A DNA stretch of 64,000 nt from contig NZ_CP126271.1 in assembly GCF_003234655.2 (NCBI RefSeq), positions 248,001 to 312,000 on the forward strand. The letters run 5' to 3'. The DNA comes from Curtobacterium sp. MCLR17_007 (lineage in GTDB: Bacteria; Actinomycetota; Actinomycetes; Actinomycetales; Microbacteriaceae). The position numbers and the translations under genes were made by a program. Positions within the stretch are counted from its first letter, which is position 1. Each line of letters begins with the position of its first letter. Below the pieces are notes generated by a model. That model saw only the letters and a program-made list of their open reading frames with translations. It searched no databases and was not told where the DNA came from. Below, piece by piece: positions 1 through 64,000 of this stretch.

Positions 1-494
1 CCCTCGTGCTCGACGGCACGCTGTTCGCCGGACCGCGCGGTGCCGCCGGCGAGATCGGCCACGTGCCGGGGTTCGGCGACGGGCTGTGCACCTGCGGGCA
101 GCACGGGCACCTCGAGACCATCGCCGCCGCGCGTGGCATGGCCGACCGGTACGAGGCCGTGACCGGCCGCCGCTTGCCCGTGCACGCGATCGCCGACGCC
201 GCACGCGCGGGTGACCCCGAGGCCGCGTCGGTGTTCCGGACCGCCGGGTGGGGGATCGCCCGCGGCATCCTGCTCACCGCGGGGATCCTGGACGTGACGA
301 CGGTCGTCATCGGGGGCGGTGTCGCGCGCTCGTGGGACCTGCTCGCTCCGGCGATCGAGGCGGCGATCGCCGCCGAACCGCCCGTCTCCGGGGCGGCCAT
401 CCGGGTCGAGCCGGCCCTGCTCGGGTCGGACGCGGTCGCGCTCGGGGCCGCGGCACAGGTGCGCGCCCGGGTGCTCGACGCCGAGCTCGCGTAG
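1..494 (+). CDS. ROK family protein (sugar kinase or repressor), C-terminal part only
   Basis: The reading frame is open to the window edge, so this is the C-terminal ~164 residues of a gene that starts upstream. It shows the ROK zinc-binding region CTCGQHGHLE (the family pattern is CxCGxxGCxE, so the third cysteine is His here), preceded by GEIGH, the segment that positions the metal. A late glycine-rich stretch (VVIGGGVARSWDLL) fits the ROK ATPase fold. ROK members are either glucokinase-like sugar kinases or NagC/XylR-type repressors with an N-terminal HTH. The N-terminus is missing, so the two cannot be told apart. It converges with the DUF4383 gene across a shared terminator. Confidence 0.85.
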   Translation, partial: LVLDGTLFAGPRGAAGEIGHVPGFGDGLCTCGQHGHLETIAAARGMADRYEAVTGRRLPVHAIADAARAGDPEAASVFRTAGWGIARGILLTAGILDVTTVVIGGGVARSWDLLAPAIEAAIAAEPPVSGAAIRVEPALLGSDAVALGAAAQVRARVLDAELA

Positions 495-518
495 CGGCGC
501 GCGGCGCTTGGCGCTCCC

Positions 519-580
519 CACGGAACCACAGAACGGACACAGCATCGTGCGCTTGCACGGTGCTGTGTCCGTTCCGTGGT
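519..580. terminator. Bidirectional terminator hairpin between convergent genes
   Basis: A long inverted repeat has core arms AACGGACACAGCATCGTGC (532-550) and GCACGGTGCTGTGTCCGTT (555-573), with one mismatch and a 4-nt loop, and outer pairing that extends the stem. It lies between the ROK gene (plus) and DUF4383 gene (minus). The same arm sequence AACGGACACAGCA recurs at 50642-50683. Confidence 0.8.
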
Positions 581-619
581 GCTGACCCCGTCGACCTGAT
601 CGTGACGGGGTCGACTGGG

Positions 620-1078
620 TCAGGCTCGGCGGGTTCCGACGCGGGGCAGGACCAGTCCGAGCACGATCATGGCGACCGCGAGGACCGCGTGCAGCACGTT
701 GTCAGCGCTGTTCAGCGGGACGAAGTTCGCGGCGCTCGCCATGTTCGCGGTGAACAGGCCGTAGACGAAGAGCACCGCGTAGACGATGCCGCCGACGAGC
801 AGGTACAGCCGGGCACCCGTGGCGGTGCGTGCGGCGAGCAGCCCGACGATGCCGAACAGCAGGTGGACGATGTTGTGCAGGACCGAGACCTGGAACAGGC
901 CGAGCAGGTGCGCCATCGAGCCGTTGCCCGCGGCCGACATCGTGCCCATGTCCATCGTGAGTCCGGGGACGAAGCCGGCGATGCCGACGATGAGGAACAC
1001 GACGCCGAAGACGAGGGCGCCCTTCTGGGTCCAGGTGGAGCCGTAGCCGGTGCGGCCGGCTGCTGTGTGCGCTGTCAT
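620..1078 (-). CDS. DUF4383 domain membrane protein
   Basis: A 152-residue protein with four predicted membrane segments: GALVFGVVFLIVGIAGFVPG, a segment around LFQVSVLHNIVHLLFGIVGL, LYLLVGGIVYAVLFVYGL and NVLHAVLAVAMIVLGLVL. The pattern HNIVHLLFGIVGL followed by DNVLHAVLAVAMI is typical of DUF4383 proteins of actinobacteria, whose function is unknown. The ATG at 1078 is chosen because GAAAGG lies about 7 nt upstream on the minus strand and translation begins a few residues before the first helix. A much longer open frame upstream on this strand is a high-GC artefact. Monocistronic. Confidence 0.85.
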   Translation of the reverse strand: MTAHTAAGRTGYGSTWTQKGALVFGVVFLIVGIAGFVPGLTMDMGTMSAAGNGSMAHLLGLFQVSVLHNIVHLLFGIVGLLAARTATGARLYLLVGGIVYAVLFVYGLFTANMASAANFVPLNSADNVLHAVLAVAMIVLGLVLPRVGTRRA

Positions 1079-1213
1079 GACGAGACCTTTCGTGGTGGTG
1101 AGTCGTCGTGTTCGGCAACCCGTGGCAGATCGTATGCACAGGGGATTCGGAGCGCTCGCCGTGCCGGTTTGCAGCCTTGACCAGGAACAGGTCCCGACTC
1201 GTACGATCGACGA

Positions 1214-1864
1214 GTGGCCACCAGCGCAGATCCCGTCGTCCTCCTGACCGCGTTCGAGCCCTTCGGTGGTGCAGCGCGCAACCCCTCGTGGGATGCCGTC
1301 CAGGCCGTCGCATCCGCGTGGGACGGGCCCGGACGGGTCGTCGTCGAGCAGCTGCCGGTCGTCTTCGCCGAGGTCCGCGCCGCGATCGTCGCCGCGGTCA
1401 CGGAGCACCGGCCGACGCTCGTGATCGCCACCGGTGTCGCCGAGGGCCGGACGACCGTGTCCCCCGAACGGGTGGCCGTCAACATCGACGATGCGCGCAT
1501 CCCGGACAACGCCGGAGCTCAGCCCATCGACGAACCGATCGATCCGCGCGGCCCCGACGGCTTCCTGACGACCCTGCCGATCAAGCGCATCGTGCGTGCC
1601 GCGACCCGGGCCGGTGTGCCGGCGGCTGTGTCGAACACCGCGGGCACCTTCACCTGCAACCACGCCTTCTACGAGCTCATGTCGATCGCCGCCAACGAGG
1701 GCTTCCGTGCCGGTTTCGTCCACGTCCCGGCGACGCCCGAGTCGGCGACCGGCGACGTCCCGACCCTGCCGCTCGACGACCTGGTGACCGCGCTCACCCT
1801 CGCCGTCCGCGAGTCGCTCGACCCCGCCCCCGACGCCGTCGTCACGGGCGGCACCGAGCACTAG
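1214..1864 (+). CDS. pcp: Pyroglutamyl-peptidase I (C15 cysteine peptidase)
   Basis: A 216-residue cytoplasmic peptidase that removes N-terminal pyroglutamate from peptides. It opens with LLTAFEPFGG, the family hallmark. The catalytic triad can be placed as Glu in the SPERVAVNIDDARIPDN segment, Cys in SNTAGTFTCNHAFY and His in GFVHVP. Length matches the usual ~210-220 residues. The GTG start is favoured because a -10-like TACGAT (1202-1207) ends 6 nt before it, the leaderless arrangement repeated throughout this window. It stands alone between a minus-strand gene and a protease. Confidence 0.92.
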   Translation: MATSADPVVLLTAFEPFGGAARNPSWDAVQAVASAWDGPGRVVVEQLPVVFAEVRAAIVAAVTEHRPTLVIATGVAEGRTTVSPERVAVNIDDARIPDNAGAQPIDEPIDPRGPDGFLTTLPIKRIVRAATRAGVPAAVSNTAGTFTCNHAFYELMSIAANEGFRAGFVHVPATPESATGDVPTLPLDDLVTALTLAVRESLDPAPDAVVTGGTEH

Positions 1865-1931
1865 CACCCCGATGCGTCCGTCGAAGTGCGGACTGGTGCG
1901 ACCCCTGAACGGGGGATGAAGATGCTCTTCA

Positions 1932-1946
1932 GTTGCACAGCGCAAC
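1932..1946. promoter_or_regulatory. Inverted repeat upstream of the serine protease gene
   Basis: GTTGC-acagc-GCAAC is a perfect 5+5 dyad in the untranslated region 51 nt before the protease start. It could be an operator or a small hairpin. There is no further support. Confidence 0.35.
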
Positions 1947-1996
1947 GGGTCAGTCCCGGTCAGTGGAGTGGGTCCGACCCCGACAGAGGAGTCGTC

Positions 1997-2722
1997 ATGA
2001 AGAAGTCCATCGCAGCGGCGTTCGCCGCGACCCTCATCGCCGGCGGGCTGTTCGCCGCCGCACCGGCATCGGCCCTGACAGCCAGCCCCCAGGTCGTCGG
2101 CGGCGAGCGTGCCACGAACACGTGGGCGGTCCAGCTCGAGGCGTCCGGCGGGTCCATCCCGTCGGGCTACGTCAGCAACTGCACCGGCGAGCAGATCACC
2201 GCCTCGTGGGTGCTGACCGCCCGGCACTGCATCGACGGCATCGGTGCGATGAACGTCTACCACTCCAACTCGACGTCGAACCGCGGCGCCGCATCCGTCG
2301 TTGACCGGGTGTCCGCCGCACCGACGGGCGACATCGCGCTCGTGCACCTGCGCACCGCGTCCGCGCTGTCGTCCTACGCGCCGCTCGACCTCGCAGCGAC
2401 CGCGAAGTCGAGCGGCACCGGCACGATCCAGGGCTACGGCCTGCGGGCGAACGCGACGCAGTCCGACGGGCTGTACCAGGCGAGCGTCTCGCTCACCGGC
2501 GCCAGCACCGACGCCTACAGCGGCCGCGCGCAGCACGTCACCGGTGTGAGCGGCGCGTCGAACCACGGCGACTCGGGCGGCCCGCTGATCGTGAACGGCA
2601 AGGTCGTCGGCGTGTGCTCGACGGGCGACAGCGCCGACCCGGGCGCGAACACCCGGGCCGGCTCGAACTACGCGCTGCTGACGCAGTCCGCGTCCTGGAT
2701 CCGGTCGACTGCCGGCGTCTGA
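1997..2722 (+). CDS. Secreted trypsin-like serine protease (S1 family)
   Basis: A 241-residue preproenzyme. The signal peptide begins MKKSIAAAFAATLIAGGLFA and ends at an AxA-type site (APASA). The mature chain follows with VVGGERATNTWAVQL, an IVGG-like activation neo-N-terminus, so a short propeptide is likely cleaved. The triad is visible: His in LTARHC, Asp in GDIALVHL, Ser in GDSGGPL. Three cysteines (SNCTG, RHC, GVCST) allow at least one disulphide. Substrates are unknown. The ATG at 1997 is chosen over the in-frame ATG at 1886 because only the former gives an N-terminal signal peptide and it follows a purine-rich GAGGAG. A strong hairpin ends the transcript. Confidence 0.92.
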   Translation: MKKSIAAAFAATLIAGGLFAAAPASALTASPQVVGGERATNTWAVQLEASGGSIPSGYVSNCTGEQITASWVLTARHCIDGIGAMNVYHSNSTSNRGAASVVDRVSAAPTGDIALVHLRTASALSSYAPLDLAATAKSSGTGTIQGYGLRANATQSDGLYQASVSLTGASTDAYSGRAQHVTGVSGASNHGDSGGPLIVNGKVVGVCSTGDSADPGANTRAGSNYALLTQSASWIRSTAGV

Positions 2723-2732
2723 CCCGCTGACG

Positions 2733-2774
2733 GGACAGGAGGTCCGGTGCCACCTGGCACCGGACCTCCTTTCC
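2733..2774 (+). terminator. Rho-independent terminator-like hairpin (GGAGG family)
   Basis: Perfect 16-bp arms AGGAGGTCCGGTGCCA (2737-2752) and TGGCACCGGACCTCCT (2755-2770) with a 2-nt loop, just after the protease stop. Nearly the same stem is found at 14481-14524 and 54767-54814. Confidence 0.85.
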
Positions 2775-2850
2775 GTGCTGTGGTCGCGCTCATGGCGGGC
2801 TCCGGCCCGACCTGAGCGCACGTCCGTACGGTGCCGAGGAACGTGGAGCC

Positions 2851-3738
2851 ATGAGCCAGTACGACAAGCGCGACCCGAACTCCCTCTACCCCGCACCGCC
2901 CTACCCGAAGCAGGAGCAGTCCCTGCCGGGTGCCGCCTGGAAGATGGACCCGAAGCCCGACCACGGCGAGCAGAGCTACGTCGGCAAGGAGCGCCTGACG
3001 GGCTTCCGCGGGATCGTCACCGGCGCGGACTCCGGCATCGGCCGTGCCGCCGCGATCGCGATGTCGCGCGAGGGCGCCGACCTCGTCCTGTCCTACCTGC
3101 CGGACGAGCAGGAAGACGCCGAGGAGGTCCGCGACCTGCTCGAGTCCGAGGGACGCCGGGCGGTCCTGGTCCCCGGCGACATCTCGGACGAGCAGTACTG
3201 CAAGGACCTCGTCCAGCAGGCCGTCGACGAGCTCGGCGGACTGGACACCCTGGTGATGGTGGCCGGGCGCATGGAGAGCAACGAGGACATCCTGACGCTC
3301 GACACGCAGATGTTCGACTCGACGTTCAAGACGAACATCTACTCGCTGTTCTGGTTGACGAAGGCCGCGGTGCCGCACCTGGAGCCGGGGTCGACGATCG
3401 TGACGACCGGCTCGATCCAGGCGTCGACACCGTCGCCCGACAAGATCGACTACGCCGTGTCCAAGGGCGCGATCAAGCTCTTCACCGAGGCCGTCGCCCA
3501 GCAGCTCGCCCCGAAGGGCATCCGCGTGAACTCGGTTGCCCCGGGACCGGTCTGGACGCCGCTGCAGCCGGGCTCCGACGACGCCGAGACCGTGTCGCAC
3601 TTCGGTGAGCAGTCGCCGTTCGGCCGCCCCGGCCAGCCCGCCGAACTCGGTGCTGCCTACGTGCACCTGGTGAGCCCGGAGTCGAGCTACCAGTCGGGTT
3701 CGACCATCACGATCGCCGGAGGCACACCCGCGTTCTGA
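2851..3738 (+). CDS. SDR family oxidoreductase (YhdG/YghA-like extended N-terminus)
   Basis: A 295-residue short-chain dehydrogenase. A ~50-residue hydrophilic N-terminal extension (YPAPPYPKQEQSLPG...) precedes the cofactor loop TGADSGIGRAAA. The catalytic residues fit Ser in TTGSIQAS and Tyr/Lys in DYAVSKGA. The usual NNAG is VAGR, so the asparagine is lost, but the fold is intact. The proline-rich entry with KMxPKPxxGE is typical of stress-associated SDRs such as E. coli YghA. A paralogue with the same architecture lies at 49696-50607. A TACGGT box (2827-2832) lies ~18 nt upstream and GGAG precedes the ATG, giving a short leader. Substrate unknown. Confidence 0.85.
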   Translation: MSQYDKRDPNSLYPAPPYPKQEQSLPGAAWKMDPKPDHGEQSYVGKERLTGFRGIVTGADSGIGRAAAIAMSREGADLVLSYLPDEQEDAEEVRDLLESEGRRAVLVPGDISDEQYCKDLVQQAVDELGGLDTLVMVAGRMESNEDILTLDTQMFDSTFKTNIYSLFWLTKAAVPHLEPGSTIVTTGSIQASTPSPDKIDYAVSKGAIKLFTEAVAQQLAPKGIRVNSVAPGPVWTPLQPGSDDAETVSHFGEQSPFGRPGQPAELGAAYVHLVSPESSYQSGSTITIAGGTPAF

Positions 3739-3739
3739 G

Positions 3740-4591
3740 TCACGCCCGCGTCCCGACGCCCTCCGCTCCCAGCACACCGAGGAGCGCGAGGGCGTCCGCG
3801 TCCGGTGACCCCGCTGGCGCCGTGTAGAGCACGAGGAACTGGTCCCGGTCCGTCAGCGCCAGGCTGTCGCAGTCCACGGTGACCGGGCCGACGGCCGGGT
3901 GGTGGAAGGTCTTCGTCAGCATCGGCGCCGTCCGCACGTCGTGCTGCTCCCACAGTCGGGCGAACTCGGTGCTGCCGGTCCGCAGTTCCTCGACCAGGTC
4001 GGACACCGTCGGGTCGGCGGGGTACCGGGCCCGCGCGCTCCGGAGGTGGACCACGACGTCGCGCTGGAACTCGGTGCCGTCCGCGATGCCGAACGGCGGC
4101 TGCTCCGGCTGGCCCCCGACCGGGAAGGCCTTCCTGGCGAGGTTCCGCTCCGACGGTGGGCGCTTGCCGAAGTCCTCCATGAGCGCGGCGGCGAGTGCAT
4201 TCCAGGCGAGGACCTCGAACGTCGCTGAGATGACGATCGCTGCGGTCTGCGGGAGTCGTTCGACGACGGCGAGGATGCTCGGTCGGACGTCACGCCGGAC
4301 GAGTCCGTGGTGCAGCGGAGCGGTGCCGGCGAGCAGGTGCAGGTGCTCGGACTCGGCGTCGGTCAGCAGGAGCGCGCCGGTGATCGCGGCGAGGACCTCG
4401 GCCGACGGTCGTGGCGCGCGGCCCTGCTCGAGGCGGATGAAGTACTCGGTCGAGATGTGCGCCAGGACGGCGACCTCCTCGCGCCGCAGCCCCGGAGTCC
4501 GTCGCCGCGGGCCGGAGGGCAGACCCACGTCCTCGGGTCGGAGTCGTTCGCGCCGCGACCGGAGGAACGCGGCGAGTTCCTGCTTGTCCAT
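3740..4591 (-). CDS. MmyB-type helix-turn-helix transcriptional regulator (pair 1)
   Basis: A 283-residue regulator. Residues ~8-80 form an XRE-type HTH with the subfamily signature RRRTPGLRREEVAVLAHIS followed by YFIRLEQGRAPRPS. Residues ~100-265 form the MmyB-like ligand-binding domain (VLAWNALAAALMEDF, TFHHPAVGPVTVDCDSLAL). Members usually repress an adjacent oxidoreductase gene and may bind a small hydrophobic ligand. It diverges from the SDR at 4678 across 86 bp that contain the dyad GGTAC-N5-GTACC. The start has CAGACT six nt upstream (plus-strand 4598-4603), identical in sequence and spacing to the second regulator at 6331. Confidence 0.9.
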   Translation of the reverse strand: MDKQELAAFLRSRRERLRPEDVGLPSGPRRRTPGLRREEVAVLAHISTEYFIRLEQGRAPRPSAEVLAAITGALLLTDAESEHLHLLAGTAPLHHGLVRRDVRPSILAVVERLPQTAAIVISATFEVLAWNALAAALMEDFGKRPPSERNLARKAFPVGGQPEQPPFGIADGTEFQRDVVVHLRSARARYPADPTVSDLVEELRTGSTEFARLWEQHDVRTAPMLTKTFHHPAVGPVTVDCDSLALTDRDQFLVLYTAPAGSPDADALALLGVLGAEGVGTRA

Positions 4592-4626
4592 GGTCCGAGT
4601 CTGCTCGCTCCCACGATCCCGATCCT

Positions 4627-4641
4627 GGTACGGCTCGTACC
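4627..4641. promoter_or_regulatory. Candidate operator between MmyB regulator 1 and SDR 1
   Basis: GGTAC-ggctc-GTACC, a perfect 5+5 inverted repeat in the middle of the 86-bp divergent intergenic region. Its position upstream of both -10-like boxes suits a site for the adjacent regulator. It is not repeated in the second pair's intergenic region, which weakens the idea that both regulators share a site. Confidence 0.45.
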
Positions 4642-4677
4642 TGGCTCCGTCGACCCACCGGGCCGGACGCTGAGGGC

Positions 4678-5463
4678 ATGACGAACGACACCACCACCCA
4701 CACGCCCATCGGCCTGCTCTCCGGCAAGGTCCTGTTCATCACCGGTGCCAGCCGCGGCATCGGCGCTGCCGCGGCCCGGCTCTTCGCCCGCGAGGGCGCC
4801 GCGGTCGTGCTCGCTGCTCGCAGCACCGGCGCACTCGACGCCGTCGTCGCCGCCGTCCGCGCGGACGGCGGCACCGCCGACGCCGTGGCACTCGACCTCG
4901 CCGACCCCGACAGCATCCGCGGCGCCGTCGCCCGGGTCGACGACCTGCACGGCCGTCTCGACGGGGCGTTCAACAACGGCGCGGCGATCCAACAGCCCGG
5001 ACCCCTCGACACCACCAGCGACGAGGACCTCGACGAGCAGTTCGCGGTGAACTTCCGCGGGCACTGGGTCGCGATGACCGCCGAGGCCGCGCTGATGCGT
5101 CGGGCGGGCGGTGGCGCGATCGTGAACACGTCGAGCATCGGCAGCCGACGCGCGAACCCGGCCCTGCCCGCCTACGGCGCGATGAAGCGCGCGCTGAACA
5201 GCATCACCGAGACCGCCGCCGTCACCTGGGCGCCCGAGCACATCCGGGTGAACGGCATCACCCCCGGTGGGACGGCCACCGAGATGATCGACGCGTGGGA
5301 GGCCGCGACGCCCGGCATCGCGGCGCAGATCAACGCCTCGGTGCCGCTCGGTCGGATGGCGGAGCCGGCGGAGGTCGCCGAGGTCGCCGCCTGGCTGCTG
5401 AGCGACCGCGCCTCCATGGTCACCGGCGCGATCGTCCCCGTCGACGGCGGTGCTGGCGCCTGA
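4678..5463 (+). CDS. SDR family oxidoreductase (pair 1 target)
   Basis: A 261-residue classical SDR: cofactor loop TGASRGIGAAAA at ~21-32, FNNGAAI in place of NNAG, catalytic Ser in NTSSIGS, Tyr-x3-Lys in AYGAMKRAL, and the C-terminal GAIVPVDGGAGA that ends the Rossmann fold. It likely reduces or oxidises a small carbonyl or alcohol with NAD(P)(H). The substrate is unknown. It is transcribed away from the MmyB regulator and is its probable target. GACGCT six nt before the ATG serves as a degenerate -10 for a leaderless mRNA. The gene converges with the second MmyB regulator 22 bp downstream. Confidence 0.88.
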   Translation: MTNDTTTHTPIGLLSGKVLFITGASRGIGAAAARLFAREGAAVVLAARSTGALDAVVAAVRADGGTADAVALDLADPDSIRGAVARVDDLHGRLDGAFNNGAAIQQPGPLDTTSDEDLDEQFAVNFRGHWVAMTAEAALMRRAGGGAIVNTSSIGSRRANPALPAYGAMKRALNSITETAAVTWAPEHIRVNGITPGGTATEMIDAWEAATPGIAAQINASVPLGRMAEPAEVAEVAAWLLSDRASMVTGAIVPVDGGAGA

Positions 5464-5485
5464 CCGCGTCGGGGGGACGTGCGCG

Positions 5486-6331
5486 CTACTCGACCAGCGC
5501 CTGGGTCCCGAGCACGATCGCGAGCGAGAGCCGCTCCGCGTCCGCCGTCCCCGGCTCGGCGGTGTAGGCCATGATCCGCAGGTCCTCGGGCCCGACCACG
5601 AGCGTGTCGCAGTCCACCTGGATCGGCCCCACCGTCGGGTGGTGGATGGTCTTCTGCCGCGTCGGGTGGTCCGTCGGTGCCGGGGCGGCGGACTCCCACA
5701 GCGCGACGAAGCGCGGGCTCGCAGCGCGCAGGTCCCGCACGAGCTGCTGCAGCTGCCGGTCGAGCGGGTAGCGCGCGGCGGTCGACCGCAGGTCCGCCAC
5801 CACCCGCTCCTCGAAGGCCCCCTGTTCAGCCGGGGTGTGCACGGCGCGACTGCCCGACCCGACCAGGTGCCGCCAGACCGTGTTCCGGTCGTGCCCGCGG
5901 AGCGCACCGATCGGCCCCATCAGCGCGTCGTACGGCAGGTTCGCGACGAGCAGGTTGCCCGCGGCGTCGAGCACGGCGACCGGGGTGTCGGCCAGCCGGT
6001 CGAGCAACCGCTGCACGCTCGGCGGGATCCGCGTGGGGACGACGTCCGCGCCGGGAGCGGCGTGTCCGGCGAGCGCGTAGAGCAGCTCGCGCTCGGCGTC
6101 CGCCACCCGCAGCGCCCGGACCAGCGCCTCGACGACCTGGGCGGACGGCGACGTGGCACGGCCCTGCTCGAGGCGGGTCAGGTAGTCGGCGGAGATCCCG
6201 GCCAGGCCAGCCAGCTCCTCGCGCCGCAGTCCGGTGGCCCGCCGGCGAGGCCCGATCGGCACCCCGACCGACGACGGGGCGACGTGGTCGCGCAGCCGCC
6301 GCAGCGTGCTCCCGAACTCCGAGTGGTCCAT
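5486..6331 (-). CDS. MmyB-type helix-turn-helix transcriptional regulator (pair 2)
   Basis: A 281-residue paralogue of the regulator at 3740-4591: HTH with RRRATGLRREELAGLAGIS and YLTRLEQGRATSPS, then the MmyB ligand-binding domain (TPVAVLDAAGNLLVANLPYDALMG; KTIHHPTVGPIQVDCDTLVV). The ATG at 6331 is chosen because it aligns with the paralogue's start and carries the same CAGACT-N6-ATG arrangement (plus-strand 6338-6343). An in-frame ATG 147 nt upstream would overlap the divergent SDR. It probably controls the SDR at 6435. Confidence 0.9.
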   Translation of the reverse strand: MDHSEFGSTLRRLRDHVAPSSVGVPIGPRRRATGLRREELAGLAGISADYLTRLEQGRATSPSAQVVEALVRALRVADAERELLYALAGHAAPGADVVPTRIPPSVQRLLDRLADTPVAVLDAAGNLLVANLPYDALMGPIGALRGHDRNTVWRHLVGSGSRAVHTPAEQGAFEERVVADLRSTAARYPLDRQLQQLVRDLRAASPRFVALWESAAPAPTDHPTRQKTIHHPTVGPIQVDCDTLVVGPEDLRIMAYTAEPGTADAERLSLAIVLGTQALVE

Positions 6332-6434
6332 GCCGACAGTCTGCCTCGCGGGGACCGGCCGGGGCCTGGCCCTGCCAGTCCTACGACAACGGGGCGGCTG
6401 TCTGCCCGGCAACGGACGGGCGCACGCTGCGGTC

Positions 6435-7118
6435 ATGACAACGACACTCGTGACCGGGGCCTCCCGAGGCCTCGGCAAGGAAACCGCCCGTCAACTCGTC
6501 GCCGCCGGGCACACCGTCTGGGTCGGCGCTCGCGACCTGCGGGCCGGCACCGCGGTCGCCGAGGAGCTCGGCGCGCGGGCCGTGCAGCTCGACGTGACCG
6601 ACGACGCCTCGGTCGCCGCCGCGTTCGCACACCTCGATGCGGCGGGCGGGCTGGACGTGCTGGTCAACAACGCCGGCATCGCGATGTGGGGGCTGAACGG
6701 TCCCGACGCACTCGCCGTGTTCGACGCGAACGCGGTGGGCATCGTCCGGACCACCGAGGCGGCGCTGCCCCTCCTGCGCCACTCGGCGAGCCCGCTCGTC
6801 GTGAACATCGGCAGTGCGCTCGGCTCGTTCGCCGCGACCCACGACCCCGCGAAGCCCGCATCCACCGTGAACGCGATCGTCTACGGTGCGAGCAAGGCCG
6901 CCGTGTCCATGCTCACGGCGCAGTACGCCCGCGCCGTCCCGGAGGTCCACTTCGTCGTGGTCGAGCCCGGCTACACCGCGACCGAGCTCGGCGGGGCGCC
7001 GAACCCACACGGTCGCCCGGTCGAGGTCAGTGCGGCGACGGTCGTGGCCGCGGCATCGGCGGGCCCGGAGGGCCCCACCGGCGTGTTCCTGGAGGACGGC
7101 GAACAGCTCGGGTGGTGA
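6435..7118 (+). CDS. SDR family oxidoreductase (pair 2 target)
   Basis: A 227-residue SDR: TGASRGLGKETA cofactor loop directly after the start, DVTDDAS acidic motif, LVNNAGIA, catalytic Ser in NIGSALGS, Tyr-x3-Lys in VYGASKAAV, and a short C-terminus. It is shorter than its counterpart in pair 1 and only distantly similar, so the two modules are not a recent duplication. Divergent from the MmyB regulator over 103 bp. CACGCT ends 6 nt before the ATG, so leaderless initiation is plausible. A hairpin terminator follows at 7137-7182. Confidence 0.88.
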   Translation: MTTTLVTGASRGLGKETARQLVAAGHTVWVGARDLRAGTAVAEELGARAVQLDVTDDASVAAAFAHLDAAGGLDVLVNNAGIAMWGLNGPDALAVFDANAVGIVRTTEAALPLLRHSASPLVVNIGSALGSFAATHDPAKPASTVNAIVYGASKAAVSMLTAQYARAVPEVHFVVVEPGYTATELGGAPNPHGRPVEVSAATVVAAASAGPEGPTGVFLEDGEQLGW

Positions 7119-7136
7119 CGACCCCACGCTGGGTGT

Positions 7137-7182
7137 GACGGACGGGAGGCCCGGTACCGACCCGGGACGCGCCTCCCGTCCG
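7137..7182 (+). terminator. Terminator hairpin (GGAGG family)
   Basis: Arms GACGGACGGGAGGC (7137-7150) and GCCTCCCGTCCG (7171-7182), with an inner CCCGG/CCGGG pairing, starting 19 nt after the SDR stop codon. Confidence 0.75.
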
Positions 7183-7280
7183 CGACGCGGTCACGTCCAC
7201 CGCACCAGTCGGCCGGCCAGGCCGGATGGCCGGTCGACGGACCACGGTCAGCCCGACGGGCGATCCGCCCGGAGCGTCCG

Positions 7281-8642
7281 ATGGTGTTCGATCGCGGGAT
7301 GACCTCCGTCTCCGTCCCCGATCGGTGGCGGAGCACCGACAGGGCAGGGCGCCTGCGGGACGCGGGCCTGGCGCTCGTCATCGCGACGGCGTCCACGGCG
7401 TGGATCTGGCACCGGCTCGGGTTCCCCGCTCGCGGGACGGCCTGGGCCGAGGACTCCGGCCGGTTCCTCGAGCAGCGCATCGCGTCGGGTCCGATCCGGA
7501 CGCTGTGGCACCCGTACGACGGGTACCTGCACCTCGTCCCACGGGTGCTCGTGGACGTCGCCGTGGCGATCCGCCCGGTCCACGACTACGCGACGGTGGT
7601 CGACGCACTGTCGTGCACCGTGATCGGCCTGGTCTGCGGTGCGGTGTTCCTGCTTGCGGGTCCCATCGTCCGGGCCTGGCCGCTCCGCGTGCTGCTCGCG
7701 GTGGTGCCGGCGATCTCCCCGATCGGCATCGTCGAGATCGCGGGCAACACCGCCAACCTGCACTGGTACCTGCTGTTCCTGGCCCCGTGGCTGTTCGCGG
7801 CACGACCCCGGTCGTGGTGGTCGGCAGCCGTGCTGGCGGCGACGGCGCTCGCCGTGACGCTGACCGAGATCCAGACCGCGGTGTTCCTGCCCCTGTTCCT
7901 GCTGGCCCGACGCGAGCGACGTGCACTGCCCGTGCTGGGTGCGGCGGTCCTCGGCATCGCGGCCCAGGTCGTGGCGACCGTGACCCATCCGCGGCCACCG
8001 GCGACGAGCATCACCAGCCCGAGCGACATCGTGCTGGGCTACCTGACGCAGGCCTTCGCCGGCGGCTGGACCCCACGGGTGCAGCGGGTCGGGATGGCCG
8101 TCCTCGACCACGGCTGGTGGGTCCTCGTCGTCCCCGCGGTCGCGGTCCTGGCCGCGCTGGCGGTCGCCACCCGTGTCGGCGGACGGCAGCGTCGCTGGAT
8201 GTCGGTCGCCCTGGTGGGTGGGTCGGTCGTGGTGTGGACCGCGGCGTTCGCGCTCAACCACGTCGACGACAGCGACTGGTCCGCGTTCACCCGGCAGCAG
8301 TACGCGGGCACCGGCCCGTACCGCTACGCCGCCGCCGCGTCGATGCTGCTCGTCGCAGCCGTCGTGCTCGCCGCCGACGCCCTGCTGGCCCGTGGCCGGT
8401 GGTGGGCGGTGCCGGCATGGCTGCTCGTCGCGAGCGTGGTCGCGGCCGGCGTGCTCGGTGCCCACACCGTGGAGCGCCGGGACGCGGGCCCGGTCTGGGC
8501 GACACAGGTCGAGCAGGCGGTGCCCCGGTGTCGCGCGGACCCGACCCGGTCCGTCCAGATCAGCGCCGCGCCCATCCGGCCCACGTGGCGCGCCGACGTG
8601 CCCTGCTCGTGGATCCTGCCGTCGGCGGGTCCCGTCAGATGA
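7281..8642 (+). CDS. Polytopic membrane protein of unknown function
   Basis: 453 residues with roughly ten hydrophobic segments (for example GLALVIATASTAWIW, VIGLVCGAVFLLAGPIV, SAAVLAATALAVTLTEIQT, VPAVAVLAALAVA). An early loop between helices has EDSGRFLEQR, and a conserved-looking stretch reads EIAGNTANLHWYLLFLAPWLF. The layout, with acidic residues in the first external loop, resembles GT-C-type glycosyltransferases, but no defining motif is clear. A start at the second Met (7299) is equally possible. Its stop codon overlaps the convergent pyruvate oxidase-like gene by 8 bp. Confidence 0.7.
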   Translation: MVFDRGMTSVSVPDRWRSTDRAGRLRDAGLALVIATASTAWIWHRLGFPARGTAWAEDSGRFLEQRIASGPIRTLWHPYDGYLHLVPRVLVDVAVAIRPVHDYATVVDALSCTVIGLVCGAVFLLAGPIVRAWPLRVLLAVVPAISPIGIVEIAGNTANLHWYLLFLAPWLFAARPRSWWSAAVLAATALAVTLTEIQTAVFLPLFLLARRERRALPVLGAAVLGIAAQVVATVTHPRPPATSITSPSDIVLGYLTQAFAGGWTPRVQRVGMAVLDHGWWVLVVPAVAVLAALAVATRVGGRQRRWMSVALVGGSVVVWTAAFALNHVDDSDWSAFTRQQYAGTGPYRYAAAASMLLVAAVVLAADALLARGRWWAVPAWLLVASVVAAGVLGAHTVERRDAGPVWATQVEQAVPRCRADPTRSVQISAAPIRPTWRADVPCSWILPSAGPVR

Positions 8643-10359
8643 ACTGCCGGAAGTTGGTCGAGGCCAGGTCCAGCAGCTCGTCGCCGCGGCCGCTCAGGAC
8701 GGTACGGATCGCGTAGAGCGTGAAGCCCTTGGCCTGCTCGAGCGTGACCGCCGGCGGCATCGACAGCTCCTGGCGGTCGGCCTTGACCGACACCAGCGCC
8801 GGGCCGTCGTGCGCGAGGGCCGCTGCCATCGCCGACTCGAAGTCCGCGGACTCGTCGACGCGGAAGCCCTTGATGCCGATCGCCTCGGCGACCTTCGCGA
8901 AGTCGGGGTTCCGCAGCTCCGTGCCGAAGTTCACGAAGCCCGCCGCCTTCATCTCGAGCTCGACGAAGTTGAGCGACGAGTTGTCGAACACGACGATCTT
9001 CACCGGCAGCTCGTTCTGCACGATCGTGATCAGCTCGCCGAGCAGCATCGTCAGCCCACCGTCACCGGCCATCGCGATGACCTGCCGGTCCGGGAACGCG
9101 GTCTGTGCGCCGATCGCCTGCGGCACCGCGTTCGCCATCGTGCCGTGCACGAACGAGCCGATCAGCCGTCGCTTGCCGTTCAGGGTCAGGTACCGGGACG
9201 CCCACACGACCGGCGAGCCGACGTCCGGGATGAACACGGCGTCGTCGGCGGCGAGCCGGTCGAGCACGCGCGTGACGTACTGCGGGTGCAGCGGCTTGTG
9301 CTTCCCCGCGGGGACGGCCAGGTCGTCGAGCTTCTCGCGGGTCTTCCGGTAGTGCTTGCGGGCGTCCTCCAGATGGTGCGCGGGCTTGGCGCCGTCGAGC
9401 AGCGGGATGAGCGCGAGTGCGGTGTCCTTGACCGTGCCGACCAGCCCGATGTCCACCGGGTGCCGGCGCCCGAGCTGTGAGCCGCGGATGTCGACCTGCA
9501 CGTGCTTCGCCTTCGCCGGGAAGAACTGCTGGTACGGGAAGTCGGTGCCGAGCATGAGGACGACGTCGGCGTCCTCCATCGCGCGGTACCCGGACGCGAA
9601 GCCGAGCAGCCCGGTCATGCCGACGTCGTAGGGGTTGTCGTACTCGATGTGCTCCTTGCCGCGCAGGGCGTGCACGATCGGGGCCTGCAGCCGCTCGGCC
9701 AGGGCGACGACCTCGTCGTGGGCCCCGGCGACACCGGCGCCGGCCAGGATCGTGATCTTGTCGGCGCCGTTCAGCAGGTCCGCGGTGCGCTGGAGCTCGG
9801 CCTCGGACGGGAGGACGCGCGGGGTGGCGTGCTCGATGCGGGTGGTCCGGGTGTCCTTCGCCTCGGCGAGCAGCACGTCCCCGGGGATGACGAGCACCGC
9901 GACGCCGCGCTTCTCGATCGCCTCACGCATCGCGATCTCGAGCAGGCGGGGCATCTGCGTCGGGTCGGCGACGTACTCGACGTACACGGAGCACTCGCGG
10001 AACAGCTCCTGCGGGTGGGTCTCCTGGAAGTACCCGGAGCCGATCTCGGCCGTGGGGATGTGCGCGGCGATCGCCAGCACGGGCACGCGGGAGCGGTTCG
10101 CGTCGAACAGCCCGTTGACCAGGTGCAGGTTGCCCGGGCCGCAGCTGCCCGCACACACCGCGAGTTCCCCGGTCAGTTCCGCCTCGGCCGACGCGGCGAA
10201 CGCGGCCGCCTCCTCATGCCGGACGTGTTCCCACCGGATGGTGCCGTCCTTGCGCAGGGCGTCGGTGAACCCGTTGAGGGAGTCTCCCGGCAGGCCGTAG
10301 ACCCGCTGGACGTCGTTCAGGCGGAGGGTGGCGACGATGTTCTCGGCAACGGTGGGCAT
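8635..10359 (-). CDS. poxB: Thiamine-pyrophosphate-dependent pyruvate:quinone oxidoreductase / pyruvate oxidase type
   Basis: A 574-residue three-domain TPP enzyme. The N-terminal PYR domain has the activating Glu in RHEEAAAFAASA and GSCGPGNLHLVNGL. The FAD-binding middle domain spans ~190-340. The C-terminal PP domain has the Mg-TPP motif beginning GDGGLTMLLGEL and ending in NSSLNF. Overall likeness is to PoxB (pyruvate to acetate plus CO2, electrons to menaquinone at the membrane), rather than to acetolactate synthase. The ATG at 10359 opens directly on MPTVAENIV; the open frame continues artefactually upstream. Acetyl-phosphate-forming pyruvate oxidase remains an alternative. Confidence 0.85.
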   Translation of the reverse strand: MPTVAENIVATLRLNDVQRVYGLPGDSLNGFTDALRKDGTIRWEHVRHEEAAAFAASAEAELTGELAVCAGSCGPGNLHLVNGLFDANRSRVPVLAIAAHIPTAEIGSGYFQETHPQELFRECSVYVEYVADPTQMPRLLEIAMREAIEKRGVAVLVIPGDVLLAEAKDTRTTRIEHATPRVLPSEAELQRTADLLNGADKITILAGAGVAGAHDEVVALAERLQAPIVHALRGKEHIEYDNPYDVGMTGLLGFASGYRAMEDADVVLMLGTDFPYQQFFPAKAKHVQVDIRGSQLGRRHPVDIGLVGTVKDTALALIPLLDGAKPAHHLEDARKHYRKTREKLDDLAVPAGKHKPLHPQYVTRVLDRLAADDAVFIPDVGSPVVWASRYLTLNGKRRLIGSFVHGTMANAVPQAIGAQTAFPDRQVIAMAGDGGLTMLLGELITIVQNELPVKIVVFDNSSLNFVELEMKAAGFVNFGTELRNPDFAKVAEAIGIKGFRVDESADFESAMAAALAHDGPALVSVKADRQELSMPPAVTLEQAKGFTLYAIRTVLSGRGDELLDLASTNFRQFI

Positions 10360-10525
10360 GCGGTTCCTCTCGTGGTGGACACCTCCCGGTGTAGTCGTCC
10401 CGCGCGGGCGGCGACCGGACGGCGCGTGGCCGGTTGCATCAGGACCGAGTGTGTCTGAGCGCTTTCGGATGGGCTCGACGTGCTCCGTGTGCGCGCTGGT
10501 CCTCCGGGGCTGCGACCATGGACGG

Positions 10526-11242
10526 ATGATCGACGACGCGCCGCCGCTCCGACCCCGCCGCCGAGAGCCCGACGCGAACGGCATCCTGGTGCGCTCCCCG
10601 TACCCGCTCGCGATGCTGGCGATCGGCATCGGCGCCGTCGTCGTGCTCACCGTGGTCGGCTTCTTCCTCGGCACCGTGGACATCGGGCTCGCCCGCGCCC
10701 TCAACGCCCTGCACACCGGTGCCCTCCGCGCCGTCACCGACGGGGTCTACCACGCGATCAGCCCCGCGCCCGCGATCGTCGTCACCGTCGTCGTGACCGG
10801 CGTGATCTGGGCCGTGCAGCGCAACGTCCGACCCGCGGCAGCGTTCGCCGGGGTCGTCGCGATCACCTGGGTGCCGTCGGCGATCGTCAAGGAGATCGTG
10901 CACCGCACCCGACCCGACGTGTCCGTGCTGCCGCACCCGTTCCCCGTGCAGCCGGACCCGGGGTACCCGAGCGGCCACACGGTGTTCATGGTGGCCTTCA
11001 CGATCGCGATCTGCTGGGTGCTGCGCGACACCCGGTGGCATGCGTTCGCCGTGACCGTCGGCACGATCGCCGTCGTCGTGGTGTTCTTCTCGGTGACGAT
11101 CGACGCCGTGCACTACCCGACCGACGCACTGGCCTCGGTGGCGTGGGCGCTCGCCGTGGCCCCGGCCGCGCGGGTGCTCTGGGTGGACCTGCTCATGCCG
11201 CGGCTGCCGTACCTGCGGCCCGCCAAGCCCGTCGCCCGCTGA
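10526..11242 (+). CDS. PAP2-family membrane phosphatase
   Basis: A 238-residue protein with about five or six membrane segments and the phosphatidic acid phosphatase motifs KEIVHRTRP (motif 1), YPSGHT (motif 2) and VTIDAVHYPTD (motif 3, with the catalytic His). Family members dephosphorylate lipid phosphates such as undecaprenyl pyrophosphate or phosphatidate at the outer membrane face. The ATG at 10526 is preferred to an upstream in-frame GTG/ATG because it follows GGACGG and leaves a short cytoplasmic N-terminus. It converges with the efflux gene across a hairpin. Confidence 0.87.
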   Translation: MIDDAPPLRPRRREPDANGILVRSPYPLAMLAIGIGAVVVLTVVGFFLGTVDIGLARALNALHTGALRAVTDGVYHAISPAPAIVVTVVVTGVIWAVQRNVRPAAAFAGVVAITWVPSAIVKEIVHRTRPDVSVLPHPFPVQPDPGYPSGHTVFMVAFTIAICWVLRDTRWHAFAVTVGTIAVVVVFFSVTIDAVHYPTDALASVAWALAVAPAARVLWVDLLMPRLPYLRPAKPVAR

Positions 11243-11287
11243 CGCCGCCGGCTCTGATCTGCGGTCGGGTCTGCCACGGGTGGTCGA

Positions 11288-11330
11288 ATCGCGCGTGGTC
11301 GGTCGGAACTTCCGACTGACGACGCGCGAT
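11288..11330. terminator. Bidirectional terminator hairpin
   Basis: Arms 11288-11308 and 11310-11330 (left begins ATCGCGCGTGGTCGG; right ends GACGACGCGCGAT) pair at 19 of 21 positions. It lies between the convergent PAP2 and efflux genes. Confidence 0.75.
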
Positions 11331-11361
11331 CCGACATCCTCTGCGCGGAACGTCTGCCGCG

Positions 11362-12609
11362 TCAGTCCGCGCGAGCTGCCCGTCGACCCCGCGCCGCCAG
11401 CAGCGCGACGACCGCGACCACGGCGGCCGCGAGCATCACGACCGCCAGCGGCGCCGCCGTGCTCGACCCGCCGATGCTCACGAGCGGTGACACCAGTGCC
11501 GCGAGCCCGAACTGCAGCGCACCGAGCACCGCCGAGGCGCTGCCCGCGGCGGACGGCACGGCTCCGAGTGCCAGGGCCGTCGCGTTCCCGAGCACCAGCC
11601 CGAGGCTGCCGACCGCGGTGAACAGGGGCACGGCGAGCAGGAACACCGGGGCTGCGGTGACGACGAGCAGCGCGAACGCCACCGTCGAGGCCAGCACCAG
11701 GACGATGCCGAGCGACAGCACCCCGGTTACGGAGCGACGCTCGGTGAGCTTGGCGGACAGCACGCTGATGCCCATGAGCGCCAGCGCGTTCAGCCCGAAC
11801 GCCAGCCCGTAGCCGACCGTGCCCAGGCCGAGCATGTCCTGGTACAGGAACGGCGACGCCGAGATGTACGCCATCATCACGGCGAAGGCGAACCCGAACA
11901 CCGCGGTGTAGCCGAGGAACGTCCGCGAGCGCAGTGCGGTGAGCGGCGAGGACGACGACGAGCGTGCGGCCCGGAGGGCGTCCCGGTGCGAGCGCAGGTG
12001 CGTCTCGCGGATGACGGCGAGCACCGCCACGAGCATGACGACCGACAGCCCGAGCACGATCGTCAGCAGGCCGCGCCACCCGATCGGACCGGTGAGCAGT
12101 CCGCCGAGCAGCGGGGCGACGACCGGCGCGACACCGCCGACGATCATCATGAGCGAGAACGCCCGGGCCGCGGGCTTCCCGGTCGCGAGGTCGGAGATCA
12201 CCGCGCGGCCGATCACCATGCCGGCGGCTCCGCCGAGCCCCTGTAGCAACCGGGCGACGATCAGCACGGCCACGTTCGGCGCGAGCACGGCGGCGACGCT
12301 GGCGAGCACGCACAGCGCTGCGCCGGCGATCAGCGGGGGCACGCGGCCGAAGCGGTCGGACAGCGGACCGAAGACGAGCTGCCCGGCGGTCACCCCGACC
12401 AGGAAGGCGGTGAGGGTCAGCTGCACGGTGGTGGCGGACGCCTCGAGCTCCCGCGTCATCTCCGGGAACGCGGGCAGGTACAGGTCGGTGGCGAACGGTG
12501 CCACCGCGCTGAGCAGGCCGAGCACCAGCAGCAGCGCTGTCGTGATGCCCTGTGGTCGTGTCGTGGGTGTCGCGAGGTCCGCGCGGATCGAGCCGGTGTT
12601 CGTCGTCAT
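11362..12609 (-). CDS. Bcr/CflA-family multidrug efflux MFS transporter
   Basis: A 415-residue, 12-helix major facilitator. The first loop has the drug:H+ antiporter-1 pattern (PFATDLYLPAFPEM; GQLVFGPLSDRFGR, motif A), characteristic of Bcr/CflA pumps. It exports small drugs in exchange for protons. The ATG at 12609 lies 2 bp from the palindrome GTTATG-N4-CATAAC, which separates it from the divergent MarR gene. De-repression when MarR binds a ligand is therefore likely. Confidence 0.92.
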   Translation of the reverse strand: MTTNTGSIRADLATPTTRPQGITTALLLVLGLLSAVAPFATDLYLPAFPEMTRELEASATTVQLTLTAFLVGVTAGQLVFGPLSDRFGRVPPLIAGAALCVLASVAAVLAPNVAVLIVARLLQGLGGAAGMVIGRAVISDLATGKPAARAFSLMMIVGGVAPVVAPLLGGLLTGPIGWRGLLTIVLGLSVVMLVAVLAVIRETHLRSHRDALRAARSSSSSPLTALRSRTFLGYTAVFGFAFAVMMAYISASPFLYQDMLGLGTVGYGLAFGLNALALMGISVLSAKLTERRSVTGVLSLGIVLVLASTVAFALLVVTAAPVFLLAVPLFTAVGSLGLVLGNATALALGAVPSAAGSASAVLGALQFGLAALVSPLVSIGGSSTAAPLAVVMLAAAVVAVVALLAARGRRAARAD

Positions 12610-12610
12610 G

Positions 12611-12649
12611 GTTATGAAAGCATAACTGATGGATGGCCGGCGGTACAGT
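12611..12649. promoter_or_regulatory. MarR operator (12611-12626) and marR -10 box (12644-12649)
   Basis: GTTATG-aaag-CATAAC is a perfect 6+6 dyad in an unusually A/T-rich patch 2 bp upstream of the efflux gene start and 30 bp before the MarR start. TACAGT (12644-12649) ends 6 nt before the MarR ATG. A MarR dimer on the dyad would block the efflux gene's start region and also affect its own promoter. Confidence 0.75.
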
Positions 12650-12655
12650 CGCTGC

Positions 12656-13093
12656 ATGGAGCCCGCACCGACCGACGACGTCCTCGCGGAGTTGGCCGAC
12701 GTCGTCCTGCGCATCTCCCGGGAGGTCGACCCGAACGCCCCGCATGCGCTCGACATCGTGCCGCTGACCGGGACGGAAGCGCTCGTGATGCGGTGGATCG
12801 ACCGGCACCAGGGCACCTCGCCGAGCGCCACGGCCGAGGCCACCGGGCTGCAGCGGAGCAACCTCAGCGCGGCACTCCGCTCCCTGGTGGCGAAGGACAT
12901 GGTGGACCGGCGCGCCGACCCGCAGGACGCCCGGCTCGTGCAGCTCTTCTCGACGCCGCGGGCGAAGGAGAGCATCGCCGTGTTGCACGCGCACTGGGCC
13001 GAGCAGCTGCGCGGCGCCCTCGGCACGGACCACGCGGGCGTCACCGCGACCCTGGCGCTGCTCACCCGGATCGACGACGGGCTGCGCCGGTAG
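12656..13093 (+). CDS. MarR-family transcriptional regulator of the adjacent efflux pump
   Basis: A 145-residue winged-helix regulator: TGTEALVMRWIDRHQGTSPSATAEATGLQRSNLSAALRSL forms the HTH and MVDRRADPQDARLVQLF the wing with its DxR signature. The ATG at 12656 is chosen because TACAGT ends 6 nt before it; an upstream ATG at 12629 would start inside the promoter. The divergent layout with a Bcr/CflA pump and an intervening palindrome is the classic drug-responsive MarR arrangement. Confidence 0.9.
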   Translation: MEPAPTDDVLAELADVVLRISREVDPNAPHALDIVPLTGTEALVMRWIDRHQGTSPSATAEATGLQRSNLSAALRSLVAKDMVDRRADPQDARLVQLFSTPRAKESIAVLHAHWAEQLRGALGTDHAGVTATLALLTRIDDGLRR

Positions 13094-13166
13094 TCAGCGC
13101 GGTCGACCAGTCCGTCCCGTGGGCGCGCTCCGATCCCTCGCGGGGCCCGCGTGCCAGGCTCGGACC

Positions 13167-14210
13167 ATGACCTACATCGCCAGCGACGACCGCTACGACT
13201 CGATGACGTACCGCCGCACCGGCCACTCCGGCCTCGACCTGCCGCTGCTCTCGCTGGGGTACTGGCACAACTTCGGCGACGACGTGCCCTTCGAGACGCA
13301 GCGTGCCGTCAGCCGCCGTGCGTTCGACCTCGGCATCACCCACCACGACCTCGCGAACAACTACGGCCCGCCCTACGGCGCCGCCGAGGTGAACTTCGGC
13401 CGCCTGATGCGTGAGGACTTCGCGCCCTACCGCGACGAGATGGTCATCTCGACCAAGGCCGGGTGGGACATGTGGCCGGGCCCGTACGGGCAGGGCGGCG
13501 GGTCGCGCAAGTACGTGCTCGCCTCGCTCGACCAGTCCCTGACCCGCATGGGCCTCGACTACGTGGACGTGTTCTACTCGCACCGCCTCGACGCCTCCAC
13601 CCCGCTCGAGGAGACGATGGGCGCGCTGCACACCGCCGTTCAGCAGGGCAAGGCGCTGTACGTCGGCATCTCGTCCTACGACACCGAGCGCACCCGCCAG
13701 GCGGCCGCGATCCTGCGCGACCTCGGCACGCCGCTGCTGATCCACCAGCCGTCGTACTCGATGCTGAACCGTTGGATCGAGACCGAGGGGCTGCTCGACA
13801 CCGCCGGCGAGCTGGGCTTCGGCGTCATCGGGTTCACCGCGCTCGCGCAGGGGCTCCTGACGGGCAAGTACCTGGACGGGGTGCCGGCCGACTCGCGTGC
13901 TGCCGCGGGCAAGTCCCTCGACGCGTCGAGCATCACGCCCGAGGTCGTCGAGCACCTGCGCGCGCTCAACACCGTCGCCGAGGCGCGTGGACAGACCATG
14001 GCGCAGCTCGCCCTGTCGTGGGCGCTCCGCGACGAGCGGGTGACCTCGCTCGTGATCGGGGCATCGCGGGTGTCACAGCTCGAGGACAACGTGGCGGCAC
14101 TCGGCAACCTGACGTTCTCGGACGACGACCTGCGCACGATCGACGAGCACTCCGTCGGCATCGCGGACGTCGACCTGTGGGCAGGAGCGCGTGCCGGCGA
14201 CGTCTCCTGA
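13167..14210 (+). CDS. Aldo-keto reductase, YghZ/L-glyceraldehyde-3-phosphate reductase type
   Basis: A 347-residue TIM-barrel NADPH-dependent reductase. The catalytic tetrad is complete: Asp and Tyr in HHDLANNYGPPYGAAE, Lys in ISTKAGWDMWPG, His in DVFYSHRLD. The segments NNYGPPYG and LAQGLLTGKYL match E. coli YghZ, which detoxifies methylglyoxal and reduces L-glyceraldehyde 3-phosphate. The C-terminal SLVIGASRVSQLEDNV binds NADPH. A start 48 nt upstream in frame is rejected because CAGGCT (13155-13160) sits six nt before this ATG. Confidence 0.9.
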   Translation: MTYIASDDRYDSMTYRRTGHSGLDLPLLSLGYWHNFGDDVPFETQRAVSRRAFDLGITHHDLANNYGPPYGAAEVNFGRLMREDFAPYRDEMVISTKAGWDMWPGPYGQGGGSRKYVLASLDQSLTRMGLDYVDVFYSHRLDASTPLEETMGALHTAVQQGKALYVGISSYDTERTRQAAAILRDLGTPLLIHQPSYSMLNRWIETEGLLDTAGELGFGVIGFTALAQGLLTGKYLDGVPADSRAAAGKSLDASSITPEVVEHLRALNTVAEARGQTMAQLALSWALRDERVTSLVIGASRVSQLEDNVAALGNLTFSDDDLRTIDEHSVGIADVDLWAGARAGDVS

Positions 14211-14225
14211 CGGATTACATCGCGG

Positions 14226-14254
14226 TTGACATGGCATCTGAAATCCAATATGTT
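14226..14254 (+). promoter_or_regulatory. Near-consensus sigma-70 promoter
   Basis: TTGACA (14226-14231), a 17-nt spacer, and TATGTT (14249-14254). It is the best match to the housekeeping consensus noticed in the window and sits in a local A/T-rich patch. Transcription would begin near 14261, giving a ~40-nt leader before the 55-codon gene, with AGGAG (14290-14294) as ribosome-binding site. Confidence 0.75.
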
Positions 14255-14299
14255 GAACCCACCGAGCCAGATCAGGTGCTCGACAACCCAGGAGTCATC

Positions 14300-14467
14300 A
14301 TGAGCGTCGTCGCCGCGATCGTCCGCCCCGCCACCGTCGTCGTCCCGAGCCGGCTGCTGAACGCCGTGCTCTGCGGGCTCGAGGCCGCGGGGGCCCGGCT
14401 CCCGCACGCGCTGGCGGTCCCCGTCATGGTCGCCCACGACGCGGTCGCCGCGATCGCCTACCGCTGA
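14300..14467 (+). CDS. Small hypothetical protein, 55 residues
   Basis: The frame encodes MSVVAAIVRPATVVVPS... ending in DAVAAIAYR. It is alanine/valine rich with a single cysteine and three arginines spread through, consistent with an amphipathic or weakly membrane-associated helix pair rather than a clear transmembrane span. No family is recognised. Support for expression is strong: TTGACA-N17-TATGTT promoter, AGGAG 5 nt before the ATG, and a perfect 20-bp-arm terminator 14 nt after the stop. A GTG/ATG further upstream in the same frame would begin inside the promoter and is rejected. Confidence 0.7.
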   Translation: MSVVAAIVRPATVVVPSRLLNAVLCGLEAAGARLPHALAVPVMVAHDAVAAIAYR

Positions 14468-14480
14468 CGTCCGCCGACTG

Positions 14481-14524
14481 CGGACAGGAGGTCCGGTGCC
14501 AGCTGGCACCGGACCTCCTGTCCG
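14481..14524. terminator. Perfect 20-bp-arm terminator hairpin (GGAGG family)
   Basis: CGGACAGGAGGTCCGGTGCC, loop AGCT, and the exact reverse complement. It serves the 55-residue gene on the plus strand and the aldo-keto reductase-like gene converging from the minus strand. Confidence 0.88.
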
Positions 14525-14555
14525 TCTCCGGCCCGCCACCAGAGCCCGGTCGGCC

Positions 14556-15593
14556 TCAGCCGACCACCCGCTCGACGGTCCGTCCGCGCAGCCGCTCCCG
14601 CGAGAGCGCCGGCAACAGCGACCCCGTGTCCCGCTCCAGCACATGCGTGCCCGGTGCCACCACCAGGTCGACCGCGTCGAGCAGCCCGTCGTCGAGCACG
14701 ACATCGGCCGCCTGCGCGTAGGCGTCCACGTGCGAGGTCGTGCGCGGCCCGACCACCACCGACGCGATGTCCGGGTGCGTGAGCGCGAAGCCCACGGCGA
14801 GCTCGAGCAGGGTCAGGCCGGCCTCGTCAGCGAGCCGGCCGAGCCGGTCGGCGACCGCGAGCTTGTGCCGGTTCCCCGGGCTGTCCACGGCGAAGGTCTC
14901 CGGCTGCGCCACCGCGTGCGGTGACCGAGGCTGCGGTGACCCGGCGCGGTAGGCGCCCGCGAGCCACCCGCCCGCGAGCGGCGACCCGGCCAGCACCCCG
15001 AGGCCGAACCTGCGGGCGACCGGGAGCACGGTGCGCTCTGCCGTCCGCGTCAGCAGCGAGTAGGGCACGTGGGTCGCCGTGGCGCGCTTCGTCCCGGCGC
15101 GGAGCCACTGCGCCTCGACGAGCTCCTCGGCGGGGAAGCCGGGGATCCCGAAGCTGCGGATCTTGCCCTGCGCCACCAGGTCGGCGAGTGCGTCGAGGGT
15201 CTCGTCGAGCGAGGTCGTCGGGTCCGGGCGCGCCGGTTGGTACAGGTCGATCACGTCCGTGCCCAGGCGGTGCAGGCTCCGCTCGACGGCGCGGAACATC
15301 CAGCGCCTCCCGGCGCCGCGGTGCGCGCGGTCGTCGTCCACCGGGTCACCGAACCGGACCGACACGAAGACCTCGTCGCGGCGTGCGGCGATCGCCGCCC
15401 CGACCGCACGCTCGGCCGCGCCCCCGCCGTCCGCGTCCGATATGTCGACGGCGGTGACGCCGCGTTCGAGCGCGGAGTGGACCAGGTACTCGGCCTCGTC
15501 CAGGTCACGTGCCGCGATCCCGGCGACGGCGTGCGTCCCGAGCGTCAGCGCGCTGACCGGCGCCCCCGTCCGCCCCATCGTCCGCTGCTCCAT
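14556..15593 (-). CDS. Aldo-keto reductase-like protein with degenerate active site
   Basis: 345 residues with the AKR TIM-barrel pattern, but three of four catalytic residues are replaced. The family DTAxxYGxGxxE segment reads DISDADGGGAAE (Asp kept, Tyr to Asp). The STKFG lysine is Arg (VSVRFG). The QLHRPDP histidine is Ala (QPARPDP). The C-terminal nucleotide-binding region (SVVVGPRTTSHVDAYAQAADV) looks kept. It may bind NADP(H) without the usual catalysis, or use other chemistry. The ATG at 15593 has TATCGT (plus-strand 15601-15606) seven nt upstream. Annotated by similarity as an AKR, though a standard activity should not be assumed. Confidence 0.82.
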   Translation of the reverse strand: MEQRTMGRTGAPVSALTLGTHAVAGIAARDLDEAEYLVHSALERGVTAVDISDADGGGAAERAVGAAIAARRDEVFVSVRFGDPVDDDRAHRGAGRRWMFRAVERSLHRLGTDVIDLYQPARPDPTTSLDETLDALADLVAQGKIRSFGIPGFPAEELVEAQWLRAGTKRATATHVPYSLLTRTAERTVLPVARRFGLGVLAGSPLAGGWLAGAYRAGSPQPRSPHAVAQPETFAVDSPGNRHKLAVADRLGRLADEAGLTLLELAVGFALTHPDIASVVVGPRTTSHVDAYAQAADVVLDDGLLDAVDLVVAPGTHVLERDTGSLLPALSRERLRGRTVERVVG

Positions 15594-15715
15594 GCGCGCC
15601 ACGATATGGGTGCTCTGGACGGCAGCGGCCGCCGGTGACGAACCGTGACACGGCCGGCTCCGTGACGCCGTGTGACGCGTGTGCCCCGAGCCGCGACCCC
15701 CCGTGACGCTGCGTT

Positions 15716-15764
15716 GCGACGCGTGTCGCGACGGTCGCGCCGTCGCCGACGCGGTGCCTACGGT
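15716..15764 (+). promoter_or_regulatory. Promoter region of the ABC importer operon, with a dyad
   Basis: The dyad GCGAC-gcgt-GTCGC (15716-15729) lies ~30 bp upstream of the -10-like TACGGT (15759-15764), which ends seven nt before the operon's first ATG. Several GTGACG repeats precede the dyad between 15640 and 15715. Candidate operator; no adjacent regulator gene is seen. Confidence 0.45.
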
Positions 15765-15771
15765 CCTCGAC

Positions 15772-17463
15772 ATGACCCGATCCGACACCCGGCGGCCGAT
15801 CCACCGCCGTCCGACCCGACGCACCACCGTCGCGGTGGTCGCCGCGCTCGCCGCCGGCGCACTGCTGGCCGGCTGCTCCGCCGGTTCGACCGCGGCCACG
15901 AGGGACTCCGGCCCCGTCCGCGGCGGCACACTCGTCTACGCGACGGACCGGGAACCCACCTGCCTCGACCCGCACAACTCCGGGGACATGCCGCAGACGT
16001 ACATCGCGCGCCAGTACCTGGACTCGCTCGTGTCGTTGCAGAAGGACGGCAGCGTGCAGCCGTGGCTCGCCACGGGGTGGACGATCTCGGACGACGGCAC
16101 GCAGTACGACTTCACGCTGAAGCAGGGCGTGGAGTTCACCGACGGCACCCCGTTCGACGCCCAGGCGGTGGTGGACAACTTCACGCAGATCCTCGACCCG
16201 GCGACGCAGTCGTCGACCGACCTGCTGTACCTGACCGGGTACTTCGACAAGGCCACCGCGATCAGCGACCACGTCGTCCGGATCACCCTGAAGCGCCCCT
16301 ACTCGCCGCTCCTGGCCGCCCTGTCGCAGGCGTTCTTCGGCATGGAGTCACCGAAGGCCATGGCCCGTGGGCTCGCGGCGAACTGCGAGTCCCCGGTCGG
16401 CACGGGGCCGTTCGAGGTGGCCGGGTGGAACCACGAGCGCGACGTCGAGCTCGTCCGGAACGACTCGTACAACAGCGCCCCGGCTGACGCGGAGCACCAG
16501 GGGCCCGCGTACCTGGACGGCATCACGTGGAAGTTCCTCAAGGACAACACGACGCGGTACGGCGCGCTGAGCTCGGGCGAGGCGGACGTCATCTTCAACG
16601 TGCCGCCGGAGAGCGAGGGGCTGGCGAAGGCGGACCCGTCGATCGAGCTGCAGTCGTTCGTGCACTCCGGCTCGCCGTTCAGCCTCGACCTCAACACGCA
16701 GAGCACCGTCTTCAGCGACATCCGGGTGCGGCAGGCGTTCGTGCACGCCTCCGACGCGAAGGAGGCCGTCGAGAGCGCCTACAACGGGGTGTTCCCCTAC
16801 GAGGGCAACGCCGTCTCCTCGGGCACGCCGCACTACGACGCCGCGTACCACGAGCCGTTCCCGTACGACCCGGCAGCGGCGAAGCAGCTCCTCGACGAGG
16901 CCGGCTGGACCGGACGCGACGCGGACGGCTACCGGACGAAGGACGGCGTGACCCTGACGGTGAAGCTGCCCTACAACGCGGACTCCGCGGAGACCCCGCC
17001 GGCGGACGTCACGATCCTGCAGGACATCCAGGCGATGGAGAAGCGCGTCGGGATCAAGGTCGTGCTGCAGGCGCTCGACTCGTCCTCGATGAACGCGGTG
17101 TGGGGCAACCCGAAGGCGTACGACCTGCTCGGGAACTACTGGAACAGCCCGACCCCGCACGTGATGTACATCAAGTACTCGAAGGCGACCTACGACGTCG
17201 ACAACGGCCAGAACTCGGCGTTCGCGTACGACGACGAACTCGACCGGCTGCTCATCGCGGGCACCGCGACGACCGACCCGGCGAAGCAGGCGACCGCGTA
17301 CGCGAAGGCCCAGCAGATCCTGACGTCGAAGGCCTGGAGCCTGCCGCTCTACCCGATCCAGACCCGGCTCGGCATCGCCGACCGCGTCAGCGGCGTGTGG
17401 ATCGAACCCAGCGAGGGCGAACCCGTCCTCTCCGACGCCTACCTGATCGACGGAGGCAAGTGA
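15772..17463 (+). CDS. ABC transporter substrate-binding lipoprotein (SBP family 5)
   Basis: A 563-residue periplasmic-type binding protein of the dipeptide/oligopeptide/nickel class (SBP_bac_5). The N-terminal signal VVAALAAGALLAGC is a lipobox, so the mature protein is lipid-anchored at Cys. The family entry RGGTLVYATDREPTCLDPH follows, and later YDFTLKQGVEFTDGTPFDAQAVVDNF is the family's recurrent motif. First gene of a five-gene operon. The start is supported by TACGGT seven nt upstream. Ligand unknown; the flavoprotein at the end of the operon suggests an organosulphur or similar compound rather than peptides. Confidence 0.92.
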   Translation: MTRSDTRRPIHRRPTRRTTVAVVAALAAGALLAGCSAGSTAATRDSGPVRGGTLVYATDREPTCLDPHNSGDMPQTYIARQYLDSLVSLQKDGSVQPWLATGWTISDDGTQYDFTLKQGVEFTDGTPFDAQAVVDNFTQILDPATQSSTDLLYLTGYFDKATAISDHVVRITLKRPYSPLLAALSQAFFGMESPKAMARGLAANCESPVGTGPFEVAGWNHERDVELVRNDSYNSAPADAEHQGPAYLDGITWKFLKDNTTRYGALSSGEADVIFNVPPESEGLAKADPSIELQSFVHSGSPFSLDLNTQSTVFSDIRVRQAFVHASDAKEAVESAYNGVFPYEGNAVSSGTPHYDAAYHEPFPYDPAAAKQLLDEAGWTGRDADGYRTKDGVTLTVKLPYNADSAETPPADVTILQDIQAMEKRVGIKVVLQALDSSSMNAVWGNPKAYDLLGNYWNSPTPHVMYIKYSKATYDVDNGQNSAFAYDDELDRLLIAGTATTDPAKQATAYAKAQQILTSKAWSLPLYPIQTRLGIADRVSGVWIEPSEGEPVLSDAYLIDGGK

Positions 17464-18401
17464 TGGTCATCCGAGTCACCAGACGCATCGTCGAGGCGGT
17501 GGTCCTGCTCCTCGCCGTGGGCACGATCGTGTTCTTCCTCGAGCACGCGGTCCCCGGCGACCCCGCCGTCGCGATCCTCGGCGGCGCCGCAGCGCACCCG
17601 ACGAAGGAGGCCGTCGCCGCGGTCACCGCGCAGTACGGCTTCGACCGGCCGCTCCTGGCGCAGTACGGCGACTTCCTCGCAGGCCTGTTCCGGCTCGACT
17701 TCGGCGAGTCCTACACGCTGAAGCAGTCCGTCACGAGTGTCATCGCCGGGCAGATCGGCCCGACGCTCGCCCTCACGGTGACCGCGCTCGTCCTGGCCTG
17801 GGTGCTCTCGATCGTCTCGACCCTGCTGACCGCGGGGCGGCCGGGCATCGTCGGCCGGATCGGCTCGGTGGTCGAGACCGTCGCCGCCGGGCTGCCGCAG
17901 TTCTGGCTCGGACTCGTGCTGCTGCTGGTGTTCGCGGTGCAGCTGCACTGGTTCCCGGTGATCGGCTCGGGCCCGCTCGGCATCGTGTTGCCGGCATTCA
18001 CCCTCGCGATCCCGCTCGCCGGGTTCCTCGGCCAGGTGACCCGCGACGAGTTCGAGGACAAGCAGCAGCAGCCGTTCGTCCTGTCCGCTCGGAGCCGCGG
18101 GCTGTCCGAGAACGCGATCCGCGGGAGGTACGTGCTCCGGCACGCGGCGCTCCCCGGTGTCACGCTCTCCGGCTGGGGTCTCGGCTCGCTGGTCTCCGGC
18201 GCCGTCATCGCCGAGGTCGTCTTCGCCCGACAGGGCATCGGTCAGGTCCTCGTCACCGCCGTCAGCGCGCAGGACCTGCCGCTCGTCATCGGCATCACGT
18301 TCGTCGTCGCACTCGTCTACGTCGTCGCGAACATCCTCACCGACATCGCATACGTCGTGGTCGACCCACGACTGCGCCGCACGACCGGAGCCGCAGCATG
18401 A
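17463..18401 (+). CDS. ABC transporter permease (DppB/OppB type)
   Basis: A 312-residue inner-membrane subunit with six helices. It shows the DppB entry TIVFFLEHAVPGDPAVAIL, the GLFRLDFGESYTLKQSV loop, and the EAA coupling loop around SARSRGLSENAIRGRYVLRHAALPG. Its ATG overlaps the TGA of the binding-protein gene by 1 bp, consistent with translational coupling. Confidence 0.92.
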   Translation: MVIRVTRRIVEAVVLLLAVGTIVFFLEHAVPGDPAVAILGGAAAHPTKEAVAAVTAQYGFDRPLLAQYGDFLAGLFRLDFGESYTLKQSVTSVIAGQIGPTLALTVTALVLAWVLSIVSTLLTAGRPGIVGRIGSVVETVAAGLPQFWLGLVLLLVFAVQLHWFPVIGSGPLGIVLPAFTLAIPLAGFLGQVTRDEFEDKQQQPFVLSARSRGLSENAIRGRYVLRHAALPGVTLSGWGLGSLVSGAVIAEVVFARQGIGQVLVTAVSAQDLPLVIGITFVVALVYVVANILTDIAYVVVDPRLRRTTGAAA

Positions 18402-19306
18402 CCACGACGACCATCGCACCCAGTGAACCCCGTGCCCTGCAGCCCGACCCGGCACCCGCCGAAGCCGGCGTACGGAAGGTGCGCCGAGCCTCCCACCCGT
18501 TGCGACGCGTGTCGTTCTGGGTGGCGGCCGCCTTCATCGCGCTCGTCGCGGTGGCGGCCCTCTGGCCGTCCCTGCTGGCGCCCCAGGACCCACTCGCCAT
18601 CGACCTCGGCAGGAGCTTCGACGCGCCCAGCGCGCAGCACGTCTTCGGGACCGACCAGTCCGGCCGCGACGTGTACTCGCGCGTCGTGCACGGCGCCGGC
18701 CAGTCCGTCCTGATCGGCGTCGGTGCCACCGCACTCGGGCTCGCCGGAGCCGTCCTGCTCGGAGTCCTCGGCGGGCTCGGCGGCCGTGCCGTCGACGCCG
18801 TCGTGACCCGCGTGATCGAGGTCCTCTACGCGTTCCCGGGCATCCTGCTCGCGCTCATCCTGATCGCCGTGTTCGGCTCGAGCGCGGGGACGCAGATCCT
18901 CGCCGTCGGCATCGCGACCGTCCCCGGGTACGCCCGGATGGTCCGCGGGCAGGTGCTCGCCGTGCGGAACGCCGGGTACGTGCAGTCGGAGCGGGCGCTC
19001 GGCCACTCCTCGGCGCACGTCCTGTTCCACACCCTGCTGCCGAACGCCTTCCGGCCGCTCACCGTCCTGGTCACGCTCGGGATCGGGCAGGCGATCGTCT
19101 GGGCGTCGGCCCTTGGATTCCTCGGCATGGGCGTCCAGCCGCCCGCTCCGGAGTGGGGCGCGATGCTCAACGCCGGCCGCAACGACCTGCAGCAGGCGTG
19201 GTGGCTCGACTTCTGGCCCGGCGTCGTGATCGTGCTCCTCGCGTTGTCGCTGACCGCCGTCGGTCGCGCCGTGCAGACCCTGACCCAGCCTGGAGGCCCC
19301 CGGTGA
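18398..19306 (+). CDS. ABC transporter permease (DppC/OppC type)
   Basis: A 302-residue permease with a ~35-residue cytoplasmic N-terminus and six helices. HVFGTDQSGRDVYSRVVHGAGQSVLIG is the OppC hallmark, and ALGHSSAHVLFHTLLPNAFRP is the EAA loop. The start codon overlaps the previous gene by 4 bp (ATGA), and its own end overlaps the ATPase start by 4 bp (GTGA). Confidence 0.92.
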   Translation: MTTTTIAPSEPRALQPDPAPAEAGVRKVRRASHPLRRVSFWVAAAFIALVAVAALWPSLLAPQDPLAIDLGRSFDAPSAQHVFGTDQSGRDVYSRVVHGAGQSVLIGVGATALGLAGAVLLGVLGGLGGRAVDAVVTRVIEVLYAFPGILLALILIAVFGSSAGTQILAVGIATVPGYARMVRGQVLAVRNAGYVQSERALGHSSAHVLFHTLLPNAFRPLTVLVTLGIGQAIVWASALGFLGMGVQPPAPEWGAMLNAGRNDLQQAWWLDFWPGVVIVLLALSLTAVGRAVQTLTQPGGPR

Positions 19307-21054
19307 CCGCTCCTGACCTGCTCACGTCCGCCACGTCCTCCGTCCCGTCGGGTGGTGCCGCTCGTCCGACCGGTCCCCTCGTCGAGGTCCGGGACCTCTC
19401 CGTCGCCTTCGGCGACCGCACCGTCGTGCGGGACGTCTCGTTCACGCTCGAACCAGGCCGCTGCGTCGCGATCGTCGGCGAGTCCGGCTCCGGCAAGAGC
19501 GTCACCGCCAGGTCGTTGCTCGGGTTGAACGGCCCGTCGTCGTCGACCACCGCCGCGGCGCTCTCGCTCGGCGGTCGCGACCTGCGCGACCTGTCCGACC
19601 GTGCGTGGCGCGGGGTCCGCGGCAAGGACGTCGGCTACGTCCTGCAGGACGCCCTCGTCTCGCTCGACCCGCTCCGGAGGGTCGGCGCATCCGTCGCCGA
19701 CGCACTCCGCGCGCACGGGGTGGGCCCGCGCTCCGCCCGTGAGCAGCAGGTGCTCTCGCTGCTGGGCCGCGTGGGGATCCCCTCGCCGTCGCTGCGTGCT
19801 CGGCAGCTGCCGTCCGAGCTCTCCGGCGGGCTGCGGCAGCGTGCGCTCATCGCCGCCGCGATCGCCCTCGACCCCGCGGTGCTCATCGCCGACGAGCCGA
19901 CGACCGCGCTCGACACCACGGTGCAGGCGCAGATCCTCGCGCTCCTCGACGAGCTCCGTGCCGGGGGGACCGGTCTCGTGCTCATCAGCCACGACCTCGG
20001 CGTCGTCGAGCAGTTCGCGGACGAGGTCGTCGTGATGCAGCACGGCGTCGTCGTCGAGCAGGGGTCCGTCGCCGCCGTCCTCGGCGATCCGCAGCACGCC
20101 TACACGAAGCGCCTGCTCGCCGCGATCCCCTCCGCCCACGCACCCGGAGCACGGTTGTCGGACGCACCGCCGGCGACGCTCGCGCCGCGTCCGGCATCGC
20201 GCCCGGTCCCGGTCGCCGGCTCCGTGGTGCTGTCCGTCTCGCACGTCAGCAAGCGGTACCGCGGGCCCGACGGAGTCGTGCGCACCGTCGTGGACGACGT
20301 GTCGTTCGAACTCCGGGCCGGCGAGACACTCGGCATCGTGGGGGAGTCCGGGTCCGGCAAGTCCACGACCGCGGCGATCGCCCTCGCACTGACCCCGCCG
20401 TCCTCGGGGCAGGTGCTGTTCGAGGGGCGGCCGTGGTCAGTGCTGGCGGAGCGTGCGCGCCGGGCCGACCGCCCGCGGATCGCGACCGTGTCGCAGGACC
20501 CGCTGTCCTCGTTCGACCCCCGGCGCACCGTGGGCGAGCTCGTGCGCTCGGCGCTCGTCGGCGCGCGGTCCGCGCGAGCGGTCGACGCCGCCGGTCCGCC
20601 CCGCGCTGCCGGCACGGACGCGGCACGGGTCGATGCGCTGCTGCAGGGTGTCGGGCTGGACCCGTCGCTCGCCGGCCGACACCCGCTCACGCTGTCCGGC
20701 GGTCAGCGGCAGCGCGTCGCGATCGCCCGGGCACTCGCCACCGATCCCGATGTGCTCGTCCTCGACGAGGCCGTCAGTGCGCTCGACGTCTCGGTCCAGG
20801 CGCAGGTCCTCGACCTGCTCGCCGACATCCGCCGCGAGTACGGCACCGCCGCGCTCTTCATCTCCCACGACCTCGGTGTGATCCACCACGTCAGCGACCG
20901 CGTGCTCGTCCTGCGCGACGGTCGGGTCGTCGAGGAGGGGCCGGCCGACCAGGTCTTCCGCTCCCCGAGCGACCCGTACACGCAGGGGCTGCTCGACGCG
21001 GTCCCCGGCGTCAGCGTGCACCGGGACCCCCGAACCCTCCAGAAGGAATCATGA
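19303..21054 (+). CDS. Fused dual ABC ATPase (DppD-DppF type)
   Basis: 583 residues carrying two complete nucleotide-binding domains. Domain 1 (~25-285) has Walker A GESGSGKS, signature LSGGLRQR and Walker B VLIADEP. Domain 2 (~310-560) has GESGSGKS, LSGGQRQR and VLVLDEA. Each ends in an H-loop (ISHDLGVV/ISHDLGVI). The linker is proline/alanine rich. GTG at 19303 overlaps the upstream stop; an ATG 150 nt earlier in frame is a shadow of the permease gene. The single polypeptide replaces the usual DppD/DppF pair. Confidence 0.93.
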   Translation: MTAPDLLTSATSSVPSGGAARPTGPLVEVRDLSVAFGDRTVVRDVSFTLEPGRCVAIVGESGSGKSVTARSLLGLNGPSSSTTAAALSLGGRDLRDLSDRAWRGVRGKDVGYVLQDALVSLDPLRRVGASVADALRAHGVGPRSAREQQVLSLLGRVGIPSPSLRARQLPSELSGGLRQRALIAAAIALDPAVLIADEPTTALDTTVQAQILALLDELRAGGTGLVLISHDLGVVEQFADEVVVMQHGVVVEQGSVAAVLGDPQHAYTKRLLAAIPSAHAPGARLSDAPPATLAPRPASRPVPVAGSVVLSVSHVSKRYRGPDGVVRTVVDDVSFELRAGETLGIVGESGSGKSTTAAIALALTPPSSGQVLFEGRPWSVLAERARRADRPRIATVSQDPLSSFDPRRTVGELVRSALVGARSARAVDAAGPPRAAGTDAARVDALLQGVGLDPSLAGRHPLTLSGGQRQRVAIARALATDPDVLVLDEAVSALDVSVQAQVLDLLADIRREYGTAALFISHDLGVIHHVSDRVLVLRDGRVVEEGPADQVFRSPSDPYTQGLLDAVPGVSVHRDPRTLQKES

Positions 21055-22256
21055 CCACCACCGCACTGCCCACCCGTGCGTCGCTCCTGGCGCAGTTCGC
21101 CCCGGTCTTCGAGCGCATCGCCGCCGGCGCCGTGGACCGTGAGCGGTCGCGGACCCTGCCGCACGAACAGGTCCGGTGGCTCGCCGACGCCGGGTTCACC
21201 GCGGTGACCGTCCCCGTCGCGTCAGGCGGTGGTGGCGCGACCGTGAGCGACCTCGTCGCGCTGCTCGTCCGGCTCGCCGAGGCCGACTCGAACATCCCAC
21301 AACTGCTCCGCGCGCACTTCTCCTTCGTCGAGGAGCTGCTGCTCGACCCGGGCGTCGTCCGGCGCGAGGACTGGCTCGCCCGCATCGCCGCCGGGGAGGT
21401 CGTCGGGAACGCCAGCCACGAGCGGAGCAGTGCCGGCGTCGGGTCCCTCGCGACGCACCTCGTGCCGGACGGCGACGGCTGGCGGCTGCACGGCGAGAAG
21501 CACTACAGCACGGGCACGATCTTCGCCGACTGGACCACGGTCACCGCGCGGACGCCGGACGGTCACACGGTCGGGGTCACCCTTCGGGTCGACGACCCCG
21601 GCGTCCAGGTCCGCGACGACTGGAACGGGTTCGGCCAGCGGCTCACCGGCAGCGGGACCACCCGGTTCGACGGCGTCCGGGTGGAGCTGTGGCAGCTCCG
21701 ACCCGAGCGCGCCGAACGACGCACGGTGCTGCCCGCGTTCCTGCAGACCGTGCTGCTGGCGTCGCTCGCGGGGGTCGCCGCCGCTGCCGCCCGGGACGCC
21801 GCCGACTTCGTGCGCACCCGGACCCGGCACTACCAGCACGGGGTCGGAGCGACCGCCGCGTCGGACCCGCTCGTGCAGTCCGTGGTCGGTCGGATCGCGG
21901 CGGACGCCGTGGCCGCCGAGGCGCTCGTGCTCAGCGCGGCCGCCGCCATCGACGACGCCCACGACGCGGTCGTCTCGGACGCGCCCGACACGGGCGAGCG
22001 CATCGACGCGGCCGAGCTCCGGACGATCGCGCTGCAGTCGACCGTGGTCGAGGCGGCGCTCCGGGCGACGACCACCCTGTTCGAGGTCGGCGGGGCGAGC
22101 GCGACCGACCGCGACCGGGCGCTCGACCGGCACTGGCGGAACGCGCGGACGCTGTCCTCGCACAACCCGGTCGTGTTCCAGCAGCGCGTGATCGGCGACC
22201 ACCTGGTGAACGGCGCACCCCTGACGTACTTCTGGGCAACGGGCGAGGCGCGCTGA
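21051..22256 (+). CDS. Acyl-CoA-dehydrogenase-fold flavoprotein (DszC/SfnB-like monooxygenase)
   Basis: A 401-residue member of the acyl-CoA dehydrogenase superfamily. FAD/FMN-contact segments are ATHLVPDGDGWRLHGEKHYSTG and TVTARTPDG. The C-terminal four-helix bundle includes RTLSSHNPVVFQQRVIGDH. Residues HYSTG and the end LTYFWATG are typical of FMNH2-dependent DszC/SfnB-type oxygenases that attack organosulphur compounds, rather than fatty-acyl-CoA dehydrogenases. The ATG overlaps the ATPase stop by 4 bp, so import and oxidation are co-expressed. The organosulphur assignment is inference. Confidence 0.8.
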   Translation: MTTTALPTRASLLAQFAPVFERIAAGAVDRERSRTLPHEQVRWLADAGFTAVTVPVASGGGGATVSDLVALLVRLAEADSNIPQLLRAHFSFVEELLLDPGVVRREDWLARIAAGEVVGNASHERSSAGVGSLATHLVPDGDGWRLHGEKHYSTGTIFADWTTVTARTPDGHTVGVTLRVDDPGVQVRDDWNGFGQRLTGSGTTRFDGVRVELWQLRPERAERRTVLPAFLQTVLLASLAGVAAAAARDAADFVRTRTRHYQHGVGATAASDPLVQSVVGRIAADAVAAEALVLSAAAAIDDAHDAVVSDAPDTGERIDAAELRTIALQSTVVEAALRATTTLFEVGGASATDRDRALDRHWRNARTLSSHNPVVFQQRVIGDHLVNGAPLTYFWATGEAR

Positions 22257-22285
22257 CGCCCGGTCGCGCGGCGGACGGCCGCTGG

Positions 22286-22395
22286 TACTCTGGTCCGCAG
22301 CAAGTGTGTATCTACCGGCCGCCGCACCTCGGCGGACAGCGGCGGCACCCGATGGGTCCGCCGGACAGCTGCGGGCCGAGAAGGCACACCTCGAC
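22286..22395 (+). promoter_or_regulatory. Leader of the MFS gene with competing hairpins and a short upstream reading frame
   Basis: A -10-like TACTCT (22286-22291) predicts a ~98-nt leader. Within it lie four complementary GC blocks: CCGCCG (22319-22324), CGGCGG (22330-22335), CGGCGG (22340-22345) and CCGCCG (22358-22363). Blocks 1:2 and 3:4 form two hairpins, while 1:3 or 2:4 are alternatives. A GTG-initiated frame from 22304 (VCIYRPPHLGGQ...) runs through these blocks. The arrangement resembles ribosome-mediated attenuators of efflux genes. Confidence 0.45.
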
Positions 22396-23619
22396 ATGCT
22401 CCAAGCGCGTTCCTCTGACGCTTCGTTGATCGCCCTCGCCGGACGGTCCTACTTCCCGATCGCATTCATCGCGCGGCTCCCCTTCGCGATGATGGTCGTC
22501 GGGGTCCTGACGCTCGTCGTCGCCTCGCGGGACTCCGTCGCGCTGGGTGGGATCAACTCCGCCTTCGTCGGCATCGGCTCGGCCGTCTTCGGCCCGATGG
22601 TCGGTGCCGCGGCCGACCGGCTCGGCCAGCGGAAGGTCCTGGTACCCGTCGGCCTGGCGAACGCCGCGCTGCTCGGCGTCTTCCCCCTGGTCGTGCAGAG
22701 CGCCGCGCCGGACCTCGCCGTGCTGGCGCTCTCCTTCCTGATCGGGGCGTCCGCACCGCAGGTCGCCCCGATGTCCCGCACACGACTCGTCGCGATCGTC
22801 CGCCAGCGCATGACGAAGGACCGCCACGAGCGGGTCCTGTCCGGCACGATGGCGTACGAGTCAGCCGCGGACGAGACGGTGTTCATCATCGGGCCGTTCC
22901 TGGTCGGACTGCTCGCGAGCGCGATCGCCCCGTGGGTCGCCGTCGCCGGCGCCTCGGCGCTGACGTTCGTGTTCGTCACGGCGTTCGCACTGCACCCGAC
23001 GGGCCGCCTGTCGCTCGGGCACCGCGACGACGTCCCGCAGGCCCCGGCCCGACAGCTGCTCCGCCCGCGGCTGGTCGTCGTCGTGGTCGGCATCCTCGGG
23101 ATCGGCTTCTTCTTCGGGTCGACGCTGACCTCGTTGACCGCGTTCATGGGGACCCATGGTGAGTCCTCGCAGGCCGGGCTGCTCTACGGCGTGATGGGCA
23201 TCGGTTCCGCCGGGCTCGCCCTCGGGTCGGCGTTCTTCCCGCGGTCCTTCGGCGTCGGGTGGCGCTGGCTCGTGTTCGGTGTCGTGCTGCTCGGGGGCGC
23301 GATCGCCTTCGCGTCGGCGGACTCGGTGCTCGCCGTCGGCATCGTCCTGGCCGTGATGGGCGTCGGCATCGGCCCCACGCTGGTCGCGCAGTACAGCCTG
23401 GGGTCGGATCGCTCCCCGGTCGGCCGGTCCGCGACGACCATGACGATCCTCGGGTCCGCCGTGATCGTCGGGCAATCGCTCACGTCCGCCGTCGTCGGCG
23501 AGGTCGCGGAGTCCGCCGGCACCGGGGCAGCGATGCTCTTCCCAGCCCTGTCAGCCGGCATCGTGGTGCTCGCCGCCGTCGTCAACCTGCTGCTCACGCG
23601 CCGCGACGCGACCGTCTGA
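22396..23619 (+). CDS. MFS transporter
   Basis: A 407-residue, 12-helix transporter. FGPMVGAAADRLGQRKVLV is motif A in loop 2-3. SGTMAYESAADETVFIIGPFLVG and the paired glycine-rich helices of the second half fit drug or sugar exporters of the MFS_1 group. The ATG at 22396 fits the hydrophobic N-terminus. A GTG at 22306 in the same frame would add 30 residues and cannot be ruled out. The substrate is unknown. The unusual leader suggests translation-dependent induction. Confidence 0.82.
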   Translation: MLQARSSDASLIALAGRSYFPIAFIARLPFAMMVVGVLTLVVASRDSVALGGINSAFVGIGSAVFGPMVGAAADRLGQRKVLVPVGLANAALLGVFPLVVQSAAPDLAVLALSFLIGASAPQVAPMSRTRLVAIVRQRMTKDRHERVLSGTMAYESAADETVFIIGPFLVGLLASAIAPWVAVAGASALTFVFVTAFALHPTGRLSLGHRDDVPQAPARQLLRPRLVVVVVGILGIGFFFGSTLTSLTAFMGTHGESSQAGLLYGVMGIGSAGLALGSAFFPRSFGVGWRWLVFGVVLLGGAIAFASADSVLAVGIVLAVMGVGIGPTLVAQYSLGSDRSPVGRSATTMTILGSAVIVGQSLTSAVVGEVAESAGTGAAMLFPALSAGIVVLAAVVNLLLTRRDATV

Positions 23620-23663
23620 CGGACGGGAGGCCCGTGGCGGCGCCGTCTCGGGCCTCCCGTCCG
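23620..23663 (+). terminator. Terminator hairpin (GGAGG family)
   Basis: Perfect 14-bp arms CGGACGGGAGGCCC (23620-23633) and GGGCCTCCCGTCCG (23650-23663) begin at the MFS stop codon. Confidence 0.85.
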
Positions 23664-23677
23664 GCTCGTCGCGTCTC

Positions 23678-23851
23678 GCACGGTGCGCGGTTCGTCGGCC
23701 GGTGCGTCGTTGGCCGTTCCGCACGGTGCGTGGTTGGTGGCCCGTGCGCGGTTGTGTGTCCGGTGGCAGGTTGTTGCTCGTCACCAGGCGGTCAACCTCG
23801 CACCGGCGCGCAACCTCGCACCGTGCGCGACCCCAACCTCGCACCGTGCGC
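23678..23851. repeat. Patch of degenerate direct and inverted 15-19-bp repeats
   Basis: Four plus-oriented units resemble GCACGGTGCGCGGTT (at 23678, 23699, 23721 and 23741). Three inverted units resemble CAACCTCGCACCGTGCGC (at 23793, 23811 and 23834). The outer copies could fold into one large stem. A low-complexity run of repeated CGCCGCGC follows up to ~23890. No gene is supported here. It separates the MFS gene from the convergent Mrp operon and may act as a bidirectional transcription stop or be a decayed repeat element. Confidence 0.7.
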
Positions 23852-23891
23852 CGCCGCGCCGCGCCGCGCCGCGACCGCGCCCCCGCCGCGC

Positions 23892-24245
23892 CTACTCGGT
23901 GTCGTCGACCAGCAGGTCCTCGTGGCGGTACTCGCCCGACCGGACACCCGCCCGCGCGATCATGTGCGTCGACACCGGCACCAGGAACAGCTGGAACACC
24001 ATGATCGGCAGCACGACCCAGAACGCCGTCCAGGTGCCGACGGCGACGACGATCGCCGCGAGGGCGAGTGCGAGCCCGAGCACCTGCGGCTTGGCCATGG
24101 CGTGCAGTCGGACCAGCGGGTCGGGGAAACGGACGATCCCGACCGCCGCGCCCAGGGAGAGCACCGCCGCGACCAGCAGCAGGACGAGCGCGATCCACGC
24201 CCGGACGCCCGCCGTGTCGATGAAGGACTGCAGGACCTCGGTCAC
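23892..24245 (-). CDS. mnhG: Mrp Na+/H+ antiporter subunit G
   Basis: 117 residues with three membrane segments. GIVRFPDPLVRLHAMAKPQVLG is the MnhG/PhaG hallmark. Last gene of the six-gene antiporter operon; its start overlaps subunit F by 4 bp. It is a small membrane subunit needed for assembly or activity of the Mrp complex. Confidence 0.93.
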   Translation of the reverse strand: MTEVLQSFIDTAGVRAWIALVLLLVAAVLSLGAAVGIVRFPDPLVRLHAMAKPQVLGLALALAAIVVAVGTWTAFWVVLPIMVFQLFLVPVSTHMIARAGVRSGEYRHEDLLVDDTE

Positions 24246-24571
24246 GACTCGCTCCGTTCCGGGGTGGTCACGTCGGTGCCCTCGTCGGACGGGTCGGACG
24301 AGGGCGTGACTGCGCGGGCCACGGCCACCGTGGCGAAGACGCTCGTCGCCGCGATCACCACGAGCACCGGGATGGCGGTGAGGTCGCGACGGACGGCCAT
24401 CGCGACGGCGATCACCACGAGCACGGTGGTCAGCACGAGGTCGGAGCCGATCATCCGGTCGAGGATGGTCGGTCCGCGCACGATCCGGAACACGGCCAGC
24501 ACGAGGGTCGCTCCGAGGAGTGCGAGCACGAGCGCGACGCCGATCCCCATCACGATCAGGCCGGCGTTCAC
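24242..24571 (-). CDS. mnhF: Mrp Na+/H+ antiporter subunit F
   Basis: 109 residues with three helices. VFRIVRGPTILDRMIGSDLVLTTV is the conserved MnhF/PhaF segment with charged residues inside the membrane domain. A hydrophilic tail rich in Asp/Glu follows. Overlaps subunits E and G by 4 bp on each side. Confidence 0.93.
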   Translation of the reverse strand: MNAGLIVMGIGVALVLALLGATLVLAVFRIVRGPTILDRMIGSDLVLTTVLVVIAVAMAVRRDLTAIPVLVVIAATSVFATVAVARAVTPSSDPSDEGTDVTTPERSES

Positions 24572-25152
24572 CGTGTCACCTCCGGCACCGGGTCGGACAG
24601 TTCGCGCACGTCCTGCTTCGACCCGAGGGCGCGGATCACCAGGGCGTCGATGCGCAGGGCCATCTGCTTCTCACTGTCGACCTGTTCCTGCCGCTCGGTG
24701 TCCAGCACGTGCAGCAGCAGTCGCCGCCGGTGCAGGTCGACGTCGGCGACGTACGAGCCCGGCACCAGCGAGATCGCCAGGGTCGCGAGCGTGAACGTCA
24801 TCTCGGACGTGGTGTGCAGCTGCACGAGGACGATCGAGCTGCGCCGCACCCCGCGTGGCCGGAACGCCACCCACGCGACCTTGAAGGACGCCGCGATGAC
24901 GAGGCCGGTCCAGACGACCAGGAACCGCAGCGCGTGCAGCACCGAGAACCGGGGCGACAGGGGGACCGGCGGGAGCGGCAGGGCCTGCGTCACGAGCAGC
25001 GCGACGACGACACCGCACAGCAGCGTCAGGGGCGTCCACGATCCCCACAGCAGCGCCCAGAGCACGGTCAGGCCGATGCCGAGCGGCACCTCGTAGCGCC
25101 AGGCGACGACGATGCGTCGCGCACGGCTGATGCGTCGGGTGTCGTCGGTCAC
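24568..25152 (-). CDS. mnhE: Mrp Na+/H+ antiporter subunit E
   Basis: 194 residues. Helical N-terminal half (VPLGIGLTVLWALLWGSWTPLTLLCG), then the MnhE core (VAWVAFRPRGVRRSSIVLVQLHTTSEMTFTLATLAISLVPGSYVADVD) and a soluble C-terminus with HVLDTERQEQV. GTG at 25152 is chosen because it overlaps the subunit D stop by 4 bp, as elsewhere in this operon. A longer frame upstream is a shadow of subunit D. Confidence 0.92.
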   Translation of the reverse strand: MTDDTRRISRARRIVVAWRYEVPLGIGLTVLWALLWGSWTPLTLLCGVVVALLVTQALPLPPVPLSPRFSVLHALRFLVVWTGLVIAASFKVAWVAFRPRGVRRSSIVLVQLHTTSEMTFTLATLAISLVPGSYVADVDLHRRRLLLHVLDTERQEQVDSEKQMALRIDALVIRALGSKQDVRELSDPVPEVTR

Positions 25153-26816
25153 GGCGTGCTCCCGAGGACGGCCTGGACGTAGGAGGCGGGCGACTCGAGC
25201 GAGGCCGCAGCGCGGGTCGCGTAGCCGTAGAGCGGTCCGGCGACCACCGTCAGCGCCACCGAACCGAGGACCGCGACCGTCGTCACACCGACCAGCATGC
25301 GCGGCAGGCGCACCTTCTCGCCGGTCCCGAGTGCCGGCCGGGAGGCCCCGCTCACCGGGGCAGCGTCGGTGACGGTCACTGTGCCTCCCGCGACGACACT
25401 GCCGTCGGCCTCCGACCGCGTGACCGGCGCCGGTTCCGGCGCGCGCAGGTGCTCGTGCGGCTCGGCGACCGAGGCGTGCGGTGCCGCCGCCTCGGCGGCG
25501 GGCTTCGGACGCCAGAACGCGGCGTCCCACACCCGCATGAGCGCGTAGAGGGTGAGCAGCGAGGTCACGACGCCGGCGCCGATGGTCACGTACGCCATCG
25601 GACTGCCCGACTCGGCGGCGGCGCGGAACAGGCCGAGCTTGCCGATGAAGCCGGAGAAGGGCGGGATGCCACCGAGGTTGAACGCCGGCACCAGGAAGAG
25701 CGCCGCGAGCAGGGGCGTGGCCTTGAGCAGGCCGCCGAGGGACCGGGTCGACGTGGTGCCACCGACGCGTTCCATCAACCCCGACACCAGGAACAGCGTG
25801 GTCTGCACGACGATGTGGTGCACCGTGTAGAACACCGCGGCGGCCGTGCCCGCGACCGTCCCGAGGCCGATGCCCATCACCATGAAGCCGATGTGACTGA
25901 TGAGCGTGAACGACAGCAGCCGTTTGACGTCGGTCTGCGACACCGCACCGAGCACCCCGACGACCATCGTCAGCGCGGCGACCACGAGCAGCACGGTGTT
26001 GAGCTGCGGGCGCGGGAAGATGATGGTCTCGAGGCGGATGATCGCGTAGATGCCGACCTTCGTCAGCAGTCCCGCGAAGACCGCGGTGACCGGCGCCGGG
26101 GCGGTCGGGTACGAGTCGGGCAGCCAGAACGCCAGCGGGAAGACAGCGGCTTTGATGCCGAACCCGATGAGCAGCATCGTGTGCAGCAGGAGCTGCACGT
26201 GCTCGGGCAGCCCGGCCATCCGCTCGCTGATCTGGGCGATGTTGACGGTGCCCGTCGCCCCGTAGACCAGGCCGATCGCCGACAGGAACAGCGCCGACGC
26301 GATCAGGCTCGTCACGATGTAGGTCGTGCCGGCCCGGACGCGCTGCTCGCTGCCGCCGAGGGTGATGAGCACGTAGCTGGCCACCAGGAGCATCTCGAAC
26401 GCGACGTACAGGTTGAACAGGTCGCCGGCGATGAACGAGTCGAGCACGCCAGCGGCCAGCACCAGGTAGGTCGGGTAGAAGATCGTGACCGGGGCCTCGC
26501 CGTCGTCGGCGGCCAGGCCCTGTCCGATCGAGAACAGCAGCACCAGCAGCAGCACGCTCGCGGAGACGGTCAGCAACAGGGCGCTCAGCCGGTCGACGAC
26601 GAGTGAGATGCCGTACGGGGCCTGCCAGCCGCCGACCTGCACCACGATCGTGCCGTGCTGGTCGACGAGCACCATGAGCGTCGCGGCGACCGCGAGCGCG
26701 ATCACCAGGACGGCGACGGTGATCGCGCGCTGGAGCTTCTGGTGTCGGAGCAGGCCGAGCGCGACCGCGGCACCGAGCAGCGGGACCAGTACCAGCAGTG
26801 GGGCGAGGAAGGTCAT
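25149..26816 (-). CDS. mnhD: Mrp Na+/H+ antiporter subunit D
   Basis: A 555-residue homologue of respiratory complex I antiporter subunits (NuoM/NuoN-like). It retains ~14 helices, the membrane Glu in LYVAFEMLLVASYVLI and the Lys in the IGFGIKAAVFPLAFWLPDSYPTAPAP helix, both thought to carry protons. An unusual ~60-residue hydrophilic insert (PKPAAEAAAPHASVAEPHEHLRAPE...) precedes the last two helices. The ATG at 26816 overlaps subunit C by 4 bp. Confidence 0.93.
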   Translation of the reverse strand: MTFLAPLLVLVPLLGAAVALGLLRHQKLQRAITVAVLVIALAVAATLMVLVDQHGTIVVQVGGWQAPYGISLVVDRLSALLLTVSASVLLLVLLFSIGQGLAADDGEAPVTIFYPTYLVLAAGVLDSFIAGDLFNLYVAFEMLLVASYVLITLGGSEQRVRAGTTYIVTSLIASALFLSAIGLVYGATGTVNIAQISERMAGLPEHVQLLLHTMLLIGFGIKAAVFPLAFWLPDSYPTAPAPVTAVFAGLLTKVGIYAIIRLETIIFPRPQLNTVLLVVAALTMVVGVLGAVSQTDVKRLLSFTLISHIGFMVMGIGLGTVAGTAAAVFYTVHHIVVQTTLFLVSGLMERVGGTTSTRSLGGLLKATPLLAALFLVPAFNLGGIPPFSGFIGKLGLFRAAAESGSPMAYVTIGAGVVTSLLTLYALMRVWDAAFWRPKPAAEAAAPHASVAEPHEHLRAPEPAPVTRSEADGSVVAGGTVTVTDAAPVSGASRPALGTGEKVRLPRMLVGVTTVAVLGSVALTVVAGPLYGYATRAAASLESPASYVQAVLGSTP

Positions 26817-27265
26817 CGGCGTTCCTCTCGCTCGGCGTGCGGTTCGTGGTGGCGCTCGTGGCCGTCGTCGGACTCGGGGTCGGTGTCCGTCTCGGGGTCG
26901 TCGTGCTCGGCGCTCGAGCGGTCCCGGCGGATCGCGACGTCGGCCTCGTCCACCTCGACCTCGTCGGCGCGCGACAGCGTCCACGAGCGGTGGATCAGCG
27001 CGAGCAGGAAGGCGCTGACGGCGAACGTGATCACGATGGCGGTCAGGGCGAACGCCTGCGGGAGCGGGTCCGTGATGACCTCGGCGGACTTGCCGATCGG
27101 CGGGTTCCCCGCGGCGCCGGACATCACCAGCAGCAGCAGGTTGAGCGCGTTGCCGAGCAGCAGGAAGCCGAGCAGCATCCGGGTCAGGGAGCGTTCGAGC
27201 AGCAGGTACACGCCGCACGAGAAAAGCACGGCCATCGCGATGACGAGGACGAGGGTGACGGTCAT
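26813..27265 (-). CDS. mnhC: Mrp Na+/H+ antiporter subunit C
   Basis: A 150-residue NuoK-like subunit with three helices (LLLERSLTRMLLGFLLLGNALNLLLLV; DPLPQAFALTAIVITFAVSAFLLAL). The C-terminal ~45 residues are strongly charged (DDPETDTDPESDDGHERHHE...), longer than in most homologues and likely cytoplasmic. Overlaps its neighbours by 4 bp. Confidence 0.93.
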   Translation of the reverse strand: MTVTLVLVIAMAVLFSCGVYLLLERSLTRMLLGFLLLGNALNLLLLVMSGAAGNPPIGKSAEVITDPLPQAFALTAIVITFAVSAFLLALIHRSWTLSRADEVEVDEADVAIRRDRSSAEHDDPETDTDPESDDGHERHHEPHAEREERR

Positions 27266-30147
27266 GCGGAGACCTCTTCCTGGTCACGGCCGGCTTCGAT
27301 GGTGTCGCGGGTCGGTACGCGGGAGTCCTCGAGCCGCTGCCGGTCGACCTCGGCACCCAGGCTCCGCAGCACGTCGAGCACGAGCCCGACGACCACCAGG
27401 TAGACCCCGATGTCGAAGAACGTCGCCGTGACGAACTCCACGTGCCCGAGCACCGGGACCGTGGCCTCGAAGAACTCGGAGTACAGCGCGTCCTTGCCGA
27501 AGAACAGCGGGACGATGGCGGTGACGGCGGCCGTGGCGACCCCCAGGCCGAGCAGTCGCCCGGCGCGGACGGGAGCGGCGGCGCCGAGCTCGGCCGCGCC
27601 GCCGGCCAGGTAGCGGGCGGCGAGGGCGATCCCCGCGACGAGCCCGCCCGCGAACCCACCGCCGGCCGCGTTGTGCCCGGCGAAGAGCAGGTACAGGGAG
27701 AGCACGACCAGCCCGTGGAACAGCAGTCGGACGACCACGTCGAGCAGCGCGGAGCGACCGGTGGGCAGGGCCGCGCTGGTCGGCAGCCAGGCGCGCGGCT
27801 CACCGTCCGTGCGTTCGTCGGCACCGGGGGCCCGGTCGCGCAGTCGAGGCAGGGTGTCCTCACGCGAGTTGACGAAGATCAGGCTCGCGACGCCGGTGGC
27901 CGCGGCGACGACGACGGTGAGCTCGCCGAGGGTGTCCCAGCCGCGCAGGTCGACGAGGGCGACGTTGACGACGTTGAGCCCGTGCCCGAACGAGCTGGTC
28001 AGCGCCGGGATGTCCGGCCAGATCGGGGTGGCGGTGCGTGCCGAGGCGGACACCACGACCACGATGGCCAGGGTCAGCCCTGCCAGCCCGGCGAACAGCG
28101 CGCGGAGGACCCGGAAGCGCGAGGGGTTCGCGGTGTTGATCCGCGGGGGGAGGCGCCGGAGCACCAGCACGACGGCGATGAGCGTTACGGTCTCGACGAC
28201 GAGCTGCGTGAGCGCCAGGTCGACCGCCCCGTGCAGGACGAACAGCACGGACATGCCGTAGCCGGTGACGCCGACCAGCACCGCGGCGGCGAACCGGGTC
28301 TTGGCGGCCGTGACGGCGATCGCGGCGACGGCCATCACGACGACGACCGGGATCTGCCCCCACGAGTCGGCGAAGCGCACGTGGAACTGCCACGGACCGC
28401 CGACGACCAGGTTGGCGAGCGCCCCGGCGACGAACACCGACAGGATCACGGTCAGGTAGTAGGGGAGCGAACCGCGCTGCAGGTTGGCGGTGAGGGTCGT
28501 CGCGCCGCGGTCGAGCCCGCGCATCAGGCGTCGGTAGGTGCCGGCGGCGCTCGGGGACCCGGCGAGCCGGTGCTGGAGGGCCTCGACGCGGACGCGAGCG
28601 GCGAAGAGCGCCACGCCGCCGAGCAGGGTGAGCGCGGAGATGCCGAGGGCGGGCTCGAGTCCGTGCCAGAGCGCCAGGTGGGGGACTGGTTCGTCGCCCG
28701 GCAGCGACGACGCGGTGGCAGCGGGCTCGATGCCGTGCGCGACGAGCGGGGTCAGGAGACCCAGGGCGAGTCCGGTCAGGCCGAGGACGGACGGCACGAC
28801 ACCGAGACCGTGCAGGGCGTGCGGCTCGGTCTGCTCGACCCCGCGCTTGGTCGCGAAGGTGCCCCAGAAGAAGCGGAGCGAGTACGCCGCGGTCAGGACC
28901 GACCCGACGGTGACCCCGACGAGGGCGACCCACGCCCATGCGGCGTCCGGGCCGTGCAGGGCCTCGACGAAGCCGGTGAGCACGGCTTCCTTCGCGACGA
29001 AGCCGATGGTGGGCGGGATGCCGGCCATCGAGACCAGGGCCAGGACGGCGACCGTCGCGAGCCACGGCATCCGCCGCCCGAGTCCGCTGAGCCGGGCCAG
29101 GTCGCGCGTGCCGGTGACGTGGTCGACCGTGCCGACGACCAGGAAGAGCGTGGACTTGAAGGTGGCGTGCGCGACGAGCAGCGCGATCCCGCCCAGGGCC
29201 ACCGCGGGTGCGCCCCACCCGGCGGCGAGCACCAGGAAGCCGAGCTGCGCGACCGTGCCGTAGGCCAGCAGCAGCTTGAGGTCGGTCTGGCGAAGTGCCC
29301 GGTACCCGCCGACGAGCATGCCGAGCACCCCGAGCACGGTGATGGTCTCGCGCCAGCCGTCGAGCAGCGCGAACGCCGGTGCCAGGCGGGCCACGAGGTA
29401 GATGCCGGCCTTCACCATCGCCGCGGCGTGCAGGTACGCGCTGACCGGTGTCGGGGCCGCCATCGCCGCGGGGAGCCAGAAGTGGAAGGGGACGATCGCG
29501 GACTTCGTCAACGCGCCGACAAGGACGAGCACCACCGAGACCGTGACGACGGTGCCGGTCGGTGCCTGCGCGACGATCGCGGAGAGCTGCGTCGTGCCCG
29601 CGGTGACCGACAGCATGACCAGGCCCGCGAGCATCGCCAGACCGCCTGCGGTCGTGACGACGAGTGCCTGCATCGCCGCGGCCCGACTGGCGCGCTTGGC
29701 GGCGTCGTGGCCGATGAGCAGGTACGAGAAGACCGTGGTCGCTTCCCACAGCACGAACAGCACGATGACGTCGTCGGCGATGACCAGGCCGTACATCGAC
29801 CCGGCGAACGCCGTCAGGACCCCGGCGAACCGACCGAGTCCGGGTTCGTCGTCGCCGAAGTACGACGCGCAGTAGACGAGCACGAGTGCGCCGACGACCG
29901 ACACCACGAGCGCGAGCACCCACGAGAGGGCATCGACACGCAGGGCGATCGCCAGGTCGAGCTGTGGGATCCACGAGAACGACTCGGTGACGCCGCTGTG
30001 CAGTGCGCGGTCGGTCTGGGTGACCGTCAGCACGGCGGCAGCCACCGGGGGGACCGCGGCGACGAAGAACACGCGGCGACCGAGCAGCGGTGTGAGTGCC
30101 GGTACGAGGAGTGCGACGACGGCGAACGCGACGAGGACGGTGACCAT
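27262..30147 (-). CDS. mnhA: Mrp Na+/H+ antiporter subunit A fused to subunit B
   Basis: 961 residues. Residues ~1-770 are the NuoL-like MnhA part: the membrane Glu in VLFVLWEATTVFSYLLIGHD, the Lys in LTKSAIVPFHFWLPAAMAAPTPVSAYLHAA and the MnhA-specific C-terminal helices. Residues ~790-940 are an MnhB domain (LFAGHNAAGGGFAGGLVAG; GHVEFVTATFFDIGVYLVVVGLVLDVL). The A-B fusion is common in actinobacteria. With C-G it forms the Mrp complex that exports Na+ for H+ and supports alkali and salt tolerance. A GGAGG ribosome-binding site lies ~7 nt upstream. Confidence 0.95.
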   Translation of the reverse strand: MVTVLVAFAVVALLVPALTPLLGRRVFFVAAVPPVAAAVLTVTQTDRALHSGVTESFSWIPQLDLAIALRVDALSWVLALVVSVVGALVLVYCASYFGDDEPGLGRFAGVLTAFAGSMYGLVIADDVIVLFVLWEATTVFSYLLIGHDAAKRASRAAAMQALVVTTAGGLAMLAGLVMLSVTAGTTQLSAIVAQAPTGTVVTVSVVLVLVGALTKSAIVPFHFWLPAAMAAPTPVSAYLHAAAMVKAGIYLVARLAPAFALLDGWRETITVLGVLGMLVGGYRALRQTDLKLLLAYGTVAQLGFLVLAAGWGAPAVALGGIALLVAHATFKSTLFLVVGTVDHVTGTRDLARLSGLGRRMPWLATVAVLALVSMAGIPPTIGFVAKEAVLTGFVEALHGPDAAWAWVALVGVTVGSVLTAAYSLRFFWGTFATKRGVEQTEPHALHGLGVVPSVLGLTGLALGLLTPLVAHGIEPAATASSLPGDEPVPHLALWHGLEPALGISALTLLGGVALFAARVRVEALQHRLAGSPSAAGTYRRLMRGLDRGATTLTANLQRGSLPYYLTVILSVFVAGALANLVVGGPWQFHVRFADSWGQIPVVVVMAVAAIAVTAAKTRFAAAVLVGVTGYGMSVLFVLHGAVDLALTQLVVETVTLIAVVLVLRRLPPRINTANPSRFRVLRALFAGLAGLTLAIVVVVSASARTATPIWPDIPALTSSFGHGLNVVNVALVDLRGWDTLGELTVVVAAATGVASLIFVNSREDTLPRLRDRAPGADERTDGEPRAWLPTSAALPTGRSALLDVVVRLLFHGLVVLSLYLLFAGHNAAGGGFAGGLVAGIALAARYLAGGAAELGAAAPVRAGRLLGLGVATAAVTAIVPLFFGKDALYSEFFEATVPVLGHVEFVTATFFDIGVYLVVVGLVLDVLRSLGAEVDRQRLEDSRVPTRDTIEAGRDQEEVSA

Positions 30148-30153
30148 GGGGCG

Positions 30154-30214
30154 CCTCCTCGGGGTCGGGCGTGCAAGTCCGGCTCTGGGTGGCTCCCAGG
30201 CTACCGAGAGCCGG
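30154..30214 (-). promoter_or_regulatory. Promoter/leader of the Mrp operon with an imperfect hairpin
   Basis: On the minus strand TAGCCT (plus-strand 30198-30203) may be the -10, giving a ~45-nt leader with GAGGAGG before the ATG. The inverted repeat CCGGCTCT (30179-30186)/AGAGCCGG (30207-30214), with further inner pairing, encloses that -10. The overlap suggests an operator or a structured transcript start. The remaining ~100 bases up to 30312 show no gene. Confidence 0.45.
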
Positions 30215-30312
30215 ATGCACAGAACCTGTGCGGCCGGACAGGATGCCCGACCGCGGGTCAGACTGCGAGCACCACTCTGCCCGCACCGGCCGCACCCTGT
30301 CCGGCGGCGCCG

Positions 30313-31062
30313 CTACCGCCCGTGCGCGCGGGACGGGATCTGCGTCGCGAGCTTGCCCCCGGACACGTCGAGCAGGGTGCCCGTGATGTACGCCGACGCG
30401 TCGCTCGCCAGGAACACGAGCAGGTCGGCGACGTCGTCCGGGGTCTCCCACCGCCGCAGCGACAGCGTGTCGAGCAGCCGGTCCTGGGCCTCGGTCGACA
30501 TCGTCGCGAAGCCGTTCATCGCCGTCGGCACCATCCCTGGCGCGTACGCGTTGACCGTGATGCCCCACGGCCCGAGCTCCGATGCCAACACCCGTGTGAA
30601 GGCGACGACCGCCGACTTCGAGGCCGCGTAGGCCGCACTCCCCACGCTCGGCACGATCGCCGCGAACGACGCCGCGTTGATGATCCGGCCGCGCCCGGCC
30701 CGCTGCATCACCGGCGCCACCGCCTGGCTCATCAGGAACGTCCCGCCCAGGTTGACGTCCATGCACCGCTGCCAGTCCGGCCACGACAGGTCCGCCACCA
30801 GTCCGTCGACGTTGATGCCGGCGTTGTTCACGAGCACGTCGACCGTGCCGTGGCGCTCGACGACGGTCGCCACGGCAGCGGCGACCGACTCCGGGTCCGC
30901 GACGTTGCACACGACCCGGTCGGGGTCGTCCGGGCCGTCGAAGGCCAGGTCGAGCGCCACGACCCGCGCGCCCTCCGCCCGGAAGCGCTCCGCGAGCACG
31001 CTCCCGATCCCGCGGCCGGCTCCGGTGATGACGACCACGCGGTCGCCGAGGTCGAGGTGCAT
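30313..31062 (-). CDS. SDR family oxidoreductase
   Basis: A 249-residue classical SDR: TGAGRGIGSVLA cofactor loop, DLAFDGPDD acidic motif after beta-2 (NAD preference likely), LVNNAGINV, Ser in NAASFAA, AYAASKSAV, and a YITGTLLDVSGG C-terminus. Substrate unknown. Divergent from another SDR at 31121 across 58 bp. The ATG gives the usual distance to the TGxxxGxG loop. Confidence 0.88.
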   Translation of the reverse strand: MHLDLGDRVVVITGAGRGIGSVLAERFRAEGARVVALDLAFDGPDDPDRVVCNVADPESVAAAVATVVERHGTVDVLVNNAGINVDGLVADLSWPDWQRCMDVNLGGTFLMSQAVAPVMQRAGRGRIINAASFAAIVPSVGSAAYAASKSAVVAFTRVLASELGPWGITVNAYAPGMVPTAMNGFATMSTEAQDRLLDTLSLRRWETPDDVADLLVFLASDASAYITGTLLDVSGGKLATQIPSRAHGR

Positions 31063-31120
31063 CGTCGCTCCTGTCCGGCCGGCGGACGTCGCCGACTCCA
31101 TCACCTCTACCATTCCCCAC

Positions 31121-31855
31121 ATGACGAACGCAGCGCCAGACCGGGTCCTCTGGGTGACGGGCGGCGGCAGCGGCATGGGTGCCGCCGCGGCACGCGCCGC
31201 AGCCGCGAGCGGCTGGACGGTGGTGCTCAGCGGGCGCCGAGCCGACCGGCTCGACGGGGTCGCCGACGAGATCCGGCAGGCGGGTGGCTCCGCGGACGTG
31301 CTGCAGCTCGACGCAGCCGACCGGGAGGCCGTGGTCGCCGCCGCCGCGACGCTCACCGCACGACACGGCCGGTTGGACGGCCTGGTGCTGGCCGCCGGGC
31401 TGAACGCTCCGGAACGACGGTGGGAGGACCAGTCCGTCGACGGGTTCCGCGCGATCCTCGACACCAACCTGACGGCGGTCGTCAGTGTCGTCGACGCCGC
31501 GCTCCCGGCACTCCGTGCCAGCGGTGCCGGCGTGGTGGTCGTCGTGTCCTCGTACGCCGGCTGGTCGTTCCAGCCGGGCGCCGGCGTGGCGTACTCGGCC
31601 TCGAAGACCGCGCTCGGGTCCGTCGTCCGGAGCCTGAACCAGCAGGAGGCCCCGCACGGCCTCCGCGCGACGCACCTCTGCCCGGGGGACGTCGCCACGG
31701 ACTTCCTCGACCAGCGCCCGCAGGTCCCCGACGCCGCTGCCCGCGCCGTGATGCTCACCCCGGAGGACATCGGTCGCACGATCGGGTTCGTGCTCGACGC
31801 CCCGGCACACGTGCGCGTCGACGAGCTCGTGATCAGCCCGGTCTCCCAGCGCTGA
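31121..31855 (+). CDS. SDR family oxidoreductase
   Basis: A 244-residue SDR with TGGGSGMGAAAA loop, SGRRADR after beta-2 (NADP preference suggested by the two Arg), VLAAGLN in place of NNAG, Ser in VSSYAGWS, AYSASKTAL, and LCPGDVATDF. Starts seven nt after TACCAT (31108-31113), so the mRNA is probably leaderless. It forms a divergent pair with the SDR at 30313; their sequences differ widely. Confidence 0.88.
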   Translation: MTNAAPDRVLWVTGGGSGMGAAAARAAAASGWTVVLSGRRADRLDGVADEIRQAGGSADVLQLDAADREAVVAAAATLTARHGRLDGLVLAAGLNAPERRWEDQSVDGFRAILDTNLTAVVSVVDAALPALRASGAGVVVVVSSYAGWSFQPGAGVAYSASKTALGSVVRSLNQQEAPHGLRATHLCPGDVATDFLDQRPQVPDAAARAVMLTPEDIGRTIGFVLDAPAHVRVDELVISPVSQR

Positions 31856-31957
31856 CGCGCCCCCACCTGCTGGCCGCCTGATCGACCGCCGGGTGTCCGC
31901 CGGACAGGTGCCGAGCCTCCCGTCCGCGGTCCGTGGCACGCGCCTAGCGTGATGGCC

Positions 31958-33073
31958 ATGCGCACCCGCACCGCTGCCCCGCTCGCGTCGCTCGCCCTCG
32001 TCGTCCTGGCGCTCGCCGGGTGCACGGCTGGACCCGACGCCGAGGACGACCCGACCCGGGGCCGCACCACGGCCTCCCCACCGAGCGACCTGGCCCGCGA
32101 CGAAGTGGCGCCGACCGGCGCCGTCCGCGACGTCGCGACGGACCTCGACGCCCCCTGGTCGGTCGTGCTGACCGACGACGACGTCCCGCTCGTGAGCCTG
32201 CGCGACTCCGGTGACGTGCTCGAGCTGACGGACGACGGCAGCCCGCGCGCCGTGGGGACCGTCGACGGGATCCGCCACGGTGGCGAAGGCGGGCTGCTGG
32301 GCATGGCGGTCGAGGACGACGACCTGTTCGTCTACTCCACCGGGCAGGACGGCAACCGGGTCGAGCGCTACCCGCTGACCGGCCGGGCCGGGTCGTACGG
32401 GCTCGGCGACCCCACCACCGTCATCGACGACCTGCCGTCGAACAGCTTCCACAACGGCGGCCGCATCGCGTTCGGGCCCGACGACATGCTCTACGTGACC
32501 GTCGGTGACGCCGGCGACCGGTCCGAGGCGCAGGACCGCGACTCGCTCGCGGGGAAGATCCTGCGGCTGACGCCGTCCGGGGCGGTGCCGGACGACAACC
32601 CGTTCGCCGGCTCGCCGGTGTACTCGCTCGGACACCGCAACGTGCAGGGGCTCGGGTGGGCCGACGACGGCACCATGTTCGCCTCGGAGTTCGGGGAGAA
32701 CACGTGGGACGAGCTCAACGTGATCACGGCCGGTGCGGACTACGGCTGGCCCGAGGTCGAGGGGAAGGGCGGCACCGACCGGGGCTTCGTCGACCCCGTG
32801 CAGCAGTGGCGGACGGACGACGCGAGTCCGTCCGGGCTCGCCGTCGTCGACGACACGGTGTTCGTCGCGAACCTGCAGGGCGAGGTCCTGCGGTCGGTGC
32901 CCGCCGCGGACCCGACCACCTCGCGCGAGTGGTTCGGCGGCACCTACGGCCGGCTGCGCACGGTGCTCGAGGGCCCGGACGACACGCTCTGGTTCCTCAC
33001 GAACAACACCGACGGCCGGGGTTCGTCCGGGGACGGCGACGACCGGTTGCTCTCCGTGGACCTCACCGACTGA
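31958..33073 (+). CDS. Lipoprotein of the glucose/sorbosone dehydrogenase (GSDH) family
   Basis: A 371-residue lipoprotein: signal ending LVVLALAGC (lipobox), an acidic/proline linker, then a six-bladed beta-propeller with the PQQ-enzyme-like segments APWSVVLTDDDVPLVSLRD, GEGGLLGMAVEDD, HNGGRIAFGPDDMLYVTVGDAGD and YSLGHRNVQGLGW. Homologues include soluble aldose dehydrogenase Asd/YliI, which uses PQQ. Of three nearby in-frame starts (31949 GTG, 31952, 31958), 31958 is chosen: it lies seven nt after TAGCGT (31945-31950) and starts the signal with MRTR. Confidence 0.88.
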   Translation: MRTRTAAPLASLALVVLALAGCTAGPDAEDDPTRGRTTASPPSDLARDEVAPTGAVRDVATDLDAPWSVVLTDDDVPLVSLRDSGDVLELTDDGSPRAVGTVDGIRHGGEGGLLGMAVEDDDLFVYSTGQDGNRVERYPLTGRAGSYGLGDPTTVIDDLPSNSFHNGGRIAFGPDDMLYVTVGDAGDRSEAQDRDSLAGKILRLTPSGAVPDDNPFAGSPVYSLGHRNVQGLGWADDGTMFASEFGENTWDELNVITAGADYGWPEVEGKGGTDRGFVDPVQQWRTDDASPSGLAVVDDTVFVANLQGEVLRSVPAADPTTSREWFGGTYGRLRTVLEGPDDTLWFLTNNTDGRGSSGDGDDRLLSVDLTD

Positions 33074-33094
33074 CGCGGGCGTACTGTCCGGGGC

Positions 33095-33916
33095 ATGCCT
33101 GCACTCACCGACACGTTCGTCATGTCCAACGGCCTGCACATCCCGAAGATCGGCTTCGGCACGTGGCAGATCCCGTCCGGCTCCCAGGCGTACGACGCCA
33201 CCCGCGCCGCACTCGACGCGGGGTACCGCCACATCGACACCGCGCTCGCGTACGGCAACGAGGCCAGCGTCGGCGAAGCGGTCCGCGACAGCGGCGTCCC
33301 GCGTGACGAGGTCTTCATCACCACGAAGCTGCCCGCCGAGGTCAAGACGGCGTCGGGTGCGCGCGACGCCTTCGCCGAGTCCTCGGGGAACCTCGACCTG
33401 GGCGTCGTCGACCTGTACCTGATCCACGCGCCGTGGCCCTGGAGCGACATGGGCAGCGACCACCGCGACGGCAACGTCGAGGTCTGGAAGGTCTTCGAGG
33501 AGCTGTACGAGGCGGGCCGGACCCGCTCGATCGGCGTCTCGAACTTCGCGGTGCCGGACCTCGAGCACCTGCTGGGGCACACCGACGTCGTGCCGCACGC
33601 GAACCAGATCCGCTGGTTCATCGGCAACACCCAGGACGAGACGACCGCGTTCTGCGGCGGACGGGACATCCTGGTCGAGGGCTACTCCCCGCTCGCCACC
33701 GGCGGGCTGCTGGAGAACACGGCCATCCAGGAGATCGCGGCGCGGTACGACAAGAGCGTCGCCCAGGTCGCCATCCGGTACCTGCTCGAGAAGGACGTCC
33801 TGCCCCTGCCGAAGTCGACCACCCCGTCGCGCATCGCCGAGAACGCGGACGTCGACTTCGTGCTCACACCCGAGGACGTCGTGGCGCTCGACGCACTGCA
33901 GGACACCACCGACTGA
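33095..33916 (+). CDS. Aldo-keto reductase (2,5-diketo-gluconate reductase-like)
   Basis: A 273-residue AKR with a complete tetrad: Asp and Tyr in HIDTALAYGNEASVG, Lys in ITTKLP, His in LYLIHAPWP. GVSNF and LPLPKSTTPSRIAEN bind NADPH. It is of the 2,5-DKG reductase/AKR5 type. TACTGT (33082-33087) ends seven nt before the ATG. It sits between a sugar-dehydrogenase-like lipoprotein and a gluconolactonase-like gene, so a role in aldose/aldonate conversion is plausible but unproven. Confidence 0.9.
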   Translation: MPALTDTFVMSNGLHIPKIGFGTWQIPSGSQAYDATRAALDAGYRHIDTALAYGNEASVGEAVRDSGVPRDEVFITTKLPAEVKTASGARDAFAESSGNLDLGVVDLYLIHAPWPWSDMGSDHRDGNVEVWKVFEELYEAGRTRSIGVSNFAVPDLEHLLGHTDVVPHANQIRWFIGNTQDETTAFCGGRDILVEGYSPLATGGLLENTAIQEIAARYDKSVAQVAIRYLLEKDVLPLPKSTTPSRIAENADVDFVLTPEDVVALDALQDTTD

Positions 33917-33939
33917 GCCGGCCCCGGTAGCCTGACGCC

Positions 33940-34839
33940 ATGTCGACGATGACGGACCTGGTCCCCGACCCCGGCGCCCTCGAGCGCATCGCCACGGGCA
34001 GCACCTGGGCGGAGGGGCCCCTGTGGGTGCCTGCCACCGGGACGCTGCGGTGGTCCGACATCCCCGGCGACCGCATCCTGCAGTGGCACGCGTCGTCCGG
34101 GCAGACCGACGAGTACGCGACGGGCGTGGAGTTCACGAACGGGCGCACGATCGACCACGACGGCAGCGTCGTGCAGTGCTCGCACGGGCACCGTCGGGTC
34201 GAACGTGACCGCGACGGCGTCGTCACGGTGATCGCGGACGCGTGGAACGGCGTCCGGCTGAACTCCCCGAACGACGTCGTCGTGGCCCGTGACGGCAGCG
34301 TCTGGTTCACCGACCCGGCGTACGGCATCACCCAGCCGCGCGAAGGGCACGCCGGGGTGCGGGAGTACGGCGACCACTGGGTGTTCCGCTGCGGACCCGA
34401 CGGCGCGGACCTGCGACCGGTGGTGCTCGACGTCGACGAGCCGAACGGGCTCGCGTTCAGCCCCTCGGAGCAGGTGCTCTACGTCGCGAGCTCCTCCGGC
34501 GACGACCCCGTCATCCGTGCGTACGACGTGGCCGACTCGCCCCGGGGTGACGGCGACGCGGTCGCCCCGCGCGTGAAGAACGGTCGCGAGTTCGCCCGCT
34601 TCGGCGCCGGCGAGGGCGTCCCGGACGGCATCCGCGTCGACACCGACGGCAACGTGTGGTCGTCCTCGCACCGCGGCGTCGTCGTGTTCGGCCCGGACGG
34701 CACCCGGCTCGGCGAGGTCGCCGTGCCCGAGGTCGTCTCGAACCTGTGCTTCGGCGGCCCGGACGGCACGACGCTGTTCCTCACCGCGACCACGTCCGTG
34801 TACCGGCTGCCGACCACCGCCCGGGACGCCGTATCCTGA
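33940..34839 (+). CDS. SMP-30/gluconolactonase/LRE family protein
   Basis: A 299-residue six-bladed propeller lactonase. Metal-site segments are visible: Glu in TWAEGPLWVP, Asn in RLNSPNDVVVARDGSVWFTDPAYG, Asn in DVDEPNGLAFSPS, Asp in GVPDGIRVDTDGNVWSS. It likely hydrolyses a sugar or other lactone with a divalent metal. TAGCCT (33928-33933) ends six nt before the ATG. The third of three consecutive sugar-oxidation-type genes on this strand. Confidence 0.92.
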   Translation: MSTMTDLVPDPGALERIATGSTWAEGPLWVPATGTLRWSDIPGDRILQWHASSGQTDEYATGVEFTNGRTIDHDGSVVQCSHGHRRVERDRDGVVTVIADAWNGVRLNSPNDVVVARDGSVWFTDPAYGITQPREGHAGVREYGDHWVFRCGPDGADLRPVVLDVDEPNGLAFSPSEQVLYVASSSGDDPVIRAYDVADSPRGDGDAVAPRVKNGREFARFGAGEGVPDGIRVDTDGNVWSSSHRGVVVFGPDGTRLGEVAVPEVVSNLCFGGPDGTTLFLTATTSVYRLPTTARDAVS

Positions 34840-34846
34840 CTCGGCC

Positions 34847-36004
34847 ATGCAGTGCGACTACTTCGACCGCGGGGTGTGCCGGTCGTGCACGCTCATGGGG
34901 CAGCCGTACGCCGACCAGGTCCTCGACAAGGAACTCCGCACACGGGAGCTCCTGCACGACGCGGTCGAGGCAGCGGGTGGGCACGGTTCCGTCTCCTGGT
35001 CGCCGGCCGTCACGAGCCCCGAGTCCGGGTACCGCAACCGCGCCAAGATGGTGGTCGGTGGATCGGTCGAGCACCCCACGATCGGCCTGCTCGACCACCG
35101 GCAGCGGGGCGTCGACATCCGGCACTGCGGGATCTGCACACCGGGGATCCGACAGGCGCTGCCCGTCCTGGCCGAGTTCGTCACCTCGGCGGGACTGATC
35201 CCGTACGACGTCGCCACCCGGCGCGGTGAACTGAAGTTCGTCCTGGTGACCGAGTCGCCGGACGGCGAGCTGATGGTGCGGTTCGTGCTGCGGTCGGAGG
35301 GACAGCTGGCGCGGCTGCGGTCCCGGCTCGGGGACCTGCTGCTCGCCCTCCCGCGGGCGATGGTGGTGACCGCGAACCTGCTCCCCGAACACAAGGCCGT
35401 CACCGAGGGCGAGCGCGAGGTCGTGCTCACCGAGCAGGAGACCCTGCCGATGCGGATGGGCGGCGTGACGATGCACCTGCGCCCGCAGAGCTTCTTCCAG
35501 ACGAACACCACCGTCGCCGCGCAGCTCTACGCCCAGGCCACCGAGTGGATCGCCGAGGTCGCCCCCGCGTCGATGTGGGACCTGTACTGCGGCGTCGGCG
35601 GGTTCGCCCTGCACGCCGCACGCCCGGGTCGACTCGTGACCGGCATCGAGACGTCGCGGGAAGCCGTCCGTTCCGCGACGCAGTCGGCCCGGGAGGCCGG
35701 GCTCGTCGACGTCCGGTTCGCCGCCGACGACGCCACCGCACACGCGCTGCGCTCCCGAACCGAGCAGACCCCGGAACTCGTGGTGGTGAACCCGCCCCGT
35801 CGCGGCATCGGCCCCGACCTGGCGGACTGGCTCGAGGCCTCCGACGTGCAGCACGTCGTCTACTCGAGCTGCAACCCGGTCACGCTCGCGAAGGACCTGG
35901 CGCGCATGCCCTCGTTGCGGCTGCGTCGCGCCCGCGTGCTCGACATGTTCCCGCAGACCGGCCACCTGGAAGCGGTCACGCTCATCTCGCGATCCGGACT
36001 CTGA
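34847..36004 (+). CDS. rlmC: 23S rRNA (uracil-747-C5)-methyltransferase RlmC-like
   Basis: 385 residues. The N-terminal [4Fe-4S] ligands are Cys in MQCDYFDRGVCRSC and RHCGIC. There is no TRAM domain, which fits RumB/RlmC rather than RumA. The SAM pocket is DLYCGVGGFALHAA, with the motif PPRRGIG and the catalytic Cys in YSSCNPVTLAKDL. It methylates a uridine of 23S rRNA; U747 specificity is inferred from the domain layout. TATCCT (34832-34837) lies nine nt before the ATG. Confidence 0.9.
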   Translation: MQCDYFDRGVCRSCTLMGQPYADQVLDKELRTRELLHDAVEAAGGHGSVSWSPAVTSPESGYRNRAKMVVGGSVEHPTIGLLDHRQRGVDIRHCGICTPGIRQALPVLAEFVTSAGLIPYDVATRRGELKFVLVTESPDGELMVRFVLRSEGQLARLRSRLGDLLLALPRAMVVTANLLPEHKAVTEGEREVVLTEQETLPMRMGGVTMHLRPQSFFQTNTTVAAQLYAQATEWIAEVAPASMWDLYCGVGGFALHAARPGRLVTGIETSREAVRSATQSAREAGLVDVRFAADDATAHALRSRTEQTPELVVVNPPRRGIGPDLADWLEASDVQHVVYSSCNPVTLAKDLARMPSLRLRRARVLDMFPQTGHLEAVTLISRSGL

Positions 36005-36976
<972 letters not shown>

Positions 36977-36995
36977 TCCGGCCGACCGGTCACGA

Positions 36996-37028
36996 CGACG
37001 CCCCCACGACCGACGGTCGTGGGGGCGT
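36996..37028 (+). terminator. Rho-independent terminator
   Basis: 15-bp arms, left 36996-37010 (CGCCCCCACGACC core) and right 37014-37028 (GGTCGTGGGGGCG core) with a 3-nt loop and TT end. It lies between the Rpf gene and the convergent LCP gene. Confidence 0.85.
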
Positions 37029-37052
37029 TCGCCGTTGCGGGTGACGCGCGCG

Positions 37053-38054
37053 TCAGTGCGGGTTCGTCGCCAGCCAGTGCGTCAGGTCGTCGGACCGGAG
37101 GGCAGCACTCAGGGTCTGGACGGCACCGTCGTTCACGGTGACGAACGACTGCCCGTCCGGCGCGGTCCCGCCGCCCGCCGTCGGCATCGTGAATGTCTGC
37201 AGGTCGGTCGGTGCGACATGCCGCAGCGACCAGCCCAGACGCAGGAGGGTGCCGGAGTCGAGACCGGCGTCGACGGACAGGTACCTGCTCGTCGCGCTGG
37301 CGAAGTCCCGGATGCGACCCGGGTCGGTGATCGTGCCCGTCGACAGCAGTCCGTCGACGATGCCGCGCATGAACGCCTGCTGGTTCCGGACGCGGGTGTG
37401 GTCGGCATCGGCGAACGAGTACCGTTCGCGGACGAAGGCCAGCGCCGCATCGCCGTCGAGCCGGTTCGCGCCGGCGTCGAAGTGGTGGCCGCGAGCGGTG
37501 AACGCGGTCGGGGCCTGCACCGTCACCCCGCCGAGCGCGTCGGTCATGCCGGCGAACCCGGCGAAGTCGATCTCGGCGACGTGGTCGATCCGGACGTCGA
37601 GCAGCTGTTCGACGGTCTGCACGGTGAGCGGGACACCACCCCACGCGTACGCCGCGTTGACCTTCGCCGTCCCGTGTCCCGGCACGTCGACCCACGAGTC
37701 GCGCATGATCGACATCAGCTGGACGGACCGCCGGTCCGCCGGCACGTGCGCGAGCATCAGGGTGTCGGACCGGCCGCCGGCGGCGTGGTCACCGTCGGGG
37801 TCGAGGCCGCTGCGTGAGTCCGACCCGATGAGCAGGACGTCGAGTGCGTCGTCGGACCGGGTCGGGCGGTCGCCGCTCGGGAACGCGTCGGCGATGGTGT
37901 CGGTGTCGCGGTCGTAGCTGCTCGCGAGGCTGCCGACGAACACGCTGGCGACGACGGCGACCACCGCGGCGATGCCGAGCAGTGACCCGACGGTGGCGAG
38001 CAGTGCGACGAGGAACGGGCGTCGACGACGCGTGGCGGAACGGCGGCCGGACAT
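37053..38054 (-). CDS. LytR-CpsA-Psr (LCP) family protein
   Basis: 333 residues: basic cytoplasmic N-terminus, one membrane anchor (PFLVALLATVGSLLGIAAVVAVVASVFVG), and an extracellular LCP domain with DVLLIGSDSRSG, RSDTLMLAHVPADRRSVQLMSIMRDSWVDVPGHGTAKVNAAYAWGG and the Arg-rich FVRERYSFADADHTRVRNQQAF. LCP enzymes transfer polyprenyl-linked glycopolymers onto peptidoglycan. AGGAG precedes the ATG at 38054. A dyad lies at 38104-38118, between it and the upstream MarR gene. Confidence 0.92.
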   Translation of the reverse strand: MSGRRSATRRRRPFLVALLATVGSLLGIAAVVAVVASVFVGSLASSYDRDTDTIADAFPSGDRPTRSDDALDVLLIGSDSRSGLDPDGDHAAGGRSDTLMLAHVPADRRSVQLMSIMRDSWVDVPGHGTAKVNAAYAWGGVPLTVQTVEQLLDVRIDHVAEIDFAGFAGMTDALGGVTVQAPTAFTARGHHFDAGANRLDGDAALAFVRERYSFADADHTRVRNQQAFMRGIVDGLLSTGTITDPGRIRDFASATSRYLSVDAGLDSGTLLRLGWSLRHVAPTDLQTFTMPTAGGGTAPDGQSFVTVNDGAVQTLSAALRSDDLTHWLATNPH

Positions 38055-38103
38055 GCAGACTCCTGGGGTCGAGCCGGCATGAGCGCCGACGCTCCAGTCT
38101 ACG

Positions 38104-38118
38104 ACATCCAGTATGTCA
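38104..38118. promoter_or_regulatory. Dyad upstream of the LCP gene
   Basis: GACAT-ccagt-ATGTC, a perfect 5+5 inverted repeat 4 nt after the MarR stop. A -10-like TAGACT (minus strand; plus 38096-38101) lies just downstream of it. The flank GCATCTGA also occurs in the promoter at 14226-14254. Confidence 0.45.
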
Positions 38119-38122
38119 GATG

Positions 38123-38530
38123 CTAGGACTTCCTGCCGCGATCGATGATCCGGCCCAGTGCTGCCCGCAGCTCCGGGTCGTCCGGCAGCACCTCGCGCTC
38201 CACGTGCTTCGCTTCGTCCCACGCAGCACGACCGCGCTCGGTGACGGTCACCACGCGGCGCCGGCGGTCGTCAGGGTGCGGTCCCCGTTCGACCAGACCG
38301 TCCCGCTCGAGTCGCTCGAGGGTGCGCGACATGGTCTGGGGCTGCACGCGGGCCGTCCGCGCGATGGTGTCGGCGCCCGTCGGCCCCGTGCGCAGGAGGA
38401 TGTCGATCGCGATCAGCGCCGCGTGCGGGAGCCCGATGGCACGCAGCCGCTCGTCCCAGTCGCGCTCGACGGACCGGGACGCCGCCGCCAGGAGCCGGCC
38501 GAGTGGCCAGGCCGCGGGATCGTCGTGCAT
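38123..38530 (-). CDS. MarR-family transcriptional regulator
   Basis: A 135-residue winged-helix protein: LIAIDILLRTGPTGADTIARTARVQPQTMSRTLERLERDGLVERGPHPDDRRRRVVTVTERG contains the HTH and wing with the DDRR signature. It diverges from the MMPL gene across ~75 bp containing a 16-bp perfect palindrome at that gene's -35 position, so repression of the exporter is the likely job. Confidence 0.9.
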   Translation of the reverse strand: MHDDPAAWPLGRLLAAASRSVERDWDERLRAIGLPHAALIAIDILLRTGPTGADTIARTARVQPQTMSRTLERLERDGLVERGPHPDDRRRRVVTVTERGRAAWDEAKHVEREVLPDDPELRAALGRIIDRGRKS

Positions 38531-38570
38531 GGTGGTGAGTCTACGGAGCGCCGATCGGGTGGGACCGAGT

Positions 38571-38599
38571 CGTCAGCATGCTGACGATCGGAGTACGCT
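38571..38599 (+). promoter_or_regulatory. MarR operator at -35 and -10 box of the MMPL gene
   Basis: CGTCAGCATGCTGACG (38571-38586) is a perfect 16-bp palindrome. TACGCT (38594-38599) is the -10, ending seven nt before the GTG start. The palindrome covers the -35 zone, an arrangement expected of a repressor site. Confidence 0.75.
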
Positions 38600-38606
38600 C
38601 AGCCGC

Positions 38607-40757
38607 GTGCCCCGCTTCCTCCGCATCGTGCTCCCTGCGCTCGTCATCGTCGTCTGGCTCGGCGTCGCCTCGGTCGGCGGCCCGTTCTTCGGCAAGATCT
38701 CCGAGGTCTCGACCAACGACCAGACCTCGTTCCTTCCCGCGTCCGCCGACGCGACCGAGGTGCAGCAGCAGTCCGCAGCGTTCCGCGACGAGACCGGCGC
38801 CCCGGCCGTCGTCGTGCTCGAGCGCGACGGCGGTCTGCGGTCGTCCGACACCGCAGCCGCGTCCGACCTGGCCCGGACGCTGGGCGAGCGGTCCGACGTC
38901 GAGTCCGTCAGCCCGCCGATCCCGAGCAAGGACGGTGCCGCGGTGGAGATCGTCGCGACGCTGACGACGGCCGCGGACACCGGTGACGCGGTCGCTGCCA
39001 TCCGGACCGACGTGGACCGAGCGCTGCCGTCCGGAGTGCAGGGCTTCGTGACGGGGCCCGCCGGGTTCACCGCCGACCTGACCGAGGCGTTCGCGGGCAT
39101 CGACGGGATCCTGCTCGGGGTGGCACTGCTCGCGGTGCTGGTGATCCTGGTGGTCGTCTACCGGTCGCCACTCCTGCCGTTCCTGGTCCTCGGGACCGCC
39201 ACGTTCGCCCTGACGGCGTCCATCCTGGTCGTCTACGCCCTGGCGAAGGCCGGCATCGTCACCGTGAACGGGCAGGTGCAGGGCATCTTGTCGATCCTGG
39301 TGATCGGGGCCGCGACGGACTACGCCCTGCTCTACGTCTCGCGCTACCGCGAGGCGCTGCGGGACGAGCGCACCGGGTGGGACGCGACGAAGGCGGCGTT
39401 GCGCGGCAGCCTCGAACCGGTCCTGGCCTCGGGCGGCACCGTCATCGTGGGGGTGCTCTGCCTGCTGCTGTCCGACCTCAACTCGAACAAGGCGCTCGGC
39501 CCTGTGGCGGCGATCGGCATCGCGTTCAGCGTGCTCGCCGCCCTGACGCTCCTGCCCGCACTGCTGCTGGCCTTCCGCCGCGCGGCGTTCTGGCCGCTCC
39601 GGCCGACGTACGGCAGCGCCCACAAGGCCGTGACCGGGCCGGACGCCCGCGGGCTCTGGGCGCGGGTCGGCCGTCTGGTGGCCCGTCGCTCGCGCGTGGT
39701 CTGGATCGTCTGCACGGTCGGTCTGCTCGCGATGGGGACCGGCTTGCTCGGGCTCCGGGCGGACGGCGTCCCGCAGAGCGACCTGGTGATCGGTCAGTCC
39801 CAGGCGCGGGACGGCCAGGCCGTGCTCGCCGACCACTTCCCGGGCGGATCCGGCAGTCCGGCCCAAGTGATCGGCGACGCCGACCGGCTCGACCGGCTCG
39901 TCGACGCCATCGAGCGCACCGACGGCGTCGACGGGGTGGCCGCGGTGTCGAAGCAGTCGCAGACCGGCACCGTGCCCGTCGGCACCGACGCGGACACCGC
40001 CCGGTCCGGGAGTGCCCAGCCCGGCACCGGGCAGCGGGCAGCGCCCACCGTCGTCGACGGACGGGTCCTGCTGCAGGCCACCCTGACGGACACCGCCGAC
40101 TCCGATGCCGCCGAGCAGACCGTCCGAGACCTCCGGGTCGCCGTCGAGCGCGCCGACCCCGGGGCGATCGTCGGCGGGGTCACCGCGACGGCGGTCGACA
40201 CGAACGACACCGGCATCCGAGACCGCACGCTCATCATCCCGGTCGTGCTGGTCGTGATCCTGCTCATCCTGATGCTGCTGCTCCGGAGCATCGTCGCGCC
40301 GCTGGTGTTGATCGGCAGCGTGATCGTCTCCTTCGCGGCAGCGCTCGGCGTGGGCGCCCTGGTGTTCGACCACGTCTTCCACTTCCCCGGTGCCGACCCG
40401 TCCGTCCCGCTGTTCTCGTTCGTGTTCCTGGTGGCGCTCGGCGTGGACTACAACATCTTCCTCATGACCCGGGTGCGCGAGGAGACGATCCGCTCGGGGC
40501 CGCACGAGGGCGTTCTGCGGGGCCTCGGCGTCACCGGCGGGGTGATCACCTCGGCCGGGGTCGTCCTCGCCGCCACCTTCGCCGCGCTCGGCGTCATCCC
40601 GATCCTGTTCCTGGTGCAGATCGCCTTCGTCGTGGCGTTCGGGGTGCTGCTCGACACGATCGTCGTACGGTCCCTGCTCGTGCCGGCGATCGTGTACGAC
40701 CTGGGTCACCGTGCGTGGTGGCCGTCGCGCCTCGCACGCAGGCGCGCTGACATGTGA
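38607..40757 (+). CDS. MMPL-family (RND superfamily) membrane exporter
   Basis: 716 residues with the duplicated 1+5 helix layout of MmpL/YdfJ proteins. Two extracellular loops (~25-165 and ~390-520) alternate with membrane bundles; ILVIGAATDYALLYVSRYREAL and FLVALGVDYNIFLMTRVREE carry the paired GxxxDY motifs for proton relay. It probably exports lipids or drugs. The GTG at 38607 is supported by TACGCT seven nt upstream and starts right at the first helix. The longer upstream frame overlaps the MarR gene and is artefactual. Confidence 0.92.
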   Translation: MPRFLRIVLPALVIVVWLGVASVGGPFFGKISEVSTNDQTSFLPASADATEVQQQSAAFRDETGAPAVVVLERDGGLRSSDTAAASDLARTLGERSDVESVSPPIPSKDGAAVEIVATLTTAADTGDAVAAIRTDVDRALPSGVQGFVTGPAGFTADLTEAFAGIDGILLGVALLAVLVILVVVYRSPLLPFLVLGTATFALTASILVVYALAKAGIVTVNGQVQGILSILVIGAATDYALLYVSRYREALRDERTGWDATKAALRGSLEPVLASGGTVIVGVLCLLLSDLNSNKALGPVAAIGIAFSVLAALTLLPALLLAFRRAAFWPLRPTYGSAHKAVTGPDARGLWARVGRLVARRSRVVWIVCTVGLLAMGTGLLGLRADGVPQSDLVIGQSQARDGQAVLADHFPGGSGSPAQVIGDADRLDRLVDAIERTDGVDGVAAVSKQSQTGTVPVGTDADTARSGSAQPGTGQRAAPTVVDGRVLLQATLTDTADSDAAEQTVRDLRVAVERADPGAIVGGVTATAVDTNDTGIRDRTLIIPVVLVVILLILMLLLRSIVAPLVLIGSVIVSFAAALGVGALVFDHVFHFPGADPSVPLFSFVFLVALGVDYNIFLMTRVREETIRSGPHEGVLRGLGVTGGVITSAGVVLAATFAALGVIPILFLVQIAFVVAFGVLLDTIVVRSLLVPAIVYDLGHRAWWPSRLARRRADM

Positions 40758-40769
40758 CACGCTGGGCCC

Positions 40770-41420
40770 ATGCCAGTCCCCTCGACGCAGCCCGCCGCAG
40801 AGCGGAAGCTCCTCCGTGACACCGTGCAGGACAAGATCCGCGACGCGATCATGGACGGCACCCTCGAAGCCGGCGAACGCCTGAACGACGACGACCTGAT
40901 CGCCTGGCTCGGTGTCTCCAGGACCCCGATCCGCGAAGCACTCGCGGAGCTCGCCCGCGCCGGTCTGATCGAGATGGCGCCGAACCGCTACACGCGGGTC
41001 GCAGCGCCGACGAAGGACGAACTGCTCGACGCGTACCGCACCCTCGGCGTGATCTACGGCGGCGTGGTCCGGCTGGCGGTCCCGCGGTTCACCGACGCCC
41101 AGCGCCGCAAGGTCGTCGCCATGCTCGACGACGTGACGAAGCGGACCGAGCACGCCGAACAGGCACAGGTCGCGCACGACGGGGCTGACCTGTACGCGAT
41201 GTGGGCCGGTGCCTGCGGCAACGCCTCGCTCGAGCAGCTCTGCCGGTCGACCACCGACGGCCTGGCCTTCAAGCTCCGCGTGCCCGAGCTCGCCGAGCTC
41301 GTCCCCGCTGCGGTGGTCCTGCCCGAGCTGCAGAAGCTCCGTGACGCGGTCCTCGCGAAGGACCCGATCGCCGCCGAGCTGGCGATGGAGGCCGTCCACC
41401 TGCTGCCGACGCGCGGCTGA
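40770..41420 (+). CDS. GntR-family transcriptional regulator (FadR-like)
   Basis: 216 residues. N-terminal winged helix LLRDTVQDKIRDAIMDGTLEAGERLNDDDLIAWLGVSRTPIREALAELARAGLIEMAPNRYTRVA, the standard GntR signature. An all-helical C-terminal effector domain of FCD type is shorter and less typical. It starts 12 bp after the MMPL gene with CACGCT six nt before the ATG, so it may have its own promoter or be co-transcribed. Target unknown. Confidence 0.88.
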   Translation: MPVPSTQPAAERKLLRDTVQDKIRDAIMDGTLEAGERLNDDDLIAWLGVSRTPIREALAELARAGLIEMAPNRYTRVAAPTKDELLDAYRTLGVIYGGVVRLAVPRFTDAQRRKVVAMLDDVTKRTEHAEQAQVAHDGADLYAMWAGACGNASLEQLCRSTTDGLAFKLRVPELAELVPAAVVLPELQKLRDAVLAKDPIAAELAMEAVHLLPTRG

Positions 41421-41463
41421 GCCGGGGCGGGCAGCGGACGGGCGCGAGTCGCTGCCAGCAGAC

Positions 41464-41505
41464 GGACAGGAGGCCCGCACCGGGCCCGCCACGCGCCTCC
41501 AGTCC
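41464..41505 (+). terminator. Imperfect terminator hairpin (GGAGG family)
   Basis: GGACAGGAGGC (41464-41474) pairs with GCCTCCAGTCC (41495-41505) with one mismatch, and inner CCCG/CGGG pairs. It follows the GntR gene. Confidence 0.55.
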
Positions 41506-41573
41506 GGGGGCCAGGGCACCGGGCCGGTGTCGGGACTCATGCTCGGCTCACGGTCTGCGGTTATCGTGCTGCA

Positions 41574-43091
41574 GTGAGCACGCAGCCTGAAGAGACGACC
41601 GAGCGCCCCCGTCGCGGCGTCCTGCCGCCCCGGCACGGCCGGCAGAAGCGGGGGATCGGCGTGGTCTTCCCGGCCATCGCCGGCGTCCTGACGATGGGGC
41701 TGCTGCTCAGCGGCGGGTACGCGGCGTACGCGTACAACCGCCTCGCGTCGAGCGTCACCAAGGTCGACGCGATCACGGGGTCGACCTCGACGCACGACGA
41801 CGTCGACGGCAAGGCGATGAACATCCTGCTGGTCGGCGACGACCACCGGCCCGACAACGCGACGCCCGAGCAGCTCGCCGAGCTGAGCACCGAGACCGAC
41901 GGCGGCGCGACCAACACCGACACGATGATCGTGTTGCACATCTCCGCGGACGGCAAGGACGCGACGATGATCTCGTTCCCCCGCGACTCGTACGTGTCGA
42001 TCCCCGGTGTCGGCAAGGGCAAGCTCAACAGTGCCTTCTCCTACGGCACCATGAACGGTGGCGGTGCCGCCGGCGGTGCGCAGCTGCTCATCAAGACCAT
42101 CGAGGGCCTGAGCGGCCTGTCGATCGACCACTACGTGCGGGTGTCGCTGCTCGGGTTCTACGAGATCGTCAAGCAACTGGGCCCGGTCTCCGTCTGCCTC
42201 AAGGAACCCGCCCAGGACACGTACTCCGGCGTGGACCTGCCCGCCGGCAACTCGCAGCTCGACGCCAAACAGGCGCTGTCCTTCGTGCGCCAGCGACACG
42301 GGCTGCCGAACGGCGACCTGGACCGCCAGGTCCGCCAGCAGTACTTCCTGTCGCAAGAGGCACGGAAGATCCTCTCGGCGGGCACCCTGCTCAACCCCGT
42401 CAAGACCACGAACATCATCGACGCGATCGGTGGGTCGATCGAGACCGACCAAGGTCTCGACATGCTGTCGCTCGCGACGCAGCTGCGGAACCTCCGGCCA
42501 GCCGCCATCAAGTCGGCGACGATCCCGATCCTCGGCACCCCGACCATCTACGTCGGCGGTTCAGCGCTGTCCATCGTCGAGGTCGACACGGCCGGCATGC
42601 CGGCGTTCGTGCAGGGCCTGGTCGGGCAGCCCGAGGCCTACACGTCGGCCACCGCGGCGGACCCGGCGTCGGTCGCCGTCACCGTGCTCAACGGCAGCGG
42701 AGTGACCGGCGCGGCAGGCGCAGCGGGCACGACGCTCGCGGGGCGCGGCTTCCAGGTCGGGGCGCCGGGTTCGTCGGACACCACGGCGACGACGATGGTG
42801 CAGTACCCGGCGGGGTCGGAAGCCCAGGCCAAGGCCGTCATGGCAGCGGTGCCGGGCGCGGTCGCCGTACAGACCCCGACCGCGACCGGCGTCACGCTCG
42901 TGCTCGGGACCGACGGCAAGACCGCGGTCGCGGCGACGCCCACCGAACCGAGTGCCGGGTCGTCCGACGGCGGTTCCGGGGACGCCTCGGACGCGGCATC
43001 GCCCTCGGACGCGGCGTCGCCCTCCGACGAGCCGAGCCCGTCGTCGACGGCCGTGCACGCCTACGGCGAAGCGGACGCCTGCATCTACTGA
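41574..43091 (+). CDS. LCP-family protein with C-terminal LytR_C domain
   Basis: 505 residues: cytoplasmic N-terminus, one anchor (GVVFPAIAGVLTMGLLLSGGYAAYAY), LCP domain (MNILLVGDDHR; NTDTMIVLHISADGKDATMISFPRDSYVSIPGVGKGKLNSAFSYG; FVRQRHGLPNGDLDRQVRQQYF), then a LytR_C domain (VAVTVLNGSGVTGAAGAAGTTLAGRGFQV) and an acidic Ser/Asp-rich tail with repeats of DAASPSD. It likely ligates wall glycopolymers. GTG start with TATCGT (41562-41567) six nt upstream. It differs from the LCP at 37053 by carrying the extra C-terminal domain. Confidence 0.92.
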   Translation: MSTQPEETTERPRRGVLPPRHGRQKRGIGVVFPAIAGVLTMGLLLSGGYAAYAYNRLASSVTKVDAITGSTSTHDDVDGKAMNILLVGDDHRPDNATPEQLAELSTETDGGATNTDTMIVLHISADGKDATMISFPRDSYVSIPGVGKGKLNSAFSYGTMNGGGAAGGAQLLIKTIEGLSGLSIDHYVRVSLLGFYEIVKQLGPVSVCLKEPAQDTYSGVDLPAGNSQLDAKQALSFVRQRHGLPNGDLDRQVRQQYFLSQEARKILSAGTLLNPVKTTNIIDAIGGSIETDQGLDMLSLATQLRNLRPAAIKSATIPILGTPTIYVGGSALSIVEVDTAGMPAFVQGLVGQPEAYTSATAADPASVAVTVLNGSGVTGAAGAAGTTLAGRGFQVGAPGSSDTTATTMVQYPAGSEAQAKAVMAAVPGAVAVQTPTATGVTLVLGTDGKTAVAATPTEPSAGSSDGGSGDASDAASPSDAASPSDEPSPSSTAVHAYGEADACIY

Positions 43092-43131
43092 CCGAGTTGC
43101 GGTCTGCCGCCAGAAATGTCACATTCTGGTG

Positions 43132-43710
43132 ATGCACGCTGATCTGTCTGTCACCCGGTCCGAGGAACGCGCGCTCATGGTCGCCGTCGGCAGGGGTGAC
43201 CGGGCCGCCTTCACGCGGATCCACACCCGGTTCCGCCCGCTGGTGCACCGGTGGGTGCGCCAGTACTTCGCCGATGCGGGTCTCGCCGAAGAGATCGTGC
43301 AGGACGTGTTCCTCGAGCTCTGGATGATCGCCGACCGGTTCGACCCGTCGCACTCCGCGATCGCGTGGATCCGGACGATCACCCAGCGGCGCGCGATCGA
43401 CCGTCTGCGGAAGTCGCGCGCGGACCGCGACCGCGACCTCCGGATCGGCGCCAGGGACCTCGAGCTGGTCGACCACGCGAGCGTGGAGCGCGCCGAGTCG
43501 GTCCTCGACCGCGTCGAACTCGGCCGTGCGCTGCGGACCCTCCCGCCGCGACAGCGCGACGCGGTCGTCCTGCGTCACCTCGTGGGGATGAGCGGGCCGG
43601 AGACCGGCGCCTGCCTGGGCGTGCCGACGGCGACAGCGAAGACGCGTGCGCGCGACGGCGTGCTGGCGTTGCGACGGGTCATGACGAGCCCGTCAGGCAC
43701 GTCCCCGTAG
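43132..43710 (+). CDS. ECF-type RNA polymerase sigma factor
   Basis: 192 residues. Sigma-2 region: RDRAAFTRIHTRFRPLVHRWVR-like helix, then AEEIVQDVFLELWMIADRFDPSHSAIAWIRTITQRRAIDRLRKSR. Sigma-4 region: LRTLPPRQRDAVVLRHLVGMSGPETGACLGVPTATAKTRARDGVLALRRV. ECF factors direct RNA polymerase to stress or envelope regulons. No anti-sigma gene is adjacent: neighbours are an LCP protein and a nuclease/phosphatase. The ATG at 43132 is preferred to upstream frames; CATTCT four nt upstream is only a weak -10. Confidence 0.9.
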   Translation: MHADLSVTRSEERALMVAVGRGDRAAFTRIHTRFRPLVHRWVRQYFADAGLAEEIVQDVFLELWMIADRFDPSHSAIAWIRTITQRRAIDRLRKSRADRDRDLRIGARDLELVDHASVERAESVLDRVELGRALRTLPPRQRDAVVLRHLVGMSGPETGACLGVPTATAKTRARDGVLALRRVMTSPSGTSP

Positions 43711-43719
43711 GTTCGACGG

Positions 43720-44502
43720 GTGACCACCCCCGCGCTGCCGATCACCCTCATGACATACAACATCAAGAACCCGGACCCGGCGCACGACTGGCCCGCACGG
43801 CTGCCCGTCGTGCTCGACGTGGTCCGCCGCAACGACCCCGACGTGCTCTGCGTGCAGGAGGCGTTCGCGCACCAGATGGACGACCTGCGGCGGGGGCTGC
43901 CCGGGTACGCCGACGTCGGGCAGGGCCGCGAGGGCGGCACGGCAGGGGAGCACGCCGCGGTGTTCTTCCGGACCGACCGGTTGCGTCCGGTCGACGAGGG
44001 CTCCTTCTGGCTGTCGGACACGCCGGACGAACCGGTGTCGAACACCTGGGGCAGCGTCTACCCGCGCATCGCCAACCACGCCCGGTTCCTCGACGTCCAC
44101 GGTCCGGAGTTCACGCTGCTGACGACGCACTTCGACCACGAGGAGAACGCGCACGGCGACGAGGTCCGCGCCCGCAGTGCCGCCCTCGTCGTGGAGCGCC
44201 TGGCCGGGGTCGACGGTCCGCTGCTCTTCGCGGGGGACTGCAACGAGCCAGCCGGCTCCGGAGCGGCGTCGCGGGTGTTCGCCGACGCCGGCTGGTCGGA
44301 CGCGTGGACGGTGGCAGGCGACCCGGACGACCGGACTGCGACGTACAACGACTGGCGTGCGCCGGTGGACACCGGGGCACGAATCGACTGGGTGTTCACG
44401 AAGGGCGTCGCCGGCGTCGACCGGGTCCGCATCGACCACGACGGACCGGAGACCTGGTTCGCGAGCGATCACTTCCCGGTCGTCGCGACGATCCGGGTGT
44501 GA
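43720..44502 (+). CDS. Endonuclease/exonuclease/phosphatase (EEP) family protein
   Basis: A 260-residue Mg-dependent phosphodiesterase fold: LMTYNIKNPDP, CVQEAFAHQ (metal Glu), LLTTHFDHEENA, LFAGDCNEPAGSG (Asp/Asn pair), ARIDWVFTKG, and ASDHFPVVATI (catalytic Asp-His). Substrates could be nucleic acid or phosphoesters; unassigned. GTG start with TAGGTT (43708-43713) six nt before. The TAG of this -10 is also the stop codon of the sigma factor gene. Confidence 0.9.
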   Translation: MTTPALPITLMTYNIKNPDPAHDWPARLPVVLDVVRRNDPDVLCVQEAFAHQMDDLRRGLPGYADVGQGREGGTAGEHAAVFFRTDRLRPVDEGSFWLSDTPDEPVSNTWGSVYPRIANHARFLDVHGPEFTLLTTHFDHEENAHGDEVRARSAALVVERLAGVDGPLLFAGDCNEPAGSGAASRVFADAGWSDAWTVAGDPDDRTATYNDWRAPVDTGARIDWVFTKGVAGVDRVRIDHDGPETWFASDHFPVVATIRV

Positions 44503-44516
44503 CCACGGCGTCGGGG

Positions 44517-45230
44517 TCAGCAGCTCCGCGCGGCGTTCACCGGCATGGGTGAGCCGATGACCGTGACGGTGGTGTCGTCGGTCAGGGCGGACACGCCGTT
44601 CGTCCCCGCGCCCTTGCGGTCCGACGGCCAGCCCTCGGCGAGCAGGACCTGCCACGCCGGGGCGTCGTCCGACCCCAGGGACTCGCGGTCGCCGGTCGGG
44701 GTGTCCGTGATGACGTCCTCGATGTCGTCGCCCACCTGGACGCCGTCCGGACCGCTCAGCTCGACGACGCCACCGGTGCGGGCCCGGACGTCCGCGCGCA
44801 GGATGCGGACCTCGAGTGCGTTGCCGAGCTCGGAGGGCGAGGCGAGGGCGGCGACCCGCAGCGCGCCGCCCCAGGTGTAGGTGACACCGGCGGGGAAGCA
44901 GCGCCCCCCGTCGCCCTCGGCCGTCTGCGTGCGCGACGGCGTGCCGAACAGCCGGTCGAAGAGCGCCACCGTCTCGTCCCCGTTGCGCATCGACGCCACG
45001 GCGACGGTCCGGTCCCCCCGGCGGAGCGTGATCGACTCGGAGTCGAGCTCGAGGCCGTCGACGCGCTTGAGCTTGGCGTTCGAGACGTGCGCGGCGCTCG
45101 GGTCCGGTGCGAGCTCGGCGGCGACGGCACGCCCGTCCGTGGGGCCACCGCTCGACAGGTCGGCGGCCGTGGCACCCACCAGGACGGCGAGTGTGGCGGC
45201 GCCGAGCGCGAGCGAGATCCGTGCAGTCAC
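44517..45230 (-). CDS. Exported hypothetical protein
   Basis: 237 residues. N-terminal hydrophobic segment ISLALGAATLAVLVGATAADL is a signal peptide or anchor. The rest is hydrophilic with a conserved-looking GRCFPAGVTYTWGGALRVAALAS and a final Cys, possibly a disulphide partner of that Cys. No family recognised. GTG start with TACCGT (minus; plus 45237-45242) six nt upstream. It converges on the EEP gene 14 bp away. Confidence 0.65.
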   Translation of the reverse strand: MTARISLALGAATLAVLVGATAADLSSGGPTDGRAVAAELAPDPSAAHVSNAKLKRVDGLELDSESITLRRGDRTVAVASMRNGDETVALFDRLFGTPSRTQTAEGDGGRCFPAGVTYTWGGALRVAALASPSELGNALEVRILRADVRARTGGVVELSGPDGVQVGDDIEDVITDTPTGDRESLGSDDAPAWQVLLAEGWPSDRKGAGTNGVSALTDDTTVTVIGSPMPVNAARSC

Positions 45231-45332
45231 CGTTCGACGGTACGACCAGCTGCGCCGTTGCGCGACGGCTGTTACCGGATCGGGGCCTCGCCGTCACCGG
45301 ACCGTGACCTTCTGCTGGACTGGACAGGTCTT

Positions 45333-45345
45333 GTACATGTACCGT
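45333..45345 (+). promoter_or_regulatory. GntR operator overlapping its own -10
   Basis: GTACATGTAC (45333-45342) is a perfect 10-bp palindrome of the HutC/GntR type. The -10 TACCGT (45340-45345) overlaps its right end and lies seven nt before the GntR start at 45353. This implies autoregulation of the whole operon. Confidence 0.75.
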
Positions 45346-45352
45346 TGCCGTC

Positions 45353-46099
45353 ATGCCCGTCTCATCGAAGCGACGCCTCGTCGCCGACGCCCTCCGCGAC
45401 GCCATCGCGACGGGCCGCTACGTCCCCGGGGAGCGCCTGCCCGGCGAACACGACCTGGCCCAGCGCTACTCCGTCAGCCGGGGGACCGTCCGCGCCGCGT
45501 TGGCCGAACTCGCCGACGACGAGTACATCGCGACCCGCGGCGGCCTGGGGTCGGTCGTGACCTTCGACGGTGCCGCGCTCGACCCCCGAGCCGGTTGGGC
45601 GCGGTCCATCGCCGGCAGCGGCACCCCCGTGCACGCCACCACGCTCCGGATCGAACGGATCCAGGACGCGGAGCTCGCGAGCCTCGTCGGCGCCGACCCC
45701 GCGTTCGTCGCGGTCGATCGCGTGCGGTCGATCGACGGCGGCCCGCACGTCTCGTTCGAACGGAGCATCGTCCCGCGCATCGGCCGACTCGACCAGGCGG
45801 TCGAGGACGGACTGGTCGACGGGTCCCTCAGCGCGACCATCGAGGCAGCAGGGCTCGTGCCCGCCCGCGCCGAACAGTGGATCGACGTCCGGCCGCTCGA
45901 CGAGGACGAGGCCGTCGTGCTCGGTCGTGCCGCCGGCACCCCGTTCCTGCACAGTCGTCGGGTGGCGCGGACGGCAGACGGGGCCTTCGTCGAGGCCGTC
46001 GACAGCCTGCTCGACCCGGAGCGGTTCCGGATCCACATGCGCTTCGGCCAGGGCGACCCGCGACCCAGCACGCGTCCGGACCAGGGGGACCCGCGATGA
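45353..46099 (+). CDS. GntR/UTRA (HutC subfamily) transcriptional regulator, YegW-like
   Basis: 248 residues. Winged helix (VADALRDAIATGRYVPGERLPGEHDLAQRYSVSRGTVRAALAELADDEYIATRGGLGSVV) then a UTRA effector domain with TTLRIERIQDAELASLVG, DRVRSIDGGPHVSFERSIVP and SRRVARTADGAFVEAVDSLLDPERFRIHMRF. The C-terminus has a short GQGDPR...DQGDPR echo. First gene of the nucleoside-type operon. It overlaps the next gene's ATG by 4 bp, and the operator sits over its -10. Confidence 0.9.
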   Translation: MPVSSKRRLVADALRDAIATGRYVPGERLPGEHDLAQRYSVSRGTVRAALAELADDEYIATRGGLGSVVTFDGAALDPRAGWARSIAGSGTPVHATTLRIERIQDAELASLVGADPAFVAVDRVRSIDGGPHVSFERSIVPRIGRLDQAVEDGLVDGSLSATIEAAGLVPARAEQWIDVRPLDEDEAVVLGRAAGTPFLHSRRVARTADGAFVEAVDSLLDPERFRIHMRFGQGDPRPSTRPDQGDPR

Positions 46100-47094
46100 G
46101 CCGCACCACCGACCATGCCCTGGCCGCGTTCCAGGGGCTCGCGATCGGCGACGCCCTCGGCATGCCGACCCAGTCGATGTCCCGCGACGAGATCCGGCTC
46201 GACCACGGCGGCATCACGGGGTTCGTCGACGCCGGCCCACACCAGCGCATCGCGCACGGCATGCCCGCCGCGAGCATCACCGACGACACCGAGCAGGCCG
46301 TGCTGGTCGCACGCCTGCTGGTCGAGGGCGACGGACGGATCGACCCCACCCGCTTCGCCCAGGCGCTCATCGACTGGGAGCGCGGCATGGCGGCGAAGGG
46401 GTCGCTCGACCTGCTGGGTCCGAGCACCAAGACCGCCGTGCAGCGCATCCTCGACGGCGTCCCCGCCTCCGAGGCCGGGTCGACCGGCACGACGAACGGC
46501 GCGGCGATGCGCATCACCCCCGTCGGCATCGCGACGCCCGCCGACGACCTCGAGGCGCTGGTCGACGCGGTGCAGGACGCCTCGCGCGTCACGCACGACA
46601 CCGGGATCGGCATCGGTGGGGCCGCCGCGATCGCCGCAGCCGTCAGTGCCGGGATCGACGGGGCCTCCCGGCACGAGGCGCTCGACGTCGCGGTGGCCGC
46701 AGCGGCCGTCGGCGAGCGACGCGGGCACTGGATCGCCGGCGCGTCGGTCGCCGCGAAGACCGCCTGGGCGCGCACCTGGCTGCCGACCGTGCCCGCGGCC
46801 GAGCGGGTCCGGGCGATCGACGGCGTGATCGGCACGAGCGTCGCGAGCCAGGAATCAGTGGTCACCGCCCTGGCCCTCGTCGCGCTCGACCTCGACCCGT
46901 GGGACACGCTGTGCACCGCGGCGAGCGCCGGCGGCGACACCGACACGATCGCGGCGATGGCCGGGGCGGTGCTCGGTGCCGTCCACGGGACCGACGCCTG
47001 GCCGGCCGGATCGGCTGCCCGCGTCGAGTCCGTCAACGACCTCCGGTTCACCGAGGTCGTGACACCCCTGGTCATCCTGCGACTCCGCAGGTAG
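46096..47094 (+). CDS. ADP-ribosylglycohydrolase-family protein, YegU-like
   Basis: 332 residues of the DraG/ARH fold: GLAIGDALGMPTQSM at the N-terminus, the metal motif SITDDTEQAVL, HDTGIGIGGAAAIAAAVSAG, and the second metal site ASAGGDTDTIAAMAGAVLGA. The family hydrolyses N- or O-glycosidic bonds of ADP-ribose. Here, between a permease and a sugar kinase, cleavage of a nucleoside or similar riboside is more likely than protein de-ADP-ribosylation. E. coli yegU has the same setting. Confidence 0.9.
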   Translation: MSRTTDHALAAFQGLAIGDALGMPTQSMSRDEIRLDHGGITGFVDAGPHQRIAHGMPAASITDDTEQAVLVARLLVEGDGRIDPTRFAQALIDWERGMAAKGSLDLLGPSTKTAVQRILDGVPASEAGSTGTTNGAAMRITPVGIATPADDLEALVDAVQDASRVTHDTGIGIGGAAAIAAAVSAGIDGASRHEALDVAVAAAAVGERRGHWIAGASVAAKTAWARTWLPTVPAAERVRAIDGVIGTSVASQESVVTALALVALDLDPWDTLCTAASAGGDTDTIAAMAGAVLGAVHGTDAWPAGSAARVESVNDLRFTEVVTPLVILRLRR

Positions 47095-47171
47095 GCCCGA
47101 GCGGTGGCATCCCCCACGAGTCACCGCTCGGGCCCAGCACGACGAACCCTTCCGACGACGTAAGAGGAACC

Positions 47172-48659
47172 ATGTCCCACCAACCGACCGCCGGCACCCT
47201 GACCAGCGTCGAACAGCGCGGCATCGAACCCGTGCCCACCGCCGAACGGACCGGCAGTTCCGGAGCGCTGTTCTGGGTCTGGTTCGCGGCGAACATCTCG
47301 ATCCTCGGGCTGCCGCTCGGCGCCACCCTCGTGGCCTTCCAGCACCTCAACGTCTGGCAGGCGCTGCTGGTCGCCGTGATCGGTGCTGCCGGCTCGTTCG
47401 CGCTCGTCGGGGTGATCTCGATCGCGGGTCGTCGCGGCGGTGCACCCGGACTCACCCTGAGCCGCGCGGTGTTCGGCGTCCGGGGCAACATCGGCCCGAC
47501 GTTCGTCTCGCTGCTGTCGCGGCTCGGCTGGGAGACGGTGAACACCACGACCGCCGCGTTCGTCCTGCTCTCGCTCTTCACGATCCTGTTCGGCACGGAC
47601 GGCGACGCGAAGCACACCCCACTGCTGACGGTCGTCGCCATCCTGGTGTTCGTCGTCGCGACGGTGCTGATCTCCGGCCTCGGTCACGCCTTCATCGTCG
47701 CCGTGCAGAAGTGGGCGACCTGGGTGTTCGGCGCGCTCAACGTGTTCGTGGCCGTGTTCCTGGTCCTGCGCGTCGACTGGGACGTGGTCGGGAGCGCGCC
47801 GGCCGGCCCGTTCGCCGCGATGGCAATCGGGATCGGCACCATCGCCGCCGGCACCGGGATCGGCTGGGCGACCGCGGGCGCGGACATCGCGCGCTACACG
47901 AAGACGAGCGTCCGGGCCTCGAAGCTGGTCGCTGCGAGCGCCGCCGGCGCGGGCATCCCGCTCGTGCTGCTGGTCGGCCTCGGCGCCCTGGTGTCGGCCG
48001 GTGACCCGACGCTGGCCCGGGCCGGGGACCCGGTCGCCGCGATCCGCGACCTGCTGCCGGGGTGGATGGCGATCCCGTACCTGATCGCCGCGTTCGGCGG
48101 CCTGCTGCTCTCGAACCACCTGTCGGTCTACTCGGCGAGCCTGACGACGCTGACCCTCGGCATCAAGGTCCCCCGCGTGTGGGCGGTGACGGTGGACGTC
48201 GTCGTGACCTTCCTCGGCGCCATGTACTTCATGCTCGTGGCCGACGGCTTCTACGCGCCGTTCATCACCTTCATCTCGGTGCTGGCCGTCCCGATCACCG
48301 CATGGCTCGGGGTGTTCATCGCCGACATCACCCGGCGCACCTGGTACGACCCGACCGCGCTGCTCGACCTGCGGGCCGGCGGCCGCTACTGGTACTCCGG
48401 CGGCATCGCGTGGCGCGCCGTCATCGCCTGGGCCGTCGCGATCGTCGTCGGGTTCCTGTTCACGAGCGTGCAGGTCGGTGACGCCGACCCGGTGTTCGTC
48501 GGCGCGTTCTCGAGCACGTGGATCGGCGCGAACGGACTCGGGTGGGTCGTCACCTTCGTCGTCGCTGCCGCCGTCTACCTGCTGAGCGGGGGTCCGAAGG
48601 GCCTGCTGCACGAGCAGGCCGACGAGTCCGCGCCGCTGACGTTCGCCGGTCGCCGCTGA
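47172..48659 (+). CDS. NCS1-family nucleobase/nucleoside permease
   Basis: A 495-residue, 12-helix cytosine/purine permease type: SGALFWVWFAANISILGLPLGA, RAVFGVRGNIGPTFVSLLSRLGWETVN, and GIGWATAGADIARYTKTSVRASK are family signatures. It imports nucleobases, nucleosides or hydantoins with Na+ or H+. AGAGGAAC precedes the ATG, 77 bp after the hydrolase gene. The kinase gene's ATG overlaps its stop. E. coli's yeg cluster uses an MFS nucleoside carrier (YegT) instead. Confidence 0.9.
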   Translation: MSHQPTAGTLTSVEQRGIEPVPTAERTGSSGALFWVWFAANISILGLPLGATLVAFQHLNVWQALLVAVIGAAGSFALVGVISIAGRRGGAPGLTLSRAVFGVRGNIGPTFVSLLSRLGWETVNTTTAAFVLLSLFTILFGTDGDAKHTPLLTVVAILVFVVATVLISGLGHAFIVAVQKWATWVFGALNVFVAVFLVLRVDWDVVGSAPAGPFAAMAIGIGTIAAGTGIGWATAGADIARYTKTSVRASKLVAASAAGAGIPLVLLVGLGALVSAGDPTLARAGDPVAAIRDLLPGWMAIPYLIAAFGGLLLSNHLSVYSASLTTLTLGIKVPRVWAVTVDVVVTFLGAMYFMLVADGFYAPFITFISVLAVPITAWLGVFIADITRRTWYDPTALLDLRAGGRYWYSGGIAWRAVIAWAVAIVVGFLFTSVQVGDADPVFVGAFSSTWIGANGLGWVVTFVVAAAVYLLSGGPKGLLHEQADESAPLTFAGRR

Positions 48660-49591
48660 TGCCCCGGCTGGTCTCCGTCGGCAACGTCATCGTCGACCTG
48701 GTGATGCGGGTGGGTGCGCTCCCCGAGCCCGGCGGCGACGTGATCGCCTCGTCGTCGGACATCACGGCGGGCGGTGGCCTGAACACGATGGTCGCCGCCC
48801 GGCGCGACGGGATGGAGGTCGTCTTCGGCGGCCAGTTCGGCACCGGACCCTTCGGCGACGTCGTCCGTCGCGCACTCGTCGACGCCGACGTGCAGGTCGT
48901 GCAGCCCGGCATCGACGACGTGGACAGCGGGTACTGCGTCGCGCTCGTCGACGCATCGACCGAGCGCACCTTCGTCACGTCCGTCGGCGCGGAGGGGCGG
49001 CTCGGACCGGCTGACCTGGCCCGCATCGCGCTGCGGGACGACGACACGCTGTTCGTCTCCGGCTACGGCCTCGCGCACGCCGAGAACGGCGCCGCCATCG
49101 CCGACTGGTTGCCGACGGTGCCGGCGTCGGTGCGCGTGGTGCTGGACCCGTCACCGCTCGTCGACACGCTCGACCCGGCGGTACTCGGCCCCGTCAGGGC
49201 ACGTGCGGACGTGCTGTCCACGAACGCCCGGGAGGCCCGGCTCCTGTCCCCGACGTCGGCCGACCTGCGGCAGGCGGTCACCGCCATGGCCGCCGGGGCG
49301 CGCGGCGCCGTGCTGGTCCGTGACGGCGGGGCCGGGTGCTGGGTGGCCGACCGGTCGCTGCCGGACGGTCCGGTCCTGGTGCCGGGCTTCCCGGTCGCGG
49401 CGGTCGACACGAACGGCGCCGGCGACGCACACGGCGGCGTCCTGGTCGCCGCGTTGACCCGCGGTGAGCCGGTCCTCGACGCGGTCCGGCGTGCGAACGC
49501 GGCCGCGGCGATCGCGGTGTCCCGCCTCGGCCCGGCGACGGCACCCACGCGGGCCGAGACCGATGCCTTCCTCGCCGCACACCCGGCCTGA
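48659..49591 (+). CDS. PfkB-family carbohydrate/nucleoside kinase, YegV-like
   Basis: 310 residues of the ribokinase fold: SVGNVIVDLVMRVGALPEPGGDVIASSSDITAGGGLNTMVAARR (signature 1, with the GG hinge), and VAAVDTNGAGDAHGGVLVAAL (signature 2; the catalytic Asp in GAGDA). It phosphorylates a sugar or nucleoside with ATP. ATG overlaps the permease stop by 1 bp. Last gene of the operon. Confidence 0.92.
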   Translation: MPRLVSVGNVIVDLVMRVGALPEPGGDVIASSSDITAGGGLNTMVAARRDGMEVVFGGQFGTGPFGDVVRRALVDADVQVVQPGIDDVDSGYCVALVDASTERTFVTSVGAEGRLGPADLARIALRDDDTLFVSGYGLAHAENGAAIADWLPTVPASVRVVLDPSPLVDTLDPAVLGPVRARADVLSTNAREARLLSPTSADLRQAVTAMAAGARGAVLVRDGGAGCWVADRSLPDGPVLVPGFPVAAVDTNGAGDAHGGVLVAALTRGEPVLDAVRRANAAAAIAVSRLGPATAPTRAETDAFLAAHPA

Positions 49592-49614
49592 CCCGCGCGC
49601 CGGACCGGTGCCGG

Positions 49615-49673
49615 GCCTCCCGTCCCGCCTTCCTGGCCCGCCGGGGGACAGCCGGCTGACGGGGCCGGGAGGC
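49615..49673 (+). terminator. Weak terminator-like repeat after the kinase gene
   Basis: GCCTCCC (49615-49621) and GGGAGGC (49667-49673) are a long-range GGAGG-type pair with a 45-nt loop. They could be remnants of two separate elements of the shared terminator family. Confidence 0.35.
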
Positions 49674-49695
49674 GCCGCTGCGTACCGTCGAGGAC

Positions 49696-50607
49696 ATGAC
49701 GGACCAGCAGATCGACCAGTACACGATGCAGGACCCGACCAAGCTCTACGCGGACAAGAAGCCCGACGAGCAGTACCTGTCGGGTGCCGGCACCGACGAG
49801 GAGATGGCGCAGAACGTGCCGGCCGACCACGGCGAGGACACCTACCGCGGCTCCGGTCGGCTCGAGGGCCGCAAGGCACTCGTCACCGGAGGCGACTCGG
49901 GCATCGGCGCGGCCGTCGCCATCGCCTACGCCCGCGAGGGCGCCGACGTCGCCATCGGCTACCTCCCCGAGGAGCAGGAGGACGCCGACCGCATCATCGG
50001 GCTCATCGAGGCCGCCGGTCGCAAGGCCGTCGCGATCCCCGGCGACATCACCTCGCTCGAGTTCTGCGAGCACCTCGTCGCGACCGCCGTGCAGGAGCTC
50101 GGTGGCCTGGACATCCTGGTCAACAACGCGGGCAAGCAGCAGAACGTCGACGACATCACGAAGATCTCCGACGAGGAGTTCGACGAGACCTTCAAGACGA
50201 ACGCCTACGCGACGTTCCGCATCACGAAGGCCGCCGCCCCGCACCTGAAGCCGGGTTCGACGATCATCAACACGACCTCGATCCAGGCGTACGCGCCGTC
50301 GCCGCACCTGGTGCACTACGCGGCCACGAAGGCGACCGTGAACAACCTGGCGAAGGGCCTGGCCGCGCAGCTCGCGCCGAAGGGCATCCGCGTCAACGCG
50401 GTCGCACCGGGCCCGATCTGGACCCCGCTGCAGCCGGCCGGCGGCCAGCCGCCGGAGGCCCTGCCCTCGGCCGGTGAGCAGACCTACCTCGGTCGCTGGG
50501 GCCAGCCCGCCGAGCTCGCGCCGGCGTTCGTGTTCCTGGCGAGCGGCGAGTCGTCGTACGTCGTGGGCGAGACGCTGCACGTCGACGGCGGCATGCCGAC
50601 GCCGTAG
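49696..50607 (+). CDS. SDR family oxidoreductase (YghA/YhdG-like)
   Basis: 303 residues. It has a ~55-residue hydrophilic extension (MQDPTKLYADKKPDEQYLSG), then TGGDSGIGAAVA, LVNNAGKQ, Ser in NTTSIQAY, HYAATKATV, and GETLHVDGGMPTP. The extension and layout match the SDR at 2851-3738. This copy keeps the canonical NNAG and YxxxK. TACCGT (49683-49688) ends seven nt before the ATG. The stress-enzyme role is inferred from the family. Confidence 0.9.
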   Translation: MTDQQIDQYTMQDPTKLYADKKPDEQYLSGAGTDEEMAQNVPADHGEDTYRGSGRLEGRKALVTGGDSGIGAAVAIAYAREGADVAIGYLPEEQEDADRIIGLIEAAGRKAVAIPGDITSLEFCEHLVATAVQELGGLDILVNNAGKQQNVDDITKISDEEFDETFKTNAYATFRITKAAAPHLKPGSTIINTTSIQAYAPSPHLVHYAATKATVNNLAKGLAAQLAPKGIRVNAVAPGPIWTPLQPAGGQPPEALPSAGEQTYLGRWGQPAELAPAFVFLASGESSYVVGETLHVDGGMPTP

Positions 50608-50641
50608 GGCGCTGGCGCCGACGGCGCGCACAGCACCACGC

Positions 50642-50683
50642 AACGGACACAGCACCGCGGATCGCCGCGGTGCTGTGTCCGTT
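50642..50683. terminator. Bidirectional terminator with perfect 19-bp arms
   Basis: AACGGACACAGCACCGCGG (50642-50660), loop ATCG, and its exact reverse complement (50665-50683). It lies between the convergent SDR and hypothetical genes and shares its core with the hairpin at 532-573. Confidence 0.88.
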
Positions 50684-50722
50684 CTGCAGTTCCGTCGAGC
50701 CGCCGGCCCGATGTCGAACGCC

Positions 50723-51043
50723 TCAGCCGACCCCGCAGCTCCGGGCCATGCGCTCGAGGAGCTCGCGCGCGGACAGCGCCGCAGCCAGTTCGACCTCGAC
50801 CGGGTTGATGCCGAACGCCCGCTCGAGCCGTCGGCGCTCGGCCTGCGCGGCGACCGGGACCTCGGGACGCTGCGGCAGCACGGCGATGGCGTGTGCCGCG
50901 GCGTCGAACGCACCCTGCGGACGCCCGAGTTGCTGCCACATCGTGCGGACGTCGTGCGCGACCTGGTCGGGGTCGCCGCCGAACTCGAAGCCGGCGGAGG
51001 CCATCGTCGCCAGGCCCTGGGCGGTGGGGTGGTCCGGGGTCAT
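50723..51043 (-). CDS. Hypothetical protein, 106 residues
   Basis: Soluble, mostly helical (HPTAQGLATMASAGFEFGG; DPDQVAHDVRTMWQQLGRPQ; ELAAALSARELLERMARSCG). No motif or family recognised. The ATG at 51043 is chosen because it opens on MTPDHPTAQ with GACGAT six nt upstream on the minus strand as a degenerate -10. It faces away from the TetR gene at 51237, which may regulate it. Confidence 0.6.
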   Translation of the reverse strand: MTPDHPTAQGLATMASAGFEFGGDPDQVAHDVRTMWQQLGRPQGAFDAAAHAIAVLPQRPEVPVAAQAERRRLERAFGINPVEVELAAALSARELLERMARSCGVG

Positions 51044-51165
51044 GCCCGCATCGTCACACAGGACGCCGGGAACGCGCCAGGGGGTCGACCAGCGCCGGTC
51101 CTCCTTCCTGCCGACCCCCGTACCGGGGATTCTGTTCCACCCCGCGAACCGCTTGGATGGGTCGA

Positions 51166-51182
51166 GCGGACAGGACGTCCGC
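51166..51182. promoter_or_regulatory. Candidate TetR operator
   Basis: GCGGAC-aggac-GTCCGC, a perfect 6+6 dyad (17 bp) in the divergent region between the hypothetical gene and the TetR gene, 55 bp before the TetR start. Size and symmetry suit a TetR dimer. Confidence 0.6.
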
Positions 51183-51236
51183 GATCGGACACGGGTCCCG
51201 CTGACGTCGACCCGCCGTCCCGGATCGACGGAGGGC

Positions 51237-51914
51237 ATGATGCTCGAGGACACCAGCGCGGACACCGCGGCAGCCGCCGCCGCTGCCGCGACCCTGCACC
51301 TGCGGATCACGATCGTCGGGACCACCGTCGACCTGCTCCGCGACGTGCCGTTCCACGAGGCGAGGCCCGAAGCCGTCGCCGAGCGGCTCGACATCACGGT
51401 GGAGGAGCTCCGGCAGCACTTCCCGTCGTGGGACGGCCTGGTCCTCGCCGCCCTGGACCGCTGGAACGGCACCCGCATGGACGAGGTCGCACGTGAGGTC
51501 GGGGACGGCACCACAGTGCAGCTCCTCCGGGCGATCGTCGCCTCGAACGCCGACGACCCGGCACTGATGCGGTTGCTCGTCGCGCTGCTGTCGGTCGCCG
51601 GCAACGCGGCGCACCCGATGTCGTCCTACCTGCGCTCGCGGTACCAGCTCTTCTTCGCGCAGATCAAGCGCGGGCTCGAGCACGACGTCGCCGTCGGCCG
51701 TGCTCCGCACACGATGGACCCCCGGCGCGGCGCGGAGCAGCTCATCGCGCTGTACGAGGGGCTGCAGCTGCAGGCGCTCCTGCGGGCCGACCTCGACCTC
51801 GTGCCGGCGTTCGACCGGGCCGTGGCGCGGCTCGAGCGCGGCTGGATGGAGCGGTACCAGCCCCAGGCCGCGCGTCGACTGTCCACGTGGTCCGACGACG
51901 GCTGGGACCTGTAG
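51237..51914 (+). CDS. TetR-family transcriptional regulator
   Basis: 225 residues. N-terminal HTH (residues ~15-65: LRITIVGTTVDLLRDVPFHEARPEAVAERLDITVEELRQHFPSWDGLVLAAL) follows a run of alanines. The helical effector domain is ~80-205. The first helix lacks the usual basic entry, but the HYF-like QHFPS end of the recognition helix is kept. Two adjacent ATGs (51237, 51240) are possible; GGAGGG just upstream fits the second better. Likely acts on the dyad at 51166-51182. Confidence 0.82.
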   Translation: MMLEDTSADTAAAAAAAATLHLRITIVGTTVDLLRDVPFHEARPEAVAERLDITVEELRQHFPSWDGLVLAALDRWNGTRMDEVAREVGDGTTVQLLRAIVASNADDPALMRLLVALLSVAGNAAHPMSSYLRSRYQLFFAQIKRGLEHDVAVGRAPHTMDPRRGAEQLIALYEGLQLQALLRADLDLVPAFDRAVARLERGWMERYQPQAARRLSTWSDDGWDL

Positions 51915-52003
51915 CGCGGTCCCGCTGGCCGCGGAACGCGACGCTGGACCGTCGCCGAGACCCGCTCGCGTAGTCCTGGTGGTCAACCGAACGAGGAGCC
52001 CCC

Positions 52004-52198
52004 ATGGCAACGCCGAACCCGATCCAGATCCAGAAGTACCTGAGCGGCATCGACTACCCCGCCTCGAAGGACGACATCGTGTCGACCGCCGAACAGCAGG
52101 GTGCTGAGGGCGACGTCCTGGACGCGCTCAAGGGCATCCCGGACGGCGAGTACGACGCCCCGACCGCCGTCTCGAGCGCCGTCTCCGACGCGAGCTGA
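52004..52198 (+). CDS. DUF2795 domain protein
   Basis: A 64-residue soluble protein: IQIQKYLSGIDYPASKDDIVSTAEQQGAEGDVLDALKGIPDGEYDAPTAVSSAVSD is essentially one DUF2795 domain. Function unknown; the domain is common in actinobacteria and resembles small DNA- or ligand-binding helical modules. GAGGAG precedes the ATG by ~6 nt. TAGTCC near 51971 may be the -10. Confidence 0.88.
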   Translation: MATPNPIQIQKYLSGIDYPASKDDIVSTAEQQGAEGDVLDALKGIPDGEYDAPTAVSSAVSDAS

Positions 52199-52222
52199 CC
52201 GGCACCGCGACCCCTCGGGCGC

Positions 52223-53740
52223 TCAGTGCGTCCGGGGGAGTCGCGGGACGGTCCCGTTGCCCGGGTCGTACCCGCTGTCCCGGATGACCCGCAGCGCGGT
52301 GGTGTCGCTGTGGACCGAGTGCACCACGACCCGACGGGTCCGCCGGAGTGCACGCCGGGCCCCCGGGGTCGCGAAGAGGCCGCCGAGCACGAGACCGGCC
52401 CCGATGCCGAGCGCGACGGACACCGCGGCGACGAAGTCGAGTGCCGCGCTCGAGGTCCCCGACATGAAGTTCAGCAGCGCGTTGGACACCGCGACACCGG
52501 GCAGCAGAGCGCCGCAGAACGCCGGGACCGAGATCGCCGACACCGCCGTCCGCATCCGGACCGCGGCGTAGGTCGACAGGACACCGAGCAACACCGCGGC
52601 GAGGAACGTCGCGCCGAGCAGTGGGAGTCCGAGCTGCCGGAGTCCCCAGAGTGACGCCCCGGCGGCGACCGAGAACACGACGGCGACGGGGATGACGCGG
52701 GCGCTGGCCTGCTGCACGAAGCAGTTCGCCGCCGCGGACACCACCGTCAACGACAGGGACGCCCAGAGCGGCAGGGTCTGCGTGACGATGCCCGACGGGT
52801 CCACCTCGAGGTGCAGCCACTTCGTCAGCGCGATCCCCGCGGGCACCCCGACCACGATGGCGGCGATCACCAGCCCGATGTAGAACGCCCGGGCCACGGC
52901 CATCGCCCGGAACCCGGAGATCGCGTCCTGTGCCCAGGTGACCAGCGCCACGTGCGGCAGGAGCAGGACCACCAGTGCGGCGACCATCGTGGCGGCGCCC
53001 GCGGGCTGCAGCACCCCGGCGCCGATCGCGAGCGTGCCGATCACCGACGCGACGGCTCCCTGCGCTCCCGAGACGAAGAACTGGGGGTAGCCGCGGCCGG
53101 TCAACCAGCGGCCGGACACGATGATCCCCAGCATGAGCACGAAGGCGCCGACGCCGGCGCGCCACCCGCCACCGGCCTGCATCGCCACCGAGGTGCCGAG
53201 GACCGAGAGCCCGACGTCGGCGACCCACGTCGGCCACCGCGAGGGCATCCGCAGCACCGCGACCAGGGCGCTGACCGCCGAGGTCATGTCGCGCTCGTCG
53301 TGGATGACGTCGTCGACGATCTGGTTCGCCCACGCCAGCCGGTTGAGGTCCGACCCGTCCGACCGCACCGTGCGCATCTTGACAAGCGCCGGGCCCTCGG
53401 CCGGGGCGTACTGGATCGTCACGGAGCTGCCTGAGAAGTCGAGTTCGAGCGGCGCCAGGTTCCACTTCGTCGCCACGGCGACCAGCGCGATCTCGACGCT
53501 GCGCGTGTCGGCACCCGAGGCGAGCATCACCTCGGCGACGTCGAGGCAGAAGTCGACGATCTGCACCGCCGTGTACTGGGCGGCGGCCTGGCGGTCCGGC
53601 TCGACGTGCTCGTAGATCGAGCCCCGGAGCCGCGCGCGGATGTCCCGCAGGTCGTGCTGCGCGACGCTGCGGGCGCGCGGGCGGTGCGGTGGACGAGGGG
53701 GGCGGCCCGTCCGGGGTGCTGGCTGGAGCGGATCGGGCAT
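52223..53740 (-). CDS. Threonine/serine exporter family protein (ThrE-like)
   Basis: A 505-residue fused exporter of the ThrE (ThrP/ThrE_2) family. A soluble N-terminal region (~1-160) leads into ten or so helices. IVDFCLDVAEVMLASGADTRSVE is the conserved entry, and the second half has NCFVQQASARVIPVAVVFSVAAGAS. It probably exports threonine and serine or small peptides. The ATG at 53740 has CACAAT six nt upstream (minus strand). Divergent from the kinase-like gene at 53811. Confidence 0.88.
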   Translation of the reverse strand: MPDPLQPAPRTGRPPRPPHRPRARSVAQHDLRDIRARLRGSIYEHVEPDRQAAAQYTAVQIVDFCLDVAEVMLASGADTRSVEIALVAVATKWNLAPLELDFSGSSVTIQYAPAEGPALVKMRTVRSDGSDLNRLAWANQIVDDVIHDERDMTSAVSALVAVLRMPSRWPTWVADVGLSVLGTSVAMQAGGGWRAGVGAFVLMLGIIVSGRWLTGRGYPQFFVSGAQGAVASVIGTLAIGAGVLQPAGAATMVAALVVLLLPHVALVTWAQDAISGFRAMAVARAFYIGLVIAAIVVGVPAGIALTKWLHLEVDPSGIVTQTLPLWASLSLTVVSAAANCFVQQASARVIPVAVVFSVAAGASLWGLRQLGLPLLGATFLAAVLLGVLSTYAAVRMRTAVSAISVPAFCGALLPGVAVSNALLNFMSGTSSAALDFVAAVSVALGIGAGLVLGGLFATPGARRALRRTRRVVVHSVHSDTTALRVIRDSGYDPGNGTVPRLPRTH

Positions 53741-53810
53741 CACGCCATTGTGCCTGGCGCCCGCCACCGCGTCCTCCACGCGCGCTGGACGCTCGGCTAG
53801 CGTGGCCGGC

Positions 53811-54515
53811 ATGACGTCGACGTCGGAGGACACCGCCCGCGCGCTGCTGGCCGATCTCGATCCCGGGGCCACCCACCTCGACGTGGACGCGCTCCTGCGC
53901 GCGGCCGGGTGGACGCCGTCCGGGGTGGGCGACTGGGCCTGGGCGCTCCGGTCACCGGACGGCGGTGTCGTCGCGCGGATCAGTCCGTTCGACCCCGCGG
54001 GGCCGTACGCGGCGATGCTCTACCGGATCGCGTCCGACACCGGGCAGGTGCCGGCGCTGTTCGCCCACCGGGTCCTCGACGGCGGTGGTGACCTGATCCT
54101 GATGGAGCCGTTGTCGTCGGTGCCGGAAGCCGAGGCGGCGACGTTCCTGGCGTCGGTCGTGGTCGGTTCGCCTGCGGTCGGAGCGCTCGCACACCACCTC
54201 CACCAGGTCCACGCCCGCGGTGCTGCCGAGCAGCCGTGGTGGGGTCCACTCGACGACAACCCGGCGAACGTGATGCGGGGTGCCGACGGCCGCCTCGTGC
54301 TGACCGACCCCTACTACGCGGACGGACCGGACCTGTACCGCACGGTGCTCGAGGACCCGGACCGCGTCGTCCGGGCCTTCCCCGCGGACCGTCGACGGTT
54401 CATGACGGAGCTGCCGCTGGCCGGCTCCGGCGGGTGGGCCGCTGGCGAGGCGGAGCGGATGCGCGCGGCGCTCGCCGCGGCGGATGCCCGGCTCAGCGCG
54501 GGCGACGGACGCTGA
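53811..54515 (+). CDS. Phosphotransferase (kinase)-like hypothetical protein
   Basis: 234 residues. The middle has HQVHARG, then LDDNPANVMRGADGRLVLTDPYYADG, which resembles the catalytic-loop/metal-loop pair of aminoglycoside-phosphotransferase-type kinases (GDxxxxN...DxD) but with a degenerate first Asp and no clear G-loop. A minimal or inactive kinase fold is therefore possible. No close family recognised. TAGCGT (53798-53803) ends seven nt before the ATG. Overlaps the convergent small membrane gene by 23 bp. Confidence 0.6.
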   Translation: MTSTSEDTARALLADLDPGATHLDVDALLRAAGWTPSGVGDWAWALRSPDGGVVARISPFDPAGPYAAMLYRIASDTGQVPALFAHRVLDGGGDLILMEPLSSVPEAEAATFLASVVVGSPAVGALAHHLHQVHARGAAEQPWWGPLDDNPANVMRGADGRLVLTDPYYADGPDLYRTVLEDPDRVVRAFPADRRRFMTELPLAGSGGWAAGEAERMRAALAAADARLSAGDGR

Positions 54516-54747
54516 GGCGTCCGGCAGCGAAGGCGGCGGCGACTGCTCCGGCAACGGCGAGGCCGACACCGGTCCACAGCTGCCAGTCGATGGTGCCCGC
54601 GACGAACGCGTAGTCGGACAGCGGGGCGTACGCGTACCAGCCGGACGAGGGGCGTGGCGTGGTGGCCGCCACGACGACGCCGGCGACGACGGCCGCCAGG
54701 CCGAGCCACAGCGTCACGTGGGTCCAGGTGCGGGGGCGGGCCGTCAT
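54493..54747 (-). CDS. Small membrane protein, 84 residues
   Basis: Two hydrophobic segments (VTLWLGLAAVVAGVVVAATT; WTGVGLAVAGAVAAAFAAG) flank a short loop with SSGWYAYAPLSDYAF. No family recognised. The ATG at 54747 has TACCCT (plus-strand 54755-54760) seven nt upstream, so a leaderless mRNA is likely. Its 3' end overlaps the kinase-like gene on the other strand. Confidence 0.65.
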   Translation of the reverse strand: MTARPRTWTHVTLWLGLAAVVAGVVVAATTPRPSSGWYAYAPLSDYAFVAGTIDWQLWTGVGLAVAGAVAAAFAAGRLSVRRPR

Positions 54748-54766
54748 GCTCTCGAGGGTACTGAGA

Positions 54767-54814
54767 GACGGACAGGAGGCGCGGTGCCAGCCGGCACCGC
54801 GCCTCCTGTCCGTC
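54767..54814. terminator. Terminator hairpin with perfect 22-bp arms (GGAGG family)
   Basis: GACGGACAGGAGGCGCGGTGCC (54767-54788), loop AGCC, and its exact reverse complement (54793-54814), just after the OsmC stop (minus strand). The longest perfect member of the family here. Confidence 0.88.
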
Positions 54815-54826
54815 AGGTGGTGACGA

Positions 54827-55267
54827 CTACTGCTCGAACGTCGCGTTCAGCGAGATGTCGACACCGGTGAGCGCCTTGCTGACGGGGCAGGTCGCCTTGG
54901 CGTCCTCGGCGGCCTTCTGGAAGGCGGCCTCGTCGATCCCGGAGACCTCGCCGTGGACGGTCAGCACGATGCCGGTGAGCTTGAACCCGCCGGCGCTGTC
55001 CGGGCCGAGCGAGACGTCGGCCTTGACGTCGAGGGCTTCGACGGTGCCGCCGGCTTCGCCGAGGACCGCGGAGAATTGCATCGCGTAGCAGGCGGAGTGC
55101 GCTGCGGCGATGAGTTCCTCGGGGCTGGTGGTGCCGTTCGCGTCCTCGGCAGCGCGCTTCGGGAACGACACGTCGTAGGTGCCGACCTTCGAGCTGGAGA
55201 GTTCGACCTGGCCGGAGCCGTCGTTCAGGCCACCGTTCCAGGCGGTACGTGCGGTGCGCGTGGGCAT
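54827..55267 (-). CDS. OsmC/Ohr-family peroxidase
   Basis: 146 residues. The two reactive cysteines are in HSACYAMQFS and KATCPVSKAL, and the GTTSPEELIAAAHSAC segment is the family's hallmark. It reduces organic hydroperoxides, with Cys at the active site. AAAGGAA precedes the ATG by ~4 nt. It faces the zinc alcohol dehydrogenase across 185 bp that include a dyad. Confidence 0.92.
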   Translation of the reverse strand: MPTRTARTAWNGGLNDGSGQVELSSSKVGTYDVSFPKRAAEDANGTTSPEELIAAAHSACYAMQFSAVLGEAGGTVEALDVKADVSLGPDSAGGFKLTGIVLTVHGEVSGIDEAAFQKAAEDAKATCPVSKALTGVDISLNATFEQ

Positions 55268-55325
55268 GCCGTTCCTTTCGTCGTGGGGGTGCGGCCGATC
55301 GGCCTCGCCAGAGCCGAGTCAATCG

Positions 55326-55341
55326 GAGAACGACCGTTCTC
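55326..55341. promoter_or_regulatory. Dyad between OsmC and alcohol dehydrogenase genes
   Basis: GAGAACG-ac-CGTTCTC, a perfect 7+7 inverted repeat. It sits nearer the OsmC promoter side of the divergent region. It could be a redox-responsive operator; no regulator gene is adjacent. Confidence 0.5.
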
Positions 55342-55452
55342 GCAACCCGCTCTCGGTGAAGACGCAGGCTCGGTACGACCCCGGCCCGGCCGACGCGTCC
55401 CTGTCCGGTCTCCGCACGCCTCGGAGTGAACGACAGGTGTAGTTTTGCGGGC

Positions 55453-56496
55453 ATGCGTGCAGTCGTCTTCGAGCGGTACCAGACCTTCCCCTCCCTGACC
55501 GAGGTCCCGAAGCCGACACCCGGTCCGGGTGAGGTCCTGCTGCGGGTCGCCGGAGCCGGCGCCTGCCACTCCGACGTCGCCGTGTACCGCGAGTTCCAGC
55601 AGGGACAGCCCGGTGCGCAGGCACCCGCGTTCACCCTGGGGCACGAGAACTCCGGGTGGGTCGAATCCGTCGGGGACGGTGTGACGGGCTTCACCGAGGG
55701 CGACGCCTACTTGGTCTACGGCCCGACCGGGTGCGGCCACTGCACCTTCTGCTCGAAGGGGCAGGACACCTACTGCGTGAACGCCGCCACCAACCCGGCG
55801 GCGGGCATCGGCCTGGGGCGCGACGGCGGGATGGCCGAGTACGTGACCGTCCCGGCGCGCAACCTCGTGCCGCTCGGCGACGCGGACCCGATCGCCGCCG
55901 CACCCCTCAGCGACGCCGGCCTGACGCCGTACCACGCGATCAAGAACGCCCTGCCGAACCTGGCCGGGGGCGGACGCTTCGCCCTGGTCGTCGGCCTCGG
56001 CGGCCTCGGCCAGATCGCCGTGCAGATCCTGACGGCACTGACCGGCGCGACGGTCATCGCGACCGACATGAAGCAGGACGCGATGGACCGCGCTGCCGAG
56101 CGCGGCGCGGTCACGGTCCCCGGCGGTCCCGACCAGGCGGACCGCATCCGCGAGGTCACCGGTGGCCGAGGCGTCGACGCGGCGTTCGACTTCGTCGGGG
56201 CGGCACCCACGATCCGGGTCGCGCAGGCGTCGATGGCCGTGGGCGGGCGGTTCACGGTGGTCGGGATCGCGGGCGGCACCACGGAGTGGAACTTCTTCTC
56301 GACGCCGTACGAGTCGACGATCACGAACACGTACTGGGGAACGATCGAGGACCTGCACGAGGTCGTCGCGATGTACCGCGCGGGGCAGATCGTGCCGGAC
56401 GTCGAGCGGTACTCGATGGACGACGCACTCGAGGCGTACCGGAAGCTCGAGGCCGGCGAACTGTCCGGCCGGGCGGTCGTGGTCCCCTCGGCCTGA
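55453..56496 (+). CDS. Zinc-dependent alcohol dehydrogenase (MDR superfamily)
   Basis: 347 residues. Catalytic-zinc ligands are Cys in GACHSDV and His/Glu in LGHENSGWV. The structural-zinc cysteines are in GPTGCGHCTFCSKGQDTYC. The NAD domain has VVGLGGLGQIAVQIL. It oxidises alcohols or reduces aldehydes with NAD(P)+. TAGTTT (55440-55445) ends seven nt before the ATG; an in-frame ATG 27 nt upstream is rejected. Confidence 0.93.
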   Translation: MRAVVFERYQTFPSLTEVPKPTPGPGEVLLRVAGAGACHSDVAVYREFQQGQPGAQAPAFTLGHENSGWVESVGDGVTGFTEGDAYLVYGPTGCGHCTFCSKGQDTYCVNAATNPAAGIGLGRDGGMAEYVTVPARNLVPLGDADPIAAAPLSDAGLTPYHAIKNALPNLAGGGRFALVVGLGGLGQIAVQILTALTGATVIATDMKQDAMDRAAERGAVTVPGGPDQADRIREVTGGRGVDAAFDFVGAAPTIRVAQASMAVGGRFTVVGIAGGTTEWNFFSTPYESTITNTYWGTIEDLHEVVAMYRAGQIVPDVERYSMDDALEAYRKLEAGELSGRAVVVPSA

Positions 56497-56657
56497 CCCC
56501 TCCTGCACGTCAGGAGCCTCCGGACCACCCCCGCAACTGGGGCTGTGTCGCGCCGTCGGCACTTGTGACGATCGTTCGGCAGCGCGAACAGGGCGCGCTG
56601 CCAACGACCCGCACCGGGTCGGCGGCCCGCGCCGTTCTCCGCGGGAGCAGGGGAACC

Positions 56658-57818
56658 ATGCGCAGGACCCACATCTGGACCAGGACCGTCACCGCCGTCA
56701 CCGCGGTGGCGATCGCGCTCGCCGGCGCGCTCGTCGTCGCGGCACCGGCGCAGGCAGCCACCTACACGGCACTTCTGCCCGCCGGCTCGAAGCTCTACCC
56801 CGGTGACTCGGTGACGAGTCCGAACGGGCAGTACCGCGTGGTCATGCAGGGCGACGGCAACCTGGTCGAGTACGGGATCGGGAACGTCGTCATGTGGGCG
56901 TCGAACACCGCGAACAAGCCCGGGGCCGTCGCGGTGGCGCGCAAGGACGGCTACCTGGTGCTCACGATGAACGGCGTCATCTTCGCCAAGTGGGGTCCGA
57001 ACGGGTACACCTCGAAGGGCTTCTCGGTCGAAGCGGACGGGTCGATGCGCACGACGGACACCGCGGGTGCCGTGCGCTGGCAGATCGCGTCGTTCCAGGG
57101 CCGGGTCCCCGCCGGCACCGTCCTGACCGCGGGCACGACGCTCCGCACGGACGCCAGCACCTCATGCGTGCTGACGATGCAGGCCGACGGCAACCTGGTG
57201 CAGTACACGAACGGCCGGGCGACGTGGTCGACGAGGACCTACCGGAACCCGGGGGCCTGGACCGCGGTGCAGGCCGACGGCAACCTGGTCGTCTACCGCG
57301 CCGACCGCAAGGCGATCTGGTCGACCAAGACCTACCGGGCCGGTGGCGGGCAGCTGCTCCTGCAGGTCGACGGCAACGTCGTGCTCTACGGCAAGGCCGG
57401 CACCAGGGTCTGGTCCGCCAAGCCGATCAGCACGATGCAGTGGCCGGTCGTCAGCCGCGTCATCAGCGGCCGCTACGGCGACGACCGCGGCGCCGGGCAC
57501 GTCCCGCGCTACCACCAGGGCACCGACGCCGCCGTGCCGATCGGGACGCCGGTGTACTCGTCCGGTCCCGGCACCGTCACGAAGACCGTCGCGAACGACC
57601 CGTCCTACGGCAACTACGTCGTGGTGACCTACGGCGTGACGACCGTGCTGACGGCGCACCTCAGCAAGATCGAGGTGACGACGGGCCAGACGGTCGGTGC
57701 CGAGCAGGAGATCGCGAAGTCGGGCAACACCGGCCAGTCGACCGGGCCGCACGTGCACGTCGAGACGCGGGTGAACGGGAACCTGGTGGACCCGCTGACG
57801 GTCCTGCAGTTCCGCTGA
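56658..57818 (+). CDS. Secreted B-lectin-repeat M23 metallopeptidase
   Basis: 386 residues. Signal peptide TRTVTAVTAVAIALAGALVVAAPAQA. Residues ~38-265 carry four D-mannose-binding (bulb-type lectin) motifs: QGDGNLVEY, QADGNLVQY, QADGNLVVY and the variant QVDGNVVLY. C-terminal M23 (LytM) domain ~280-386 has HQGTDAA, LTAHLS and GPHVHVE, which supply the zinc ligands and catalytic His. It likely cleaves peptidoglycan cross-bridges while the lectin part binds wall or surface glycans. GGGGAA precedes the ATG. A tandem 20-bp repeat spans its stop codon. Confidence 0.9.
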   Translation: MRRTHIWTRTVTAVTAVAIALAGALVVAAPAQAATYTALLPAGSKLYPGDSVTSPNGQYRVVMQGDGNLVEYGIGNVVMWASNTANKPGAVAVARKDGYLVLTMNGVIFAKWGPNGYTSKGFSVEADGSMRTTDTAGAVRWQIASFQGRVPAGTVLTAGTTLRTDASTSCVLTMQADGNLVQYTNGRATWSTRTYRNPGAWTAVQADGNLVVYRADRKAIWSTKTYRAGGGQLLLQVDGNVVLYGKAGTRVWSAKPISTMQWPVVSRVISGRYGDDRGAGHVPRYHQGTDAAVPIGTPVYSSGPGTVTKTVANDPSYGNYVVVTYGVTTVLTAHLSKIEVTTGQTVGAEQEIAKSGNTGQSTGPHVHVETRVNGNLVDPLTVLQFR

Positions 57819-57840
57819 CGGTCCTGCAGTTCCGCTGACG
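57793..57840 (+). repeat. 20-bp tandem repeat across the stop codon of the M23 gene
   Basis: CGCTGACGGTCCTGCAGTTC occurs at 57793-57812 and again at 57813-57832, with a third partial copy (CGCTGACG, then TTCCTGC). The stop codon 57816-57818 lies in the second copy. It is probably a small slippage duplication. Confidence 0.85.
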
Positions 57841-57866
57841 TTCCTGCCTTCCCGCCGCCCTCCGGT

Positions 57867-58568
57867 TCAGGCCGTCGGGGCGACTGACCGCAGCTCGGCG
57901 GCCCGGTTCGACGACGACCGGGCGGCGTACCCGATACGGCTCTCGCGGACGTGCCACCCCATGCGCTCCGCGGCCTGCTCGACGTCGCCGGCGTCGATCG
58001 CAGCCAGGATCCGGCGGTGGTCCGGCCACAGCCGCTTGCCGCGCGACGCGGTGTCGAGCGCGTACAGCCACTCGATCTTCCGGGACAGTTGCACGAGCAG
58101 GGTCGCGAGCGTGGTGCTCCCCGACAGCTCGGCGACCAGGAAGTGGAAGCGCTCGTTGAGCTCGACGAGCAGGTCGAGTTCGTCGCGCTCGACGGCGGCG
58201 TCACCCGCGTCGAGCACCGTCCCGAGCTCGCGTCGGACACGCCACCAGTCCTCGGGCGGGGCGTCGGCGTCGAACAGGGTGCGCGCACGGACGGCGGCGC
58301 GGCGGGCGGTGGCGATCTCCAGCGACTCGCGGACGGCGAACAGGTCGTCGGCCTCGTCGAAGGGGATCTCGGCGATCCGGGACCCGGCGTTCGGTCGGGA
58401 CACCACGAAGCCCTCGCCCTCGAGCCCGCGCAGGGCTTCGCGGACGGGCACCCGCGAAACGCCGTAGCGCTCCGCGAGGAAGGCCTCGGTCACACGGGTG
58501 CCCGGCTGCAGGGCACCCGCCACGATGTCGCGACGGATCGCGTCGAGGACCCCGCCACCGTTCAGCAC
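57867..58568 (-). CDS. GntR-family regulator with FCD domain
   Basis: 233 residues. N-terminal winged helix (VLDAIRRDIVAGALQPGTRVTEAFLAERYGVSRVPVREALRGLEGEGFVVSRPNAGSRIAEI), then an FCD effector domain with the metal-site pattern RESLEIATARRAA...ELNERFHFLVAELSG...DHRRILAAIDAGDVEQAAERMGWHV. It likely responds to a carboxylate or amino-acid-like ligand and controls the transporter operon on the same strand. GTG start. Confidence 0.9.
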   Translation of the reverse strand: MLNGGGVLDAIRRDIVAGALQPGTRVTEAFLAERYGVSRVPVREALRGLEGEGFVVSRPNAGSRIAEIPFDEADDLFAVRESLEIATARRAAVRARTLFDADAPPEDWWRVRRELGTVLDAGDAAVERDELDLLVELNERFHFLVAELSGSTTLATLLVQLSRKIEWLYALDTASRGKRLWPDHRRILAAIDAGDVEQAAERMGWHVRESRIGYAARSSSNRAAELRSVAPTA

Positions 58569-58607
58569 GTGGGACAGCGTCTCACGCCGCGGTCGGTGCC
58601 AGGCCCC

Positions 58608-58739
58608 GGCCCGCCCCCGGGACGACGCAGTGCGTCGAGCAGGTCCGTCACGCGGCGGCCTCGGTCAGACCCTGGCCCGCCACCGGGACGACGCAGTGCG
58701 TCGAGCAGGTCCGTCACGCGGCGGCCTCGGCCAGCCCCC
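58608..58739. repeat. 66-bp tandem duplication of the ATPase gene 3' end
   Basis: Copy A 58608-58673 and copy B 58674-58739 differ at about four positions. A third, more diverged copy begins at 58740 inside the ATPase gene. Copy B holds that gene's stop (58714-58716), and copy A holds the matching triplet at 58648-58650. The spacer between the ATPase and GntR genes is thus largely made of duplicated 3' coding sequence. Confidence 0.85.
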
Positions 58740-60378
58740 GGCCCGGGATCGCCTCGAGCAGGTCGCGCGTGTACTGCTCCCGCGGTGCGTCGAACACCGC
58801 CCGCACCGAGCCCCGTTCGACGACCCTGCCGCGCCGCATCACCACGACGTCGTCGGCGATCCGCCGGACCACGCCGAGGTCGTGCGTGATGAACAGGTAG
58901 CTCAGCCCGAGCCGGTCCTGCAGCTCGTCGAGCAGGGACAACACCTGCTCCTGCACCAGGACGTCGAGGGCCGACACCGCCTCGTCGAGGATGAGCACCT
59001 CGGGCTCGAGGGCGAGCGCACGGGCGATGGCCACGCGCTGCCGCTGCCCGCCGGAGAGCTCGTTCGGCCGCAGCTGCGCGACCGATCGCGGGAGTGCGAC
59101 CTGGTCGAGCAGCGTCGCGACCCGCTCGGTCCGGGTGTCGCGGTCACCCACGCCGAACACCCGCAGCGGTTCGTCGATGATCCGCTCGATGGTCGACGTC
59201 GGGTCGAGGGACCCGTAGGGGTCCTGGAACACCGGCTGCACGCGCCGTCGGATCGCCCGTCGTTCGGCTCCGCGCGCCGTCCCGATGGCGTGGCCGTCGA
59301 TGAGCGCCGTGCCGGAGGTCGGTAGCTCGAGTCCGAGCAGGATCCGAGCGACCGTGGTCTTGCCGGATCCGGACTCGCCCACCACGGCGGTGGTCGTGCC
59401 CCGCCGCACCGAGAACGAGACCCCGTCCGATGCCCGGAGCGTCCCCGCGCCGCGCCCGCGCAGCTTGTACTCCTTGACCAGGTCCGACACGACGAGGACC
59501 GGCTCCCCGCGACCGGTCGGCTCGGCGGGGGCGGCCGACAGCGCCGGGGCCGCCGCGATGAGCCGCTTGGTGTACTCGTGCTGCGGGTCGCGGAGGATCG
59601 CCTCGGGAGCGCCCTGCTCGACGACCTCGCCGTCGAGCATCACCACGATCCGGTCGGTCCGGTCGGCCGCGACACCCAGGTCGTGCGTGACGAACAGCAG
59701 CGTGGTGCCGTGCTGGTCGACGAGGGTCTGCAGGTGGTCGAGGATCTGCCGCTGCACCGTGACGTCGAGCGCGCTGGTCGGCTCGTCCGCGATGAGCAGC
59801 TCCGGTTGCCGTGCCAGGGCGATCGCGATGAGGATCCGCTGCCGCATCCCACCGGAGAACTCGTGCGGGTACTGGTCCGCGCGCCGACCGGCCTCGGGGA
59901 TCCCGGCCTCGGTCATGAGCGCCACCACGCGGTCGCGGACGGTTCGACGGCCGCGCAGCCCACCGGCCCGGAGCGTGTCGGCGATCTGCGCGCCGACCCG
60001 CATCGCCGGGTTGAGGTTCGTCGACGGGTCCTGCGGCACCAGCCCGATCCGGCCGCCGCGCACCGGGCGCATCACGGACTCGTCCGCGGTGCCGATGTCG
60101 ACGGGTCCCAGGTGGATCGACCCGCCCGTGATGTGTCCGGCTCCGGGCAGCAGCCGCAGCACGGCCGCGATGAGCGTCGACTTGCCGGATCCGGACTGGC
60201 CGACGATCGCGACGCGCTCGCCGCGGCGGACGTCCAGGTCGACGCCGTGCAGCACCTCGCGCTCGCCGAACGCGACCCGCAGGTCGCGGACCGACAGCAG
60301 GGGCTCGCGGTGGTCGACGGACGGGAGGCCCGGCTCGGCCCCGGTGGGTGTGCTGCGGTCGTCAGCGTCCTGTGGCAT
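58714..60378 (-). CDS. Fused dual ABC ATPase (DppD-DppF/GsiA type)
   Basis: 554 residues with two nucleotide-binding domains. N-half: Walker A GQSGSGKS, signature FSGGMRQR, Walker B LLIADEP, ending THDLGVA. C-half (~295-540): GESGSGKT, LSGGQRQR, LILDEA, THDLGVV. It has the same single-chain layout as the ATPase at 19303 but is a different orthologue group. Its start overlaps the GGT gene's end by 17 bp. Its 3' end is duplicated downstream. Confidence 0.93.
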   Translation of the reverse strand: MPQDADDRSTPTGAEPGLPSVDHREPLLSVRDLRVAFGEREVLHGVDLDVRRGERVAIVGQSGSGKSTLIAAVLRLLPGAGHITGGSIHLGPVDIGTADESVMRPVRGGRIGLVPQDPSTNLNPAMRVGAQIADTLRAGGLRGRRTVRDRVVALMTEAGIPEAGRRADQYPHEFSGGMRQRILIAIALARQPELLIADEPTSALDVTVQRQILDHLQTLVDQHGTTLLFVTHDLGVAADRTDRIVVMLDGEVVEQGAPEAILRDPQHEYTKRLIAAAPALSAAPAEPTGRGEPVLVVSDLVKEYKLRGRGAGTLRASDGVSFSVRRGTTTAVVGESGSGKTTVARILLGLELPTSGTALIDGHAIGTARGAERRAIRRRVQPVFQDPYGSLDPTSTIERIIDEPLRVFGVGDRDTRTERVATLLDQVALPRSVAQLRPNELSGGQRQRVAIARALALEPEVLILDEAVSALDVLVQEQVLSLLDELQDRLGLSYLFITHDLGVVRRIADDVVVMRRGRVVERGSVRAVFDAPREQYTRDLLEAIPGRGLAEAAA

Positions 60379-62260
60379 GGCCCTGTGCTCCTCTGGGGTT
60401 GGCGGCGGCGCCCAGGACGCCGGTGGCGGGATCGCGCGTCACGCACGACAGGCGGCCGAGCGACCAGTCGCCGGCGCGGGTGACGACGTGGCCGAGGTCC
60501 TCGAGCCCGGCGATCACGTCGTCGCCGAGGCGGTCCTCGACGACCAGGCCGCCGGGGGTCCACGTGCGGGGCCAGAACGACCCCGGGAACGACGTGGTGT
60601 GCAGGGCCGGTGCGTCGATGGCTTGCTGCGGGGAGTACCCGCCGACGATGGTCCGCAGCAGGAACAGCAGCTGCCACTGGTCCTGCTGGTCGCCGCCGGG
60701 GGAGCCGAGCGCCGTGACGGGTTCACCGTCGCGCAGCACGAGCGTCGGGGTGAGCGTGGTGCGGGGGCGCTCGCCGGGACGGAGCGTCGAGGCCGTGCCC
60801 TCCTCGAGCCAGGTCATCTGCAGGCGGGTGCCCAGGCAGAACCCGAGCTCGGGGATCGTCGGCGAGGACTGCAGCCAGCCGCCGGACGGGGTCGCGCTGA
60901 TCATGTTGCCCCAGCGGTCCACGACGTCGATGTGGACCGTGTCGCCGCGCGTCTCGCCGGTCTCCATCACGATCGGCTCGCCGCGGTCCTCGTGCAGGGC
61001 ATCGTCCTCGGCCGGGGCCGCGACGGCGCTGCCGCGTGCTCCGGGGACCGTGGGCTCACCCACGCCGGCGATCGGCTCGCCGCCGGGCGTGTAGGTCTCA
61101 CGGAGCGGCGGCAGCGCACCCGCGGCGACCCCGACGATGCCAGGCCGGAGCTCGTGCGAGGCGCGTTCGCCGATCAGTGCGCGTCGGGTGTCCGAGTAGT
61201 CGTCGGCGAGCAGCTGGTCCATCGGGACGTCGCCGTCGCCGTAGTACGCCTCGCGGTCGGCGAGGGCGAGCTTCTGCGCCTCGACGATCGTGTGCGCTCC
61301 CCGCACGGTGGACGGGTCGAGCAGGGCGTCGTCGAGCGGGTCGAGCAGCCGCAGCGTCTGCAGCAGCGCCGGTCCCTGGCCCCACGGACCGGTCTTCGCG
61401 ATCGTGTGACCACGGAACTCGGCGGTCGTCGCCGGCTCGTACGACGCCCGGAACGCGGCCATGTCGCCCGCGCGGATCACGCCCGCGTGGTCGGTGCCCG
61501 AGGCGTGGCGGTGCGGAGCGCGCACGAAGCGGTCGACGGCCTCGGCGACGAAGCCCGTCGCCCACGCGTCACGCGCCGCGTCGATCCGCGCCGCGCGGTC
61601 CGCCGGACCGTTGCCCGTGTGACCGGAGCCGGCGTCGACCAAGCGGTCGAGCACTGCGGCCCAGGTCTCGTTGCGGATGACGGTCCCGGGGGCCGGCACC
61701 GCGCCTCCCGGCATCCACCGGTCGGCCGACGTCGGCCAGTGGTCCTGGAACAGGCCCTGCACCGTCGCGATCGTCGCGGCCACGCGCGGCGCGACGGGGT
61801 GGCCGTCGCGTGCGTACCGGACGGCGTAGGCGAGCACGTCGGCGAGCTCCCACGTGCCGTGGTCGCGGAGCAGCAGGAACCAGGCGTCGACGGCGCCGGG
61901 GACGGCGGCGGCGAGTGCTCCCGCTCCGGGGACCAGGTCGAGCCCCTCGGCGCGGAAGTGCTCGGGCGTCGCTGCGGCGGGGGCGGGGCCCTGGCCCGAC
62001 AGGACCGTCGGGACCCGGTCGGCGGCGGTCGCGAACACGGCCGTCATGTCGCCGCCGGGCCCGTTCAGGTGTGGCTCGACGACGTGCAGGACGAACGCGC
62101 CGGCGACGGCGGCGTCGAACGCGTTCCCACCGCGTTCCAGCACGGACTGCGCGGTGGCCGCGGCGGTCCAGTGCGTCGCGGCGGCCATGCCGAACGTGCC
62201 CTGCAGGTCCGGTCTCGTCGTCTCGACACGGGGTTCGACGAAGGCGGGGTTGGTGCTCAT
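60362..62260 (-). CDS. Gamma-glutamyltransferase family protein
   Basis: 632 residues of the Ntn-hydrolase GGT fold. N-terminal GMAAATHWTAAATAQSVLERGGNAFDAAVAGAFVLHVVEPHLNGPGGD is diagnostic. The autoprocessing and nucleophile Thr is in RGDTVHIDVVDRWGNMIS, with ATPSGGW and LTPTLVLRDGEPVTALGSPGGDQQ later in the small subunit. No signal peptide is apparent, so it may be cytoplasmic. It hydrolyses or transfers the gamma-glutamyl group of glutathione-like compounds. It sits inside the ABC operon between permease and ATPase genes. Length exceeds many GGTs (~580). Confidence 0.9.
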   Translation of the reverse strand: MSTNPAFVEPRVETTRPDLQGTFGMAAATHWTAAATAQSVLERGGNAFDAAVAGAFVLHVVEPHLNGPGGDMTAVFATAADRVPTVLSGQGPAPAAATPEHFRAEGLDLVPGAGALAAAVPGAVDAWFLLLRDHGTWELADVLAYAVRYARDGHPVAPRVAATIATVQGLFQDHWPTSADRWMPGGAVPAPGTVIRNETWAAVLDRLVDAGSGHTGNGPADRAARIDAARDAWATGFVAEAVDRFVRAPHRHASGTDHAGVIRAGDMAAFRASYEPATTAEFRGHTIAKTGPWGQGPALLQTLRLLDPLDDALLDPSTVRGAHTIVEAQKLALADREAYYGDGDVPMDQLLADDYSDTRRALIGERASHELRPGIVGVAAGALPPLRETYTPGGEPIAGVGEPTVPGARGSAVAAPAEDDALHEDRGEPIVMETGETRGDTVHIDVVDRWGNMISATPSGGWLQSSPTIPELGFCLGTRLQMTWLEEGTASTLRPGERPRTTLTPTLVLRDGEPVTALGSPGGDQQDQWQLLFLLRTIVGGYSPQQAIDAPALHTTSFPGSFWPRTWTPGGLVVEDRLGDDVIAGLEDLGHVVTRAGDWSLGRLSCVTRDPATGVLGAAANPRGAQGHATGR

Positions 62261-62264
62261 TGTG

Positions 62265-63137
62265 CTACTTCCGGTCGGAGGCGGTGGGATCGAGGGCGTC
62301 GCGCAGGGCGTCCCCGAACAGGTTGAAGCCGAGGCAGATGACGGCGATCGCGACTCCCGGCACCACGGCGGCCCACGGTGCCTGGCCGAGGTACTGCTGT
62401 GCGTCGGAGAGCATGATGCCGAGGCTCGGCGTCGGCGGCTGGATGCCGAGCCCCAGGAACGACAGCAGGGCCTCGCCGATGACCGCGACCGGCATGATCA
62501 CCGTGGCCTGCACGATGATCGCCGACAGGCAGTTCGGCAGGACGTGCTGCGCGATGATCCGCGCGCCACCGGCGTCGAGCGTCTTCGCGCTCGTGACGAA
62601 GTCGGCGCTCGTGATCCGCAGCGTCTCACCGCGGACGATCCGGATCATGGCGGGGACGTGCGAGACGCCGATCGCGATGACGGCGTTCGACAGGCTCGGT
62701 CCGCTGATCGCGGCGAGGCCCACCGCGATGATCAGGAACGGGAACGCCAGGGCCACGTCGGTCAGCCGCGAGATCACGGCGTCGAGCCACTTCCAGTACC
62801 CGGCGAGCAGGCCGAGCGGCGTGCCGATGACGACCGACACCAGCACGGACAGCGCCCCGACGACGAGTGACACCTGGACGCCGTACAGGGTGCGCGACAG
62901 GATGTCCCGGCCGAGGTCGTCGGTGCCCAGGCCGAAGCCGACCGTGAAGGGCACCTGGAACGGCAGGTCGAAGTGGGTCCGCGTCGGGTCGTGGGGTGCG
63001 ACGAGCGGTGCGGTGAGGGCCGCGAGCACCACGACCGCGAGCATGACGCCCCCGGTCAGCCCGAGGCGGTTCGACCGCACCTGCTGCCACACGCGTCCCC
63101 GGCTGCTGCCGAGGTCGGTCAGTGCGATTGCGGTCAC
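62265..63137 (-). CDS. ABC transporter permease (DppC/GsiD type)
   Basis: A 290-residue permease with six helices. FGLGTDDLGRDILSRTLYGVQVSLVVGALSVL is the DppC hallmark, and AKTLDAGGARIIAQHVLPNCLSAI is the EAA loop. Ends 4 bp before the GGT start; begins 4 bp inside the next permease (ATG overlap). Confidence 0.92.
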   Translation of the reverse strand: MTAIALTDLGSSRGRVWQQVRSNRLGLTGGVMLAVVVLAALTAPLVAPHDPTRTHFDLPFQVPFTVGFGLGTDDLGRDILSRTLYGVQVSLVVGALSVLVSVVIGTPLGLLAGYWKWLDAVISRLTDVALAFPFLIIAVGLAAISGPSLSNAVIAIGVSHVPAMIRIVRGETLRITSADFVTSAKTLDAGGARIIAQHVLPNCLSAIIVQATVIMPVAVIGEALLSFLGLGIQPPTPSLGIMLSDAQQYLGQAPWAAVVPGVAIAVICLGFNLFGDALRDALDPTASDRK

Positions 63138-64000
63138 TGGGTGCCTCCCACGCGGATCTTCGGGTTGATGACCGAGTACAGGACGTCGACGGCCAGGTTG
63201 ATGAGCACGTAGCCGACCGTGATGACGAGCACCACGGCCTGGATCACGGGGTAGTCACGGGTGAACACCGCGTCGAGCGTGAGCTTGCCGAAGCCGGGCA
63301 GCGCGAAGATGCGCTCGGTCACGACCGCACCCGAGATGAGCCCGCCGAGCTGCAGCCCGACGATCGTGACGACCACGATCATCGAGTTCCGCAGGCCGTA
63401 CCGGAACAGCACCCGCCCACGGCTCAGCCCCTTCGCGCGCGCCGTGCGGACGAAGTCGGTCTTCATCGTCTCGATCATCGACGCGCGGGTCTGGCGCATG
63501 ATCACCGCGGCCAGCGACGTGCCGAGGATGAGCGCCGGCAGGGTCAGGTGGTAGATCGCGCTCGCCGGGTTCGTCGTCATCGGCACGTGGCCCGACGCGG
63601 GGAACCAGCCCAGGCCGGCGGCCAGCCAGACGATGGCCAGGATCCCGAGCCAGAAGTTCGGCACGGACAGGCCGACCAGCGCTGCGGCGTTCGCCATCCA
63701 CTCGGGCCAGCGGCCGCGGTACCGCTCGGCGATGGTGCCGAGGGCCACGCCCACGACGACCGCGACGACGATGGCGTAGAGCGCGAGCCACAGCGTGACA
63801 GGGAGCGTCCCGCCCAGCAGTTCGGTGACCGGGGTGCCCGTGCGGGTGGAGCGGCCGAAGTCCCCCTGCAGCGCGTTCACCACGAAGCGCCAGTACTGCA
63901 CGACGATCGAGTCGTCCAGGCCGAGCTGCTGGCGGACCACGGCCAGACGCTCGGGGCTCGCCTCCTCGCCGGCGAGGGCGAGCGCCGGGTCGCCCGGCAG
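63134..64000 (-). CDS. ABC transporter permease (DppB/GsiC type), 5' end beyond window
   Basis: Residues from LPGDPALALAGEEASPERL to the end are visible. The frame is still open at 64000 and reads directly into the PGDPA motif that follows the first helix in DppB proteins, so ~30 N-terminal residues lie outside. Five helices follow, with the EAA loop FVRTARAKGLSRGRVLFRYGLRNS. An internal ATG at 63940 is not the true start. The binding protein gene is probably further upstream. Confidence 0.9.
   Translation of the reverse strand: MPGDPALALAGEEASPERLAVVRQQLGLDDSIVVQYWRFVVNALQGDFGRSTRTGTPVTELLGGTLPVTLWLALYAIVVAVVVGVALGTIAERYRGRWPEWMANAAALVGLSVPNFWLGILAIVWLAAGLGWFPASGHVPMTTNPASAIYHLTLPALILGTSLAAVIMRQTRASMIETMKTDFVRTARAKGLSRGRVLFRYGLRNSMIVVVTIVGLQLGGLISGAVVTERIFALPGFGKLTLDAVFTRDYPVIQAVVLVITVGYVLINLAVDVLYSVINPKIRVGGTQ

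What the first reader, a model, noticed from the sequence alone, without database searches (positions are those of the whole stretch)
45333..49591. Four-gene GntR/ARH/NCS1/PfkB operon parallels E. coli yegWUTV with a swapped transporter
Seen: GntR/UTRA regulator, ADP-ribosylglycohydrolase-fold enzyme, NCS1 permease and PfkB kinase, with start-stop overlaps at two of three junctions and a GTACATGTAC operator on the -10. Known: E. coli yegT (MFS nucleoside carrier), yegU (ARH family), yegV (PfkB) and yegW (GntR) form the same functional set. Inference: import of a nucleoside or riboside, glycosidic cleavage by an ARH-fold enzyme and phosphorylation of the released sugar or of the nucleoside. An ARH enzyme used in small-molecule salvage would be a little-described pathway.
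Basis: partly seen in the sequence, partly recalled or inferred. Interest (0 to 1): 0.75.

Follow-up and report, generated by a model that had tools for sequence, protein, structure and literature searches.

The report
Riboside-splitting operon with ADP-ribosylhydrolase fold
Bacteria from several phyla keep four genes side by side (a switch protein, an importer, a sugar-type kinase and an enzyme with the fold that removes ADP-ribose from proteins), and this set is predicted to take in and split ribose-linked small molecules, which would also give a likely job to the unexplained E. coli genes yegTUV.

Summary
In detail: GntR/UTRA, ARH-fold enzyme, NCS1 permease and PfkB kinase lie head to tail at 45353-49591. 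The grouping is not chance: among the 80 best related loci 77 keep PfkB, 76 NCS1 and 78 GntR beside ARH; the link fades in distant ARHs (PfkB in 2 of 11). Two corrections. NCS1 is the common importer, shared with YegU-type modules; E. coli YegT is the exception. The operator is a tandem pair of TGNACANGT boxes, not one palindrome; boxes follow the first gene of the operon and are missing where GntR is missing. ARH and kinase are sister clades of YegU and YegV. The ARH keeps the metal site, lacks DraG's adenine motif, and has Gln for the flap Glu plus DraG's Asp (115 of 131 rows); YegU types have the reverse, Glu plus Asn. The kinase shares motifs with YegV and is outside the ribokinase clade. 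Importers and helper enzymes vary around a constant ARH-kinase core. Best reading: a riboside with a heterocyclic base is imported, phosphorylated, then split. Substrate, step order and catalysis are untested; a nicotinamide-type riboside is a candidate.

The parts
45321..45329 (+). operator box 1, TGGACAGGT
   Evidence: position; box pattern upstream of GntR in 76 of 88 loci examined
45332..45340 (+). operator box 2, TGTACATGT, 11 bases after box 1; overlaps the palindrome GTACATGTAC 45333-45342
45353..46099 (+). GntR/UTRA (HutC-type) regulator, 248 aa
46096..47094 (+). ARH-fold enzyme, 332 aa, window-type branch (Q26, D105)
46171..46173 (+). codon of Gln26, at the place of DraG Glu28 (Glu flap)
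   Evidence: alignments; column counts
46408..46410 (+). codon of Asp105, at the place of DraG Asp97
   Evidence: alignments; column counts
46594..46596 (+). codon of His167, invariant in 131 of 131 rows
47094..47134 (+). strong hairpin between ARH and NCS1, no U run behind it
   Evidence: -38.6 kcal/mol for 47092-47171, z -6.06
47172..48659 (+). NCS1-family permease, 495 aa, clade NCS1-A
48659..49591 (+). PfkB-family kinase, 310 aa, in the clade that also holds YegV

Best explanation
The four genes at 45353-49591 are a conserved gene cassette that is predicted to bring a riboside (ribose joined to a small heterocyclic base) into the cell, put a phosphate on it and then split it into the base and ribose 5-phosphate, probably under repression by its own GntR protein. 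Shown: gene order, conservation, shared ancestry of the enzymes with YegU and YegV, co-occurrence of GntR with the tandem boxes, kept metal ligands and lost adenine motif. Inferred: NCS1 imports the riboside; PfkB acts on the riboside and not on free ribose; ARH uses its two-metal site to hold the ribose 2,3-diol, with Asp105 in the role that Glu has in other members; GntR binds the two boxes and lets go when substrate or product is present. By analogy with ARH1 and ARH3, which cleave only alpha-linked ADP-ribose, an alpha-riboside is the likelier stereochemistry. The base differs between lineages, which is why importers and helper enzymes change while the ARH-kinase core stays.
For: Conservation: PfkB 77, NCS1 76, GntR 78 of 80 loci; 29, 22 and 11 of 29 Microbacteriaceae loci, with the ARH itself found in only 35 of 199 family genomes sampled. 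The set, or ARH-kinase with another importer, is on plasmids of alpha-, beta- and gammaproteobacteria and lactobacilli. Core: ARH and PfkB trees split alike into window type and YegU/YegV type; kinase motifs [SHT]GY in 35 of 35 module and YegV kinases against 0 of 20 others, ER[ST]F in 34 of 35 against 0 of 20. ARH: metal ligands D63, D64 131 of 131, D281, D283 130 of 131; His167 131 of 131; DraG adenine-binding Glu121 is Ser in the window and R 84, S 22, K 7 of 131 rows (DraG roles from PMC7050489 section 22). Reciprocal pair: Q26+D105 in 115, E26+N105 in 6 of 131 (112 and 6 of 128 distinct rows). Kinase: outside the ribokinase clade that holds a paralog of the same genome (L174); Lys43 of RbsK replaced by Gly, while Asp13, Asn42 and Asp256 are invariant in 22 rows as in the pseudouridine kinase pocket (passages of PMC9247573). 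Varying importers: NCS1-A, NCS1-B, MFS, Bmp nucleoside-type ABC, Pot-type ABC, nucleoside H+ symporter YegT. Isochorismatase-family gene in 24 of 24 NCS1-B loci. Regulation: boxes in 76 of 88 upstream regions, 0.08 expected each; 5 of 5 NCS1-first loci with GntR have boxes before NCS1, 0 of 11 without GntR (Fisher p 2.3e-4).
Against: No activity, ligand or expression data. Distant ARHs lose the context: PfkB beside only 2 of 11. The Bmp-ABC locus L147 has no PfkB in the 15 kb held; Enterococcus L191 has a beta-glucoside PTS and no PfkB, which fits an ARH acting on a phosphorylated glycoside but points to a hexoside. No importer was identified in L117, L118, L138, L140, L142. NCS1-B also occurs alone in the own genome, so this importer family need not carry ribosides. 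The E. coli paper reports ADP-glucose as effector of YegW and a glycogen phenotype (PMC10819704). The alpha preference is carried over from animal ARHs. Box pattern was chosen after looking at the sequences; many rows are close relatives (Pseudomonas, Curtobacterium).
Confidence: 0.5

Rival explanations
1. Same pathway, other order: ARH splits the riboside first and the PfkB protein phosphorylates the freed ribose, like a nucleoside hydrolase plus ribokinase.
For: Best curated model for the kinase is ribokinase (121 bits, cut-off 300) and best solved relatives are ribokinases.
Against: The kinase is outside the RbsK clade although the genome has a member of that clade (L174, 250 bits to the ribokinase model, cut-off 300); RbsK Lys43 is missing.
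Confidence: 0.22
2. ADP-glucose or glycogen related function, as proposed for E. coli yegTUV.
For: PMC10819704 (abstract, introduction, section 3.6, discussion seen): ADP-glucose weakens YegW binding to DNA, and a ggaR deletion raises glycogen.
Against: The paper states that the functions of yegT, yegU and yegV are unknown. ARH enzymes need the cis 2,3-diol of a ribose (PMC7050489 section 22). I saw no glycogen gene in the annotated loci read.
Confidence: 0.07
3. The ARH reverses ADP-ribosylation of a protein, nucleic acid or ADP-ribosylated metabolite.
Against: Far below the DraG (82 of 337 bits) and Tri1 (54 of 490) cut-offs; DraG adenine motif absent; constant company of an importer and a kinase. 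I did not search the genome for ADP-ribosyltransferases.
Confidence: 0.1
4. The four genes are neighbours with separate jobs in transport and sugar metabolism, kept together by joint transfer.
For: The cassette is sporadic (35 of 199) and found on plasmids.
Against: Gene overlaps, congruent ARH and kinase trees, boxes that follow the first gene.
Confidence: 0.06

Closest known systems
E. coli yegTUV with yegW (ggaR)
   Same: ARH plus PfkB core from sister clades; GntR regulator nearby; nucleoside-type importer (Nuc_H_symport)
   Different: importer family; YegU has Glu26 and Asn105; yegW is convergent to the operon and only 29 bits from the window GntR; no TGNACANGT box found upstream of yegT; function unknown in print
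PsuK-PsuG-PsuT pseudouridine catabolism (E. coli)
   Same: importer, PfkB-family nucleoside kinase, then glycosidase giving base and ribose 5-phosphate (passages of PMC9247573)
   Different: glycosidase PsuG is of another family (recalled); kinase only 32 bits
DraG (ADP-ribosyl-dinitrogenase-reductase hydrolase) and ARH1/ARH3
   Same: fold and metal ligands; Asp105 matches DraG Asp97
   Different: Glu flap is Gln; DraG ExxA adenine motif absent; below curated DraG cut-off
Yeast nicotinamide riboside uptake and splitting (Nrt1, Urh1, Pnp1)
   Same: a riboside is imported and its base released (passages of PMC7072712); that Nrt1 is an NCS1 protein is recalled
   Different: Urh1 and Pnp1 are not ARH-fold enzymes (recalled)

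Membership tests
ARH family (PF03747) | Pfam model over cut-off and ARH fold | tested here: met
ARH family (PF03747) | two-metal ligand set (TDDT and DxDT motifs) | tested here: met
   D63 and D64 131 of 131, D281 and D283 130 of 131 rows
ARH family (PF03747) | Glu flap glutamate (DraG Glu28, ARH3 Glu41) | tested here: not met
   Gln26 in window; Q 116, E 13 of 131 rows; PMC7050489 says the Glu has only a minor effect in DraG
DraG proper (TIGR02662) | curated equivalog cut-off | tested here: not met
   82 bits, cut-off 337
DraG proper (TIGR02662) | Asp97 | tested here: met
   Asp105 aligned to it
DraG proper (TIGR02662) | ExxA adenine-binding motif (Glu121) | tested here: not met
   Ser129 in window
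DraG proper (TIGR02662) | Tyr212 under the adenine | tested here: inconclusive
   that stretch is not aligned
yegTUVW module | ARH and PfkB of the YegU/YegV lineage | tested here: inconclusive
   sister clades, not inside them: kinase clade of 34 rows 98/94; YegV group 4 rows 100/99; 30 window-type kinases 98/76; ARH
yegTUVW module | nucleoside H+ symporter as importer | tested here: not met
   importer is NCS1
ribokinase RbsK (TIGR02152) | curated cut-off and place in RbsK clade | tested here: not met
   121 bits, cut-off 300; outside the clade
NCS1 permeases | PF02133 over cut-off | tested here: met
   178 bits, cut-off 23.5; the narrower TIGR00800 is not reached (77 of 353)
nicotinamide riboside salvage | NAD-salvage genes beside the cassette | tested here: inconclusive
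   one L. plantarum plasmid has NrtR-like, PncB and nicotinamidase-like genes upstream; none in the window; a second L. plantarum plasmid lacks them
riboside glycosidase or kinase activity | turnover of a riboside | not testable with these tools
   needs purified protein

The most novel reading that the evidence does not exclude
An ARH-fold branch has left protein ADP-ribosylation and become the glycosidase of a widespread riboside salvage route: a core of ARH plus YegV-like kinase, with plug-in importers and base-processing enzymes, splits phosphorylated alpha-ribosides (nicotinamide-type ribosides are the leading candidate), and the catalytic carboxylate has changed places between two sister branches (Gln26+Asp105 against Glu26+Asn105), E. 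coli YegTUV included.
Probability: 0.3. Interest if true: 0.85.

Novelty: new variant of a known kind. Interest (0 to 1): 0.6.

Why it matters
yegTUV is an unassigned operon of the best-studied bacterium, and the paper read on it leaves the three functions open. If the reading is right, a fold known for removing ADP-ribose from macromolecules has a second life in small-molecule salvage; 6,367 related proteins at E 1e-15 or better were scored in one capped search (only 7,999 candidates were scored). The constant core with changing importers and helpers gives a direct way to find substrates, and the Gln/Asp against Glu/Asn pair gives a simple test of how this fold does catalysis. The tandem box gives a reporter for finding the inducer.

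Tried and rejected
Single palindrome as operator: dropped, because tandem TGNACANGT boxes explain more loci. A multi-gene regulon of the GntR: no support, the 7 other copies of the 10-mer are inside predicted ORFs. Nicotinamidase as name for the NCS1-B-linked isochorismatase gene: not accepted; nearest solved protein is 1ilw (44 bits), but its D-W-H stretch has no counterpart (that this is the zinc site is recalled) and all NCBIfam matches are below cut-off. NrtR at the head of three Microbacteriaceae loci (L124, L127, L144, one genus) as proof of an NAD link: not accepted; for L127 the nearest solved relative is an arabinose-type AraR regulator (130 bits; 3gz5 98 bits), and the NCBIfam NrtR model is missed (105-115 of 400). 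Thiamin link from E. coli thiD and thiM and weak CytX scores (41 of 310): not pursued. Conserved extra genes round the Pseudomonas cassettes: none seen in the small set compared (18 loci). Kinase structure: not obtained.

The 131 ARH rows hold 128 distinct sequences. In one search three PfkB misses (L013, L018, L023) are contig ends. In the box test before NCS1, L134 had no upstream sequence and was left out. L019 has ARH and NCS1 in broken frames and was counted as it stands.

Literature searches: (all 10 allowed). No paper in those listings described an ARH-PfkB-NCS1 set; the library lacks most subscription papers. Papers: PMC10819704 abstract, introduction, section 3.6, discussion and passages; PMC7050489 section 22 and passages; PMC9738213, PMC6309922, PMC9247573, PMC7072712, PMC9503650 and PMC11633122 passages; PMC13390362 outline and abstract; the others search listing only. 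The NrtR paper 10.1093/nar/gkn047 is not held.
Full report
Observation. GntR and ARH overlap by 4 bases (ATGA 46096-46099), NCS1 and PfkB by 1 base; between ARH and NCS1 lie 77 bases with a strong hairpin. All four pass the Pfam cut-offs. On the equivalog level none of the four is named: HutC/PhnF-type regulators are 56-60 bits with cut-offs of 157-220, DraG 82 of 337, NCS1 subfamily 77 of 353, ribokinase 121 of 300.

More than chance. A scan of genome contigs with the ARH protein gave 80 loci, from Curtobacterium and other Microbacteriaceae, Kineosporia, Lentzea, Amycolatopsis, Pseudonocardia, Nocardia, Kibdelosporangium and Pseudomonas (the best 80 of 535 confirmed relatives, and the pattern list had reached its limit). 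On the same strand and close by, 77 have PfkB, 76 NCS1, 78 GntR; the order GntR-ARH-NCS1-PfkB is found in 68, GntR-ARH-PfkB-NCS1 in 7 (all Amycolatopsis); of the misses L013, L018, L023 end at contig ends, L032 and L069 have ARH-PfkB only. In the own family the ARH is sporadic, 35 of 199 genomes at E 1e-10; 29 of the loci read at wider range all have PfkB, 22 NCS1 and 11 a related GntR. In 11 such genomes PfkB genes number 5-14 and NCS1 genes 1-5 per genome, so these neighbours are not expected by chance. The link fades with distance: among 11 loci from a phylum-wide sample (31 of 396 genomes with a hit at E 1e-20), PfkB is beside ARH in 2, NCS1 in 1 (and in 1 on the other strand).

Other phyla and other importers. 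Plasmid records show the same four genes in Paraburkholderia, ARH-PfkB plus an SBP_bac_8 (Pot-type) ABC importer in Paracoccus, Mesorhizobium and Rhizobium, YegT-type symporter in Pantoea and Salmonella, and ARH-NCS1-PfkB in Lactiplantibacillus and Plesiomonas. In Microbacteriaceae L122 and L123 an MFS gene is upstream; L117 and L118 have a LacI gene downstream in place of GntR, with no importer identified; none was identified in L138, L140, L142 either. L147 has a GntR-ARH gene followed by a Bmp (PnrA-like) ABC importer, without PfkB. Enterococcus L191 has a beta-glucoside PTS directly before ARH and no PfkB.

Ancestry. In the PfkB tree 30 window-type kinases and 4 YegV-type kinases form one starred clade (98/94), apart from the RbsK clade (7 rows, 100/98), which holds E. 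coli RbsK and a paralog of the own genome (L174); L152 falls outside on a long branch; the root is a midpoint. The motif [SHT]GY is in 35 of 35 module and YegV kinases and 0 of 20 others, ER[ST]F in 34 of 35 and 0 of 20, GAGDxH-type in 30 of 35 and 0 of 20. The ARH tree separates window-type and YegU-type in the same way. In the NCS1 tree the window permease is in a clade of 14 (100/100) whose sister holds the NCS1 of the L. plantarum and Plesiomonas YegU-type modules (98/99); the NCS1-B proteins are a separate group. I infer that NCS1-ARH-kinase is the older arrangement and YegT the later one; rooting is not shown.

Active site. The AF2 model is confident (pLDDT 94.3, pTM 0.94) and nearest to MJ1187, ARH3 and DraG. 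In 131 aligned rows the metal ligands and His167 are kept. Position 26, DraG Glu28 and the Glu flap of ARH3, is Gln in 116 rows. Position 105, DraG Asp97, is Asp in 116. The pair Q26+D105 is seen in 115 rows; E26+N105 in the 6 YegU-type rows (E. coli, Pantoea, Vibrio, Salmonella, L. plantarum, L147); the remaining 10 are E with a gap (6), E+Q, Q+E, A+P and one broken row. L190 and L192 add two more E+N; L191 has E with Phe. MJ1187 and DraG keep both acids (alignments). DraG Glu121, which reads the adenine (PMC7050489 section 22), is Ser129 here and Arg or Lys in 91 of 131 rows. So the part of the pocket that holds the ribose is kept and DraG's adenosine reader is not. ARH1 and ARH3 cleave only alpha-linked substrates and also alpha-NAD+, releasing nicotinamide (passages of PMC9738213).

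Kinase. RbsK Lys43 is Gly here and Asn14 is Ile (their role in ribose binding is recalled). Asp13, Gly38-40, Asn42 and Asp256 are invariant in 22 rows. In pseudouridine kinase Asp16, Asn45 and Asp256 hold the ribose of the nucleoside, and the plant enzyme has Ile at the Asn14 position (passages of PMC9247573). This favours a riboside as acceptor, hence phosphorylation before splitting. The Enterococcus PTS locus without a kinase fits an ARH that takes a phosphorylated substrate, but the PTS is annotated for beta-glucosides.

Regulation. Upstream of GntR, the box [GA]NACANGT (either strand) is present in 76 of 88 loci, mean 1.70 hits against 0.08 in shuffles; it was defined after reading the sequences, and palindromic boxes count twice. 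Window, Kineosporia and Amycolatopsis share GTACATGTAC itself. In the NCS1-GntR-ARH-PfkB loci the boxes are before NCS1, in 5 of 5 with sequence; in 11 NCS1-first loci without GntR there is none (Fisher p 2.3e-4; the loci are related, so this is a guide only). Of the 12 GntR loci without a box, 5 are of that kind (one cut off), and L022, L065, L076, L080, L081, L156, L157 are not explained. No such box is upstream of yegT.

Helper genes. All 17 NCS1-B Microbacteriaceae loci and all 7 Amycolatopsis loci carry one isochorismatase-family gene beside NCS1 (PF00857 checked in 4 of these 24); none was found with NCS1-A in the flanks held. One L. plantarum plasmid has an NrtR-like regulator, PncB (683 bits, cut-off 469) and a nicotinamidase-like gene (189 bits to the solved nicotinamidase 3o90), then 306 bases, then ARH-NCS1-PfkB; another lacks them. 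I read this as: the aglycone often carries an amide or similar bond, and a nicotinamide-type riboside is one candidate. Against a simple reading, NCS1-B stands alone elsewhere in the own genome.

Mechanism and verdict. Most likely the cassette imports a riboside, phosphorylates it and splits it, with GntR as local repressor. Shown: layout, conservation, ancestry, residue patterns, box and GntR co-occurrence. Inferred: substrate class, order, catalysis, repression. Rivals are the reverse order, the ADP-glucose idea from the YegW paper (PMC10819704, where ADP-glucose weakened binding in gel shift), and de-ADP-ribosylation. No paper found in my ten searches assigns a function to the enzymes.

Noticed in passing
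window 47094-47134: A long GC-rich hairpin without a U run sits between ARH and NCS1 (-38.6 kcal/mol for 47092-47171, z -6.06). By eye, 6 of 10 other Curtobacterium-group gaps folded show a similar hairpin with different letters, and a stretch like CTTCCGACGACGTAAGAGG recurs before NCS1; perhaps RNA processing or attenuation.
   Followed up: partly
L019 5266-9928: In Curtobacterium flaccumfaciens Sample7_18 ARH and NCS1 are read in several broken frames; sequencing errors or decay.
   Followed up: no
L013: A 3.3-kb contig labelled as a Mycobacterium MAG carries the cassette at 76% ARH identity, and its upstream region is the same as in Curtobacterium aurantiacum L015; probably a misbinned contig.
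   Followed up: no
L190 2881-9253: A L. plantarum plasmid joins NAD-salvage genes (NrtR-like, PncB, nicotinamidase-like) to a YegU-type ARH-NCS1-PfkB set.
   Followed up: partly
L191 4069-6978: Enterococcus raffinosus megaplasmid: beta-glucoside PTS directly before an ARH gene, no PfkB.
   Followed up: no
L124 9749-10570, L127 10206-10910, L144 9813-10553: NrtR/AraR-type Nudix regulators head GntR-less NCS1-B cassettes in one genus.
   Followed up: partly
L192 5796-5976: The Plesiomonas GntR-ARH intergenic region has repeated AACTGGACT units, perhaps another tandem operator type.
   Followed up: no
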